Positions 1 through 64,000 of a stretch of 64,000 nucleotides of DNA are shown piece after piece; within the stretch, counting starts at the first letter, position 1; every line of letters starts with the position of its first letter. The position numbers and the translations under genes were made by a program. Source of the stretch: Odiellus spinosus (lineage: Eukaryota; Arthropoda; Arachnida; Opiliones; Phalangiidae); contig OY987233.1 of NCBI GenBank assembly GCA_963920705.1, forward strand, positions 14,309,459 through 14,373,458, written 5' to 3'. The notes under the pieces were generated by a model. The model searched no databases, was not told where the DNA came from, and was given only the letters and a program-made list of their open reading frames with translations.

Positions 1-271
1 TATTCATTGCGTTATTTAGTGGGTGAATATATATAGAACAATACCATGTGACGTCGCAAGGATAGTATAAAGGAAATATAAAGTTTTTGGGATTATTTTG
101 TTGCAGTTTAGTGTCCCTTTAGGAATTTTGTTTAAAATTAGTTTTATCATACTATTAAAACGCCATATTCAAAATTTTATACCTTTGCCGGTTTACCGCG
201 TTCTTAAGAATTTATTTTTGATAAAACTTAAATTTAATTATTAAATTCAATTATATGTTAAATACAAAATG

Positions 272-640
272 TTTAAAGTGATACTGTCACCATTTTCGAA
301 TGTATGTTGATTACATTTTTAGTTTATTATATTCAAAATTTTATACGTCTAATACTTAATGTGTAAGAAAGAAACATATTTCATTTCTGGAACGTAATTA
401 ACAGACAATTTCCATACGAAAGGTATGACTTTGGATTAAGTACTTTTACGAAAAAGACCGCGCGAAAACGACCTTGTCATGGTTGCCAGAGCGCGCGAGA
501 ATCAACTGTAGGCTCTACAATAGCGAAATCACGCGACCATATTGATGACGTAGTATTTATATTTTAAAATTTCGAAAATGTTAATTATAAAATATTTATT
601 TTTACTGTAGCGGTAATTTTTTCTATAGCATAGTGTTTTG
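272..640 (-). mobile_element. R1 dispersed repeat, copy 1
   Basis: Opens TTAAAGTGATACTGTCACC (about 272), then runs through TTCTGGAACGTAATTAAC, GACCGCGCGAAAACGACC, GCTCTACAATAGCGAAATCA and TGATGACGTAGTA. It is the reverse complement of the R1 copies at 43.6 and 51.5 kb and is truncated near 640. A further R1-like end fragment (about 140-215) sits just to its left. Confidence 0.8.
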
Positions 641-3600
641 AGTTCCTTGAGTCCCACCATATGGTGAAGTTTATTTACTAGACATGATGTTTAAGCCGGA
701 TCTAGTTTTGATTCAAGGGTTTTATATTTTTTTTAGCAACACTTCGTTCTTAAGTTGATAAATACCGGCCGCGGAGAATTGGATTTGTCACAAGTAAATC
801 TTGAGTTACGGTTTCAACAAAGTTTTAATTCTGAGTAATATTAGAAGGGTATTAGTTTTAAAGTTTGCAACACGTGGAAAACTTGAACTTGCTTTTAATA
901 TCCATTATTATTGGATTAGAAATAAAAAGTATTTTGCTTTCAATGGCATTGAAATTTTAAAATGAATTTGACACGTTTTTTCGAATTTCTATAAATCTAT
1001 ACTTAATTTCATTGAAACTTTAGAGTAGGAAAAGGGACATAAAAGGGTCGAATTGTCTTTGATAGTACTCTTATTTTAAGTTGAATTTTCATTTCATAAT
1101 CTATACAATTTCTCATTGTAACCTTATATAATAGGAGAAGAGAAATAGAAAGGTCTTGTAACCTTTGACAACACTATCGTCTTTAAGTTGATAAAAAGTT
1201 GGGAATATATCACGCGCGTGAATTCACGAGAATGATGATCTTGGTGTATAGTAGAGTTCGATTCAGTTTGAGTTAACAATACATGCGAAGTAAGGATTCA
1301 TTTTATTTGTAGTTATTTTCTTATTAAAGATAGGAGTATAGAATCGGGCTTGGTGTAAACTCAACCTGATTTTAAATATAAGATTCAAGCACGCGTTCCA
1401 TCACGAGCTTCGATCGAAATCAGTTTATGTTTAGCGCGCGATCGAAATGAAGGTTTGCTATGAATTCAAAGGTATGTTTTTATTAGAAATAGAAGGGAGG
1501 GCTAGCTTTGTACGCGCTGTGAACTCTGATTGATTATACTTGAATATGGTATAATATGTATAAGTTCTTCGTACCATAATCCACTTGAATCGACCACCTA
1601 AGCGATTTCAATGTTATTTCGCGCCAAATTTTCCCGCTCTTTCTCGCTCGCGCGCGCCAAGTTGTTAGAAACAGATGGCGCCTATTGTTGTTTCTCTCTC
1701 TCGGAAAGGATGGGAGAGGAAAATGTTTCCAAAAATATTATCTAACATTTTTTTTTTTTTTCATGGAAAAAGGGGTTCTTCTTATATAAGACTCTATTTC
1801 CTATGTTATACACCGAATAATGGTCTATACTTATCTTTAGAGAAAATCGTCGCCCCCCTACCAAGTTTCTGATTGGATAAGAAATAGGCAGAATTCTCCC
1901 ACAGTTTATATGATATTTGTTATTTTACAATCTTAGAAAGAACGGAATTTTGATAGGAAACTCGATTTTTAGATTAAAATGTTTTAAAATTACTTCGCGA
2001 TATTTAAAGATTAAATACATAATATTAATTATACTTTGCAAATGATTACCACGATTTTGAATCTCAAAACTATACCAACGTCTTGTATGATTTTAAATCA
2101 CAAATTAAGCTAATTTCTTATGAAATTTATCTTAATTTCAAATTAAACTCGGCAGATATGTATTTCAAAATAATGTAAAAATTTATTGGAAACACACATT
2201 AATTTATAATATCCTTACCTGCGTACGTCCGTAACGTATTCTAGAAAGTTCTAAAAGGTTTGGGGATTCTAGAGAGGTTTAGGATATTCTGGAAAATTCC
2301 GAAAATTTCTAGGAAATATTTGGAAAAAATCCAGAAAATTAATATTCGTGAATTTTCAAATTTTGAATTTTATGTCCCGTGATTTTTTTTCACGGATTTT
2401 TTTTCCTAGTTAAATATACAATTCAAAAGTTTACCATGATTAGAAATATCCAAATTATGCCACGACTTATAGAGTTTATCCAGTAAAAGTTGATGACCTA
2501 AAATTACCAATTTTCAAAATAATTAAGCCTTAGTTTCTTATCAATATGTTTAATTGAGTCAGATAGAGAATCTAGCTTTGAACGCGCTGTCAAGTGAGGT
2601 TGTTTTCTATGACATAGCTTAACTCTGGGTTTTAGTATATAAACTGTATAAGCAATGAAAAATCTTTTTATGAGAGTTTGTTGATTTCTTTTTTATTGCT
2701 GTTAGGGATGTATTGGGACGGGAGTGTCTAGCTCTTGAGCTTCTTTTAGGAGAAGCCATTTTTATCATCCGCTTCCGAAGTAATGATTACTGTTAGAAAG
2801 AACTATAGTATAAGAAAAAAAAAATACTATAAAGACTAAAAGAAAGATAATACCCAATGAGTCGATAAAGCGAGAATGTTTTAGATTAAATAAAATACAA
2901 GGAATTTCTTACTCAAGAATCAATTCACTGCTCGAAAATAGCAAATGCTTCTGAGAAAAAAAATTGATATTTCATTTATAGTATGAAATTTTTGGGGAAT
3001 TACCGCTTAATCTCATTGCTGACGACCATATTGGAGTTTTTGGGTGATGTTCAGCATTCACTGTACAAAAACAGACCAATATTGTCTCCTATAGCCCCCC
3101 CTGTAAGTTAGTTTCCTTTAAAAAATATTGGTATATTGAAAGGATTAGGAATTTTTCGTGACATTTTATTACTTTTATATTTTACATTTATTTAATTTAA
3201 GTTTTAATATTCCATATTTAATTTATTAGTTTTTACCTTTGTTTTAATTTATTAGTTTTGTTTTATCTTTTATCTTATTATTAATTTTATAATATTACCT
3301 TTATTCTATTTAGTTTTATTATATTATATATTTTATTACTTATTTTTAAACAAACCCATATTAAAATTTCAAGTTGATAACTTAAGAATAAATATTTTTA
3401 ATCAGTTATATAATCGTTAATATATGCACAAAATATATGCGTGTTTAATATTTTAAAATTCTTTCTAATTAGATATAATTTTTCTGATATTTTTGTTCAT
3501 GTTTTTGAGTCTGAATTTTGAGTCTGAATCGCGGAAATTAAATTTACAAATATTTAATTTCTAAGGATATTACGCGGTAATTCAAGATGGCAAAACTAAT

Positions 3601-6044
3601 TAATTTTATTTTAAAAATAACAATTTTCAAATTTGTAAAATGTACTTACAATACTTGATAACCCCCTTTAAAATTTAGTCACGTGGTTTGTCTAGGGATG
3701 GAATAGTTGTATATGATTTTATAGATCGATCTGTCCCTTCAGAGAGAATCAAATCGAATTTTTAAGAGGTGAGCTAACACACTGTGGCGCCATCTATATC
3801 GCTAGTGCGTAAACTCGATTATTGACTTTAAACTTCTTTCAAGATCGAAAAAGGTTCGATTTTATCTTTTTTTTTCCTTTGTTTTCGCTGTTTATATCAG
3901 AGTAAGATTGTAGCACGTACGAAGTTAAGGCCCATCGCGTCTTCAAATAACTGAAATTATAGAGATAAGGCTAGAATAGCTTCAAATAGGCGCTCCAAAC
4001 TTTAAGCCTTTGCTTCATGCACACGTAACCAATATTTGATTTTGTACTTTTCGATATATACTTGGTTTCGGTTTTCAGTTATCACCAGGTACTAACTTAG
4101 GATCCCTTTTAAATCTCTGTTGTTGAGGTACTAAGAAATAAAGGGGGTTAACCTTTGCACGAACTGTAAACTGGAATTGATATATACATTTTCAAGTCCC
4201 GAGCGTTGGAGCGCGCGCCATGTCACGAGCTTCTTCGTATGTTTTTAATCAGTTTTGGCTTTCAGCACGCACGATGCTTAGCTACCTTTATTATCCTTGT
4301 TTTATGTACAAAGATATTAAGGGCAACAATACCTTAAACTTAACTGAAACATTAAACTGATTCGTACAATATTTTTGTACGTGCAGAATACTGTAATGAA
4401 TCTAGAACTAACGCGTACTAATATACAATGTTAAATCTCTATAGAGTGAAAGTAGTTCGACTCAAAGTAATCGAGTTACGATGTAGTTCTCGAGTTTGAT
4501 TTTCGGGTTAGAAAAGTTTTTGTTTGAAATCGAATCTTTTTCTAATCCTAAGAATCAACAAAGGTTTAGGCACTGGAACGTTTGAGTGGCATCTCTATCA
4601 TATGGTTTTAGTTTCAGTTGCAGAATTCAATGAATGTAATGCTAACTCTTTTAATAATTATAATTACAATATAAAAAATAAATTTTAATAATAATTTTAT
4701 ATACCCTATTTAAATTTAATTATTTTAAATATCATAAAATTGGTCTAATTTCAAGTACGTCATTCTATTAAATTTAAAATAATAATTTATTAATCAATTA
4801 CAATTTAATAATTTATAATTAATATATTGATAATATAAAAAATATTTTTTGCCGTATTTAAATCTAATTATTTTAAATCAATTTAAATAATATTAGTGAA
4901 ATTTCAGGTCCGTCATAATTCTATTAAATTTAAAATTAATATACTTACACCTTAATATAAATATTTCAATATTTAAATTTTATAAGCCAATCACAAGATT
5001 ATAGAAATAATTATTTTTTTATGCAAATTAAATTTATTCTAAGTTTATAGTTACGTTTGTTAATTGTATTTAATTTAGTCAACACTTAGTCCTATAAATT
5101 TATTTAAAAAGATTAAGCTAATATTCTAATAAAAATCTATATATTTAATTAAAATTAAACTTAACTGAAGATTACAACAGTGTTTATAATTTTAAATAAC
5201 CCTTCAAGCATATTTATTTTTATTATTATCTACAAGCGCAATGACATGTAATTAAATTGATGATAAGTAAATCTACTAAAATTAGCATAAAATTTGCATA
5301 ATTCAACTTTTATCTATAAATCCGTCTTGTAGTTTAAATAATTATATCCTTTTAGTGATATTTTGTTCGTGGTTTTTATTTCCAATGGAACAATGGCTTC
5401 CGAGATTTACAATCTGTCTTATTTCCTTAGTAATTAACTATTAATTAATTTTAATGATCGGTCTCGGCCCTAATGAGTTTTTTCAGGTTGCATTTTTTTT
5501 ATTCAAAGGTCTTCGGGAATGGGCTAATGCTTCATTTTTCTTTCCCGATGTTAATTTGCATAAAATTATGATAATGTCCAATGGAATAAGGGTCGATAAA
5601 CAACCAAATATTACCTGAGGGCCAAAAATGAATTTTTTCGTGCCAGCTGCAACGTACAGATTAATTTGAAATTTTCTTTATCTGGAATTTTTAATAACTA
5701 TAATATTTATAATATAAAAAATCCGAGTTATATTATCTAAGATTAAACTTAAATTTAATTATATATTAAATACAAAAATGATTACTAAAGATTAAACTTT
5801 TAATTAAATTATATAATATATTAAAACCAAAAAATATTATTTCAGATTAAACTTAAATTTAATTATATATATCAAAAACAAAAAAAATTGTTTTAGATTA
5901 AACCTAAATTATATAAAATTCATTTTTTTATTTTATCTTTTATCTTAACCCGCGCAGCTTCCGCTTGATCCCATTAATTACAATATTACAACACTTAGAT
6001 TACTCTACAAAAATCAGTTTCCAAAGGAAATTAGTTTTATTAAA
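641..6044. other. Non-coding AT-rich region
   Basis: No gene recognised. It holds scattered copies of the CTTTGTACGCGCTGTGAAC-type motif (about 1505, 2573, 4150, 4255), a diverged HSE-like repeat at 2221-2340, AT-rich low-complexity DNA at 3100-3500, and diverged tandem AT-rich units at 4620-5000 and 5690-5940 (TTAAATTTAATTATAT core). The 65-aa frame at 1675-1872 has no protein character. Confidence 0.6.
2221..2340 (+). repeat. HSE-like dispersed repeat, copy 1
   Basis: Opens GCGTACGTCCGTAAC and continues with TTCTAGAAAGTTCT and further TTCTAGAG/GAAAATTC blocks, that is, inverted GAA/TTC pentamers. It shares its opening with the copy at 61.8 kb, so the two are related rather than chance. Confidence 0.6.
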
Positions 6045-6250
6045 TTAAAGTGAGGCTATCACCATTTTATTTTTAGTTTTATCATACTTTTAACACGACA
6101 TATTCAAAATTTTATACTTCTTGGTTCTTAAGAAGCTTACAATAGCGAAATCACGCGAACATAGTGCGATGACGTAGTATTGCGGGTAATTTTATTCTAA
6201 AATTTTGAAATGGCGAGTATAAATTACGTATTTTTACTGTTTCTATATGT
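6045..6250 (-). mobile_element. R1 dispersed repeat, copy 2 (internally deleted)
   Basis: Starts TTAAAGTGAGGCTATCACC, jumps at about 6135 from the terminal part directly to ACAATAGCGAAATCACGCGA, and ends in TATTTTTACTG. The middle (GTACTTTTACGAAAAAGACC part) is missing. Confidence 0.75.
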
Positions 6251-7236
6251 TTTCAATGACATATGTATGATTAGTCCTAAATCTGAACGCTTCTATTTCT
6301 GAGCACTTTCATTTAAAAATGTATAACTTAACTTTGGTTGAGTCTATTTAAAGATGGAAGAGCTCATTTGGTAGATTAAGAATGGGGCCATTCGCGGAAC
6401 ACGGCTTCAACACTCTAGGAAAAGACTATAATTTAAAAACAGGGGTTGTTCAGAAATGGAATCGGAGCGTTCACAATTAGAATCGTTCGTTCAGAAATAA
6501 GAGTTGCTACTGCCTACTTTAAAACCTCGTCCGCGTCGAAAGTACGCGTCATGGAATGATGAAAACCAGCGCAACGGGTCCCCAACTATTCAAACTTGAT
6601 ATTAGATTCTTAACTTCGTCGCTAAAAATTCCATAGCAAACGAGATCTCGGATTTCTTAAGCGTTCAGAGATAGGCCATCCTATATCTTGTATATATTTT
6701 AAATCGTTTTTTAACAATCTCTCTGAATATGCTACTTCATTTCCAGCCTCACTTCAAACTTTACCAAAAATTTCTTAAAATCTAGGAGGGATGTTTATAG
6801 GATAGACAATTTTCAATGATATGCATTATATATTACGTAGCTAGAAGAAATTAAAAAAGCATGACTTGAAACCTGCAAGATTTCTATAATAATGTATTTA
6901 AATGACGCAGTATCACTTGACTCTAAAATACGTTTCAATAAATTGGCAATCCATCCTTCGACAGTGCTGTCAAGGTATATGATACCTTAACTATATTTAA
7001 TCCACTCTAAGGGAGGGTTCTCAATTGGTCCTTGGCCTTTTCGCACCTTCATAACTATTTTTTTTTTCTCTTTTTCAATCTAAGCCCACCCTAACGTGAT
7101 AGCCCGAGGGATATCGTCATGGGATAATGTAACGTTATATCTAGTGTTCGTTTCAATGTTTAAATAACCCTAGAAACAATTAAATAAATTCATGACGAAT
7201 TTAATATTAATTTGTTATTAAATATATTTAAACTTC
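6251..7236. other. Non-coding region
   Basis: No gene, tandem array or recognised repeat of note. Mixed AT-rich sequence with a polyT run near 7060. Confidence 0.5.
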
Positions 7237-7510
7237 AAATGGAAATTGAGTAACATTTTCGGAATGATCGTTAAAAAACGATTCAAAATATCTATACATA
7301 TGTCATAGAACAAAATTACCGTGACAGTAAAAATACATATTTTATAATCGCGATTTTCGATATTTTTAAAAATTCCCCGCAATACTACGTCATCCCTATG
7401 GTCGCGTGTTTTCGCTATTGTAGAGCCTCGCGTTCTGGTACCTGTGATAAGATGGCTTTCGCGCGGTCTTTTTCGTAAAAGTACTTAATCCAGATCTGAA
7501 TTTAGGTTAA
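7237..7510 (+). mobile_element. R1 dispersed repeat, copy 3
   Basis: Runs from CAAATGGAAATTGAGTAAC through TCATAGAACAAAATTACCGT, TTCGCTATTGTAGAGCC and TCTTTTTCGTAAAAGTACTT. Both TTAA ends appear lost. Confidence 0.8.
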
Positions 7511-8084
7511 AATCCGCTAAAAAACTGGATGGGTTTCAAATTGTTCTTATCGGCGAATGAATAACTCGTATTACTTGTATCAATTTCCTATAACAACTAA
7601 GTATAGGAATAAAAGGTTTGCCATTACATTCGAGGATACGTTAACTCGAATAAGAAATGGATATTTTTTCGCGAATGTATAATATCTGATTGACATTCAC
7701 GATGGTCTATATTCAATTAACAAAAGTTATAAGAATTCCGAGCACACAGTCTCAGTTTAATTATTATTAATAATGTCTGAATTTTGTAAATTTATGGAAG
7801 CCCCCCTCAGTTAGCTAGAATCGAGTCATGCGCGCCCGTGAAATGATTATTAGTTTAGGTTGAAAAATCGCCTGTGCAAATATATATAACGGAGTATAGT
7901 GCGCAAATAAAGTATAAAACTTCACTTCAGTACATTTTTCCTCCTCTAGAGCTCCTTTCATCACTCTACTTCTAGGTATAGAACGCCAGAGCTCATTACC
8001 CGATAGCTTAGCAATTAGCGCAACATGCTACCCCTCCGCTCCCCCCGATCCAATCCCTCTTATTCCCTTCTCCAATTCTCATAT
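7511..8084. other. Non-coding region
   Basis: Nothing recognised; leads into the TTTCCCGCC-rich block. The frame at 8008-8193 (minus) overlaps that block and is not a gene. Confidence 0.5.
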
Positions 8085-8800
8085 ATATACTTTCCCGCCA
8101 AAATGAATACCCTTTCCCGCCAAAATAGTAAAAGCATAAATGACAAGGAGAAATAAAAGCACGTGTAGCCCGATAGATTTGACTTTCCCGCAAATTTATC
8201 CATTCCAGTTAAAATAGTATAGTATAACGGTAGGAAGGATTGATATATCTCGCGTCACAAGTTCGCGACTCCTTTTTTGATTTCCCGCCAAAATTTCCCC
8301 TTTCCCGCCAAAATAATAATGAAGAAAGCTGAAAGGAGATATCTCTCGCCAACTTTTAACTTTTCCCGTCAAAATAGTAAGAGAATGGCGTAAAGATTTA
8401 GCTTGCGCGTTATATTATAACTTTCCCGCCAAATTATAAAGAGAATAGAGGGGAAATAATTCTCGCGCGCTTTATACCCCTTCTTTCTGACTTTTCCGCC
8501 AAATCCTCCTCTTTTCCCGCCAAATTGTATAGAGAATGGCTAGGAATTAAAGCTCGCGCGCTTTATACCCCTTCTTTATAACTTTCCCGCCAAATAGTAA
8601 ACAGAGCAGCGTGGAAATAAAGCTCGCGCGCTTTATACCCCTTCTTTCTAACTTTCCCGCCAAATCTTTCTCATTTCCCGCCAAATCTTTCTCATTTCCC
8701 GCCAAATAGTAAACAGAATGGCGAGGAAATAAAGCTCGCGCGCTTTATACCCCTTCTTTCTAACTTTCCCGCCAAATATTCCCCCTTTCCCGCCATTATA
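8085..8800 (+). repeat. TTTCCCGCCAAA-rich repeat cluster (E2F-like sites)
   Basis: About 15 copies of TTTCCCGCCAAA or near-variants (for example near 8091, 8111, 8280, 8300, 8421, 8512, 8582, 8652, 8672, 8694, 8765, 8785). Four later copies are embedded in a longer unit with CGCGCGCTTTATACCCCTTC (about 8466, 8557, 8627, 8738). The motif equals the known E2F/DP consensus TTTSSCGC. This may be a degenerate minisatellite or a real multi-site regulatory region; no gene is recognised next to it. A CG-rich TATATAAAATCCCACGCGCG stretch follows at about 8890. Confidence 0.75.
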
Positions 8801-9330
8801 ATAAAGGGAAAACTGCTATCAGGGTATATATATATGTCGCTCGTGCAAACATCTCACGCGCCATGCAATCTCCACTCCACTTCCACCCTATATAAAATCC
8901 CACGCGCGCGATCTCTCTCGCGCGCCACCCACTTTATTCAAATCCCATCTCTCCCATTTTCTCCCGTCTTTTAAAGCGCGAGACATTCAACAAGGCAGAA
9001 TACATCAACTCCTTGGCAACCTCTTTTACCGCCCCACTCCATCCCTTCGCCCCGTTTTAAGATTGTAAGACAATGGGTTTGAGCTTCCCACGTGACATCT
9101 CCCACCCACATTTCTTAACTTTAAAAGCTAAAGGTTTCTCACTAATTAAAATCAAAAAGAACAATTCGGAACAATTCATAGACTTCTAAGAAAATTTAAA
9201 TTCTAATAAACCGTCTGCTTTATATATTAAAGAAAAAAGGAACAGTGAAATGAAAATATTTTTAATTTAATTTCTTTGATAAGCATAACATTTGTTATTT
9301 AATGAGAAAATGCAAGATGACAAAAATTAT
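8801..9330. other. Non-coding region after the E2F-like cluster
   Basis: Contains TATATAAAA at about 8890 and CG-rich runs, resembling a core promoter, but no open frame follows. Then AT-rich unique sequence. Confidence 0.35.
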
Positions 9331-9710
9331 TTTCTTTGGAAGATTCCTTATTATTTAAATAAAATTAATCCACTTGTTTTTAACTACCTGGGAAAATAGG
9401 CTTAGCGCGGATCCATGGAATGTTTAATATCTCGTCATTAAGGTGTCTACGACCAACGAGCAAAAGTGCGGTCCTTTTTAAACCTAATTTGAAACTTAGA
9501 TTACAGTCGGAATAAAACCTGCGCGAGTCGCTACGTGATTGGCCGGAGACCCGTTTTAGAGATGCGAAATTCTCCGTTGATCTTTGTTAAGCCTACTTTC
9601 TTCGTCAGCTAAAAATTCATTCCTATTTTAATACTTGTTTGTAATTTTTGTTACTATTGGATATGGAATTTACTATAACTTAATATTGCGTTTCATTCTC
9701 CCTTTAAAAT
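9331..9710. mobile_element. F1 foldback MITE, degraded copy
   Basis: Shares AATAGGCTTAGCGCGGATCC, the two inner arms with ACGACCAACGAG and a long inverted layout with the copies at 35.1 and 42.5 kb, and ends CATTCTCCCTTTAA near 9706. Arms are diverged. Confidence 0.55.
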
Positions 9711-10631
9711 AAAATGCTGAAAGAAAGAGACAGTGACATGAATTAAACTTTAATTAAAATTTTCTATTTTTGAATTTTATTATAATGTGCCTTGGTAAAG
9801 TTCTAAAGCAGAGGCTTAACTTTAAGCCTTTAGATTTAGTGAAAAATAAAGATATAATTAGAATTTTTCTTAAAGGAAACTTCCCATTTACTGCGGAGTT
9901 TAATTGTTTCGGAATACAGAAGCCCTAAGAATTAAACGAAAAATAATCTTCAAATTAATAAGACAAAATGTAGTAAAGAGGCTACCTCATGTTTCAGAAT
10001 TTAAAGGGAAGGAGACACCAATATTTGAAGCTTTTTTAAATATATTTCAAAATTTTCCTAGATTAAAATTAGAATTTAATATATTTTAAAAATTAAAATC
10101 ACCATTTTTATTCGAATGCGCTGTTGATTAAGGCTGGAATACGTAATGTGATTGGTCGAATTTTCCCAATTCAAATTTTACCAAACCTAAGACATTAATT
10201 TAAACACCATAAACGTGTCTAAAAATTGTTTGGATAAATTGTTTAAAGGGCTTAGGTTCTTTTCTCTATCTCGTTTAAATGTAAAATGGATAAGTTAGTT
10301 TAAAACTATAACAATATTAGAATGAATCTCCAATTTTATCGAAAAGTCGTTTATAGTATGGGAGTTAGGATCATTCTTGGGTTGTAATTGGATATAGAGC
10401 TATTAAGTATTGCGAAGTACCAATTTGTTTTTAAGTGATTACTCCCGAATGTTAATTCGTCGAATTGTTAATTAGTTCCATCGCCATTTATTTGGCACAT
10501 GCTCCGATTGACCTAGGCTTAACTCGCAGTCTTCGTTGTTAATTTTCCTTTTTTCGAATTTCTATTATTTTATTCGTAACAAAAGGAATGAACCAATCAT
10601 TTGGTTGTATATTGGTTGCAGTCTTAAAATG
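9711..10631. other. Non-coding region with an F2-like fragment
   Basis: About 10150-10240 contains TTCAAATTTTACCAAACC and TTTAAACACCATAAACGTG, related to the foldback repeat at 59.4 kb. The frame 9904-10089 does not resemble a gene. Confidence 0.45.
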
Positions 10632-10962
10632 GTTGTCTAGGTTTCGATAGGAAATAATAGGGCTATGAGAATTTACTATATCAAATGATTGGTCTAGATA
10701 GAAAATAACTTTGCTCTAGATTCATAGAAAAATAATTTTGGTCTAGATTCGATAGAAAACAATTTTGGTCTAGATTATATTGAAATATAATTTTGGTCTA
10801 GATTCTATAGAAAAATTATGGTCTAGATTCGATAGAAAAATAATTATGGTCTAGCTTCTATAGAAAAATAATTTTGGTCTAGCTTCTACAGAAAAATAAT
10901 TTTGGTCTAGCTTCTACAGAAAAATAATTTCTGGTCTAGATTCTATTGAAAAATAATTTGTT
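10632..10962 (+). repeat. Tandem array, about 30-bp unit with TTTTGGTCTAGATTC
   Basis: About ten imperfect copies of a unit containing GGTCTAGATTCTATAGAAAA. It adjoins the next, different array directly. Confidence 0.8.
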
Positions 10963-10966
10963 TAAA

Positions 10967-11385
10967 AAAATACCAATATATTTAAGAAAAATCAAAATTA
11001 TAGCCAATTATATATTTAAGAAAAATCAAAATTATAGCCAATATATTTAAGAAAAATCAAAATTAAAGCCAATATATTTAAGAAAAATCAAAATTATAGC
11101 CAATATATTTAAGAAAAATCAAAATTATAGCCAATATATTTAAGAAAAATCAAAATTATAGCCAATATATTTAAGAAAAATCAAAATTATAGCCAATATA
11201 TTTAAGAAAAATCAAAATTATAGCCAATATATTTAAGAAAAATCAAAATTATAGCCAATATATTTAAGAAAAATCACAATTATAGCCAAAATATATTTAA
11301 GAAAAATAACATTATAGCTAAATAAAATTATACCCAATATGTTTAAAAATTAATTACAGCCAATATATTTAAGAAAAATTATTTA
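10967..11385 (+). repeat. Tandem array, 31-bp unit with AATTATAGCCAATATATTT
   Basis: About 12-13 copies. The central ones are nearly identical and the edges diverged (terminal copies lose or gain a few bases). Confidence 0.85.
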
Positions 11386-12749
11386 GAAAAAACAATTCAG
11401 TTACAGTACAACATTTATGAATTACCCCATGATATAAATTTTAATTGCAATCGTCATCAATTAGAGATACGACTAGAATATAATATTTTTTAGGGTATCT
11501 AGGGGTCGGCCCCCCTTTTGGCCACGCAGGCAGCTAGTATACCCCATGTCGGGTATCACGGCGTCAAATCTTATTCATTTGCCTCGCTAATTATCCGCCA
11601 TTTGCATCGCTAGGGGAAACTAAACTTAGGCCCCCGTATATATAGGCTTAGTAGAATTAGCGCCAAAAACCCCCTTCGTTAGGAGAAAATCGCGGGAAAT
11701 ATTTCGAGCTGAGCTCGTCAGCTCTAGCGCGATGCAAAAATATTTTTGGCGCGAAGGGCAGAATGGTATTCTTCATTTTTATCCCCGAGAAACGTATGTC
11801 GCACGCGCCAGTCAAATATAATTTAATTTCAACGTGAGTTTGTAGCGTATACGAAGCCTTTTAACCCTGATATCATAATTGTTTCCTTGATAGAAATATA
11901 TGAGAGAAATACGCCTTGCACGCGCTACCAAATCAAATTGAAATTTAACTTATTTATTTCAATTAAACTCTTTATCACTATTAAAGGCAGCCAGACCTTG
12001 TTCCTTCTCATCTTATTTTACAAATAATATATATTATTTATATATTATTCCTAAGCGCCCGCTCATTCCAATTATAGGCGCGTGCTAACATACTTTAAAA
12101 ACAATCTAAGTTAACAGTAGGTACAAGCTTGCTTTAATTCTATCTCTAATGGAGATAGTTAAGCTGGCGTAGAGTTGTACGCGCTGCAAAGTTAAATTGA
12201 CTCGCACTATATTAAATCACAATCTTATAAAGCAATTTATTTTATTAGTTTAAAATGCGTGTTTAACTTGATTTTTAAATTGTTTCTAAGGTTGTAAAGG
12301 TGTATATAATATTTTCCCCTTCTTAAAGCTGGCTGGGGTTACCATGGAAACCAAATTTCTCCTTATAAAACTTTCCTCGCTTTTAAAAGTTCAAATCAAT
12401 TTGATTTTTCAACACGTGTCAATGTTAAAGTTAAGGTTTTAAATATATAGGAGTAAGATATATTTGGTTCTAGTTTTGTACGTAATGAAAATTCAGTTTG
12501 AATATATGATCAGCCTACCCCCTTATGAGTATGAATTCAATTCCCACAAGTTCTCATTTAAAATCAAAAGACTAGAAAATGAGAAAGACACAGAGGAAGG
12601 AGTTTTTGGACTAAATTACTGACTAATTAGACTTATAGCTTAGAAAAAGCTTAACAATTTTATACTGAAACCTAGCTGAAAATAATCCTCCCTTCATTTC
12701 TAGTTACATTGGCATTCGTAAAGGGTGAATAAACTCAAATAGGTCATTT
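11386..12749. other. Non-coding region with GCGCTG-motif copies
   Basis: No gene recognised. It includes CG-richer sequence at 11500-11830 and copies of the CTTGCACGCGCTACC / GTTGTACGCGCTGCAAAG motif near 11912 and 12175. Confidence 0.5.
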
Positions 12750-13096
12750 TTTATTCTGATATATGACGTAGTTTATTTCTGGAACGTAATTAACGATTAT
12801 TTTCGTACGAAGATAGTTGACTTTCTGGATTAAGTACTTTTACGAAAAAGACCGCGCGAAACTGACCTTATAATTGGTGCCAGAACGCGTGAGAATCAAC
12901 TGTAGGCTCTACAATAGCGAAATCACGCGACCATAGTGATGACGTAGTATCGCGGTGAATTTTTGTTTTAAAAATTTCGGAAATGGCGATTATAAAATAT
13001 TTAATTTTACTGTCTCGGTAATTTTGTTCTATGACATATGCATATATTTTTAATAGTTTTTTAACAAAATTTTCGAAAATGGTACTCACTTTATTA
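12750..13096 (-). mobile_element. R1 dispersed repeat, copy 4
   Basis: Minus-orientation copy from ATATGACGTAGTTTATTTCT through GTACTTTTACGAAAAAGACC and ATCACGCGACCATAGTGATG to AAATTTTCGAAAATGGTAC. A 73-aa frame inside is a by-product of the repeat. Confidence 0.85.
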
Positions 13097-13572
13097 TTTG
13101 TGTGAAATTTTATGGATTAGGCCTATTCATTCTCCCTTTTTCGAATTTATCAAGGGTTAGGGTTAACTCTTTGACGTCTCATGATGAAATGCGTATAGAT
13201 GACTCGATTTTTTTATGGTATGGGAATTGAAATTACATACGTGATAAATCTACTTAATGATGTATTCTGAAAGCTTACAGATTTGTATAATATTTTCTTA
13301 TTATTTGTGAAATATGTCAAATATCATTGGCTTATTATTGACAAATATAAGACAGTTTTTGTCATCATTCTGTCCTTGCCATATGTATGGAATTCAAATA
13401 ATGACGCAATAATTAAAATTATAAAATGAGAATAATTTATATACATTTCATCATACCTTTAAACAATTTATATAATTTAATTTACTTAGACATTAAAATT
13501 ACCATGGTAATAATGGTAGTGTATAATTGCTTTAAATTGTTGATTTTTGCCTCATCGTGGTATAAAATTTAA

Positions 13573-13757
13573 TTAAAGCGGTGCTATCACTGATAAGTTT
13601 ATTAATTTTGGTATTTAATTTTTGAAGTTTTTTGTGCACCAACCTTTAAAGATATACAGTTTTAAATATTTAAGAATTTGTTTTTAATATTATGAAAAAA
13701 ATTAAAATTATAATCCATAAGCCTTCAAAAAAATGGTGACAATATCACTTTAAAATT
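13573..13757. mobile_element. Short TTAA-ended MITE related to R1
   Basis: Starts TTAAAGCGGTGCTATCACTG and ends GGTGACAATATCACTTTAA. The ends are inverted copies of the R1 end (TTAAAGTGA..CTGTCAC) around a different AT-rich core. Confidence 0.6.
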
Positions 13758-13810
13758 AAATCTAATTTAAAACCATAGATAAAAATTTTGGTTGCTATAT
13801 AGGCAACTAT

Positions 13811-14088
13811 AGCTGTGTTCATACTATGCCTTGGAATCGATTTAAACCGTTTCAAAACGTTTCGCTAGAGTCGTGTGAACGGGAAACCGTCTTTTCTCGA
13901 ATCGATTTGATTCGATTTCTCGAAACTGCTTCGGGAACCAGTTTCATACCGATTCGGTTTCAACAACCGATATATGAAGCTACAATAAATCGATTTATTA
14001 AGACGCTAACAACGATTCCTGCCGATTTGAATATCTGTTTCATTTTACCGTTTCAAATCGATTAAGAAATGCTAGTGTGACCGTAGCT
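13811..14088 (+). mobile_element. M2 MITE, copy A
   Basis: Imperfect terminal inverted repeats of about 33 bp, AGCTGTGTTCATACTATGCC at the left and GCTAGTGTGACCGTAGCT at the right, both running into AATCGATTT. The interior is rich in GATTCGATTT / AACCGTTTC-type short inverted blocks. Orientation is opposite to copies B and C. Confidence 0.8.
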
Positions 14089-15478
14089 TTTGTAACTTTA
14101 TACCCAGTAACACTCATTGTGTAGATAATGCCAAGTGATAAATCATTATCCGTGGTTCAAACTTGGCGCGCGAATTTTTAAAACGCCTAGTCATCTTCAT
14201 TTTGGCGGGAAAAATAAAAGTTTGATAAAGCTGTTGCTAAGCAACGGTATTCTCTTACTTTTTTTGTTTTAGCACGTGAGATAGGTTTACATTCTCGGGC
14301 GCGCTCGCTATCATTTTACAGAAGTTGATTTCAGCGTGACAAAAATAGATTTCCCGCCTTTTTAACCCTATAATTTAATTTATTAGAAATAGTCAGTGAA
14401 CCTACCTTTATTGGCGCTGACTATTCCAGATGGTACGAACTGTATAATTTAGATTGCATCTCGCGCGAGATTGAAGACCCTTTTATCTTTAATTAAAACG
14501 TAATAATAGATTAAAGCCGGGAGATAGTATTAATAGTAGTGAATCTTAAGGATGATACCGAGTGGATATGGCTGTCTTTTGCCTAAATTGGCCATTGATG
14601 GATGCCTTGTTTACCCCTAACTTGTCAAAGGGGACAGCTGTCCCACGCTAAGAGAAAAAAAGGTCCCTATGTAAGTTTTTATTTTGTTTTCCTGGCGTAG
14701 TTTCAGTTTACATCCACTTTACAAGCTTAGAATGGGTTTACATCTTCAACCGTAAACCCGGTTTTTCATTAACAATTCGTTACCATTTAAGATTGTAAAT
14801 AATATATAGACGTTTACATTCTTAGAAAGATTCGAAATGTACTTATTATCTATTATAGATTGGAATTAAATGTGGTACATTTTAAGATTGCGAATAGACT
14901 TTTTCGCGTATAAATCAGCTGTTTCGGATTCCATGGTTATTTCGCCTACGCTCTTAGCGTATTAGATTACCTAAGTTGAAATGGGGTTAAGCCTTTTTGT
15001 TAAGCCTTGTTAGGCTTAATTCTACCGTAAATTTTAATTTTCGCGGGCTATCGTATTGCAATATCGTGTTTAAGTGTATGTCACGCGCTCATGTCTCCGA
15101 AATTAGTTTTTTTTATATCGCTTCGTCTTTTCCCTTTTTTGACGAAAAATGATTGGGTAGTAAGATCCCGCTCGGCTGTATATGACGTATTGAGTGACGT
15201 CATATATATTATCTTTCTTAAATTGTTTTTCAAGGTTATAGTGGATCAACTATTTTGTTGTATTTATTCATTATTAATTTGGTCTATTCTGTTAAATTTG
15301 GACATTTTTGACCAAATTAAAATATGTTTCGTCATTTTTCAATTTCTGAACATCAAATTCGTGAGTTTTTGCGTTGAGATCAGTTTGGCAAGCTGTCCAA
15401 ATCAAATCAGGTTTTTTGATTGGCCGGAGGCTGTTTAACATCAAATTAAAATTAATATTTTAAATATTTTACTTTAAA
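14089..15478. other. Non-coding region
   Basis: Contains single TTTCCCGCC-type sites (about 14205, 14348) and CG-rich islands. A 115-codon hydrophobic frame (15091-15438, plus) ends just before M2 copy B; it has several Phe/Ile/Leu-rich stretches but no recognisable family, and such frames arise by chance in T-rich DNA. Confidence 0.4.
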
Positions 15479-15755
15479 GATACGATCACATTAGCATTTC
15501 TTAATCGTTTTCACAATCCAACCGATATTCAAATCACCAGGCATCGTTTTAAGCGTCACGTGTTGATAAATCGATTTATTGTAGCTTCATCTATCGGTTG
15601 TTGAAATCGAATCGGTATGAAACTGGTTCCCGAAGCAGTTTCGAGAAATCGAATCAAATCGATTCGAGAGAAGACGGTTTCCCGTTCACACGATTCTAGC
15701 GTAACGTTTTGAAACGGTTTAAATCGATTTCAAGGCCTAGTATTAACGCAGTTTA
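15479..15755 (-). mobile_element. M2 MITE, copy B
   Basis: Starts ACGATCACATTAGCATTTC and ends TCAAGGCCTAGTATTAACGC. It is co-linear with copy A in reverse, including TCGGTATGAAACTGGTTCCC and GACGGTTTCCCGTTCACACG. Confidence 0.85.
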
Positions 15756-17283
15756 ATTTTAATTTTTCGGTATAAGAAAAATAATGTTTTAATTACTTAA
15801 TTTAAAATTATTAACTAAGAAAATTAATTAATGGTGTTTAAATCATTATTTTTTTTTCAAATTCATCCTATAGCTAGGTTTATAAAAATGAATTACTTCC
15901 TTGACCTTCGGGTCATATTACTTTATGTCGAGTCTGAACTAAAATGGTCTAATAATCTTTAAAAAAAATCAGTGTTGGGCGCTGTTTAAGTAATAATCTG
16001 TCTTGGAATGCGATTTAGACACATTTCTCGGCGGGCGTAACTTGTACCCGATGATCCCATCGATGTGCAACGCGCCCGGCAAGAATTTTGACAAATTACA
16101 GAAACCACGTTACTTTGACCTCTAAAATAATTTCTACAAACTATAATATATGTTTTGCTTTCAATTTTGAAATGAACTTAGATTTTCAATTAAAATAAAT
16201 AGCTTGGCGTAGTAAAATGTATTATTGCAAACTATAATAACTACATAACTGAGAAAGCATTTTTTGACAGCCTAGAAATCAGAAACCAGTCAAAAACCCA
16301 AGATGGGACACATCCAAAATTTGCGAATGTTTTTGGAGACTAACCTTTAATAAGAGCAAGTCTCTGTTCCAATTTTATCCAGTGATTTCTTGCTTTAGTG
16401 ATTAGAAACTATTTAAATTAAATATTTATCTTTAAATTTAATTAACTTTGTTATTTATGGTCTGATTTTGACCAAATTTGTCCCATTTTGAAACCCACCG
16501 TCAGTTTTATGTCAATCCATATAAATTTTACATATTGTTACTTCATTAATAAGTAAAATATTCAAACTTAAATAATTTATTCATCTGATTGGGTTTAAAT
16601 AATTTTGTTAATTATGGTCCGATTTGGAAGTAATTTTTCCCCATTTCGATGCTCTCATTAAGCTTAATTTTAATTAACAATTACCAGAGAAACCATAATT
16701 GATCAGACTTGACCTTTAGCAATGAACGTAATATTTTTGGGTGCACTGCGGTGTAGGTTTGGGTCTCTCTCGGGACCTCCCTGGTCGCTGGCGTTTATTT
16801 CTGGTTAAGAATACCGAAATTTAAGGAGGGTTTTTGGAGAGTGTGTGGGGGAGGGTGGTTGTGAAAACACTCTTGTTGCGATTTCGTGGTGTTTGAGGGT
16901 TTCCTAAATAACTGAGAGAGACGGGGGCGCGCGCCATATGGAAAATCTTAGATGGTTCAAAATCGTGGAGGTCTCTCAGCGTTAGAATCTTTACTTGCTG
17001 GGATTTATTTTGCACCTCATTACTAACTTGAAAAACACTTATACGATGCTCAGACTCTCTTCCTGTTTAAAACCGATCCCAGCCCCATTAACGAACAAAT
17101 GCAAAAGCTATATTCGTGTTCTGTATTTGAGGTGCGCAGTGTTTCTCATTAAGTGTACTTAAGCAACTATTTTATTAGAAATAATATAATTTAATATTTT
17201 ATGAAGTCCCATATTATTTAATTCTAATTATAATATTTTCTTTTTGGTTTTATTTTTTAATTATATTACTTTTTAGTTCTATT
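15756..17283. other. Non-coding region
   Basis: Includes two diverged copies of a module with GGTCTGATTTTGACC / GGTCCGATTTGGAAG (about 16450 and 16615) related to the 50.6-51.0 kb tandem block. A GC-richer patch at 16740-17000 includes GGGGGCGCGCGCC; its 64-aa minus frame is not recognisable. Confidence 0.45.
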
Positions 17284-17495
17284 TTCTAATGAATTTTCTC
17301 AATAAATTAGCATAGAACTAATATTTTCTCAATAAATTAGCATAGAACTAATTTTTTCTCATTAAATTAGCATAGAACTAATTTTTTCTCATTAAATTAG
17401 CATAGAACTAATTTTTCTAATTAAATTAGCATAGAACTAACATTTTGTCATTAAATTAGCATAGAACTAATATTTTGTCATTAAATTAGCATTGC
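17284..17495 (+). repeat. Tandem array, 30-bp unit with AAATTAGCATAGAACTAA
   Basis: About seven copies, with TTTTCTC/TTTTGTC variants between units. It passes directly into the next AT-rich array. Confidence 0.8.
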
Positions 17496-17935
17496 ACTAA
17501 TATATTTTCTTAGAATTTCTATAATATTCTAATAAATATACTTTAGAAATTATATAATATTCTAATAAATTTTCTGAGAAACCCTATAATATTCAAATAA
17601 ATATATTCTTAGAAATTCTATTATATTCCAATAAATATATTCTTAGAAATTCTATTATATTCTAATAAATATATTCTTAGAAATTCTATTATATTCTAAT
17701 AAATATATTCTAAATTATAATTTCTAAAATATTCTAATCATAATATTCTTAGAAATTCTATTATATTCTAATAAATATATTCTAAATTATAATTTCTAAA
17801 ATATTCTAATCATAATATTTTCTTAGAAATTATATAATATTCTAATAAATATATTTTCTTATAAATTCTATTATATTCTAATATATTTTCTTATAAATTC
17901 TATTATATTCTAATAAGTATATTTTCAAACTTGTT
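17496..17935 (+). repeat. Tandem array, about 34-40-bp unit with TATTCTAATAAATATATTC
   Basis: About eleven irregular copies sharing TTAGAAATTCTATTATATTC. Some units carry a longer TCTAAATTATAATTTCTAAA insert, so a higher-order pattern may exist. Confidence 0.7.
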
Positions 17936-18584
17936 TTATATCTAAGCAAAGAATCTCCTGGTAACTAAACTACTAAAGAACAAAAATAACACCAAAAATC
18001 CTTCAATATTTTAATAATAATAATTTTAACCTAGAAATACTTAGTATATAATTAATATTTTGGATAAATTTCTTTTGATATCACTTATATTATTTGGGCA
18101 GCGTTGAGTTATATCATCATCATCATACAAAAGCGGATGGGGTTTAACGCTTAAAGAAAATCCTATATATATACGGAGCTCCTAGCCTTAGCCTTATAGC
18201 TCTTGGACGATCCTATAGAGTGACGTTACGTTTTCTCCTAAGCTATATGAAAAGCTTTCAAGCAGATTAAAAGCTTTGACTTTTAGGACCACATCATATA
18301 GCCTCAACAACTTCAAGGCTATATTATAGCTAACAATAATGTTTGTTTACAGACAGCCATATAAGAGCTATACATCCAAAACAAAAAAATTTCCCTGCTG
18401 TTCCTAAAACTAGAACCGATCCTAGGACCAGGGTAGCCCATAAAAACGACTGACATGCGCTGTAGGCTGACGATACTTTAAAGGGGGGTTGAAGAAGAAA
18501 ATAAAATGTTTTATCGATTCTAAAAACAAAATTAAGATATTCTGGAAATTTACTTCTAAGAATTGTGTAAAAATTGGGGAAAAA
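17936..18584. other. Non-coding region
   Basis: No gene recognised. It includes TCCTATATATATACGGAGCT and a short (ATC)n run near 18112. Two overlapping minus frames (about 18330-18676) are not protein-like and extend into the adjoining foldback repeat. Confidence 0.4.
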
Positions 18585-18802
18585 TGGGATTTTGGGCATT
18601 GAATTAAAAGGAGAACCTTCGACCAATCAAAAGACTCCCTTTGTACCATTAGCCAGAAGTAAAATATCTGCGACAAGAATGAGGTTTATCACGATAAAAA
18701 GATTGAATGCCGCAGCGCGTGTCTTGGGGGTTCTTTTAAGCCAAATATACAGGGGTGTCTTTTGATTGGTCGAAGGTTCTCCTTTTAATTCTATGCCAAT
18801 AT
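18585..18802. mobile_element. F3 foldback repeat
   Basis: Inverted arms of about 50 bp (18585-18640 and 18746-18802) sharing GGAGAACCTTCGACCAATCA and its complement, around a spacer of about 105 bp. It is a small foldback or MITE-like element. Confidence 0.65.
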
Positions 18803-19917
18803 TAGGTTTCCTATTTATTGTACAATTCAGATAGACACACTTGCCTTATTTTTAGATAATCAATAAAAATAATTACCTGATTTTCGAGTTCACCCTCCCT
18901 TTAAAGTGAAACTGTCCAATAATATTTTTATTTTATTTTTTTAATTTTAACCTTTAAATCGATAAAAAAGGCGTCTGAAATCAGGGTTCATAGAAACCTG
19001 GAAAACAAGGAAATCTCAGGGTAATAAATTAAATACTAAAAATGCAAGGAAATATAAAAATATTAGTCAAATTCAAAGTTTGAGCTTTGGGTAATATTTG
19101 ATCTAAATTGGTTGTTTCATCAAATAGATTATAACCGCTCCATGGTGTCCCAATGTTATTACTCCATTTTATTGGGTAATAATTAAAAAATTGTTTACGA
19201 AGAATGATCCCATGAGGCTAGAAAAAAAAAATAAAAAAATAAAAAAGTGGATAGTTTGTTCTTGGACTTAGAAATTTCCCTGAAATATTTGTAAAAATTG
19301 GTTTTGCAAACCATCAAGTTTAGATATGCCACACTTGATAATATTTCGAATCAAGACTGTTACATTTACACATAGATTTTGATTTGCAAATCAGCTTCAA
19401 TTGATTTTAATTATATAAAATTTTATATATTATTCAATTTGAGTTTACAGCGTGTGGGAAGCCTTTTTCTCCATTTTATCTCCATGGTTTATTGTTTCGA
19501 TAAGATGAAAGGGAAGCCTTAGCTTCGCTCTCGCAGTAAACTTAACCAGAATGGTTGACTATTATAGGCTTTAGAAAGGGGTGTAGTTACTAACCTAGTG
19601 CGGCCATCGATTTTCCATAAAATATCTCGAGCTTATATACACCTTAAGGGATAAGATTGAGATTACAATAAGATTAAAGCTACGCTTCCCTATACATGTA
19701 ATTAGTTAGAAAGTGGAGCCAAGATTATAATTCAATGCAATTAAAGAATAGTTATGTCACTCTCTTTTGATTCAAGTACCTAAAAGTTGTTGGGGTTTTT
19801 TTTTTATTAAAAATAAATTTGTGTTCCAGAGGATATTACCATTAATACCCATCGACCTGGGCAATGGTCACGTAACGGGTAATACTATGTATATATACAA
19901 ATTTAAATTGTTAGAAA
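18803..19917. other. Non-coding region
   Basis: AT-rich unique DNA. A CCTCCCTTTAAAGTGAAACTGTCC sequence near 18895 (written here in two parts: CCTCCCTTTAA, then AGTGAAACTGTCC) looks like an F1 end fused to an R1 end. A GCGTGTGGGAAGCC motif lies near 19450. Confidence 0.4.
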
Positions 19918-20490
19918 CTTATAACAAAATAACATTAAAATATTCTATTACAAAATAGCGTTAAAATATTTTATGACAAAATAGCGTTCAAATATTTTGA
20001 CGAAATAGCATTCAAATATTTTTCACAAAATAACGTAAAAATATTTTATGATAAAATAGCATTAAAATATTCTATGACAAAATATAATTAAAATATTCTA
20101 TGACAAAATATAATTAAAATATTCTATGACAAAATATAATTAAAATATTCTATGACAAAATATAATTAAAATATTCTATGACAAAATATAATTAAAATAT
20201 TCTATGACAAAATATAATTAAAATATTCTATGACAAAATATAATTAAAATATTCTATGACAAAATATAATTAAAATATTCTATGACAAAATATAATTAAA
20301 ATATTCTATGACAAAATATAATTAAAATATTCTATGACAAAATATAATTAAAATATTCTATGACAAAATATAATTAAAATATTCTATGACAAAATATAAT
20401 TAAAATATTCTATGACAAAATATAATTAAAATATTCTATGACAAAATATAATAAAAATATTCTATGACAAAATATAATTAAATTTTATAT
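19918..20490 (+). repeat. Tandem array, 26-bp unit with AATATTCTATGACAAAATA
   Basis: About 21 copies. The first five are diverged (AATAGCGTTAAAATATTTT-type) and the central ones near identical, a typical pattern of edge decay and core homogenisation. Confidence 0.9.
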
Positions 20491-20549
20491 GAAAAGAAAA
20501 CATTAAAATATTTAATGAAAATAATTAAATATTCAACGAAAAAATTTAA

Positions 20550-21340
20550 ATATTCAATGAAAAAATTCGATGAAAAATATTAAAATTAAATATTGAATGA
20601 AAAACCATATTAAAATTAAATATTGAATGAAAAACCATATTAAAATTAAATATTGAATGAAAAACCATATTAAAATTAAATATTGAATGAAAAACCATAT
20701 TAAAATTAAATATTGAATGAAAAACCATATTAAAATTAAATATTGAATGAAAAACCATATTAAAATTAAATATTGAATGAAAAACCATATTAAAATTAAA
20801 TATTGAATGAAAAACCATATTAAAATTAAATATTGAATGAAAAACCATATTAAAATTAAATATTGAATGAAAAACCATATTAAAATTAAATACTGAATGA
20901 AAAACCATATTAAAATTAAATATTGAATGAAAAACCATATTAAAATTAAATATTGAATGAAAAACCATATTAAAATTAAATATTGAATGAAAAACCATAT
21001 TAAAATTAAATATTGAATGAAAAACCATATTAAAATTAAATATTGAATGAAAAACCATATTAAAATTAAATATTGAATGAAAAACCATATTAAAATTAAG
21101 TATTGAATGAAAAACCATATTAAAATTAAATATTGAATGAAAAACCATATTAAAATTAAATATTGAATGAAAAACCATATTAAAATTATATATTGAATGA
21201 AAAACCATATTAAAATTATATATTGAATGAAAAACCATATTAAAATTATATATTGAATGAAAAACCATATTAAAATTATATATTGAATGAAAAACCATAT
21301 TAAAATTATATATTCAATGAAAAACAATATTAAAATTAAT
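20550..21340 (+). repeat. Tandem array, 30-bp unit with AAATATTGAATGAAAAACC
   Basis: About 25 copies at exactly 30 bp. Near the right edge the unit changes from AAATTAAATATTG to AAATTATATATTG for the last five. Since 30 is a multiple of 3, long repetitive frames appear on the minus strand; these are not genes. Confidence 0.95.
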
Positions 21341-22129
21341 CAATAATCACTAATATTTCTATAATTATTCTACGGGAAATAAAATATCACTAAATATTAC
21401 CAAAATTCAGTTTAACCCCTTTGAAAGTGTTTCAACCTTTGTGCATCCATGTTCATAGTGAAGCTGACATCTAGGGGTTATGTCGTAGTTTGCTAATATA
21501 AACCCATTTTTTTATTATAATAATAATATAAAATAGGAAAATCTTGTCTTATGAGGAGGGAGTGGGGGTTCTAAAGACCTCGAGACTTCAACTCTTCAAA
21601 TCCCCAAAATTAAATTGTTAGTCCCCTAAGTTTTCTAACAAAAGTCTGCCGCAGCTTGAAAGGAGATGAGACAAGAGATGAGATGTGAAGACGAGTTTTC
21701 GGTAAAACTCTTCAGCTTGTTGCGTCGCTCTCAGAAATTCAAGCCCAAATCGGGTAAACCTCCCTTAGTAACCCTTTCTTTATCTTCGGCAATAAGGGAA
21801 TCCAGGCAAGCAGGCGTGGTCACGTGACCCGTAAAGAGACGCAATCCCCCCGAAAACCTCCTCCTCGATCCCCTTTCCCAGAGTATTCTTAGAAACGAGT
21901 TGAATGCGCCATCTATTAATTAATAAAGACGGCTTAGAGTGATTGATTAAGAATACCCCCCTCAACAACCACTAGAGAGAAAATGCTTTAACAATTTAAG
22001 AACAATTGGGTCTAGGGGGGCTCAAAACCCTTGACATCCCACCCACACATTATTCATATATAGGAATAGTAAATATATATTTTAGTTCACGTTTCGTTGA
22101 AACTCTATGATATGGTTGTAAAGAAATAA
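21341..22129. other. Non-coding region
   Basis: Slightly less AT-rich with no recognised gene. A 62-aa minus frame (21780-21968) has no family features. Confidence 0.4.
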
Positions 22130-22680
22130 AGGGGAATCTTAGTTCCCACGCGCTTTAAACTTAAATTGACTTTTCACGCGATTTTATGCGTATATACGAG
22201 CTTTAGTTAAATTCATTTTAAATTTTCAGCGCGCATGAAGTAGGTTACCTTTATATTTATTACTACTTTACCAAGAGATAAAAATGGAGGCTTACCTTTG
22301 TACTCGTTGCAAATTTAAATTGATTTTTTTAAACGTATAGAAAACGTGCGCGAGCTTTATATTAAATTAATTAATTTAAGTTTACAGCGCGTGCAAAGGT
22401 ATGTTACCTTTATAGTTATTATTAGTTTAATCAGAGGTACATATTGGCCTTACCTTTGTAAGTGATGTAAACTCAATGTGAAATTTGAAAATATGTAGAA
22501 AACGTGCGCGAGATTTAATAAATCAGTCTTAGTTTTCAGCGCGTGAAAAAATAGATATGTTTATTTTATTTATTGATAAAATGTATGGGGACTAGCTTTA
22601 TACTAGCTGTAAACACAAACTGAACTTGATTTTATAGAAGATAATAACGCGCAACTTCTACTTCATTACCTATTTCTTCA
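22130..22680. repeat. Diverged tandem block built on the GCGCTGTAAACT motif
   Basis: About four units of 130-160 bp. Each pairs a CTTACCTTTGTACTCGTTGC-type sequence with a downstream inverted TTTTCAGCGCGTGCAAAGGT-type sequence and an AAACGTGCGCGAGCTTTA segment between. The motifs thus alternate in orientation. Confidence 0.65.
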
Positions 22681-23440
22681 CGTATAATTTTACGTAACTT
22701 AAGCCTTGGCTTCTTAAGCCTAACGCGTAAAACTTAGGGTGGGCAACTCTCTTTGGATAAATCACGACAGCTTGGGCGCTTGCCCCATTCTTAACCTCCA
22801 CCTCCCTCAAAATGCTTTTATTTAAAAGAGGGGGAATTGAATATTGGAACGCTTATAAGAAATTACAATCTTAGAATGGTTCGTATTTTTCATAGAAAAA
22901 CCGGCTTTTTTCGTGTAATATTAACCCATTCTTAGATTGTAACATGATATATATTTCCGGTCAGTTTAACTTGTTATTGGAGAATATGAATATTGTTCGT
23001 AAACCCCTCGCCTTTGTTAGTACTATTAAGATATATTGGTTTTGAATGGGTGAGGGTGTTTAAAGGGGTTGTGTTCTCTGAATGACGTATTAAAGCACGC
23101 TTCGATTGCTTTCTTAAATGAGCGGATGCTTTTAAAACTAGGAGAGGGGGGTTGCGTGATAGGTGGGGTTCTGGCTGGAGGTTTCGGGGGTTTATATTGA
23201 GAGATTTTACACGCTTAATTTAAAGATGGAATTGATTTTGGAAGGGGGTGGAGTAGCGGGGTTAAAAGGCGATGTTGTGTAGATAAATTTTGAAATTTTG
23301 GTGATTTCGCTTAAAAGGGATTTTGCAGACAAAAGAGGTTTAAATTTATTATTGCTCTATATAGCAAATTTTGTTGTAAATGAATCAATTTGGAGGAAGT
23401 AACTTATATTTTGTGGAAGCTATTATAAAATAATTTTGTC
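22681..23440. other. Left flank of the palindromic element
   Basis: Unique, moderately G-rich non-coding DNA with no gene recognised. It shows no similarity to the right flank except the target-site duplication. Confidence 0.5.
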
Positions 23441-23444
23441 AGGA
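23441..23444. repeat. Left target-site duplication, AGGA
   Basis: AGGA lies directly outside the left tip and again outside the right tip (34997-35000). Because the element tip starts GAGTAG, the direct repeat can be read as AGGA (4 bp), AGGAG (5 bp, leaving AG...TC ends) or AGGAGA (6 bp). From memory, Polintons make 6-bp duplications and have AG...TC ends; the sequence alone does not settle the length. Confidence 0.7.
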
Positions 23445-23469
23445 GAGTAGTAGGTGAAAGGAGAGTTCA

Positions 23470-23483
23470 CCCGCAGGAGCGGG
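23470..23483. other. Subterminal hairpin, left tip
   Basis: CCCGC-AGGA-GCGGG is a 5-bp perfect GC stem with a 4-nt loop, about 25 bp inside the element end. The surrounding DNA is AT-rich, so the hairpin stands out. It may mark a recognition or replication-start structure at the tip (inference). Confidence 0.5.
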
Positions 23484-24438
23484 GGAGCAATATCCGGGCC
23501 TATTTAAAAGTGGAATATTTGTAATCTTATCTTTTTTTCTTTTTTATCTTAAGTTGTTATCTGGGTTTTTAAGTTTATTTGCTATCTTAATTTTTTATTT
23601 TCTATCTTAAGTTGTTATCTGGGCTTTTAAATTAGGATATCTTTTTCCTCTTTCTAAATTATTATATATTCATTAACTATTATATTTTTCTTTCTCATAG
23701 ATAGTTTTAGTTGAATATACGGTTTTCTAAGGTTTATGCTCTCCTATTTGATCTCCAATGATTTATATACTGCCAGAGGTAGACGGTTTTTCCAAAACGG
23801 ACAAAATGTTTTTCTCCCGCTTAGAAAGGGGAACTCCGACCCTTTACAATAGATAAGACCCATTGTAATTGTGGCGTGCGTTCCGACTGTCAGATGTCTT
23901 CTTCTTCTCGATATCCCTTGTTCTATGTAGAGCACCATCTAGTGTTTGAAATCGGTAACTTTCGGCGGAAAAGCAGCCTTAACTATTAGTTTTTCTTTCT
24001 CCTAGATAAAAAGCCCTAAATTCAACTAAAACTACGTTTTCTGCTCTCATATTTGATCTCTAACGATTTATATCTAGGTTTTCTCTTAAAGTAAAGCCCT
24101 TTTACCTAGACCCAGATATGTTCACTATGACTCATATTTACTAATGCTTGTATGTTTAACACTAAGATAAGAGACATTATTTTTGAAAATCAAGTATATT
24201 TATTTGAAACACAACACCAAACCAGTTACACAATATTAGATATTTCAATTGGAACTATATTAAGAAACACTTAAATTAAGACATTAAAAAAATTTGTTAA
24301 AACTAGTTTCAATTATCATTGAGGACTATTTTTAACAGAAAAACTCGTTAAATGGAATATTATCAATACAATGTCATTCTTGTTATCATGGGTATAAAAG
24401 TCCGTATTTACACAACTTTGAGTGGAAAAAACCTTAAA
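23484..24438. other. Left arm 3' region between polymerase stop and tip
   Basis: This is about 1 kb of AT-rich non-coding DNA downstream of the left polymerase gene. On the minus strand an AATAAA polyadenylation signal lies at 24199-24204, about 235 nt past the stop. Two diverged direct repeats (about 23705-23770 and 24005-24085) share a GTTTTCT...CTCTCATATTTGATCTC-type core with an AACGATTTATAT-like end. A 64-aa open frame (23744-23938, minus) ends inside the first of these; it resembles nothing I know and is preserved only because the palindrome is near perfect. Confidence 0.6.
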
Positions 24439-27400
24439 CTAATCGACTTCCATCGCGCTTTCATTAATCTTATAATGTCCATGAGCTAGTGTTGTTATTC
24501 CATCCGAAAGTATGTATCTCTTATCATCGGCAGCTGTCATCCCACACTTATTTTGTTGGATGGTATATAGATCATGGTTATAACTCTGGATTTTTGTCAT
24601 TTCCACTCTCTTAATTTCCTTCTTAAAAAGGCAGTCCCGATAGTTCTTGTGGTTTAAAGCATGTTTTACCACACTCTTACTCACACCCTTTGCCCGCTTA
24701 GACTCCACGCCTCCTTTAGCGTACGAATACAGTTTCGGTCTTAAGGCCACGAGTTCTGAGATAGGTTCACCGAAACTCTCATCTTTCATTTTGCCAAGTT
24801 TCTTCTTATTAACCTCACTGTGAAGGAAATGGGTCTTGGGCATATCTGAAGTGTCATAATGGTGAGAATGAAGCAGCATATCTTTGTAGATATCATCCGT
24901 CTCAATGCAATAGGTTAAAGAGTCGGTGTCCGTTAATAGCAGCTTAGCTTTATCACCATACTGCACTCTTATTTGGTTGTAGTGAAAGTCATACATGAGG
25001 TACTTGCTTAGTTCGAGAATGCAAAAACCAACATATATAGGTCGGTTGAGGAGTAGCTTTTTCCGATAGCTACTAACGGCAACTAGATCTTCATTGAACA
25101 CATTCACAGACTTGAATGATGGAGAGGCCGCAACCTTGGTCAGGCGCTTTTCGGTATGAATAAGTTCCACATTCGATCGAATCCTCAAATTCTCCATCGT
25201 CTTGCCAAACACACTATTATTCATCAACTTGAAAAACGACTTTTCAAACTCATTATTTGCCAATTTTCTTTGTTCGGTATTGAAGTCGATGTATGACTTC
25301 ATCCATGGAGATTGACTAAATTCGATCACTTGATGGATTTTGGTTAGTCGTATTCCTAAAGCTACATAGAGTTGAAGGTTGCGGTAATGTATGACGTAAT
25401 CTGACTTGTCATTCAAATTGGGCAATAGTTTTTTGATATTAGGAGAGTGTTTCAGACCTAATGTTTTTAACAACTCCGTAGAGTAAGGTGAAAGCATATC
25501 TTCAGTAATATTGACATTTTCAGGAGCTAATGGATAATCGCTATGACTGTCATGTAAAGAGGGAGGATACTCTAAATCTACTTTTAAAATGTAACCCTTA
25601 GCAGACTGTGAATCAACTTTTAAAAAATCAAGGCAGCTAATTTCTTCATCACTCAACCAACGAAACCCACCAGTTGGCATGGGTTGGGACATTGCCCAAC
25701 CGTAGAGATTATTAGCGTCATAATACATAATATATGTCTTAGGATCTGTGGGGTTATAATCCTCTAAATAAGGGTTATTTGCCTTGGCATATCGATGAGA
25801 TATCATCGAGATACCCCCACGAATCCCTTCTTCGCATAACAAATGCATATCAATATCGGTAAAAAGTTCGAGTTCAACATTCGACTTCTTAAGACAAGCC
25901 TGCCAAGCGAGACCGGGAGAAGTTAGAAAATATCCACCAGGATCCAATTCATAATGTTTCCTACATACATCCCTAAAATTCTCAAAAACATCAGCTAACA
26001 ATAAAACGTCCGTTTTATTATATAATTCCTGATACGCCCCAAGATTTTCAATTTCGAAGCTTTCCCAAATTGACTTGGCAAAGTCATAATCATCTTGAGG
26101 GAGAGGTTCACTAGTAAGACTATTATGAAAAGCCTCTATAGGTGGTAGAGATGTTTCTAAAAACCTATCTTCACAATCTATATAATCATAAGGAAATACT
26201 CCTTTCCTGGTTAACAGAGGGACCTTATCCAGAGGAATGCAAGAAGATAGAAGCTTAAAGTTCTGCAAGCCTGCTTTTGATAAATTATTCACAAGACTGT
26301 CTAAGGAACTAGACATAAACTGAAATGAATCAATAAATTTATACCCACCTATGGTGAACGAGACATATTTCTCAACATTATTTGCAATGCATAACAACTT
26401 TCTATCTTTATACTTCCCAATGCTCGACATTAAAATGTGACTATCATAATTTCTTAAATTGTGAAATACAACAGGGATGGTTTTGGAGGCTTTGAAATTT
26501 AAATTGCAAACGTTACAGGCAGGACCACGATATATACCAGTCATATGATCATGGTCCCTTACCTTATTTGTCAAATCATTCTTACAAATATGACACATAG
26601 TTGCATGTCTAAAGCTCTCCTCCTCCTCTTCAGATATAATCATAGGTTTGTTGATCCCAACCCTGCCTAAAAGTTCGGCCTCTATCTCCATTAAAGAGTC
26701 GAGAAACCTTTCGGAAGCATCACTCCCCCTATAGTTAACTGGTCCCTTATAAAGATCTCCATTGTAGTCAACAACGATATAACAGAAGCCTGAAGGGATA
26801 TGTTTTCCAATTTTAGTAGTGGAGGGGATGTTAGGATTCGGTTTGCAAACAGATATTTTTGGAATCATGCATTCAAAATCTGCGTATATAATATAGGGAG
26901 TTTTAAAGGAATATCGATGGCCCTCAAATTTCAGTACATTCTCGCCAACTAAAGGCAATGCAATTTTTTGAGCTGCATGTGCATTGCAGTTAATTGAATG
27001 CTGTTTAAGAATATCTCCATTACTAAATCTATGTAGACATCTTCTACAATAGAACTTCTTGCCATTATGCTTGGTTAATGATCCAAGTAGACGACTCAAA
27101 CTTCTAATTGAGCAATAATGCTTTTGAAAACCATCAGATATAAGAAGCAAATCCACTTCCCTATCCTCTGTCACAATTTTCTCACTTACGAATAGTGGAA
27201 TCACCTCACTATCTTCATATCCAAAAACATTAATTGACAAATTGTTCAACTCCTCAAATCTAGAAACTTGAGAGATCTCCATCGGGAAGGAAAACCCTTT
27301 AACGTGAAGTTCATTCAGGAAAGGCTCATAGCTCGAAACACGATCGCTATCCTTCACTATTTCTTTATGTAGAGAAGCTAGAATACTATAGATAAAACAA

Positions 27401-28283
27401 CGAGAATCCTTGTTTTGAACATTAACAATTGCTTTCTTAGCCTTTAGAACGCTGGGTAGATCCACATAGCTAGACCCATACAGAGGAGTATACATCAAGA
27501 TGTTTAAATCTAACCTTTCTATGGTGTCAACCACCCAACCACTCCCCATATGAATGAAATTACTACATAGATTTAAAATTTGAGCAAAAGATCGGTCTAA
27601 CTTAAGATTAACACTATCTTTAGAAGTCAGAGTTACCCGACAAAACCCGTGAAAAATCGAAGTAGTATATCTATCCCCACAAATATCTGAATCCATGGCT
27701 CGTATAAACCTAACAACTACGGCCACATACCATTTAACGGCCCTCTTACCTTCCTCCATAACTCTCAAAATTTCACATCTAAGTTTTGGCTTAACTAGTT
27801 GAAAAAATTTGCTAAGATCGACAAATTCACCCTTTGGACGAAATTTATAGCAACCAACCCGTCCATTAATGGCACTGACATTTTCAAATAGTTCACATAC
27901 ATCTTCCAACTCACTACCTTCATCATACTTTACGTCAACCTCCGAATCTATATCTAAACTACAACTACCGCAATTATGCGAATCCAAATCAAATTGGGTA
28001 TCGAAATGCTTCGAGCATTGACTACAAACATGTTTAACGATCACACCTAGAGAGAAATAAATGATATAAGCCATCAACTGATTAGAATATTTAAATATTT
28101 GAGATACATACCTAATAATCCTTCGTGCGAAATTCTATGCTTCTTCAAATTAGAAAGTCGTAAAAACGACTTGCTACAAATCTCGCATTTAAAAGCGGGT
28201 TTTTCACCATGTTGCTCCTTTTCGTGACGTTTCAGATTTTTCCGCTGTGAGAATGTTCTATCACAGTTAGTGCATGAAAACAT
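24439..28283 (-). CDS. Zinc-finger, endonuclease VII-like, family-B DNA polymerase (left arm copy, two exons)
   Basis: This is the mirror copy of the gene in the right arm, with an identical translation. On the minus strand exon 1 is 28283-28112, the intron is 28111-28047 (GT...AG, 65 bp) and exon 2 is 28046-24439, giving 1259 aa. It contains the same three N-terminal C2H2 fingers, Exo I (YADFE), an endonuclease VII-like Cys/His module, Exo II (NLRNYDSH), Exo III (YNKTD), motif A (DANNLYG), motif B (KLMNNSVFG), motif C (DTDS) and KLY. No stop or frameshift interrupts it, so both copies look able to make an active enzyme. It is transcribed leftward, away from the palindrome centre. The identity of the two copies implies recent duplication, gene conversion, or insertion as a ready-made palindrome. 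Confidence 0.95.
28047..28111 (-). other. 65-bp intron in left polymerase gene
   Basis: On the minus strand the intron starts GTATGT and ends TTTCTCTCTAG. It is a phase-1 intron whose removal joins the short zinc-finger frame to the long polymerase frame at a glycine codon. It mirrors the right-arm intron exactly. Confidence 0.85.
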
Positions 28284-29203
28284 TATAAAATTAACGCAAT
28301 AGTCAGAGACTTGGAATTTAGATGACTTTACTCTTCAAAGATCTGGCGTAGAATGAATTTAAATGCAGCATCATCGATAGATATACCAAGATATAAGGAG
28401 GGTGTACTATGAACTGTGATATCAGTCTATCATGTTGACTTAGACAATAAGACAAAATACATGTACGAATCGGGAGAATAAAATCGAGATGACTTCACTC
28501 TTCAAAGATCAGGCAAACAATAAATTTAAATGTGGACCGTCGCTAGACATACACCGAGATAACCAGGACTATATGATAAAATGAATTTACGAGCCAATAC
28601 TTAAAGCAATCCGAATTTAAATACTAGATCGTTTAGGGAAAAACATCAGTCTTATCTTATCGATGTTGAAAATTTCAAATACTGCAATAACGGGGAAAAT
28701 CCTATTTCGTCATTGTAAGTATGGAAAAACCCAATTCATGATGTCTTTATCACTAAACTTAAACCAAAGAGGTGGTTTTTCCGAGTAAATATTGCGAAAA
28801 CGGTATGATTGAACTTGTGGTAAAACCCGAGTCGACATTGCACAATGGAACTAGAACCTAAGGATCGCCATATTTAGGATAAACACATTAAAAAACCTCC
28901 GACAAGAGATATCTCTTATCTATAAACAAGATAAACAGGGGAATCCCGCAAATAAAGGGGAAAACCCCAATTCGCTAAACTTAAACCAAAGAGGTGGTTT
29001 TTCCAGGAAAATATCAAATATTAGGATAAAAAGAGAGGAGAAATTCACAGATAAGCTCATTTCTCGACACTTTGCAGCCTGTCTTATCTTAATCGTAGAT
29101 AAACACTTGAAAAAACCTCTGATAAGAGATATCTATTATCTATAAACAAGATAAAAAGGGCAATCCAAATTAATTTAAAAAAAGGGGGAGGAGGGGGTCG
29201 TCC
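28284..29203. promoter_or_regulatory. Left half of the central divergent 5' region
   Basis: This is about 0.9 kb between the left polymerase start and the palindrome centre. There is no open frame of note. It is built of diverged direct repeats. A block beginning GATGACTTTACTCTTCAAAG occurs near 28321 and again near 28488. A block with AACCAAAGAGGTGGTTTTTC occurs near 28759 and 28983. A block with GAGATATCT...CTATAAACAAGATAAA occurs near 28905 and 29125. Repeated modules upstream of a gene, mirrored on the other side, suggest shared promoter or replication-factor sites; no specific factor can be named. Confidence 0.5.
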
Positions 29204-29236
29204 GCACCTTTTTGATGCTCGCCTTGGCGAGCAAAG
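29204..29236. other. Palindrome centre: 33-nt spacer with inner hairpin
   Basis: The arms stop pairing at 29203/29237. The spacer contains GCTCGCC-TT-GGCGAGC (29217-29232), a perfect 7-bp stem with a 2-nt loop. Flanking it in the stems is a strand-biased tract, A7 then GGGGGAGGAGGGGG in the left arm, with one extra A in the right-arm equivalent. The layout resembles a resolved hairpin telomere or a fold-back priming point (inference). Confidence 0.85.
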
Positions 29237-30157
29237 GGACGACCCCCTCCTTCCCCCTTTTTTTAAATTAATTTGGATTGCCCTTTTTATCTTGTTTATA
29301 GATAATAGATATCTCTTATCAGAGGTTTTTTCAAGTGTTTATCTACGATTAAGATAAGACAGGCTGCAAAGTGTCGAGAAATGAGCTTATCTGTGAATTT
29401 CTCCTCTCTTTTTATCCTAATATTTGATATTTTCCTGGAAAAACCACCTCTTTGGTTTAAGTTTAGCGAATTGGGGTTTTCCCCTTTATTTGCGGGATTC
29501 CCCTGTTTATCTTGTTTATAGATAAGAGATATCTCTTGTCGGAGGTTTTTTAATGTGTTTATCCTAAATATGGCGATCCTTAGGTTCTAGTTCCATTGTG
29601 CAATGTCGACTCGGGTTTTACCACAAGTTCAATCATACCGTTTTCGCAATATTTACTCGGAAAAACCACCTCTTTGGTTTAAGTTTAGTGATAAAGACAT
29701 CATGAATTGGGTTTTTCCATACTTACAATGACGAAATAGGATTTTCCCCGTTATTGCAGTATTTGAAATTTTCAACATCGATAAGATAAGACTGATGTTT
29801 TTCCCTAAACGATCTAGTATTTAAATTCGGATTGCTTTAAGTATTGGCTCGTAAATTCATTTTATCATATAGTCCTGGTTATCTCGGTGTATGTCTAGCG
29901 ACGGTCCACATTTAAATTTATTGTTTGCCTGATCTTTGAAGAGTGAAGTCATCTCGATTTTATTCTCCCGATTCGTACATGTATTTTGTCTTATTGTCTA
30001 AGTCAACATGATAGACTGATATCACAGTTCATAGTACACCCTCCTTATATCTTGGTATATCTATCGATGATGCTGCATTTAAATTCATTCTACGCCAGAT
30101 CTTTGAAGAGTAAAGTCATCTAAATTCCAAGTCTCTGACTATTGCGTTAATTTTATA
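29237..30157. promoter_or_regulatory. Right half of the central divergent 5' region
   Basis: This is the mirror of 28284-29203, with the same diverged direct repeats. The sequence just upstream of the right ATG is AT-rich (TTATATCTTGGTATATC near 30050). The most promoter-proximal repeat pair lies at about 29876-29960 and 30045-30124. No other gene is visible here. Confidence 0.5.
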
Positions 30158-33100
30158 ATGTTTTCATGCACTAACTGTGATAGAACATTCTCACAGCGGA
30201 AAAATCTGAAACGTCACGAAAAGGAGCAACATGGTGAAAAACCCGCTTTTAAATGCGAGATTTGTAGCAAGTCGTTTTTACGACTTTCTAATTTGAAGAA
30301 GCATAGAATTTCGCACGAAGGATTATTAGGTATGTATCTCAAATATTTAAATATTCTAATCAGTTGATGGCTTATATCATTTATTTCTCTCTAGGTGTGA
30401 TCGTTAAACATGTTTGTAGTCAATGCTCGAAGCATTTCGATACCCAATTTGATTTGGATTCGCATAATTGCGGTAGTTGTAGTTTAGATATAGATTCGGA
30501 GGTTGACGTAAAGTATGATGAAGGTAGTGAGTTGGAAGATGTATGTGAACTATTTGAAAATGTCAGTGCCATTAATGGACGGGTTGGTTGCTATAAATTT
30601 CGTCCAAAGGGTGAATTTGTCGATCTTAGCAAATTTTTTCAACTAGTTAAGCCAAAACTTAGATGTGAAATTTTGAGAGTTATGGAGGAAGGTAAGAGGG
30701 CCGTTAAATGGTATGTGGCCGTAGTTGTTAGGTTTATACGAGCCATGGATTCAGATATTTGTGGGGATAGATATACTACTTCGATTTTTCACGGGTTTTG
30801 TCGGGTAACTCTGACTTCTAAAGATAGTGTTAATCTTAAGTTAGACCGATCTTTTGCTCAAATTTTAAATCTATGTAGTAATTTCATTCATATGGGGAGT
30901 GGTTGGGTGGTTGACACCATAGAAAGGTTAGATTTAAACATCTTGATGTATACTCCTCTGTATGGGTCTAGCTATGTGGATCTACCCAGCGTTCTAAAGG
31001 CTAAGAAAGCAATTGTTAATGTTCAAAACAAGGATTCTCGTTGTTTTATCTATAGTATTCTAGCTTCTCTACATAAAGAAATAGTGAAGGATAGCGATCG
31101 TGTTTCGAGCTATGAGCCTTTCCTGAATGAACTTCACGTTAAAGGGTTTTCCTTCCCGATGGAGATCTCTCAAGTTTCTAGATTTGAGGAGTTGAACAAT
31201 TTGTCAATTAATGTTTTTGGATATGAAGATAGTGAGGTGATTCCACTATTCGTAAGTGAGAAAATTGTGACAGAGGATAGGGAAGTGGATTTGCTTCTTA
31301 TATCTGATGGTTTTCAAAAGCATTATTGCTCAATTAGAAGTTTGAGTCGTCTACTTGGATCATTAACCAAGCATAATGGCAAGAAGTTCTATTGTAGAAG
31401 ATGTCTACATAGATTTAGTAATGGAGATATTCTTAAACAGCATTCAATTAACTGCAATGCACATGCAGCTCAAAAAATTGCATTGCCTTTAGTTGGCGAG
31501 AATGTACTGAAATTTGAGGGCCATCGATATTCCTTTAAAACTCCCTATATTATATACGCAGATTTTGAATGCATGATTCCAAAAATATCTGTTTGCAAAC
31601 CGAATCCTAACATCCCCTCCACTACTAAAATTGGAAAACATATCCCTTCAGGCTTCTGTTATATCGTTGTTGACTACAATGGAGATCTTTATAAGGGACC
31701 AGTTAACTATAGGGGGAGTGATGCTTCCGAAAGGTTTCTCGACTCTTTAATGGAGATAGAGGCCGAACTTTTAGGCAGGGTTGGGATCAACAAACCTATG
31801 ATTATATCTGAAGAGGAGGAGGAGAGCTTTAGACATGCAACTATGTGTCATATTTGTAAGAATGATTTGACAAATAAGGTAAGGGACCATGATCATATGA
31901 CTGGTATATATCGTGGTCCTGCCTGTAACGTTTGCAATTTAAATTTCAAAGCCTCCAAAACCATCCCTGTTGTATTTCACAATTTAAGAAATTATGATAG
32001 TCACATTTTAATGTCGAGCATTGGGAAGTATAAAGATAGAAAGTTGTTATGCATTGCAAATAATGTTGAGAAATATGTCTCGTTCACCATAGGTGGGTAT
32101 AAATTTATTGATTCATTTCAGTTTATGTCTAGTTCCTTAGACAGTCTTGTGAATAATTTATCAAAAGCAGGCTTGCAGAACTTTAAGCTTCTATCTTCTT
32201 GCATTCCTCTGGATAAGGTCCCTCTGTTAACCAGGAAAGGAGTATTTCCTTATGATTATATAGATTGTGAAGATAGGTTTTTAGAAACATCTCTACCACC
32301 TATAGAGGCTTTTCATAATAGTCTTACTAGTGAACCTCTCCCTCAAGATGATTATGACTTTGCCAAGTCAATTTGGGAAAGCTTCGAAATTGAAAATCTT
32401 GGGGCGTATCAGGAATTATATAATAAAACGGACGTTTTATTGTTAGCTGATGTTTTTGAGAATTTTAGGGATGTATGTAGGAAACATTATGAATTGGATC
32501 CTGGTGGATATTTTCTAACTTCTCCCGGTCTCGCTTGGCAGGCTTGTCTTAAGAAGTCGAATGTTGAACTCGAACTTTTTACCGATATTGATATGCATTT
32601 GTTATGCGAAGAAGGGATTCGTGGGGGTATCTCGATGATATCTCATCGATATGCCAAGGCAAATAACCCTTATTTAGAGGATTATAACCCCACAGATCCT
32701 AAGACATATATTATGTATTATGACGCTAATAATCTCTACGGTTGGGCAATGTCCCAACCCATGCCAACTGGTGGGTTTCGTTGGTTGAGTGATGAAGAAA
32801 TTAGCTGCCTTGATTTTTTAAAAGTTGATTCACAGTCTGCTAAGGGTTACATTTTAAAAGTAGATTTAGAGTATCCTCCCTCTTTACATGACAGTCATAG
32901 CGATTATCCATTAGCTCCTGAAAATGTCAATATTACTGAAGATATGCTTTCACCTTACTCTACGGAGTTGTTAAAAACATTAGGTCTGAAACACTCTCCT
33001 AATATCAAAAAACTATTGCCCAATTTGAATGACAAGTCAGATTACGTCATACATTACCGCAACCTTCAACTCTATGTAGCTTTAGGAATACGACTAACCA

Positions 33101-34002
33101 AAATCCATCAAGTGATCGAATTTAGTCAATCTCCATGGATGAAGTCATACATCGACTTCAATACCGAACAAAGAAAATTGGCAAATAATGAGTTTGAAAA
33201 GTCGTTTTTCAAGTTGATGAATAATAGTGTGTTTGGCAAGACGATGGAGAATTTGAGGATTCGATCGAATGTGGAACTTATTCATACCGAAAAGCGCCTG
33301 ACCAAGGTTGCGGCCTCTCCATCATTCAAGTCTGTGAATGTGTTCAATGAAGATCTAGTTGCCGTTAGTAGCTATCGGAAAAAGCTACTCCTCAACCGAC
33401 CTATATATGTTGGTTTTTGCATTCTCGAACTAAGCAAGTACCTCATGTATGACTTTCACTACAACCAAATAAGAGTGCAGTATGGTGATAAAGCTAAGCT
33501 GCTATTAACGGACACCGACTCTTTAACCTATTGCATTGAGACGGATGATATCTACAAAGATATGCTGCTTCATTCTCACCATTATGACACTTCAGATATG
33601 CCCAAGACCCATTTCCTTCACAGTGAGGTTAATAAGAAGAAACTTGGCAAAATGAAAGATGAGAGTTTCGGTGAACCTATCTCAGAACTCGTGGCCTTAA
33701 GACCGAAACTGTATTCGTACGCTAAAGGAGGCGTGGAGTCTAAGCGGGCAAAGGGTGTGAGTAAGAGTGTGGTAAAACATGCTTTAAACCACAAGAACTA
33801 TCGGGACTGCCTTTTTAAGAAGGAAATTAAGAGAGTGGAAATGACAAAAATCCAGAGTTATAACCATGATCTATATACCATCCAACAAAATAAGTGTGGG
33901 ATGACAGCTGCCGATGATAAGAGATACATACTTTCGGATGGAATAACAACACTAGCTCATGGACATTATAAGATTAATGAAAGCGCGATGGAAGTCGATT
34001 AG
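30158..34002 (+). CDS. Zinc-finger, endonuclease VII-like, family-B DNA polymerase (right arm copy, two exons)
   Basis: Exon 1 (30158-30329) and exon 2 (30395-34002) join to 1259 aa. C2H2 fingers lie at residues 4-25 and 33-53, linked by HGEKPAF as in tandem fingers, with a C2HC finger at 65-83 completed by the splice. Another CX2CX12HX4C finger starts near 391. Residues 274-367 (CFIYSILA ... HYC) match a conserved region of animal zinc-finger/DNA polymerase proteins. The polymerase core has Exo I DFE (447), Exo II NLRNYDSH (Asp 592), Exo III YNKTD (Asp 737), motif A (Asp 834), a long A-B spacing that could hold the protein-priming insertions, motif B KLMNNSVFG (997), motif C DTDS (1097) and KLY (1162). 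An endonuclease VII-like module, CX2C...VRDHDHMTGIYRG...CX2C, sits near 542-580, between Exo I and Exo II. Expected role: DNA-templated replication of its own element, probably protein-primed (inference from family). The start is the first ATG before finger 1. Confidence 0.96.
30330..30394 (+). other. 65-bp intron in right polymerase gene
   Basis: GTATGT donor, TTCTAAT branch-like sequence and a pyrimidine-rich TTTCTCTCTAG acceptor. The phase is 1: exon 1 ends with the first G of a Gly codon completed by GT of exon 2. Unspliced, the 69-aa frame stops just inside exon 2's upstream sequence, so splicing is needed to put the first two fingers on the polymerase. Confidence 0.85.
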
Positions 34003-34957
34003 TTTAAGGTTTTTTCCACTCAAAGTTGTGTAAATACGGACTTTTATACCCATGATAACAAGAATGACATTGTATTGATAATATTCCATTTAACGAGTTT
34101 TTCTGTTAAAAATAGTCCTCAATGATAATTGAAACTAGTTTTAACAAATTTTTTTAATGTCTTAATTTAAGTGTTTCTTAATATAGTTCCAATTGAAATA
34201 TCTAATATTGTGTAACTGGTTTGGTGTTGTGTTTCAAATAAATATACTTGATTTTCAAAAATAATGTCTCTTATCTTAGTGTTAAACATACAAGCATTAG
34301 TAAATATGAGTCATAGTGAACATATCTGGGTCTAGGTAAAAGGGCTTTACTTTAAGAGAAAACCTAGATATAAATCGTTAGAGATCAAATATGAGAGCAG
34401 AAAACGTAGTTTTAGTTGAATTTAGGGCTTTTTATCTAGGAGAAAGAAAAACTAATAGTTAAGGCTGCTTTTCCGCCGAAAGTTACCGATTTCAAACACT
34501 AGATGGTGCTCTACATAGAACAAGGGATATCGAGAAGAAGAAGACATCTGACAGTCGGAACGCACGCCACAATTACAATGGGTCTTATCTATTGTAAAGG
34601 GTCGGAGTTCCCCTTTCTAAGCGGGAGAAAAACATTTTGTCCGTTTTGGAAAAACCGTCTACCTCTGGCAGTATATAAATCATTGGAGATCAAATAGGAG
34701 AGCATAAACCTTAGAAAACCGTATATTCAACTAAAACTATCTATGAGAAAGAAAAATATAATAGTTAATGAATATATAATAATTTAGAAAGAGGAAAAAG
34801 ATATCCTAATTTAAAAGCCCAGATAACAACTTAAGATAGAAAATAAAAAATTAAGATAGCAAATAAACTTAAAAACCCAGATAACAACTTAAGATAAAAA
34901 AGAAAAAAAGATAAGATTACAAATATTCCACTTTTAAATAGGCCCGGATATTGCTCC
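34003..34957. other. Right arm 3' region between polymerase stop and tip
   Basis: This mirrors 23484-24438. The AATAAA polyadenylation signal is at 34237-34242, within a run CAAATAAATATAC. Two diverged direct repeats lie at about 34356-34436 and 34671-34736. The 64-aa frame 34503-34697 is unrecognised and probably not a gene. Confidence 0.6.
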
Positions 34958-34971
34958 CCCGCTCCTGCGGG
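34958..34971. other. Subterminal hairpin, right tip
   Basis: This is the mirror copy of the left-tip hairpin: CCCGC-TCCT-GCGGG, 25 bp inside the right end. It is preserved perfectly in both arms. Confidence 0.5.
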
Positions 34972-34996
34972 TGAACTCTCCTTTCACCTACTACTC

Positions 34997-35000
34997 AGGA
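34997..35000. repeat. Right target-site duplication, AGGA
   Basis: This is the partner of the AGGA at 23441-23444. The following bases GA extend the match to AGGAGA. Removing the element and one copy joins TTTTGTC-AGGAGA-TGGTTAAA as a plausible empty site. Confidence 0.7.
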
Positions 35001-35059
35001 GATGGTTAAATAAAAGGTAAAATAAAATATTTATGCAAATAAATAAACAAATTAACAAT

Positions 35060-35450
35060 ATTAAAGTATCAATGCAACCTAACAAGTGATTCCGTATCGT
35101 TTAAATAGGCCTAATCCACCAAAATACATTTTTACAAATCAATTTAATCAATTTGAAACTAACCCCGAAATAGGCTTAGCTTGAATCATGGAGATACCGA
35201 ATCTCTTAGCATTGAAGAGTCAGCGACCAATTAACAAAAACCCATCGTTAAGACGAGATATCTATGAGATTTCCAATAACATTCGATTGGTTGCTGACCC
35301 TTCAATGGGAAGAAATTCAGGATCTTCATGAATCCAGCTAAGCCTATTTTGATTGAAAGTTTTAAATTTATTTCTAGTTTAATATTTGTTTGTAATTTTT
35401 TTCTACTGGTGGATTAGGACTATTTAAAACGATAAGGAATCGATAAAAAG
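35060..35450. mobile_element. F1 foldback MITE, copy next to the element
   Basis: Begins TTAAAGTATCAATGCAACC. Long inverted arms carry CGTTTAAATAGGCCTAATCC at the left and GGATTAGGACTATTTAAAAC at the right; inner arms carry TCAGCGACCAATTAAC / GATTGGTTGCTGACCC. It lies 60 bp from the right tip of the palindrome and is a host repeat, not part of the element. Confidence 0.8.
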
Positions 35451-35903
35451 CTATACTTTTATATTGATATTAATTTTTTAACTTAATCGTATCGTAGGCT
35501 TAACAAGGATCAATATTGAGCTAGCATCATCCTGGAAGCAAGCAGGCTTGACCTTACTAAATTAGCTTACGTACCGTTAGTCCTCTATTAGTTTTTGAAT
35601 CTAAATTAGCATTAAATTCAATAGTTTACTATCCGGTAGTACAAATCATTCTCAGGTTGTAACTAGGGTATGTAATATCACTCGGAATACTTGACACCTA
35701 GGAGAAGGGATGAAGATCACAATCATGATGTATCGGTGGTGGTTCCTTCCAAATATCTATATACAAACTATACAAAGCCTACATAAACTCCGTCACCAAA
35801 AATTTTATAATACGCAATATTTCATCTCAAATATATTTTACCTTAACGTGTCTATATTAATTTACGCTAGATGTTAAATGCTATCTATCTGGACAATAAA
35901 GCA
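35451..35903. other. Non-coding region
   Basis: Unique AT-rich DNA with nothing recognised. Confidence 0.4.
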
Positions 35904-36305
35904 TACGGTCACACTAGCATTTCTTAATCGATTTGAATCGGTAAAATCAAATCGATATTCAAATCGCCTGGAATCGTTTTAAGCGTCACGTGTTCACGTA
36001 GCTTCATCTATCGGTTGTTGAAACCGAATCAACATGAAACTGAATTCCGAAACAGTTTCGATAAATCGATTCCAAGGACTAATCGGAACGAAACTAGTGT
36101 GACTGTAGCTTATCTTCATAAATCGATTTGTTGTAGCTTCATTTATCGGTTGTTGAAACCGAATCGGTATGAAACTGGTTCCCGAAGCATTTTCGAGATA
36201 TCGAATCAAATCGATTCTAGAAAAGACGGTTTCCCGTTCACACGACTCTAGCGAAACGTTTTGAAACGGTTTAAATCGATTCCAAGGCCTAGAATGAGCG
36301 CAGCT
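35904..36305 (-). mobile_element. M2 MITE, copy C (compound)
   Basis: Starts ATACGGTCACACTAGCATTTC and ends CCAAGGCCTAGAATGAGCGC. The interior repeats the ATCTATCGGTTGTTGAAACC segment twice, with an internal GAAACTAGTGTGACTGTAGC end, so one copy appears nested in or tandem to a partial second. Confidence 0.85.
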
Positions 36306-37547
36306 TAATAGATTGTACATTTAATACTAATTTATTTCGCTTTGAACTTGATTTAAATTTTGGTTCTCGTCAAATCCAGATGCTCAATTATTTTCCCACT
36401 TTTGTAAATTACAAGGTTATATATATATATTTTTTTTTCAAGCTGAGTCAGAGATTGCCACCAGGGACACATTTACGCCTTTAACCCCGTCGTCGTCATC
36501 GCTTCCTTCCCATGATAGTGTCGTATTATCAGAAGTCAATTAAATATATAAGAAGGAAGTATACAAAAATTGAGTTGGGAATATATATTTTCTTCTAGAG
36601 ATCCATTTCGATCCTCAGTTCGCAAAACATTTTTTGAAAATGCCTGACGGACATATAGTTTTATCATTTATTCAAAGTCGGTTTCGTGGCGTCTTTTTCT
36701 TAAAAGTACTTAATCCAAAAAGCTCACTATCTTTCGTTACGAAATTTATCGTTAATAACGTTCCAGAAATAAACTGTCATATATCGGTATTATGGATTTG
36801 TACCAATATCACTTGACCATAATGATCACATAAAATTAAAGCTTAGATTGTATATAAATGTAATGACAAGTAATGTTGGTTATTGGAGGTTTGTTTTTAC
36901 CAGTTCAGCTTAAATGAATACTGACAACCTGAGGTTTTTTACAATACGAATATTAGGACTAAAATACTTCTTCCGAAAAGGGTTTTAACATACTTCTGAT
37001 TGTATATATACCCAACCTACTTGACTATTCAAAGATAGTAGACAGTATCGGATAAACTTGAAGAGGATTGATACACAATAATAAATCAGATAAGGAAAAA
37101 TAGTTCGTAATACCGACTGACATTGTAGCATATATATACACCTCTGCAAGTACAAATAATAGTCTAAACTTCTATTTGGATTTTTGGAAGCTCTGCTTAT
37201 GTAGGTCGTGGTTCCGATTTTTTCGCCCTCTCTGTTGGGGTTTTGGGATTGGGGTGATAAAGGGGGGTTATGACCCCTCAGCCGATTACTTTTGATAGTT
37301 CTCTGGGGGCCTTAGAGCTCTTTCTCACCCTCAGTCGGTATCCTGGCTACGTGATTTGGGCTTCGAATGGCCGGCCGGCGTGCACCTCAAAACTAATTTT
37401 CGCCATCCCCATGGTCCCCCAATTCTCAACTGTATATAGGCATAGTCACGGCCCATACTGTTACTGCATGACCGAATTATTTTTTTACGCTATTAGGATG
37501 AAAATAGACGTAAAAATCTGGTTTCAAGGGATAATGAAGAGTTTTTA
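36306..37547. other. Non-coding region with R1 fragment
   Basis: 36676-36790 (plus) is the 3' part of R1 (TTTTTCTTAAAAGTACTTAATCC split as TTTTTCTTAAAAG and TACTTAATCC; then AACGTTCCAGAAATAAACTG). No gene is recognised; the 92-aa frame at 37270-37548 has no family features. Confidence 0.55.
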
Positions 37548-37915
37548 ATCAACGTTATTATTTTTTAATCAGTTTTAATCAAAGTTATAAATTTTTAATC
37601 AGTTACCAAATTTTTGATCAGGTTTAATCAACTTTTTCAATTCTTAATCCATCAAAGTTATTAATTTATAATCAGTGTTACCAATTTTTAATCAGTTTTT
37701 ATCAACGTTATTAATTTTACATAAGTTTATATCAACGTTATTAATTTTAAATCAGGTTTAATTAACTTTTAATCAATTCCATCAAAGTTATTAATTTTTA
37801 ATCAGTTATGATCAGATTTAATCAATGTTTTCAATTTTTAATAAGATTCTATCAAAGGTATCAATTTTTAATCAGTTTTAATCAGCGTTACTAATTTTTA
37901 TCAGTTTTAATTAGA
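37548..37915 (+). repeat. Degenerate tandem array, TTTTTAATCAGTTTTAATCA unit
   Basis: Ten or more imperfect units of roughly 30 bp built from TTTTTAATCAG and TATCAACGTTATTAA. Divergence is high, suggesting an old array. Confidence 0.7.
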
Positions 37916-38688
37916 CGCTCGTGAAGATATGAGCAGTAGTCAACAAAAATCATAATGAATTAATTTAAAATTTATTCCAAATTTTTAACGTAATATTTAT
38001 AAATGCTTTAGTTCTGTTTTTTCTCAGATATAAATTTAACATTAATTTTATCTTTTAAGATAAAATTTAATCATTTTCAATGTTAATTAATCAATGACAA
38101 AATCTTCTTGATTTTATTTTTTTAACTTTCTCAACCCATCTCTTTTGTCGACCTTGGAGTTTAAGCCGATAAAAATCATAAAAGTATTGGGTGTTTTTTA
38201 AAAACCAGTCACGTGGACAATTTTCAACTTATATATGTATATAATAGGTGGGCTGAAAGGCGGCCCAGTATAAGCGTCCAATTATCTTCGAGTGTTAAAT
38301 AAATTATGAGAAAATTGTAGCGTGTTTATATGAAGGAAAGTTTTATTTTCTAGGATGGGCTCGCTGAGATTAGAGATGTATTTTATATAAATTTTTATTC
38401 TTTTAGGGTGCAATTTTATTCCCGATTTTATCTATTGTGATAAAACACCTAATTTAATACAGTTTAAAGTAAATTAATTTGATTTTTATTTAAATTACTT
38501 CCCCTTTTGAAATATAGTTTGTTCGAAATAAATTATTGTATCAATAATTTATTTTTTCAAGTAGATATTTACCCATTGTATATTAATTTTTGTAAATAGG
38601 CCTATGTATCAAAAATTTCAAAAATTAACCTGCCCTATGAAGATATTTATCAGGAGAGATTAGTTATGAATTAAATATTTATCATGGA
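37916..38688. other. Non-coding region
   Basis: AT-rich unique DNA before the large satellite, with nothing recognised. Confidence 0.4.
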
Positions 38689-41303
38689 GGGAATTAAATA
38701 TTAATCGTTTCTGTGGGAATTAAATATTAATCGTTTCTGTGGGAATTAAATATTAATCGTTTCTGTGGGAATTAAATATTAATCGTTTCTGTGGGAATTA
38801 AATATTAATCGTTTCTGTGGGAATTAAATATTAATCGTTTCTGTGGGAATTAAATATTAATCGTTTCTGTGGGAATTAAATATTAATCGTTTCTGTGGGA
38901 ATTAAATATTAATCGTTTCTGTGGGAATTAAATATTAATCGTTTCTGTGGGAATTAAATATTAATCGTTTCTGTGGGAATTAAATATTAATCGTTCCTGT
39001 GGGAATTAAATATTAATCGTTCCTGTGGGAATTAAATATTAATCGTTCCTGTGGGAATTAAATATTAATCGTTCCTGTGGGAATTAAATATTAATCGTTC
39101 CTGTGGGAATTAAATATTAATCGTTCCTGTGGGAATTAAATATTAATCGTTCCTGTGGGAATTAAATATTAATCGTTCCTGTGGGAATTAAATATTAATC
39201 GTTCCTGTGGGAATTAAATATTAATCGTTCCTGTGGGAATTAAATATTAATCGTTCCTGTGGGAATTAAATATTAATCGTTCCTGTGGGAATTAAATATT
39301 AATCGTTCCTGTGGGAATTAAATATTAATCGTTCCTGTGGGAATTAAATATTAATCGTTCCTGTGGGAATTAAATATTAATCGTTCCTGTGGGAATTAAA
39401 TATTAATCGTTCCTGTGGGAATTAAATATTAATCGTTCCTGTGGGAATTAAATATTAATCGTTCCTGTGGGAATTAAATATTAATCGTTCCTGTGGGAAT
39501 TAAATATTAATCGTTCCTGTGGGAATTAAATATTAATCGTTCCTGTGGGAATTAAATATTAATCGTTCCTGTGGGAATTAAATATTAATCGTTCCTGTGG
39601 GAATTAAATATTAATCGTTCCTGTGGGAATTAAATATTAATCGTTCCTGTGGGAATTAAATATTAATCGTTCCTGTGGGAATTAAATATTAATCGTTCCT
39701 GTGGGAATTAAATATTAATCGTTCCTGTGGGAATTAAATATTAATCGTTCCTGTGGGAATTAAATATTAATCGTTCCTGTGGGAATTAAATATTAATCGT
39801 TCCTGTGGGAATTAAATATTAATCGTTCCTGTGGGAATTAAATATTAATCGTTCCTGTGGGAATTAAATATTAATCGTTCCTGTGGGAATTAAATATTAA
39901 TCGTTCCTGTGGGAATTAAATATTAATCGTTCCTGTGGGAATTAAATATTAATCGTTCCTGTGGGAATTAAATATTAATCGTTCCTGTGGGAATTAAATA
40001 TTAATCGTTCCTGTGGGAATTAAATATTAATCGTTCCTGTGGGAATTAAATATTAATCGTTCCTGTGGGAATTAAATATTAATCGTTCCTGTGGGAATTA
40101 AATATTAATCGTTCCTGTGGGAATTAAATATTAATCGTTCCTGTGGGAATTAAATATTAATCGTTCCTGTGGGAATTAAATATTAATCGTTCCTGTGGGA
40201 ATTAAATATTAATCGTTCCTGTGGGAATTAAATATTAATCGTTCCTGTGGGAATTAAATATTAATCGTTCCTGTGGGAATTAAATATTAATCGTTCCTGT
40301 GGGAATTAAATATTAATCGTTCCTGTGGGAATTAAATATTAATCGTTCCTGTGGGAATTAAATATTAATCGTTCCTGTGGGAATTAAATATTAATCGTTC
40401 CTGTGGGAATTAAATATTAATCGTTCCTGTGGGAATTAAATATTAATCGTTCCTGTGGGAATTAAATATTAATCGTTCCTGTGGGAATTAAATATTAATC
40501 GTTCCTGTGGGAATTAAATATTAATCGTTCCTGTGGGAATTAAATATTAATCGTTCCTGTGGGAATTAAATATTAATCGTTCCTGTGGGAATTAAATATT
40601 AATCGTTCCTGTGGGAATTAAATATTAATCGTTCCTGTGGGAATTAAATATTAATCGTTCCTGTGGGAATTAAATATTAATCGTTCCTGTGGGAATTAAA
40701 TATTAATCGTTCCTGTGGGAATTAAATATTAATCGTTCCTGTGGGAATTAAATATTAATCGTTCCTGTGGGAATTAAATATTAATCGTTCCTGTGGGAAT
40801 TAAATATTAATCGTTCCTGTGGGAATTAAATATTAATCGTTCCTGTGGGAATTAAATATTAATCGTTCCTGTGGGAATTAAATATTAATCGTTCCTGTGG
40901 GAATTAAATATTAATCGTTCCTGTGGGAATTAAATATTAATCGTTCCTGTGGGAATTAAATATTAATCGTTCCTGTGGGAATTAAATATTAATCGTTCCT
41001 GTGGGAATTAAATATTAATCGTTCCTGTGGGAATTAAATATTAATCGTTCCTGTGGGAATTAAATATTAATCGTTCCTGTGGGAATTAAATATTAATCGT
41101 TCCTGTGGGAATTAAATATTAATCGTTCCTGTGGGAATTAAATATTAATCGTTCCTGTGGGAATTAAATATTAATCGTTCCTGTGGGAATTAAATATTAA
41201 TCGTTCCTGTGGGAATTAAATATTAATCGTTCCTGTGGGAATTAAATATTAATCGTTCCTGTGGGAATTAAATATTAATCGTTCCTGTGGGAATTAAATA
41301 TCA
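38689..41303 (+). repeat. Large 26-bp satellite array (about 100 copies)
   Basis: The unit contains GGGAATTAAATATTAATCG followed by TTCCTGT. About 2.6 kb, practically identical throughout. The first roughly 12 copies carry TTTCTG and all copies from about 38992 carry TTCCTG, with a sharp switch. The array ends with a damaged unit (TATCAGTTCGGGGG) that leads into the 29-bp array. Confidence 0.97.
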
Positions 41304-41526
41304 GTTCGGGGGAAAATTAGATATTAACCAGTCGCGGCCGAGAAATTAAATATTAACCAGTCGCGGCCGAGAAATTAAATATTAACCAGTCGCGGCCGAG
41401 AAATTAAATATTAACCAGTCGCGGCCGAGAAATTAAATATTAACCAGTCGCGGCCGAGAAATTAAATATTAACCAGTCGCGGCCGAGAAATTAAATATTA
41501 ACCAGTCGCGGCCGAGAAATTAAATA
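41304..41526 (+). repeat. 29-bp satellite array with CGCGGCCG core (7 copies)
   Basis: The unit contains AAATTAAATATTAACCAGTC followed by GCGGCCGAG. It shares AATTAAATATTAA with the preceding 26-bp unit but has a CG-rich half, which is unusual for this AT-rich window. Confidence 0.95.
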
Positions 41527-42485
41527 CTACTATCAATGTCTAGATTAAAAATGCTCTGGTAATCTAAATATAAATTAAATTAACGTGTAAATTAACGTGT
41601 AAATTAAATGATAAAGATAGGAGAAATTAATTCTAAATGACTTACATCATTCTATCGTCAAAGCATTTCCTAGTGTTTATAAAATTGAAAGTCTAAAAAA
41701 ACGATTAATGTTTTGGACTGGAATATTCATCCATGATGGCCGATCTTTTGAATTTAATGTTTTTGGAAAGTTATATAACCCCCTTCAATTTCATGTTAGT
41801 GATGCTTCCCCCTTCTTGGAGGTAAGAAAAGGGGTGTTTAAAGGCGTCATTAAAATGCCTGTAATGAGATCCCTTTTTCTATAATATACTTCGGGATATT
41901 TTTTTTAAACCACGCCCCTTGGATTCTCCTGACCCGAACGCGGCTAAGATTTTCCATTCAGGTTTTTTCACCTCTAATAAATTTAATAACAAAACTTCAG
42001 TAACTTTCTCAGTTATCTAATGATCATAGTTAATGCGTTTTTGAAATGAGATATCGTTACTTTTCAAAACTCATTTTTTAAATTTAAAATAATATTTTTT
42101 TTTTATTATTTCAATGGCGTGATTTTAATCTTAAAAGCTTCGTATTAATAGACATACTATATATTTTGTAACAATCTTAAAATGGATCTAAAGTTATATA
42201 GAAAAACGGTTCATTTTGATATTTTTCTAAAGTTGCAACTGAGTGTAAGACTCGTATCGCTATTTTAAGGACTTAAAATAAAATCATACATCAATTTTTT
42301 AAATTTTAAATGATTTATTTATAGGTTTCAGTATGAAAAAAATTAAAGTGATTCTGATATTTTTTGTTTTGGAAATAATTTTTTGTCATTAGGAATTTAT
42401 TCATGTTTAAAATTTACTTTTGGGTCCAAAATTATGATTAATTTCACAAGGAGACCCTGTACTATATTTAACCCAAAAACAAGTT
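41527..42485. other. Non-coding region
   Basis: AT-rich unique DNA with no gene recognised. AAATTAAAGTGATTCTGATA near 42343 resembles an isolated R1 end. Confidence 0.4.
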
Positions 42486-42900
42486 ATTTTTTATCGATTC
42501 CTTATTGTTTAAATAGGCCTAACCCGCTAGTGAAAAAAAAATTACGAACAAATATTAAACTAGAAATAAATTTTAAACTTACCCGGAAAATAGACTTGGC
42601 GGGATTCATGGAGATCCTGATTTCCTCGCGTATAAGGTCTAGCGACCAATCTAACGCGATTGTAAGTCTCCTGGAGATCTCGCGTGAACGACGGGCCTTT
42701 GCTCATTGGTCGCTAGACCTTACACCGAGGCAATTCAGGATCTCCATGAATCCCGCTAAGCTTATATTTTTCGTAGGTTTTAAATTTATTTCTAGTTTAA
42801 TAATTCTTTTGTAAACTTTTATCGGTGGATTAGGCCTATTTAAACGATGAGGAATTTATAAAAAAAGAACACTTTTTATTAGGTTGCATTCTCTCTTTAA
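42486..42900. mobile_element. F1 foldback MITE, best-preserved copy
   Basis: Outer arms have TTGTTTAAATAGGCCTAACC at the left and GGATTAGGCCTATTTAAACG at the right, ending GGTTGCATTCTCTCTTTAA (42882-42900). Inner arms pair TCATGGAGATCCTGA / TCAGGATCTCCATGA and GGTCTAGCGACCAAT / ATTGGTCGCTAGACC. A 143-aa frame across it is an artefact. Confidence 0.85.
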
Positions 42901-43565
42901 TAGATATTAGATGTTTGTCGGAAGAATTTGAACCCATACACAAAATTTTATCCTCATTTGAAATCTGAAACAGAATATAAACCAAGCCTTAAATAAACAT
43001 TTTTCAAATATTTCTTTAAGTCTTCAAAATATCATTAACACTATATTATACTTATCAGATCAGTTGTCAATATGGGAGATACAGAGGCGGATTGATATTT
43101 AATATTAAATCTCATATAGAAAAAAAGTTTCGATTCAACTCCGTATTGAATAAAAAGCTGGCGCGAGATATTAGACACGCGCTTTAATACTGTCAATTTC
43201 ACCCTGAAATTACAGCGTACGTTATTACTAGGTTACATTTATATCTAAATGTATTAAAACCAGAATTCACGCGCAACTTAGATTTGCAAGCATTTACAAT
43301 TGAAGATGGTTAAAATAATAAAAAAGTTGAAAGTGCGCGAAAAAATGGCGCCAAAAATATAAATACACAAAAGACACGTGCGTGATTAGGCGATTGAATA
43401 TCGCTGATAAAATGTTTATGAAAGTATGTTTGTTGAATCTTTTAACAATAATGGAACCATCTCATATTTTGAACTTAATCTGTATTTAATTCCTAAATCT
43501 TCTTTGACGATTGGCTCGTCCAAAATTCGTAGATTAGTGTAATTTGAAATGCTTTTCGTCACTTT

Positions 43566-43997
43566 TTAAAGTGAGGCTGTTAAAAATGATTCAAAATATA
43601 TATACATATGTCATAGAACAAAATTACCGCGACAGTAAAAATACATTTTTGATAATCACCATTTTCGAAATGAAAATTTCCCGCAATACTACGTCATCAC
43701 TATGGTCGCGTGATTTCGCTATTGTAGAGCCTACATACAGTTGATTCCCGTGCGGTCTAGCACCAGTGATAAGGTCGCTTTCGCGCGATCTTTTTCGTAA
43801 AAGTTCTTAATCAAGAAAGTCAACTATACATTTCGTGTAAAAATTACGTTCCAGAAATAAACTACGTCATATATCGGAAAAAATCACACTTAATATTTTT
43901 GACATTTTCATTTTTAAGTTCCTTTCGAACAGAGGAATGAAATTTTGAAAACAGCGTTTAAAAGTATGACTAAACATTGGTGACAGTGTCACTTTAA
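43566..43997 (+). mobile_element. R1 dispersed repeat, full-length copy (432 bp)
   Basis: TTAA-AGTGAGGCTGT at the left and ACAGTGTCACT-TTAA at the right: inverted ends flanked by TTAA on both sides, as expected for a TTAA-targeting MITE. The interior has GTCATAGAACAAAATTACCG, CATCACTATGGTCGCGTGAT, CTTTTTCGTAAAAGTTCTTA and ACGTTCCAGAAATAAACTAC. It has no coding capacity. Confidence 0.85.
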
Positions 43998-44756
43998 GAA
44001 AGTAAGGTGTATCTCTAAAAATATTTTTATAAACTTTATGTGTAAGAAAAATTCCAATTTCATGGACACGAAAAAAAGCAAAACACGAATTTTTCGTTTT
44101 TTTCGGTGGTCGTCTAATGACCGAAAAAGGGGGGAGGGGGACACACACACACTTTGGTCGTGAAAATGTAATCTTATAGCACCATACCATGGCGGTATTT
44201 CAATTACACGTTCGAGTTATGAAGGAAGAAAAAAATTTTTCTAAAACCTGTGCTCGTAATCGACACCAACACGACGATAACGTATAAATTCCGGACTTTG
44301 GGATGCTAGGCTATAATACAACCTCGAAATATTAAGAAAGAATTCCGGATCTGATGATCAACGCGTGCGCGCCAATGTAAAGGAAGAGATTGATTCGTAT
44401 AAGTTTTAACAAAAGAAAATACTTCTTATTGTTATGAATATCATATTTGAAATTTATATGTAGCGGTGTGTATTTTAAAGGGAGAATGCACACTAACCAT
44501 AAGTTATTTTTAAAAGATTTCCTATTGTTTTAAATCGAGGGGTAGACACTTCGTTTTTTTGTGTACACCTGAGTTCGAATTTTTGCTGACTTCGCCAGAG
44601 TTCACGCGAGTTCCTTGAGTTCACGTGAATTCCTCGAATTCATTCCAATTTGCTTTGAGTTCTCCCAAATTTCTAAGAGTTCGTGCGAGTTCAGTTTGTG
44701 GGAGTTCCTTAAGTGTCTGCCTCCTCGGTTTAAATATACTTTGATTTGATTGTCAC
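43998..44756. other. Non-coding region
   Basis: Contains an F1 5' end at about 44476 (TTAAAGGGAGAATGCACAC) and a run of GAGTTC-type short repeats at 44570-44715, similar to text at about 53010-53100 (both contain TGTACACCTGAGTTC). Confidence 0.5.
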
Positions 44757-45284
44757 TTGTCGAATTTGATTCGATTTTTATCGTCGAATTTGATTCGATT
44801 TTTATCGTCGAATTTGGTTCGATTTTTATCGTCGAATTTGGTTCGATTTTTATCGTCGAATTTGGTTCGATTTTTATCGTCGAATTTGGTTCTATTTTTA
44901 TCGTCGAATTTGGTTCGATTTTTATCGTCGAATTTGGTTCGATTTTTATCGTCGAATTTGGTTCGATTTTTATCGCCGAATTTGGTTCGATTTTTATCGT
45001 CGAATTTGGTTCGATTTTTATCGCCGAATTTGGTTCGATTTTTATCGTCGAATTTGGTTCGATTTTTATCGTCGAATTTGGTTCGATTTTTATCGCCGAA
45101 TTTGGTTCGATTTTTATCGTCGAATTTGGTTCGATTTTTATCGTCGAATTTGGTTCGATTTTTATCGTCGAATTTGGTTCGATTTTTATCGTCGAATTTG
45201 GTTCGATTTTGATCGTCGAATTTGGTTCGATTTTGATCGTCGAATTGGGGTTCGATTTTGATCGTCGAATTTGCTTCGATTTGA
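44757..45284 (+). repeat. 24-bp tandem array with GAATTTGGTTCGATTTTTAT
   Basis: About 22 copies with GTC/GCC variants. Because 24 is a multiple of 3, repetitive frames (VEFGSIFI) stay open; this is a satellite effect. The GGTTCGAT part could superficially suggest a tRNA T-loop, but no cloverleaf is present. Confidence 0.93.
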
Positions 45285-46329
45285 TTGGTCCATTATGTCA
45301 TAAAAACTCTGATTTATTTCCTCTAAACTATTTCCCCATTGAAACTAATACAGTCAAAGGCAATTAGCCGCCGGTTCTCTATGACACAAAAATAAAAAAA
45401 ATTAAAATTACACGCGCTACGTTTTTTTAATTTGTAAATAAAAAATATTGTATTCAATGATAGTTTTCAGCACGTATAAAGCTAGTCCCCTCTTTAAAGT
45501 TTATATCTTAATCTATAGAAGTAAGAGGGACATATAGTTTCGTACGTACTCCCATTTTAAAGTGATCCTAAAGTTCTAAGTGTAGGTAGGCGGTCAGAAG
45601 ACTCCATTTTTGGCGAACCACTATTATACCTTAGAGGGGAAAACATTAATTTTATAGCTAATGTCCATCCAAATTAATGTAACGTTAATATACGAGGGGA
45701 ATCAGTTAAATTATGTTAGTATATTCATATTCCCCGCCTTCCGTTGAATTATATCATTCAACCGTGAACGAATGGCGGCTTCCTTTGAAATTAGAAACCC
45801 AGGCAATTTTTTTTAACTTGGGGATTTTTTTCTTATGGCGGGTGTAATCTTAGTAACAATTTTTTATTTTCTCGGATTATTAATTATTTTTTGGTGGTAA
45901 TCGTGAGCTAATTATTAAAATTTTACTAAAAGGATGTTTAGCCCAATATTTTTTATAGATACCCGTGAAAAAATATGGGATATATAATATAAAAAAAATA
46001 TTATTTTCTATATACTAAGGATATTATTTCAAAATAAAATTATCTGCCTAGACCATGTGTTAATTATCTTAAGAAATATTATATTTTATGTTTAGGAGCA
46101 ATTTTTTTAATTAGTTTTATGTGGTCATTGAACTTTAATGACTCTTATTCAAATTGATTATATTCGTAATAATATGTCATTTAATATTTAATTGGTTTTA
46201 TTCGTATCTTAGTCTTTTAATGTTTGATATTATTTTATGATTTTATTATTAACGGTATTTTATGATTTTTAATTCTTTTGTTTATTTTACTATAATTTTA
46301 TTATTTTAATATAGGCACCAGTATTTCAG
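45285..46329. other. Non-coding region
   Basis: AT-rich. A TTTTCAGCACGTATAAAGC copy of the GCGCTG-type motif lies near 45463. No gene recognised. Confidence 0.4.
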
Positions 46330-46925
46330 TTATATTATATTTTTCTTATATTATTTTTATTCTATTTTTCTAATATTATATTTTTATTCTATTTTTCTAG
46401 TATTATATTATTTTTATACGCTTTTTCTAATACTATGTTATTTTTATACTATTTTTCTAATATTATGTTATTTTTATACTATTTTTCTAATATTATAATA
46501 TTTTTATTCTATTTTTCTAATATTATATTATTTTTCTATTTTTCTAATATTATATTATTTTTGTTCTATTTTTCTAATAATATTTTTATTCTATTTTTCT
46601 AATATTATTTTCATTCTATTTTTATAATATTTTCATTCTATTTTTATAATATTTTCATTCTATTTTTATAATATTTTTATTCTATTTTTATATTTTTATT
46701 CTATTTTTATATTTTTATTCTATTTTTATATTTTTATTCTATTTTTATATTTTTATTCTATTTTTATATTTTTATTCTATTTTTATATTTTTATTCTATT
46801 TTTATATTTTTATTCTATTTTTATATTTTTATTCTATTTTTATATTTTTATTCTATTTTTATATTTTTATTCTATTTTTATATTTTTATTCTATTTTTAT
46901 ATTTTTATTCTATTTTTATAATATT
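46330..46925 (+). repeat. T-rich tandem array, 19-bp core unit TCTATTTTTATATTTTTAT
   Basis: It starts with irregular TTTTTCTAATATTATA units and becomes a regular 19-bp array from about 46680. It is strongly strand-biased (T-rich plus strand). Confidence 0.85.
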
Positions 46926-47220
46926 ATTTTTATTCTTTTTTTATATTACTATTATATTTTTATTCTTTTTTTATATTACTATTATATTTTTATTCTTTTT
47001 TTATATTACTATTATATTTTTATTCTTTTTTTATATTACTATTATATTTTTATTCTTTTTTTATATTACTATTATATTTTTATTCTTTTTTTATATTACT
47101 ATTATATTTTTATTCTTTTTTTATATTACTATTATATTTTTATTCTTTTTTTATATTACTATTATATTTTTATTCTTTTTTTATATTACTATTATATTAT
47201 TATTATTCTATTTTAATATT
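46926..47220 (+). repeat. T-rich tandem array, 30-bp unit with TTCTTTTTTTATATTACT
   Basis: About nine identical copies continuing directly from the 19-bp array. It appears derived from it by change of unit length. Confidence 0.9.
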
Positions 47221-48884
47221 GAAATTTATAATCATATTTTTATTATGTGTGAATGAAAGTATGACTGATTTTTGAAACCAAAATATTAATTTTTAATTTA
47301 CCTAATCTAATTATTATTATTTTATTTTCTAGGTAAGTAAAAACCTGTTTGTCAAATCTTATCTCAAAAGTGTTCGCAACATCAAATTGGATCATTTTCT
47401 TGGATAATCATAGTATCGGTAGGCCATGTTATCATGGAAATTATTTCATTTTATTATCAAGTCTCACGAATTATTATAATTTGATAATTTACGCACCAAA
47501 ACTTGGCAAGTAATAATATTTCCCGCCATTAAACATAAAACCTCGTGCAAAAATTTCAATTTCGCGCCAAACTTTTGCAGCCCCTAAATCTACTATATTC
47601 AGAGAACACGCTAGCGTTCTGTTATGGGCTGACGATCAATTATAATACTTTTTCAATTTTCTTAAAAAATAAAAAAAATCGGACTTAAGCCAATAAAAAC
47701 GCTCCTTTTTGCCACGTGCTTCTAAAATTAAATTACTACTTGAATCCCATACGATATATTAAGAAAAATAAATTGGGGCTCTTTGAAAAGTTAACAGAAA
47801 AATTCGCCCCTCAAAAAAATTCCTTAAAATCGTCAGTTGAAACTCGAATTTAAATTGCTTAATTTGCTACTCAATTAATTGGCTCCAAATCTCGAAAATT
47901 TATCTTAAGGCAGGAAACCAATTTTCTTATAAAAGTATATATCGATTAGACAGGCGGAACTTTCAGCACGTGTAAAGATAGAGCTCTTAATATATAAAGA
48001 TATTTTAGGATAAGATAAAAAGAAACTTAACTTTACGCGTATTGAAATTTGAAAATGATTTAGAAATCATAGTCTATCCTATTTTTAAATTGCAGCAAGT
48101 AGAAAAGTGAAAATCCCCGTAATTCTAAAAAAAGCATAATATTTTAAAATTTATTGTGTTGCGTAATTTGGTTCTAAAAAAATATATAATAGTTTTAAAT
48201 AATTCAAAATATGATTTACAAAAGACATTTAAAATTAACATTAATTTTATTAATAATTAATATCAATATCTTCGTTTTTGTTTATTGAATTCTCCCCTTG
48301 AGATGAACCATCAATAATATTATCAAGATGAACAATCTCAAGTCTTTAAATCAAACCCGTATAGAAATCAAACTCGACGTAAAATCGTATTCGATGTGGG
48401 TTTACAGTGTGTATATCTTGAAACTGTATTGAAACCTAGCTTTGTATTGGCTGACAACTTGTTCTAGCAAGCTATATAATTGGGATTTTTTCTATTTTTT
48501 TTTTTCTGTTTTATATTATCGGAAACGTTTTTATTTCTTTTTTTGGGAATTTGGAATCGTAAATTTAGTCCCCTTAATTAGCTGGAATAAGCGTGAAATC
48601 ATGGTTCACTTCAGGCAGAGGGTTTGCCATATATAGAGTGGGTTATCCATATCTCATTCAGCTTCTGCTATTTGAATAATAAGAAATAATTACAATCTTT
48701 TTGGATTAATTAGGTCCAATTTAAATTTGCTTATTGTATGAAATTAAATATATGCCCGGTACTAGTGAATATTTCACTACGCTACTGGTTAACCATTATA
48801 ATTAATATAGTTAATTATATTTATTTTAATTTTTAATCATATGCATTACTTTTAAAATATTGTTTTTTGTAACTGGAGTCTTAA
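47221..48884. other. Non-coding region
   Basis: Contains TTTCCCGCC (about 47519), CTTTCAGCACGTGTAAAG (about 47959) and GAACTTTCAG-type motif copies. No gene; the frame 48442-48636 is not recognisable. Confidence 0.4.
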
Positions 48885-49345
48885 TGAACGACCCCGTTTT
48901 TAAACTAGTTTCAATAAACGACCCCTTTTTTAAACTAGTTTTAATAAACGACCCCGTTTTTAAGCTAACTGTAATAAACGGCCCCAATTTTAATAACTAG
49001 TCTCAATAAACATTCCCAATTTTAAAAACTAGCCCTAATAAAGGACCTCAATTTTAAAAACTAGCCTTAATATAGACCCCACTTTCAAAAACTAGCCCTA
49101 ATAAAGGACCCCCCAATTTTAAAATATAGTCTTAATAAACTACCCCAATATTAAAAACTAGCCTTAATAAACGTCTACAATTTGAAAAACCAGTCTTAAT
49201 AAACGAACGCCAATTTTAAAAACTAGCCCTAATAAACAACCCCAATTTTAAAAACTAGCCCCAGTAAGCGACCTCCGATTTTAAAAACTAACCCTAAATT
49301 TTAAAACTAACTTTTAATCACAATACCTAATTTAAACTAGCCTTG
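48885..49345 (+). repeat. Diverged tandem array, about 32-bp unit with AATTTTAAAAACTAGCC
   Basis: About 14 imperfect units with AATAAACGACCCC spacers; strongly diverged, old array. Confidence 0.8.
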
Positions 49346-50630
49346 CATTATCCCTTAAAAGCACGACCCCCAGAGATATTTTTTCGATATGCAAATTATA
49401 CCGAAGCCTTGTCTATGAAATCAAATACTTCGATTTTGTTAAAGTTAGAATCAATTTGAGAATTCAGCGCGTGCAAAGCTTAAATTCCCAAATATCTATA
49501 AGAAACCCTTCTGAAATCAAAGGTAGAACATAGTGCAAACTGCAACTGAAACTGAGAGCAGACAGAGTGTCGCCATTTTAATACCGTCTGACACCAAATC
49601 TAGCGAAAACTATGGGATTAAAAATAATTAACCCCTTTTTTTACTATAATCCTAAAAGAAACCTACATTGAAGCCCTAAATTATATAGAGTCCAATTCTC
49701 ACCATGAATTAATAACGTGTTCAAATCTAAGCCCCATTTATTTCTAAGTAAACAAAAATAGATTTAACTACTACCCTAGCTTTATTCCTGTAATCATTTC
49801 AAGGTACAATTATTATAGTTACTGTATTTAAATCGTCGTCCCTACTTTAACAACAATATCAATTTATATTTAATATAACTATACGATATAGTATAATATT
49901 TCAATTTAACTTCATAGTATAGTTTAAACTAGGGTTAGTTTTAAATTACACTAACGGATTTAAATTGTTACAAATTGGATAATATTCAATGGAATTAGTA
50001 TACTCAACCATTATCCTTACTTTCACAACGCTATCAATTTAAATATGATATAACTATACGATATTTTATAATTTATCAACTTAACTTTGTAGTATAATTA
50101 AAACGTTGGCTAGTTTTAAATAACGCTATCAGATCTAAGTTGATATGAAATGATTAAAATTTATAATTGGCTTAGTTTTTAAAATTTGAATACCTGACCG
50201 TTAAATTTTTAACAATTGTTAGTGTACTCAAAGGTACGATACCGTTTATGTCTGTATGGTTTTCAATGGGGTTAAAGTGTAGGCATAGCTTCCTATGTAC
50301 TGTATTATTAAAGTGAAGAAATTATTAGAGAAATCCTTAAAGTTGGTCTATAATAGATATTATGCAAAGTAGAACTTTTGTTTTATTTTGTGGACCATTT
50401 GGTTTTAAGCCTAACTGTGTTAATAATAAGTTAAGTGTCGAAGTAACTTAAATTTCCATGGATTTACATTATTTTTAAATGAAGGCTTTGGTTCAATCTT
50501 GGGTTGTAAGGTTAATTTGAATAGTTTATTTTAATATTTTTTAAATATATATCTCATGTAAATTGGTTATGGTATTACTACGGTATAATAGTATAGAACT
50601 CATTATGAGATGGGATAAATTTCCGTACGA
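49346..50630. repeat. Non-coding region with a two-copy diverged duplication
   Basis: About 49795-49980 and 50000-50180 share TAACTATACGATAT and CTAGTTTTAAAT-type segments. An AATTCAGCGCGTGCAAAGC motif copy lies near 49460. No gene recognised. Confidence 0.5.
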
Positions 50631-51030
50631 TAAATTACTATTTTTGGATAGAGATTCAGATAGAACTGAATGTGAGCTTCAATATGAGACAAATTAGATC
50701 AAAATCGGACAATAAATAACAAAGATACAAATTAAATCAAAAAATTATTAAAATTAATTTCTAATTAATTTCCAAATGACAAACTTATGTTAAATTAATC
50801 TTTTCGGATAGATATTCATAGAGCTGAATATGAGCTTCGATATGAAATAAATTACGTCAAAATCGAACCATTAATAACAATGATACAAATTAAATTAAAA
50901 AATTATTAAAATTAATTTTTAATTAACTCCTAAATGACAAACTTATGATAAATTAATCTTTTTGGATTACGAGCTACAAAACTAGACAAATTACGTCAAA
51001 ATCGGACCAAAATTAACAAAGTTACGAATT
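50631..51030 (+). repeat. Diverged tandem block, about 150-bp unit
   Basis: Three units (starting about 50636, 50800 and 50955) with ATTCAGATAGAACTGAATG, ATTACGTCAAAATCG and ATTAATTTCTAATTAA-type blocks. Related modules occur at 16.4-16.6 kb. Confidence 0.65.
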
Positions 51031-51543
51031 AAAAATTAACCCCTTGAATGAAAACCCTTAACAAAAAATTTCCATCATAAAACTAGTTTTATTTCAAAAT
51101 TTAGTTTCTTTCCAAGAATATAACTTATACATCTACCTCGTCAAGCTATTTTTATAGGTAACTTATTAAAACTAATTAAGAAACAAAACTCGTTGAAAAC
51201 CACTTTATATTTGACACATTATAGCTTGTAAATTGTAAAACAACGTTTATCAAAAGACATACCTATAACTCTATTGTTATGGCGAGTTTGTAACGCCATC
51301 TAGAATGGAGTTTACATCTAGCGTTCAGAAACACGTACCGAAGATACCACCACCGCAGAAAATACATAAAACGGTGGCCTACCAGTTACTTCGGTATGAT
51401 TCGCTGAACGAAATCCAAATTTCCATATTTTTTGGTTTACGAACTTCTGCCTCGCTTGGTTGACTTTGACTGATGAATCTTTTTGAGATTCTTTTTCTTT
51501 CTCTTGGCGTTTGCCATCTTAACACAAAAATTTCTCTCCCGTC

Positions 51544-52179
51544 TTAAAGGGCTAGTGACGGGTGTTTTTTTTTTCTCAATAAGTGATGTACAATTTTAAT
51601 TTTAAAATATAAATTATGTTTGAAATGAGGGTTTCACGGATTTTCATGAACTCCAAATGGAAATTGAGTAGCATTTTCGTAAAGATCGTTTAAAAACTAT
51701 TAAAAATAAATATACAAAAGTCATAGAAACGAAATAACCGCGACAGTAAAAATACATATTTTATAAAAACCATTTTCGAAATATTTAAAATAAAAATTCC
51801 ATGCGGTTCTACATCATCACTATGGTCACGTGATTTCGCTTTTGTAGAGCCTACAGTTGATTCTCACGCGTTCTGGCACAAGTGATAAGGTCGCTTTCGC
51901 GCGATCTTTTTCGTAAAAGTACTTTATCCAGATCAAGTCAACTACCTTTCGTAAATAACGTTCCAGAAATAAACTACGTCATATATCGGGAAAAAATTAA
52001 CTATATATTTTTTTAATTTTAATTTTTAAATTTCTTTCGAACGCATCAGCCCAGAGGTATAAAATTTTGATCATGGCGTTTTAGTAGTGTGATATGACTA
52101 AAAATATAATTCATATGAATTCTAGTAATGAAATAATTTAAATATAAAAAATAAAGTTTTGCAGTCACTAACCCTTTAA
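51544..52179 (+). mobile_element. R1-family element, 636-bp TTAA-flanked copy
   Basis: Left end TTAAAGGGCTAGTGACGGG and right end GCAGTCACTAACCCTTTAA are inverted repeats, each including TTAA. The interior carries the complete R1 core. Ends differ from the 43.6-kb copy (AGGGNTAGTGAC versus AGTGANNCTGTCA), suggesting two subfamilies sharing a core. Confidence 0.8.
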
Positions 52180-52264
52180 ATCTGACCAGAAAATTATAAA
52201 AAAAAAGCTTTCTATTATATGTCGGCAAAGTAGTAGAGAAAAAAACATTCCAAAAAAATGCTAT

Positions 52265-52463
52265 TCTTCTAATTTTTTTTTTTTTTTTTTTTATTCAAAC
52301 TGGTTGGTTTTCCTGGCTTCTTTGCTAACAAGGCTTTCCTTTTTTTAACAACTTTACAAGCACGCTGATTTGAGGTTTTTACGGTTGTTACTTTGGTTTT
52401 AAAGCGGTTTTCCACGAAAGGAAAATCATTTTTTTTTTTAATTTGATATTGTGTTTTCATCAA
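52265..52463 (-). pseudogene. Possible retroposed fragment with poly(A) tail
   Basis: On the minus strand a lysine-rich 64-codon frame (52463-52269, with RACKVVKKRKALLAKKPGKP) ends in AATAAA running into an A-tract of about 20. A basic tail followed by a signal and an A-run resembles the end of a reverse-transcribed mRNA. I cannot name the parent protein, and A-rich DNA gives Lys-rich frames by chance. Confidence 0.25.
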
Positions 52464-52607
52464 TTTAATTGTGGTAGCATTGTTTTTTAATTGATGTAAA
52501 ATTAGTTGAAATTATTGAGATAATTTATTCTAAGCGCGCCACTACGGGTATTTAACTCGTATTAGGCCTAACTCTGCTGTCAATAATAAAATGAATGATG
52601 CCTTGTT

Positions 52608-52855
52608 GACTTACTGGATTAAGACCCCGCGAAAGTGACTTTAATCACTTATGCCAGAACGTGCGAGAATCAACTGTAGATTCTACAATAGCTAAATCAC
52701 ACGACTATAATGATGACGTAGCATTACTGGGAATATTTATTTTTAAAATTTCAAAAATGGCGATTATAAAATATGTATTTTTACTGTCAGTGTAATTTGG
52801 TTTTATGACAAATGTATATATATTTTGAATCGTTTTTCAACAATTTTTTCTACTA
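52608..52855 (-). mobile_element. R1 dispersed repeat, copy 8
   Basis: Minus-orientation copy: GAATCAACTGTAGATTCTAC, GATGACGTAGCATTAC, TATTTTTACTGTCAGTGTAA, TTTTGAATCGTTTTTCAAC. It is head-to-head with the 51.5-kb copy. Confidence 0.8.
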
Positions 52856-53716
52856 AAAAACAAGTTTGATTCGCACTTCTTAAAGTTCATTTATATATTT
52901 TTGTTTTTACAAAAGTAAGATCAAACTAGTACGTTGAAGGTTAAAAGTAAATATTTAAAGACCTAGGATTAATTCTGCCTGCCACCCTGGAAACAAACTC
53001 GCCCTCCATGCTTTGAACTCTTGCTGAACTCAAGAGTCCAGTTTTGTTAGTGCAAAGAGTTCAAACATTTTGTACACCTGAGTTCTCAAGTATCTAGTAA
53101 TGTTATTCAAGTTCAGTGACGCAATTTTAAGATTGCGGAATCAAAAAATCATAAAAATATATTAAATGAAGTGAATCTAACGAATGAATTCATTGCATTT
53201 GGAAAAATGTATGTCATCACAATAGTATTTTCATATGCCCAGTATATTATTGCTGAATAGGACAGATGCCTAAAATCCACGTTAATATAAACTATATCTA
53301 TATAGCTTCAAAAACTAAATCCAGCTGCTAAACGTCATTCAATGAAGTCCCTCTACTGCAATACAATAAAAAAAAAAATACAATCCTATGTGGAGAGTTA
53401 TAGTGGCTATGTATGGGTCTTTTGATGCGAATTTTCAGGGGCATATTCCCCCCTTAAAATACGGATCAAATCTCTTTAAAAGGGCACTTTATGACGGTAA
53501 TGGGTTAGTTAGGAACTATTCAAAAACCAACCTAGCACCCCCGATTCGAATCAGTCGATGAAAGGAGATGCCTCAAAGAATCAGGTTTTATACATTATCC
53601 ATAAATAGTTTATCAAAAATATTTATGAATGGTATTTTTGATGTATATTGAGAGTTTGTGATCAAAGGGTGGTTTATAAAAAAAAAATAACATTTGATAT
53701 TTATTTTTTAATTTCT
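52856..53716. other. Non-coding region
   Basis: Includes GAACTC/GAGTTC-rich text at 53010-53100 related to 44.6 kb. No gene recognised. Confidence 0.4.
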
Positions 53717-54165
53717 AGTTCTGCGCCTGAATTAAGTATAATTCATATATTTCTGCGCCTGAATTAAATATAATTCATATATTTCTGCGCCTGAATTAAA
53801 TATAATTCATATATTTCTGTACCTGAATTAAATATAATTTTTATATTTCTGCGCCTGAATTAAATATAATTTATATATTTCTGCGCCTGAATTAAGTATA
53901 ATTTATATATTTCTGCGCCTGAATTAAATATAATTTATATATTTCTGCGCCTGAATTAAATATAATTTATATATTTCTGCGCCTGAATTAAATATAATTT
54001 ATATATTTCTGCGCCTGAAATAAATATAATTTATATATTTCTGCGCCTGAATTAAATTAAATTTATATATTTCTGCGCCTGAATTAAATATAATTTGTAT
54101 TTCTGCACCTGAATTAAATATAATTTATATTTCTGAGCCTGAATTAAATATAATTTATATTTCTG
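53717..54165 (+). repeat. Tandem array, 32-bp unit with TTTCTGCGCCTGAATTAAAT
   Basis: About 14 copies; the last few are shortened to 28 bp. The GCGCCTG part is conserved while the AT tail varies. Confidence 0.9.
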
Positions 54166-55498
54166 CTCGTGATAATTCTAATCAAATCTAGATAAGGCAC
54201 CTATTCACGTTCGTAAATAATATCTGTTAAAATGAAATAAACATAACTTTAATCATCACATGATAATTTTTAAATTAAATTAATTCAATCAGATAAATAA
54301 TCGGCTAAAATACAGCGCGTAAATTTTAATACACAGTAGTACATAAAATTACAAAGCACGTGATTTTCGAAATCATGTCCGTGTAGGTAAAACTATGACT
54401 ACTTGAAATTCAGACTTCATCCAAATTTCTCTTAGCAATGGATAAATAGGGATCAACACATCATAGTCTAAACTATATTGAAAGGTTGGAAACCTTAAGG
54501 GGGCTAAACGTGGGGATGAACCCCAAGAAGGAACTCCTTCATTTTAGAAGTCCTGTCAATCCTTTGAAACCTATAAAGACCCCATGAGGTCCTCTGCGAC
54601 GTTCTAGCATGCGACTGACTGAGCAGTGAACACTACAAAGCTGTTTAACCCCCCTCAGTACAACAATACAATTACTATAAGGCACGTATTCTATCTACAT
54701 ACAAGTAAACATGGTATTTCCGGTTTGAAACTGCCCTTTTATCCAAAGTAGAGGTTTATTAAGAAAGACCATAGCCAAAAGCCTCATGTCGAAGGGAAGA
54801 TGACACGCATATTAAAATCATTTTCGTTTTTTATATCAAAACAACCAAGCTACCCTAGAAATCAATACAGCCACTTTTCTATCACCTATGGCGGCACGAT
54901 GACACCCAATGACGATGGTTATGGACTAATTAGGACTCTGAGAACTATTATGTCATTAGATCAAAGTTTTTCAAGGTTAATTTCACCATCAACTTACTAG
55001 GATATAACACTTCACTGAGATTTTCATATCTCTTGATTTTATGAAAAAAAGTAGCTTTAATTTTAAAATTTATTTCAAACTCCCTTTAATACTAAGCGTA
55101 GCTAAAAACTTGTGTATCGTATGGGAACTTTATGGTAGTACTTCTTGAAGGGGTTTCTTTTCTCGGGTTGGGATCTGTTTTGTAACTGGAGATTTTGTGG
55201 GTGAATTTGAATGCCGGGCTTAAAATGTCCATTGTATATATATTTAATAATAGCGGCTAAGGCTCTAGCGTGGTTCTAGGTATTTTATTTTTTTGAGAAG
55301 CCATATATTCTTACTCGGGGTTGGGCCCCAAAACCTGCTGGGCCAAAACGAAAAGGGAAGTACCGGAGGCCGGACTAGGTGGTGCTTGTTCAAATCAAAC
55401 GTTTAGGTTCACAAATAAGTCCAGAAAAAGTAGTTCAGAGCTTATTTTGACTTTTACTAAAATTTAATTTCTTTTTAGACAATTTTTTTTCTTTACGT
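54166..55498. other. Non-coding region
   Basis: Unique DNA with no recognised gene; the 66-aa frame at 54800-55000 is not protein-like. Confidence 0.4.
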
Positions 55499-55785
55499 TA
55501 AAGTAAGGCTGTCGTGAACTATAAATAGAAATTGAGCTGTATTTTTGGAAAGATCGTTAAAAAACGATTCAAAATATATATACATGTGTCATAGGAAAAA
55601 ATTACAGCAATAGTAAAAATACATATTTTATAATCGCTATTTTCGAAATTTTTAAAATAAAATTTTTCCGAAATTCTACATCATCGCGCTACGATTGCCT
55701 GAATTTTGTGGATCCTACAGTTGATTCTCGGGCGACATGGCACCAGTGATATTGTCGCTTTCGCGCTTCTTGTAACGTTAGTTTG
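55499..55785 (+). mobile_element. R1 dispersed repeat, copy 9
   Basis: Starts TTAAAGTAAGGCTGTCGTG and follows R1 to TCGCTTTCGCGCTTCTTG, with truncated 3' part and more divergence (GATTGCCTGAATTTTGTGG). Confidence 0.8.
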
Positions 55786-57975
55786 CAAATTAGATTATAC
55801 TGAGTAGAATTAATAGAATATAGTTAAATCATATGGTTTAAAAGGAATTCACATCAAGAAATCCACAATAGTTGACGTTTGCAAATATAGCAAAAGATTT
55901 TATGAATGGAATGAAAATTTGTAAATATATTTAAGCCACCATGTCCATTTACTACGCATGTGGTCATCAGCAAACGTAGACACTCAGGGGGTCCCTTTTA
56001 TCATAGCGTGAACTGGAAAAAGCGAATGGAAAAAACCTTTTCACGGTCAGTTTAGAAATTTACTCTCCGGAAACCTCCATCTCGCCCTTTCATATATTTT
56101 ATACAAACCGCAACAACCTTATTTCAATTTTCCCTTGAGAAAATAAAGCTATAGACCTATTCAATCATAGTCCGAATATCAACGTTTCATCACGCTCTGT
56201 CAAAAAAAATTCAGTTTGTTAGATTTAATTGGCGTTTTTATATAGTTTTGGTTACACGTGACGTCCTATTCTTTTTAATTAAGAAGCCTTTTTGCCTTGA
56301 TAGGGACCACAAGTCTTAGAAAGGATGTTTTCCTTCACTAAAATAAAGGTTATTACCTGTAGATAATTAAGCCTAAGGCTAATCGCGTTTAAAGTCTAGC
56401 GTTAGTGACCGACTGCGTTAGTGACAGACATTATTAAAACTAAAAGCTTATATAACTTATAACTCTTGTTAAACATTGCAAAAAAGGTTATATCCTCTAA
56501 AGCATTAATCATAAAGCTAGTCGCGTTTAAAGTCTAGCGTTAGTGACCGACTGCGTTAGTGACAGACATTTTTATAGAGGATTTTATATTTTAAAATCAT
56601 ATTTATTTTTGTCGCGCGTGTTCTAAATTGTACCCTTTTTCGCGCCTTATTTTGGCGCGCTTTTCATTGAACCGAATATATATAAAGAAGTAAGAAAAGA
56701 AGTTGAAGTTGAGCTCTTAATGAGACATTTCGACGTCGTAAATCAAAAGGAATAAATATTCTATAACTAAGTTTCAATCTTGAAATGAGGCAAATATACG
56801 TATTAGAAACGTAAATCTAATGAGATATATAATGCTTTTTAAGATCGCGATACATTTCGGATGAAAAGAGTTGCGGGATGTCTCGGTGTAACGTATTGTA
56901 ACCGCGCATATATAGAAATGTCATTTTGATATAAGATTAAAATCCGTTTCAGTTTGCAGCGCTTACGAAACTAGAACCCTATCTAATCTCTATCTAATTA
57001 TAATAACCTTGCGGTACAACATTGCACGCGATGTAAAGTTACATTGATTCATACATACCTCGTGATTTTTGCACGCGCGCTCGAGTTTTTCTTGTTGAGT
57101 TTATAGCATGTGCATAGTTAGAACCCCTTTTAATCTCTATCATATAAGCATAGAGTAAATGGAGTTCATTCATTAAACGCGCTGCAAACTGAAATAAATT
57201 CTTACAATAAATCCGAGTAAAACTCAACTCTTTTATTAACGTATACAGTTCTGGGTTTGCAGTACGTATGAAGGTAGTTTCCCCCTCTATTCCTAAGAAA
57301 CAAATTAGCAGAAATTAAATGGGAGATTGGTTTGCCCGCGCTGTCAACTTAAATTTCAATAATTTCTATTTATTTCATTTTAATTCGTCAGCACGTTGGA
57401 AACTAACATTATGCTTTATTTATCTTAAAGATGCCTTGAAGATTAAAGGTAGCTCAGCTTTGTACGTACTGTCAATTGAATTTGAAATAAAATATAATAA
57501 TTCTTAGCTTCTTATTATGACTTGAAAGCCGTTGTGAAATTTCTAAATCTTTCTTCTTTTATTATGAGAGGAGTTGTGCTTAATTTAAATGTCTTGTTTA
57601 AGGGAGTTTTGGTGGCTGTTTTTAGTCTTTCGCGGATGTCAGGGGGGTTCGAGTGTTTTATTGTTTTATGACAGGAAACTTAAAGGGGTTCAAAATCCCC
57701 CACTACTAATAATTCAAAGCCAAACCTCATGGGGCAATTTAGGAAACTAGAGACTTGAAAAGGGGGTTATTTTATGGGATGGCAACTTGGCAAGCCTCAT
57801 TAAGAAATTTGCTTCCTTAAGTTCAATACTTATACGTTTCAAGGGAAAATTTCTGAAAAGGGAGGATGAAATGTTATTTTTTTATATGTATGTATTACAA
57901 GACTGGAAATTTAAATCATACGATTTTAATATACGCTATAAATTAATTTCACATAATTGTGCAACATTTCAAATA
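55786..57975. other. Non-coding region with direct duplication and motif copies
   Basis: A stretch of about 52 bp with TTTAAAGTCTAGCGTTAGTG and CTGCGTTAGTGACAGACATT occurs at 56385-56432 and again at 56522-56569. From 56950 to 57480 the GCGCTG-type motif repeats about seven times in alternating orientation (for example GTTTGCAGCGCTTACG, AAACGCGCTGCAAACTG, CTTTGTACGTACTGTCAA). No gene recognised. Confidence 0.55.
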
Positions 57976-58207
57976 AGACCACGTGAAAGAGACCATATTT
58001 CACTCGTGTCAGAACGTGTAAGAATCAACTGTAGGCTCTACAATAACCACGCGATCATAGTGATGACGTATTTTGCGGGGAATTTTAAAAATTTCGAAAA
58101 TTGCGATTATAAAATATGTATTTTTACTGCATATGCATATATATTTTGGATCGTTTTTCAACTATCTCTTCAAAAATACTACTCACTTTTCATTTGGTGT
58201 TCATGAC
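57976..58207 (-). mobile_element. R1 dispersed repeat, copy 10
   Basis: Minus-orientation copy: AGAATCAACTGTAGGCTCTA, ATCATAGTGATGACGTATTT, ATTATAAAATATGTATTTTT, TTGGATCGTTTTTCAAC. A 139-codon frame ends in it and is an artefact. Confidence 0.8.
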
Positions 58208-59369
58208 AAATCTGTGATAGCCACATTTTAAATACCATGTCGTTTTCTCTGTGTTAGTTTTTAGTTCTAATATTTGTTGCGCAACAAGTATTTGTATAAA
58301 TATATATTTCAACCCGTTACTTAGTAACAAGGTGGCAAGTTTAACCCCTAAATCCTACCAGTGTATAAGCCTTTTTTCATCCAATTATCCTTCAGTTTGA
58401 AAAACGATAAAAATTGACTTTGAAATCTCTGTTTTCAGCCGCCAAATTCTTTCGCGAATAGAAAATGACCAAAAATTCCCTTCAACCGATAGCAGGACCA
58501 TTTTTTATCCGCTATAACTGTAACCCCCTCCTTTATAAGAAAGGTAGCGAGAAAAGGAACCAGCAGAAGCTCAAATTGGCCATTAGCGCCCTGAAATAGG
58601 CTTTTTACCATCCTCGAAGTAAAAACCTTTTGAAAGAATTTGACTCTTTTTTGGAAGGGCTTTGTTCCTTTGTTATTTGAGCTTTTTACTACTTCCAAGA
58701 GAGATTGCAGTCTCAGAAGGATCTAAATTTGCACTGGAAAAACCATTTTTCTATGGGGATTGAATTACTTTTAAGATTGTAATTTGAAGAAACTAGTACC
58801 AGATATTTTTTAAGCGATTTTAAACGGTACAGTACCATGATCTTTATATTTAGGTGTGGTACTGTACCGATTTTATATTTTGAATCTTTTTGGGGGGTCC
58901 TATTCCGTCCTATAGAGTTATTTTAGCTTCTAAAGCCTTCTTTTTTAGTGCGTGATTGATTTTTCTCAGGATATCAGTCAGTAAATGTATTATGGTATCA
59001 CCTGGAATTTATTTTCTTCTTTGTGTAGTTCTTTTAACTTCTTTTATCTGAAATTTCGTCTTTTCGTGGTCGCTGCTAAAAGCTATTGAAATTGTTGTTA
59101 GGATGCGATACAGTCATGATAAAGTCACGTGATACCCGAGAAGCCGATAAAATGTTTCTTTTATTCTTGGGTTTTTGAGTTCAATGGGAGAATGAAGAGG
59201 ATTGTGAATGAAATAATTTAAATTTTAGTTCTTGGTTAGTCTTACCAGGATTAAGGTTCCAGACGTATGTGCAGCCACAATTTCTCATTTGAAATGAAAT
59301 ATATTAATATATTATTAATCGAGGTACTGAATATTCCACGTAATTGGCGTAGCTTTAACTGTAATAAAT
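58208..59369. other. Non-coding region
   Basis: Contains an 87-codon minus frame (58435-58698) with a hydrophobic centre and no recognised family; upstream and downstream show no splice-linked coding. GGTACAGTACCATG / GTGTGGTACTGTACCG near 58826 and 58855 form a short inverted pair. Confidence 0.4.
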
Positions 59370-59660
59370 ACATTCCAAAAAACATTTTCGAGAATATTTT
59401 CTAAATTTGTAGACACGTTTTTGGTGTTCAAATAAATTTCTAAAGTTTGGTGAAATTTGAAAAAAAGGAAATTTAAATTCGGGCCAATCATATTCGGACA
59501 TTACAAGCGCCATTGAAGGCTGAAATAATATGATTGGTCCGATTTTATATTTACTAAAATTCAAATTTTACCAAACTTTGGAAATTAATTTAAACACCAA
59601 AACGTGTCTAAAAATTCCGAAAAAAATCTCGAATATACTTTGTGGCATGCTGATTCCGAA
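59370..59660. mobile_element. F2 foldback repeat
   Basis: Arms of about 120 bp: AAATTTCTAAAGTTTGGTG...GGGCCAATCATATTCGG at the left and ATATGATTGGTCCG...ACCAAACTTTGGAAATT at the right, around a short spacer. The outer parts pair GACACGTTTTTGGTG with CACCAAAACGTGTC. Confidence 0.75.
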
Positions 59661-60582
59661 AATAAATTCAAAAAGCTGTTCCATTTTTAGCTCCAAGTTT
59701 CCCATTAATATTATGAATTTTGATGAATTTGAGGCTTAAAAAGATTACGAACTTTAGCGAATTTTATTTAATTAATAGTTCCCGGTATAAAGATCAAAGC
59801 GGATATATTTCTGGGAAGAGTTTCAATACGCCCACGCTCTGTCGATTGTTCGTTACTTCTTTGACCCGATAAGCTTAAGTAGAATTTCATACTAGGGCGA
59901 TTTTGTGAAAAATGAATATATATTTGAAGACTTTTTCCTAGAATTCGGTTTAAGGATATCCCTGGTAAATGTGGGACCTTTTTCATCGATTTTATTTATG
60001 TCCGGAGTTGCAAGTTTAACTATTAAAGGGATAGTGACACTCATTTCAATTTTAGTTCATTCTAATAAGGCTGGAACTAAATTTCAAAAATTTAATAGTG
60101 TTTGATATGGAGCATGAAAAAATTAAAATATCTAAAGACAGACGAAGAAAATGTTGACAGCGGCACTTTAAGTAAAAGCATATACTTGAAACTGTAAATT
60201 AGTTCTTGTTATCATCGATTTCATTATGTTAACAATTACAAAAGGTATATATTTAAATGTGTACGTTGATTTAAGCAACCAAGGGACCATAATATCTTTT
60301 GAGAGAGTTCAAAGATACAAGTATATTAGTCTTGATGTTAAAGTATTTGTATATCTTTGCAAATTATAAAGGGGGATTTATGCTTCCATTGTTCTCCCGT
60401 AGATACTTAGGGTGCGGAGCTTAAATATCAACCTACGTTTCCCATTGGTTGACAATTAAAACTCCCCTAAAGCGTGACGTCATCAAAATCGCTCATTTCC
60501 TTAGAACTTGTATTATTATTATTTCACAAAACTCTATTCAAAATATAATAGGTCTTTATCATCGGTTAAATATGTTAAAATG
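59661..60582. other. Non-coding region with a short TTAA-ended MITE
   Basis: About 60023-60172 begins TTAAAGGGATAGTGACACTC and ends GTTGACAGCGGCACTTTAA, inverted ends like the R1 subfamilies around a 110-bp core. The rest is unique. Confidence 0.5.
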
Positions 60583-60865
60583 TAAAGGGAGGCTGTCACA
60601 GATGTTTCATGAACTCAAAATGGAATTGAGTAGCATTTTCGGAAAGATCGTTAAAAAAAGATTCAAAATATATGTACTTATGTCGCAGAAAAAAATTACA
60701 GCGAAGTAAAAATACGAATTTTATAAGCGCCACTTTTGAAATTTTTAAAATTAAGTTACCACGATATTACGTCATCACTATGGTTGCCTGATTTCGCTAT
60801 TGTAGAGCCTACAGTTGCACCAGTCGATTTCACGCGGTCTTTTTCTTATAAGTACTTAATACAGA
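60583..60865 (+). mobile_element. R1 dispersed repeat, copy 11
   Basis: Starts AAAGGGAGGCTGTCACAG and contains ATTTTCGGAAAGATCGTTAA, TACGTCATCACTATGGTTGC and TTTCGCTATTGTAGAGCC, ending near GTACTTAATACAG. Confidence 0.85.
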
Positions 60866-61589
60866 ATTTATTTGATTAAATTTTTCCTATTTTTGTTGAA
60901 ATTGTCTTTTACCTCATTGGCTAAGCCGATTTCTTTCATTAATCTATTCTCGTAATGAAAAGTAAAACTGACGTCACACGTATGTAAAAGCTGCCTCACG
61001 ATTTTTCAATATCTTGTGACTAAATTTGCGATTAACCTTTAAAACTTAAATATCCCTTTAAATTTCAAAATTCTCCAATTATTTCAGTACAATTTAAATT
61101 ATTTCACTTTGAAATAACAACAGAGTCAAAGTTATACCTTAACTAAATGTTTAATATTTATTTAATATAAATTCAAGCATTTTATAGCTTTTGCCCGTTG
61201 TCAAATCCCGTTGAAATTCGCGTTAAATATCGATTAAACTTTAAATTATACAAATTATTACATTTAATTTTATGTCATCTTAAGTTATAGTAAATTAATG
61301 ATATTAGGAAAAATAAAGATTGCATGCCATTATTATTTAATCACTTCCTTGAAAATGCTATAAGCTCTCAGTATTGTGATAAAATTAAAACGAAATCCAT
61401 CCGTTATGGGCTTAATGATACGCCACGTGTTTTAATGAAGTCTCGAAAATTAATTAGTACCGCTTTTTGGAGGTTTAATTAATATACCAATGGAACCCTA
61501 CCGTTCGTTGTTAATTATCATTTAAAAGGGAAAATGTAATTACCCGACAACCAGTTATATTTAAAAAAACAACTCGATTTAATATACAA
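60866..61589. other. Non-coding region
   Basis: AT-rich unique DNA with nothing recognised. Confidence 0.4.
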
Positions 61590-61765
61590 ATCAAACACGT
61601 GAGCAGCAAATATTTTAAAATACATTTTGTGCTCAAAAGTTTGAGCAGCAAATTTTAATATGCAAATCAAACACGTGAACAGCAAATTTTAATATGCAAA
61701 TCAAACACGTGAACAGCAAATTTTAATATGCAAATCAAACGCATGAGCAGCAAATTTAATTTGTA
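61590..61765 (+). repeat. 34-bp tandem array with ATGCAAATCAAACACGTGA
   Basis: About four to five copies. Each good unit holds the octamer ATGCAAAT (POU-domain consensus) five bases from CACGTG (E-box). It may be a chance satellite or a homotypic enhancer; it lies about 1.4 kb upstream of the ephrin-like exon. Confidence 0.75.
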
Positions 61766-61798
61766 CAAATAAATCACTATTAATTGCAATGTCCGTCC

Positions 61799-61950
61799 GT
61801 GCATACGTCCGTAACCTTTTCCAGAATGTTCTAGAAGGTTCCAAAAAAGTCTGGAGAAGTCCAGAAAATTCTAGAAAGTGATTGAAAGTTCTAGAAAGCT
61901 CTGGAAAATTTCGGGTAAAATTCTAGAAAATTCTGGAAAATTTCTATACC
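61799..61950 (+). repeat. HSE-like dispersed repeat, copy 2
   Basis: Opens GCATACGTCCGTAAC as at 2221. AGAATGTTCTAGAAGGTTCC (61823-61842) is four perfectly alternating nGAAn/nTTCn pentamers, the canonical heat-shock element. Further GAA/TTC blocks continue to about 61945. Confidence 0.65.
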
Positions 61951-62499
61951 TTAACAGTTTTTTAATTATTACCCACTTCTGTCAATAAAACAGAGTAATG
62001 ACATTGGGACACCATTTACTGGTTTTTAGCCTATTTGATGAAACAACCCATTTAGACCAACTATGCCCAATTAAACTTCAAATGTCATTGAATTCCCAGA
62101 ATTTCACGAATATTTTTAAATTACACTGAATTTTTAATTTATTTCCTGAGACTTCGAGGTTTGTATGAACCCTGTCATTTAAGCTTTGTTTCCAACGTAT
62201 TTATTACTGTCAGAAGACCAATATAAAAAACTAACAATTTCCAACGATTTTTCAATGAAATTAATAATCTGAACTAAAAGTTTGTCTTATCTAAAGCAGG
62301 CTTTAGAAATGCCAATACAAATTTACATAATAATTGCCGGATATTTTAGCAAACGTAAAAAAACAGCACCATAATCTAGTAATATTTATTAAAAGTTTAA
62401 AACTGAAATAAAAAACAACTTCAAGTTTAAGAATGTTGCTTAGAAACACCCCTCTAAAACTTAAACATGGATTCGTCCCACACACAAGTTTCCTAGTCA
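61951..62499. other. Non-coding region
   Basis: Unique AT-rich DNA upstream of the promoter-like stretch; nothing recognised. Confidence 0.4.
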
Positions 62500-63088
62500 G
62501 GCGCTTTTCACGATAGATAGCGCGCGAATCTCTCGTCCGAAGTCTAGCACGTTTTTCACGCCATTGGTTAAAGCGACGCGTGACGTCACCGATCTACGAC
62601 TAGGGCCGGTTTTCAAGCCAAATATTTCGCCTCTCTCATCTCTCCCATTCGGTTTGAGTCGCGCGTTCGTTGAACGTAGAGTTTGTGTCTCCTCGTTAGG
62701 AGTAACGCCGACGTTTCGACCAAAAAAATATTATTATTATAAATTTATTAATCGTATTAAATTCGTGAGTTTAAAATTAAATGTAAATTAATGTCGAGTT
62801 AATTGATAGTCATGCCGAAATTACGTCATCAGTGTTGTTGGAACTTTTAAAGCAGTGTTCAATTTTTTTTCGAAAAATTATTTCGGCTGTGAAATTTTTA
62901 CGGACGCCGTCAAAAACATTTTTTTTGGAAACATCGACGGCAAATACCGTTGTCGTTAAGCGGGAAATTTTGAACGCGTTAGCCGTTGGTTTTAAAAGCG
63001 ATTCATCGTGGATTTTATTAATATTTTGATATAAAAAGACTTCAACCTCAACTTCGACAAGAACCTGAAATTTAAAATTCAATCAAAA
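62500..63088 (+). promoter_or_regulatory. Promoter and 5' UTR candidate of the ephrin-like gene
   Basis: This stretch is richer in CG dinucleotides than the rest of the window (TAGCGCGCGAATC, GAGTCGCGCGTTCG). It has an inverted CCAAT box (62563-62567), a perfect CRE-type TGACGTCA (62581-62588), a second half-match TTACGTCA (62821-62828) and an overlapping initiator-like TCAGTG (62829-62834). Open frames of 65-75 codons in it do not resemble proteins and are more likely 5' UTR. The start site of transcription is not determined. Confidence 0.45.
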
Positions 63089-63192
63089 ATGCCTTGGATT
63101 TTGGTATTTTTCTTGTTGGCTATTTTGGACAAAATCACCGACGTTGCTTGTATGCGGTTAGCTGATATTTATTGGAACGCTTCGAACCCAGT
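63089..63192 (+). CDS. Ephrin-like gene, first coding exon (partial at window edge)
   Basis: An ATG in arthropod-style context (CAAAAATG) opens 34 complete codons plus 2 nt and runs into a consensus donor GTAAGT at 63193. The peptide begins MPWILVFFLLAIL, a hydrophobic signal peptide, and ends with ADIYWNASNP. YWN-S/T-SNP is the hallmark at the start of the ephrin receptor-binding domain. Ephrins are secreted, membrane-anchored ligands of Eph receptor tyrosine kinases used in axon guidance and boundary formation. Only the signal peptide and first domain residues are here; the rest must lie to the right, beyond a repeat-filled intron. The match is short, but signal peptide, signature and splice donor agree. 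The alternative is an unrelated secreted protein with a chance YWNASNP. Confidence 0.72.
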
Positions 63193-64000
63193 GTAAGTTT
63201 AATTGAATTTAAATTAAATTAGCTTAGAAGTTGTGGAATTTTAAGGTTTGATTGTCTAAATTAAGCGAAATAATGGAAAAATAGGGGGTGTATTAAACTT
63301 AGGGTTTAAAATGATTATTTCAACTGCGTGCATATGTAAAAATTAATTTAAATAATTGGAAAATTATACGGTACTGATAAGGCTTGGGTTAGATTTGGTG
63401 GTTTTGGTTTGGCTTCAGTTAGGAAGGTTAGGTTAAAGGTTAGAATGGGTTCAGTTAGGTTTGAAGGTCATAGCTTGGGTTCTGTTAGGTTTAAAGGTCA
63501 TAGCTTGGGTTCTGTTGGGTTTAAAGGTCATAGCTTTAGTTCTGTTAGCTTTAAAGGTCGTAGCTTGGGTTCTGTTAGGTTTAAAGGTCGTAGCTTGGGT
63601 TCTGTTAGGTTTAAAGGTCGTAGCTTGGGTTCTGTTAGGTTTAAAGGTCGTAGCTTGGGTTCTGTTAGGTTTAAAGGTCGTAGCTTGGGTTCTGTTAGGT
63701 TTAAAGGTCGTAGCTTGGGTTCTGTTAGGTTTAAAGGTCGTAGCTTGGGTTCTGTTAGGTTTAAAGGTCGTAGCTTGGGTTCTGTTAGGTTTAAAGGTCG
63801 TAGCTTGGGTTCTGTTAGGTTTAAAGGTCGTAGCTTGGGTTCTGTTAGGTTTAAAGGTCGTAGCTTGGGTTCTGTTAGGTTTAAAGGTCGTAGCTTGGGT
63901 TCTGTTAGGTTTGAAGGTTATAGCTTGGGTTCTGTTAGGTTTGAAGGTTATAGCTTGGGTTCTGTTAGGTTTGAAGGTTATAGCTTGGGTTCTGTTAGGT
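63193..64000 (+). repeat. Start of ephrin-like intron 1 with a 30-bp minisatellite
   Basis: After the donor at 63193 about 200 bp of unique AT-rich sequence follows. From about 63412 a 30-bp unit containing TAGCTTGGGTTCTGTTAGG repeats to the window end (about 19 copies). The earliest copies vary, the middle ones carry AAAGGTCG, and the last three carry GAAGGTTA, so at least two homogenised subtypes adjoin. The array continues past the window. Confidence 0.85.

Follow-up and report, generated by a model that had tools for sequence, protein, structure and literature searches.

The window considered here is a 64,000-nucleotide stretch of the genome of Odiellus spinosus, and its positions 23446 to 34995 are occupied by an 11,550-bp near-perfect palindrome. 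A repeat search of the window places the inverted arms at 23445-29197 and 29244-34996, 46 nt apart, and a comparison of one arm with the other gives no mismatch over the first 5,745 positions, followed by a 1-nt gap near the centre. An earlier sequence-only reading had described the whole 11.55-kb insertion as one inverted repeat, and this is confirmed by the arm comparison. The ends that it gave (23445 and 34996) each lie one base too far out, with CAGGAG lying outside the element. The features of the locus are as follows.

23440-23445, no strand: left copy of the 6-bp target duplication CAGGAG, from reading the sequence
23446-29197, minus strand: left arm, from the repeat search and arm comparison; outer-end terminus AGTAGTAGG
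24439-28046, minus strand: PolB exon 2 of the left arm (frame 24439-28134, minus), ends mirrored from the right arm
28047-28111, minus strand: predicted intron of the left arm, mirrored from the right arm
28112-28283, minus strand: PolB exon 1 of the left arm, mirrored from the right-arm coordinates, the arms being identical
29198-29243, no strand: central spacer, an imperfect GC-rich hairpin flanked by A/G-rich and C/T-rich tracts
29244-34995, plus strand: right arm, from the repeat search and arm comparison; outer-end terminus CCTACTACT
29244-29972, no strand: centre-proximal noncoding module, from comparison with the palindrome centres of another lineage
30158-30329, plus strand: PolB exon 1 of the right arm, two C2H2 zinc fingers
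30330-30394, plus strand: predicted intron of the right arm, 65 nt, GT...AG
30395-34002, plus strand: PolB exon 2 of the right arm, with an Endonuclease VII-like zinc motif, exonuclease and polymerase motifs and the stop codon TAG
34996-35001, no strand: right copy of CAGGAG, from reading the sequence

The central spacer is the asymmetric part of the element. The module at 29244-29972 resembles, mostly at 92-95% identity, the central regions of palindromes carrying another PolB lineage. Two origins can be rejected at this point: chance, since 11.5 kb of palindrome is beyond what it gives, and a host gene with an inverted duplication, since target duplications are present at each site.

The polymerase gene and its palindromic family

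A single long frame, of 1,231 codons, is present in each arm, with a C2H2 zinc-finger exon upstream of it. In a fold search of the PDB, phi29 DNA polymerase accounts for every one of the top eight matches of PolB (E values from 7.3e-17 to 3.5e-14), the next match following at E 7.2e-9; the structure model has a pLDDT of 88, and a PDB search by sequence gave no match. The conserved motifs and the fold matches together indicate that PolB is a phi29-like family-B DNA polymerase of the protein-primed type. No close relative was returned by IMG/VR, queried with the window protein and with two metagenome relatives, and the search with alignment returned one distant contig, L040, at 41% identity, which has ORFs that by resemblance are integrase-like and packaging-ATPase-like.

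PolB exon 2 has 42 DNA matches in the same genome, and 31 of these fall within 14 palindromes at different sites, which form three subfamilies, A (6 copies), B (7) and C (1). Every one of the 14 is flanked by a 6-bp target duplication and has AGTAGTAGGT ends, and at both ends of each the Maverick-type (AGT)2//(ACT)2 motif is found as AGTAGTAGG. The duplications of E4, E5 and E14 carry less weight, because their flanks are repetitive or alike. The terminal 16-mer matches 34 times in 443 Mb (reversed control, 1), with 28 of these matches being the two ends of the 14 palindromes. Not counted among the 14 are E15 (on C2), E16 (C3), E17 (C11), a truncated copy at C8:5.50 Mb and a solo end on C137. 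An intact relative on C2, about 75% identical at the nucleotide level, shows just one arm within the 19.5 kb that was read. The palindrome thus belongs to a family, copies at other loci with their own duplications being what the earlier reading had named as establishing one, and the suggestion that the integrated form is a head-to-head dimer is borne out by the 14 copies.

It had also been proposed that each half holds an intact, spliced family-B polymerase gene only, and we indeed find two exons and no other recognisable gene. Among ORFs of at least 40 codons, A and B have in common only PolB and the frames that overlap with it, and in B and C exon 1 ends in LLG, as in the window copy. No integrase ORF is found as a second long ORF in the window element or as one conserved between A and B. 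The same holds for a capsid gene, for which the listed matches lie elsewhere in the genome. No ORF other than PolB, such as a packaging ATPase or protease, is conserved between A and B, and a Pfam scan of both PolB exons and a 96-codon frame gave no transposase domain.

The dN/dS ratio of PolB is 0.113 between A and B (dS 0.51) and 0.094 between A and C (dS 1.06), values of 0.09-0.11 which indicate that the subfamily polymerases are under purifying selection. In the tree, one clade (support 1.0) unites the polymerases of the three subfamilies with that of the C2 relative, and a long branch separates this clade from the remaining polymerases. Subfamilies A and B have a common centre at equal distance, and palindromes of a second polymerase lineage are built on almost the same centre. 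Five of the nine listed loci of this second lineage show one arm only; its loci include C8:4.69, C169:1.15, C14:18.92 and C13:19.84 Mb.

We have also considered whether the palindrome could be an artefact of assembly or of fold-back reads. Perfect arms around a tiny spacer would result from a hairpin adapter that was missed or from a read that folded back, but the 6-bp duplications match at 14 loci, insertions or deletions are confined to one arm in E2, E4, E5, E7 and E13, and the centre is both asymmetric and conserved. Judged from these features, an assembly error is a very unlikely source of the palindrome, and an artefact of either kind is scarcely credible.

Resident Mavericks and the possible source of integration

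After merging of matches, the genome contains at least 110 integrase loci and at least 112 capsid-ORF loci. The numbers are minimum values, and the lack of a match near a locus proves nothing, because only the best candidates were scored (111 of 1,401 for integrase, 116 of 855 for capsid, and 38 of 660 and 130 of 371 for polymerase). The resident Maverick integrases include families of 374 aa and 356 aa. The capsid ORF of a resident Maverick, L051, has at least 119 matches in its own genome; a capsid-like probe from L040 has none there, and the L040 and L051 probes give no alignment with each other (best E 0.22). The L051 ORF is named by neither Pfam nor PHROGs, and there is no capsid name among its 120 listed sequence relatives. 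In the fold search, on the other hand, all 50 listed PDB matches are capsid or capsid-scaffold proteins of double-jelly-roll viruses, mavirus included, and among the 50 viral matches listed, many bear a capsid name. The ORF is thus predicted to fold like the major capsid proteins of mavirus and NCLDV kind, the label resting on fold.

The genes of these Mavericks also occur in opposite-strand pairs, which are known from match positions and not from read sequence. Neighbouring pairs are convergent in 14 of 14 cases for integrase and in 7 of 7 for capsid, with about 0.4 random pairs expected in each, and the other polymerases give 8 convergent pairs. Integrase and capsid pairs lie, for instance, at C4:1.52 Mb and C13:19.33 Mb. 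The counts comprise 114 integrase matches, 118 of 119 capsid matches and 49 polymerase matches, and the second count, for the other polymerases, 150 of 173 matches. Same-strand matches less than 1.5 kb apart were merged first (5 kb for the polymerase search with the best 38 of 660 candidates scored), which hides close same-strand pairs.

The frequency of such pairs speaks for the palindromes being dead by-products, that is, non-propagating copy-back molecules of the defective-interfering kind made repeatedly from Mavericks. Purifying selection over dS 0.5-1.1, a polymerase clade standing apart on its long branch and a centre common to A and B all speak against this scenario, which we consider highly improbable; because of these same three features, the palindrome is taken to be inherited.

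A further option is a fully self-sufficient new class of transposon, in which the polymerase protein, with its Endonuclease VII-like motif, would also integrate the element with no helper. PolB is the sole conserved ORF of A and B, it has an Endonuclease_7 Pfam match (E 1.3e-6), and just one of the 34 merged PolB loci has listed integrase or capsid matches no more than 12 kb away, all of them outside the terminus of that locus. However, the zinc-motif residues are also conserved in PolB relatives, one of them a named adintovirus PolB, and so do not single out the palindromes; integrases are plentiful in the genome; and integrase-bearing Mavericks have the same 6-bp duplication and (AGT)2 ends, according to PMC8097293, which describes vertebrate elements with 6-bp target duplications and 5'-(AGT)2//(ACT)2-3' ends. 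We regard self-sufficiency as rather doubtful. In its original wording, the idea of a class apart from Polintons is not supported, since the ends, the duplication and the polymerase are all of the Maverick/Polinton type, in a genome full of integrase- and capsid-bearing Mavericks. As to a self-replicating transposon, self-replication fits the data, but self-integration does not, no integrase gene having been found in the element.

Arm identity and the mode of propagation

The arm statistics cover ten well-preserved copies (E1-E4 and E7-E12, leaving out E5, E6, E13 and E14) over about 5.7 kb. The two arms of one copy differ by 0-7 substitutions, and different copies by up to 16. At 21 of the 39 variable sites both arms are alike in every copy, from which it follows that the arms are re-equalised during propagation; at the other 18 the arms differ in some copy, mostly E7 and E12, so the equalising is incomplete. 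In old copies the arms have drifted apart (96% identity in E14, 69-79% in E17), which means that arm identity is set at propagation, and resident gene conversion as its sole cause can be rejected.

These data bear on the possibility that a standard Maverick had its terminal inverted repeats extended by gene conversion until they met, with no copy-back and with conversion maintaining identity. Intermediate arrangements do exist, for example on C2, C11 and C232, where a single listed capsid gene has integrase on either side and each locus has an outer span of 7,076; E11 and E12 display partial homogenisation, and the 18 sites with differing arms point in the same direction. The divergence of the arms in older copies, on the other hand, leaves conversion in place a weak explanation, and the palindrome's polymerase points outward, in contrast to the inward modules of most vertebrate Mavericks described in PMC8097293. 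Because of this orientation, the palindrome is not simply a standard Maverick end grown inward, and we judge such an origin unlikely.

The explanation that we find probable is a palindromic satellite derived from a Maverick/Polinton, which replicates itself in a protein-primed hairpin cycle and is integrated in trans by a Maverick integrase; both the hairpin cycle and the integrase step are inferred. The element's own PolB would copy linear extrachromosomal DNA, being primed by a protein at the (AGT)2 ends and displacing a strand as it proceeds. The displaced single strand would fold back into a hairpin of 5.8 kb with the normal origin at its open end. Copying of this hairpin through the central loop would restore the 11.5-kb palindrome, a single arm serving as the source of both, thereby resetting arm identity. 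Insertion would be performed by the integrase of the co-resident capsid Mavericks. The probable origin of the first palindrome is copy-back (template switching) at a short inverted repeat that is now central, in a Maverick-like ancestor with its polymerase directed toward its end, which lost all else. No such parent, with its polymerase facing outward and additional genes, was found, and it speaks against integration in trans that the terminal 16-mer is limited to the palindrome ends and six other places. The single-armed relative on C2, the single-armed loci of the second polymerase lineage and the incomplete equalising of the arms likewise count against the proposed cycle.

A more tentative extension is that the palindrome is an obligate replicon of half-length hairpins, and that a Maverick system has been split into complementary, mutually dependent halves. 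Both arms would then be rewritten from one in every cycle, and palindromes with nothing but a polymerase, belonging to two or more polymerase lineages and trading centres, would together with the mirror-image integrase and capsid forms behave as a multipartite transposon-virus system.

If the satellite explanation is correct, one polymerase gene in two-fold symmetry, held by selection, constitutes a natural mobile element, and a clean case of a satellite that has retained replication without integration and capsid. Arm identity at insertion and later divergence can both be read from the genome, making Maverick replication intermediates testable and the divergence a clock for each insertion. 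The family also shows that a eukaryotic genome can keep palindromes longer than 11 kb, with no more than a tiny spacer between the arms, at many places.

Comparison with known systems

The palindrome's polymerase is of the adintovirus type, being 50% identical over the compared region to the PolB of the Parasteatoda house spider adintovirus (P0080). Adintoviruses carry integrase and capsid genes, both of which are absent from the palindrome. Symmetric adenovirus recombinants (SYREC) and the head-to-head dimers of Paramecium linear mitochondrial DNA are likewise palindromes of linear, end-replicating DNA, but they are by-products or organelle intermediates and are not known as a transposing, selected lineage.

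Foldback and Galileo are transposase families of another kind and are not known to carry a DNA polymerase gene. These Drosophila elements also have very long inverted repeats; in the palindrome, Pfam found no cut-and-paste transposase in the PolB exons and the 96-codon frame. The Bidnaviridae, as they are described, have a protein-primed PolB outside Polintons and genome pieces of 6.0-6.5 kb, but appear there as packaged single-stranded DNA viruses and not as a palindromic or integrated family. Among titles and the beginnings of abstracts in open-licence PubMed Central, with the subscription literature largely outside, no palindromic or polymerase-only Maverick was found.

The closest likeness is to Mavericks/Polintons themselves, with which the palindromes have in common the phi29-like PolB, the 6-bp duplication and the (AGT)2//(ACT)2 ends. 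According to PMC8097293, vertebrate Mavericks have inverted repeats of 46-1,447 bp around unique genes and lengths of 12.7-24.6 kb, whereas here the repeat is the whole half-element and the length, 11.55 kb, is below that range. The palindrome furthermore has an outward-pointing polymerase and no integrase, capsid, ATPase or protease ORF. It is clearly an element of Maverick descent, though not a standard Maverick, for which integrase and capsid would be required.

Anatomy of the window element

The sequence-only reading described the 11.55-kb insertion as one inverted repeat with a spliced polymerase gene in each half, and both points hold. A single palindrome spans window positions 23446-34995, with arms of 5,753 nt each and 46 nt separating them according to the repeat finder. 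When one half is compared with the other, the first 5,745 positions pass without a mismatch, before a 1-nt gap close to the centre. The element starts with AGTAGTAGGTGAAAGG, ends with the reverse complement of AGTAGTAGGTGAAAGG, and is flanked on left and right by CAGGAG. Each arm has one gene, the left arm being a mirror copy of the right-arm gene, which consists of:

30158-30329, right arm: exon 1, two C2H2 fingers
between exons 1 and 2, right arm: predicted intron, 65 nt, GT-AG
ending at the TAG at 34000-34002, right arm: exon 2

Transcription would proceed from the centre towards both ends.

The long frame is a family-B polymerase (PolB) with an Endonuclease VII-like zinc motif. A protein search with residues 330-1220 yielded 7,069 proteins at E <= 0.001 (7,998 scored). 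The 120 listed relatives are 48-56% identical, and those named by organism are invertebrates, two carrying the label adintovirus PolB. The eight top PDB matches of a structure model of residues 331-1230 (pLDDT 88) are phi29 DNA polymerase (E 7.3e-17 to 3.5e-14), the model protein-primed enzyme, and the first other family-B enzyme follows far behind at E 7.2e-9. Judging by this modelled fold, protein priming is likely.

A 146-bp subterminal stretch of the arms (34524-34669, mirror 23772-23917) is also a dispersed repeat, with 26 of its 41 matches at further places at 83-95% identity (best 40 of 161 candidates scored); both arms appear to carry a SINE-like repeat here. Just beyond the right end of the palindrome (35168-35349) lie two inverted 64-nt arms at 84% identity, like a small hairpin transposon, with relatives at window 42478-42900 and on contig C2. 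The window is rich in minisatellites (arrays include 38689-41301 and 20577-21339), among them a 26-nt unit repeated about 100 times and a 30-nt unit repeated 25 times.

A family of 14 palindromes

In the same genome (443 Mb, 286 contigs) exon 2 has 42 DNA matches, 31 of them inside 14 palindromes (E1-E14), which were retrieved mostly as separate halves. All 14 retain both ends and have a 6-bp target duplication, and thus form a family; the palindrome observation is correct, and stronger than first stated.

Subfamilies, by contig, and 6-bp duplications of the 14 palindromes
Subfamily A: window, C4, C1, C5, C72, C137
Subfamily B (88%): C274, C14, C5 (two), C7, C12, C17
Subfamily C (81%): C8
First seven duplications: CAGGAG, TTTGGC, CACATT, AGAGTT, TTTGTG, CGTCCT, ATTAGT
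Last seven duplications: TTCCTT, GATACT, AACTGT, AGGTTA, ATGGGT, GTGATA, GTGAAT

The duplications of E4, E5 and E14 weigh less, because E5 and E14 are flanked by a tandem repeat and the two sides of E4 are similar to each other. The terminal 16-mer pattern AGTAGTAGGTRAWAGG occurs 34 times in the genome, against once for the reversed control; 28 of these occurrences are the paired ends of the 14 palindromes, and the exact 16-mer lies outside palindrome ends at six places only. The copies on C72, C137 and C17 have later internal insertions or deletions. Two incomplete pieces were also seen: one subfamily A arm, truncated, at C8:5501783-5503079 (99.5% identical), and an isolated terminal fragment at C137:503762-503881.

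Nothing interrupts exon 2 over its full subfamily length in 9 of the 12 A arms and in 12 of the 14 B arms; in the C pair, the frame stays open for 449 and 1,116 codons. The gene is under selection, with a synonymous divergence of 0.51 and dN/dS of 0.113 for A vs B, and 1.06 and 0.094 for A vs C. The ORFs of at least 40 codons conserved between A and B are PolB and overlapping frames only. Since a satellite relying on a foreign polymerase would not hold its own under such constraint, the PolB gene probably serves the element's own copying.

A tree with 61 of the 120 listed relatives (alternate ones and P0080, a house spider adintovirus PolB) unites the A, B and C polymerases with that of a single-armed relative on C2 in one long-stemmed clade (support 1.0), nested in a clade with spider sequences. 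This relative (C2:2273984-2282439; L044, L036) has an intact 1,315-codon PolB in one frame, at ~75% nucleotide identity, and an end-like motif AGTAGTAGGG 4.5 kb past the gene, with a 249-codon ORF without Pfam match in between. It is possibly a monomer or an older relative. As an intact copy with a single arm, it shows that the palindrome is not universal in the wider clade.

Arms and centre

In ten well-preserved copies, the two arms differ by 0-7 substitutions over ~5.7 kb, and copies of one subfamily by up to 16. Both arms are alike in every copy at 21 of 39 gap-free variable sites (A 9/13, B 12/26), eight of which distinguish E4, one E1 and four E10. The arms of old copies have drifted, to 96% in E14 and 69-79% in E17, a C11 copy outside the 14. 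The largely concerted arms are thus nearly equal at copying and diverge later.

Equalising is incomplete: the remaining 18 of 39 sites are unequal between arms in at least one copy (six in E7, five in E12, two shared by E11 and E12, three in E4, and one each in E2 and E10), and some of the inequality is inherited. A 9-nt deletion and three substitutions present in one arm of E12 are in both arms of E11, and both copies are still discordant at two centre-near sites. E7 is mixed at three sites, its left arm agreeing with E10-E12 and its right arm with E8 and E9. These patterns indicate that an unequal-armed palindrome can pass on as a unit, partly equalised, which could occur if a folded single strand is copied or if a panhandle is repaired from the ends inward.

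The asymmetric centre is a GC-rich hairpin flanked by A/G and C/T tracts. The A and B centres align, with both orientations present among ten copies compared, and centre-near DNA is 76-78% identical between A and B at equal distance from the middle; the conserved junction is therefore older than the A/B split. No match to the centre was found in subfamily C. Copy-back, i.e. template switching onto the same strand, would leave a short inverted repeat and loop at the centre.

The 914 noncoding bases adjacent to the centre match mirror-image loci at C14:18.93, C169:1.16, C8:4.70 and C13:19.85 Mb (92-95% over positions 32-729). The innermost 320 positions matched separately at 93-94% on C14, C169 and C8, and partial matches are on C3 and C11. 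The 600 bases just outside the C8 match open a different zinc-finger frame. A 303-aa polymerase piece adjoining the C3 relative shares 43-46% identity with A, B and C, and has polymerase matches at 73%, as outward pairs, at the same C14, C169, C8 and C13 places, the pair midpoints being the centre-match midpoints in 4/4 loci. Five one-sided loci of this second lineage are among the matches listed (C11, C3 twice, C149, C9; 71-73%). Since two polymerases this different flank nearly identical centres, the palindromes seem, from these alignments, to exchange parts. The exact AGTAGTAGGTRAWAGG 16-mer is absent from the second-lineage palindromes in the own-genome pattern search.

Relation to Mavericks

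In a resident Maverick from C4 (L051), a capsid ORF adjoins an integrase ORF, which matches rve above the Pfam cut-off and chromo just short of it. The structure model of the capsid ORF (pLDDT 83) has matches to capsid proteins of mavirus and of the NCLDV type. The genome has at least 119 matches to the capsid ORF and at least 114 to the integrase. A distant 17.4-kb IMG/VR contig (L040) is adintovirus-like: its PolB lies beside an ORF resembling an integrase, and another ORF matches a PHROGs terminase family.

Among the matches listed, neighbouring loci <15 kb apart are convergent in 14 of 14 integrase and 7 of 7 capsid pairs, where random scatter would give ~0.4 pairs of any orientation for each. 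Polymerases outside A, B and C form at least eight convergent pairs and five outward ones, namely four second-lineage loci and one fragment pair 201 bp apart. Three integrase pairs have identical geometry (outer span 7,076):

C2:11937897-11944973, paired opposite integrases, one listed capsid match between
C11:9371646-9378722, the same
C232:87575-94651, the same

By their match positions, these are possibly a second kind of mirror-image Maverick. From the convergent and outward pairs, mirror-image arrangements seem to arise repeatedly in this genome, with putative symmetry and transposition.

For the palindromes, copying may start by protein priming at the element ends and pass through a hairpin or panhandle intermediate, with integrase supplied in trans. 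Against this reading, the own-genome matches listed include no parent with the same polymerase and an integrase, the exact terminal 16-mer is confined to palindrome ends and six other places, the C2 relative has a single arm, and the arms are incompletely equalised. Of the undescribed self-replicating class proposed from the sequence, the palindromic, polymerase-only element that probably replicates itself stands; the separate class gives way to a new variant of the Maverick kind, which probably borrows its integration. A complete-looking Maverick set on C4 (polymerase 12792532 +, capsid 12796505 -, integrase 12798920 -) has inward-facing modules, like most vertebrate Mavericks (PMC8097293). 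The palindromes themselves have the 6-bp target duplication and the (AGT)2 ends described there for vertebrate Mavericks, an agreement that speaks for a Maverick integrase.
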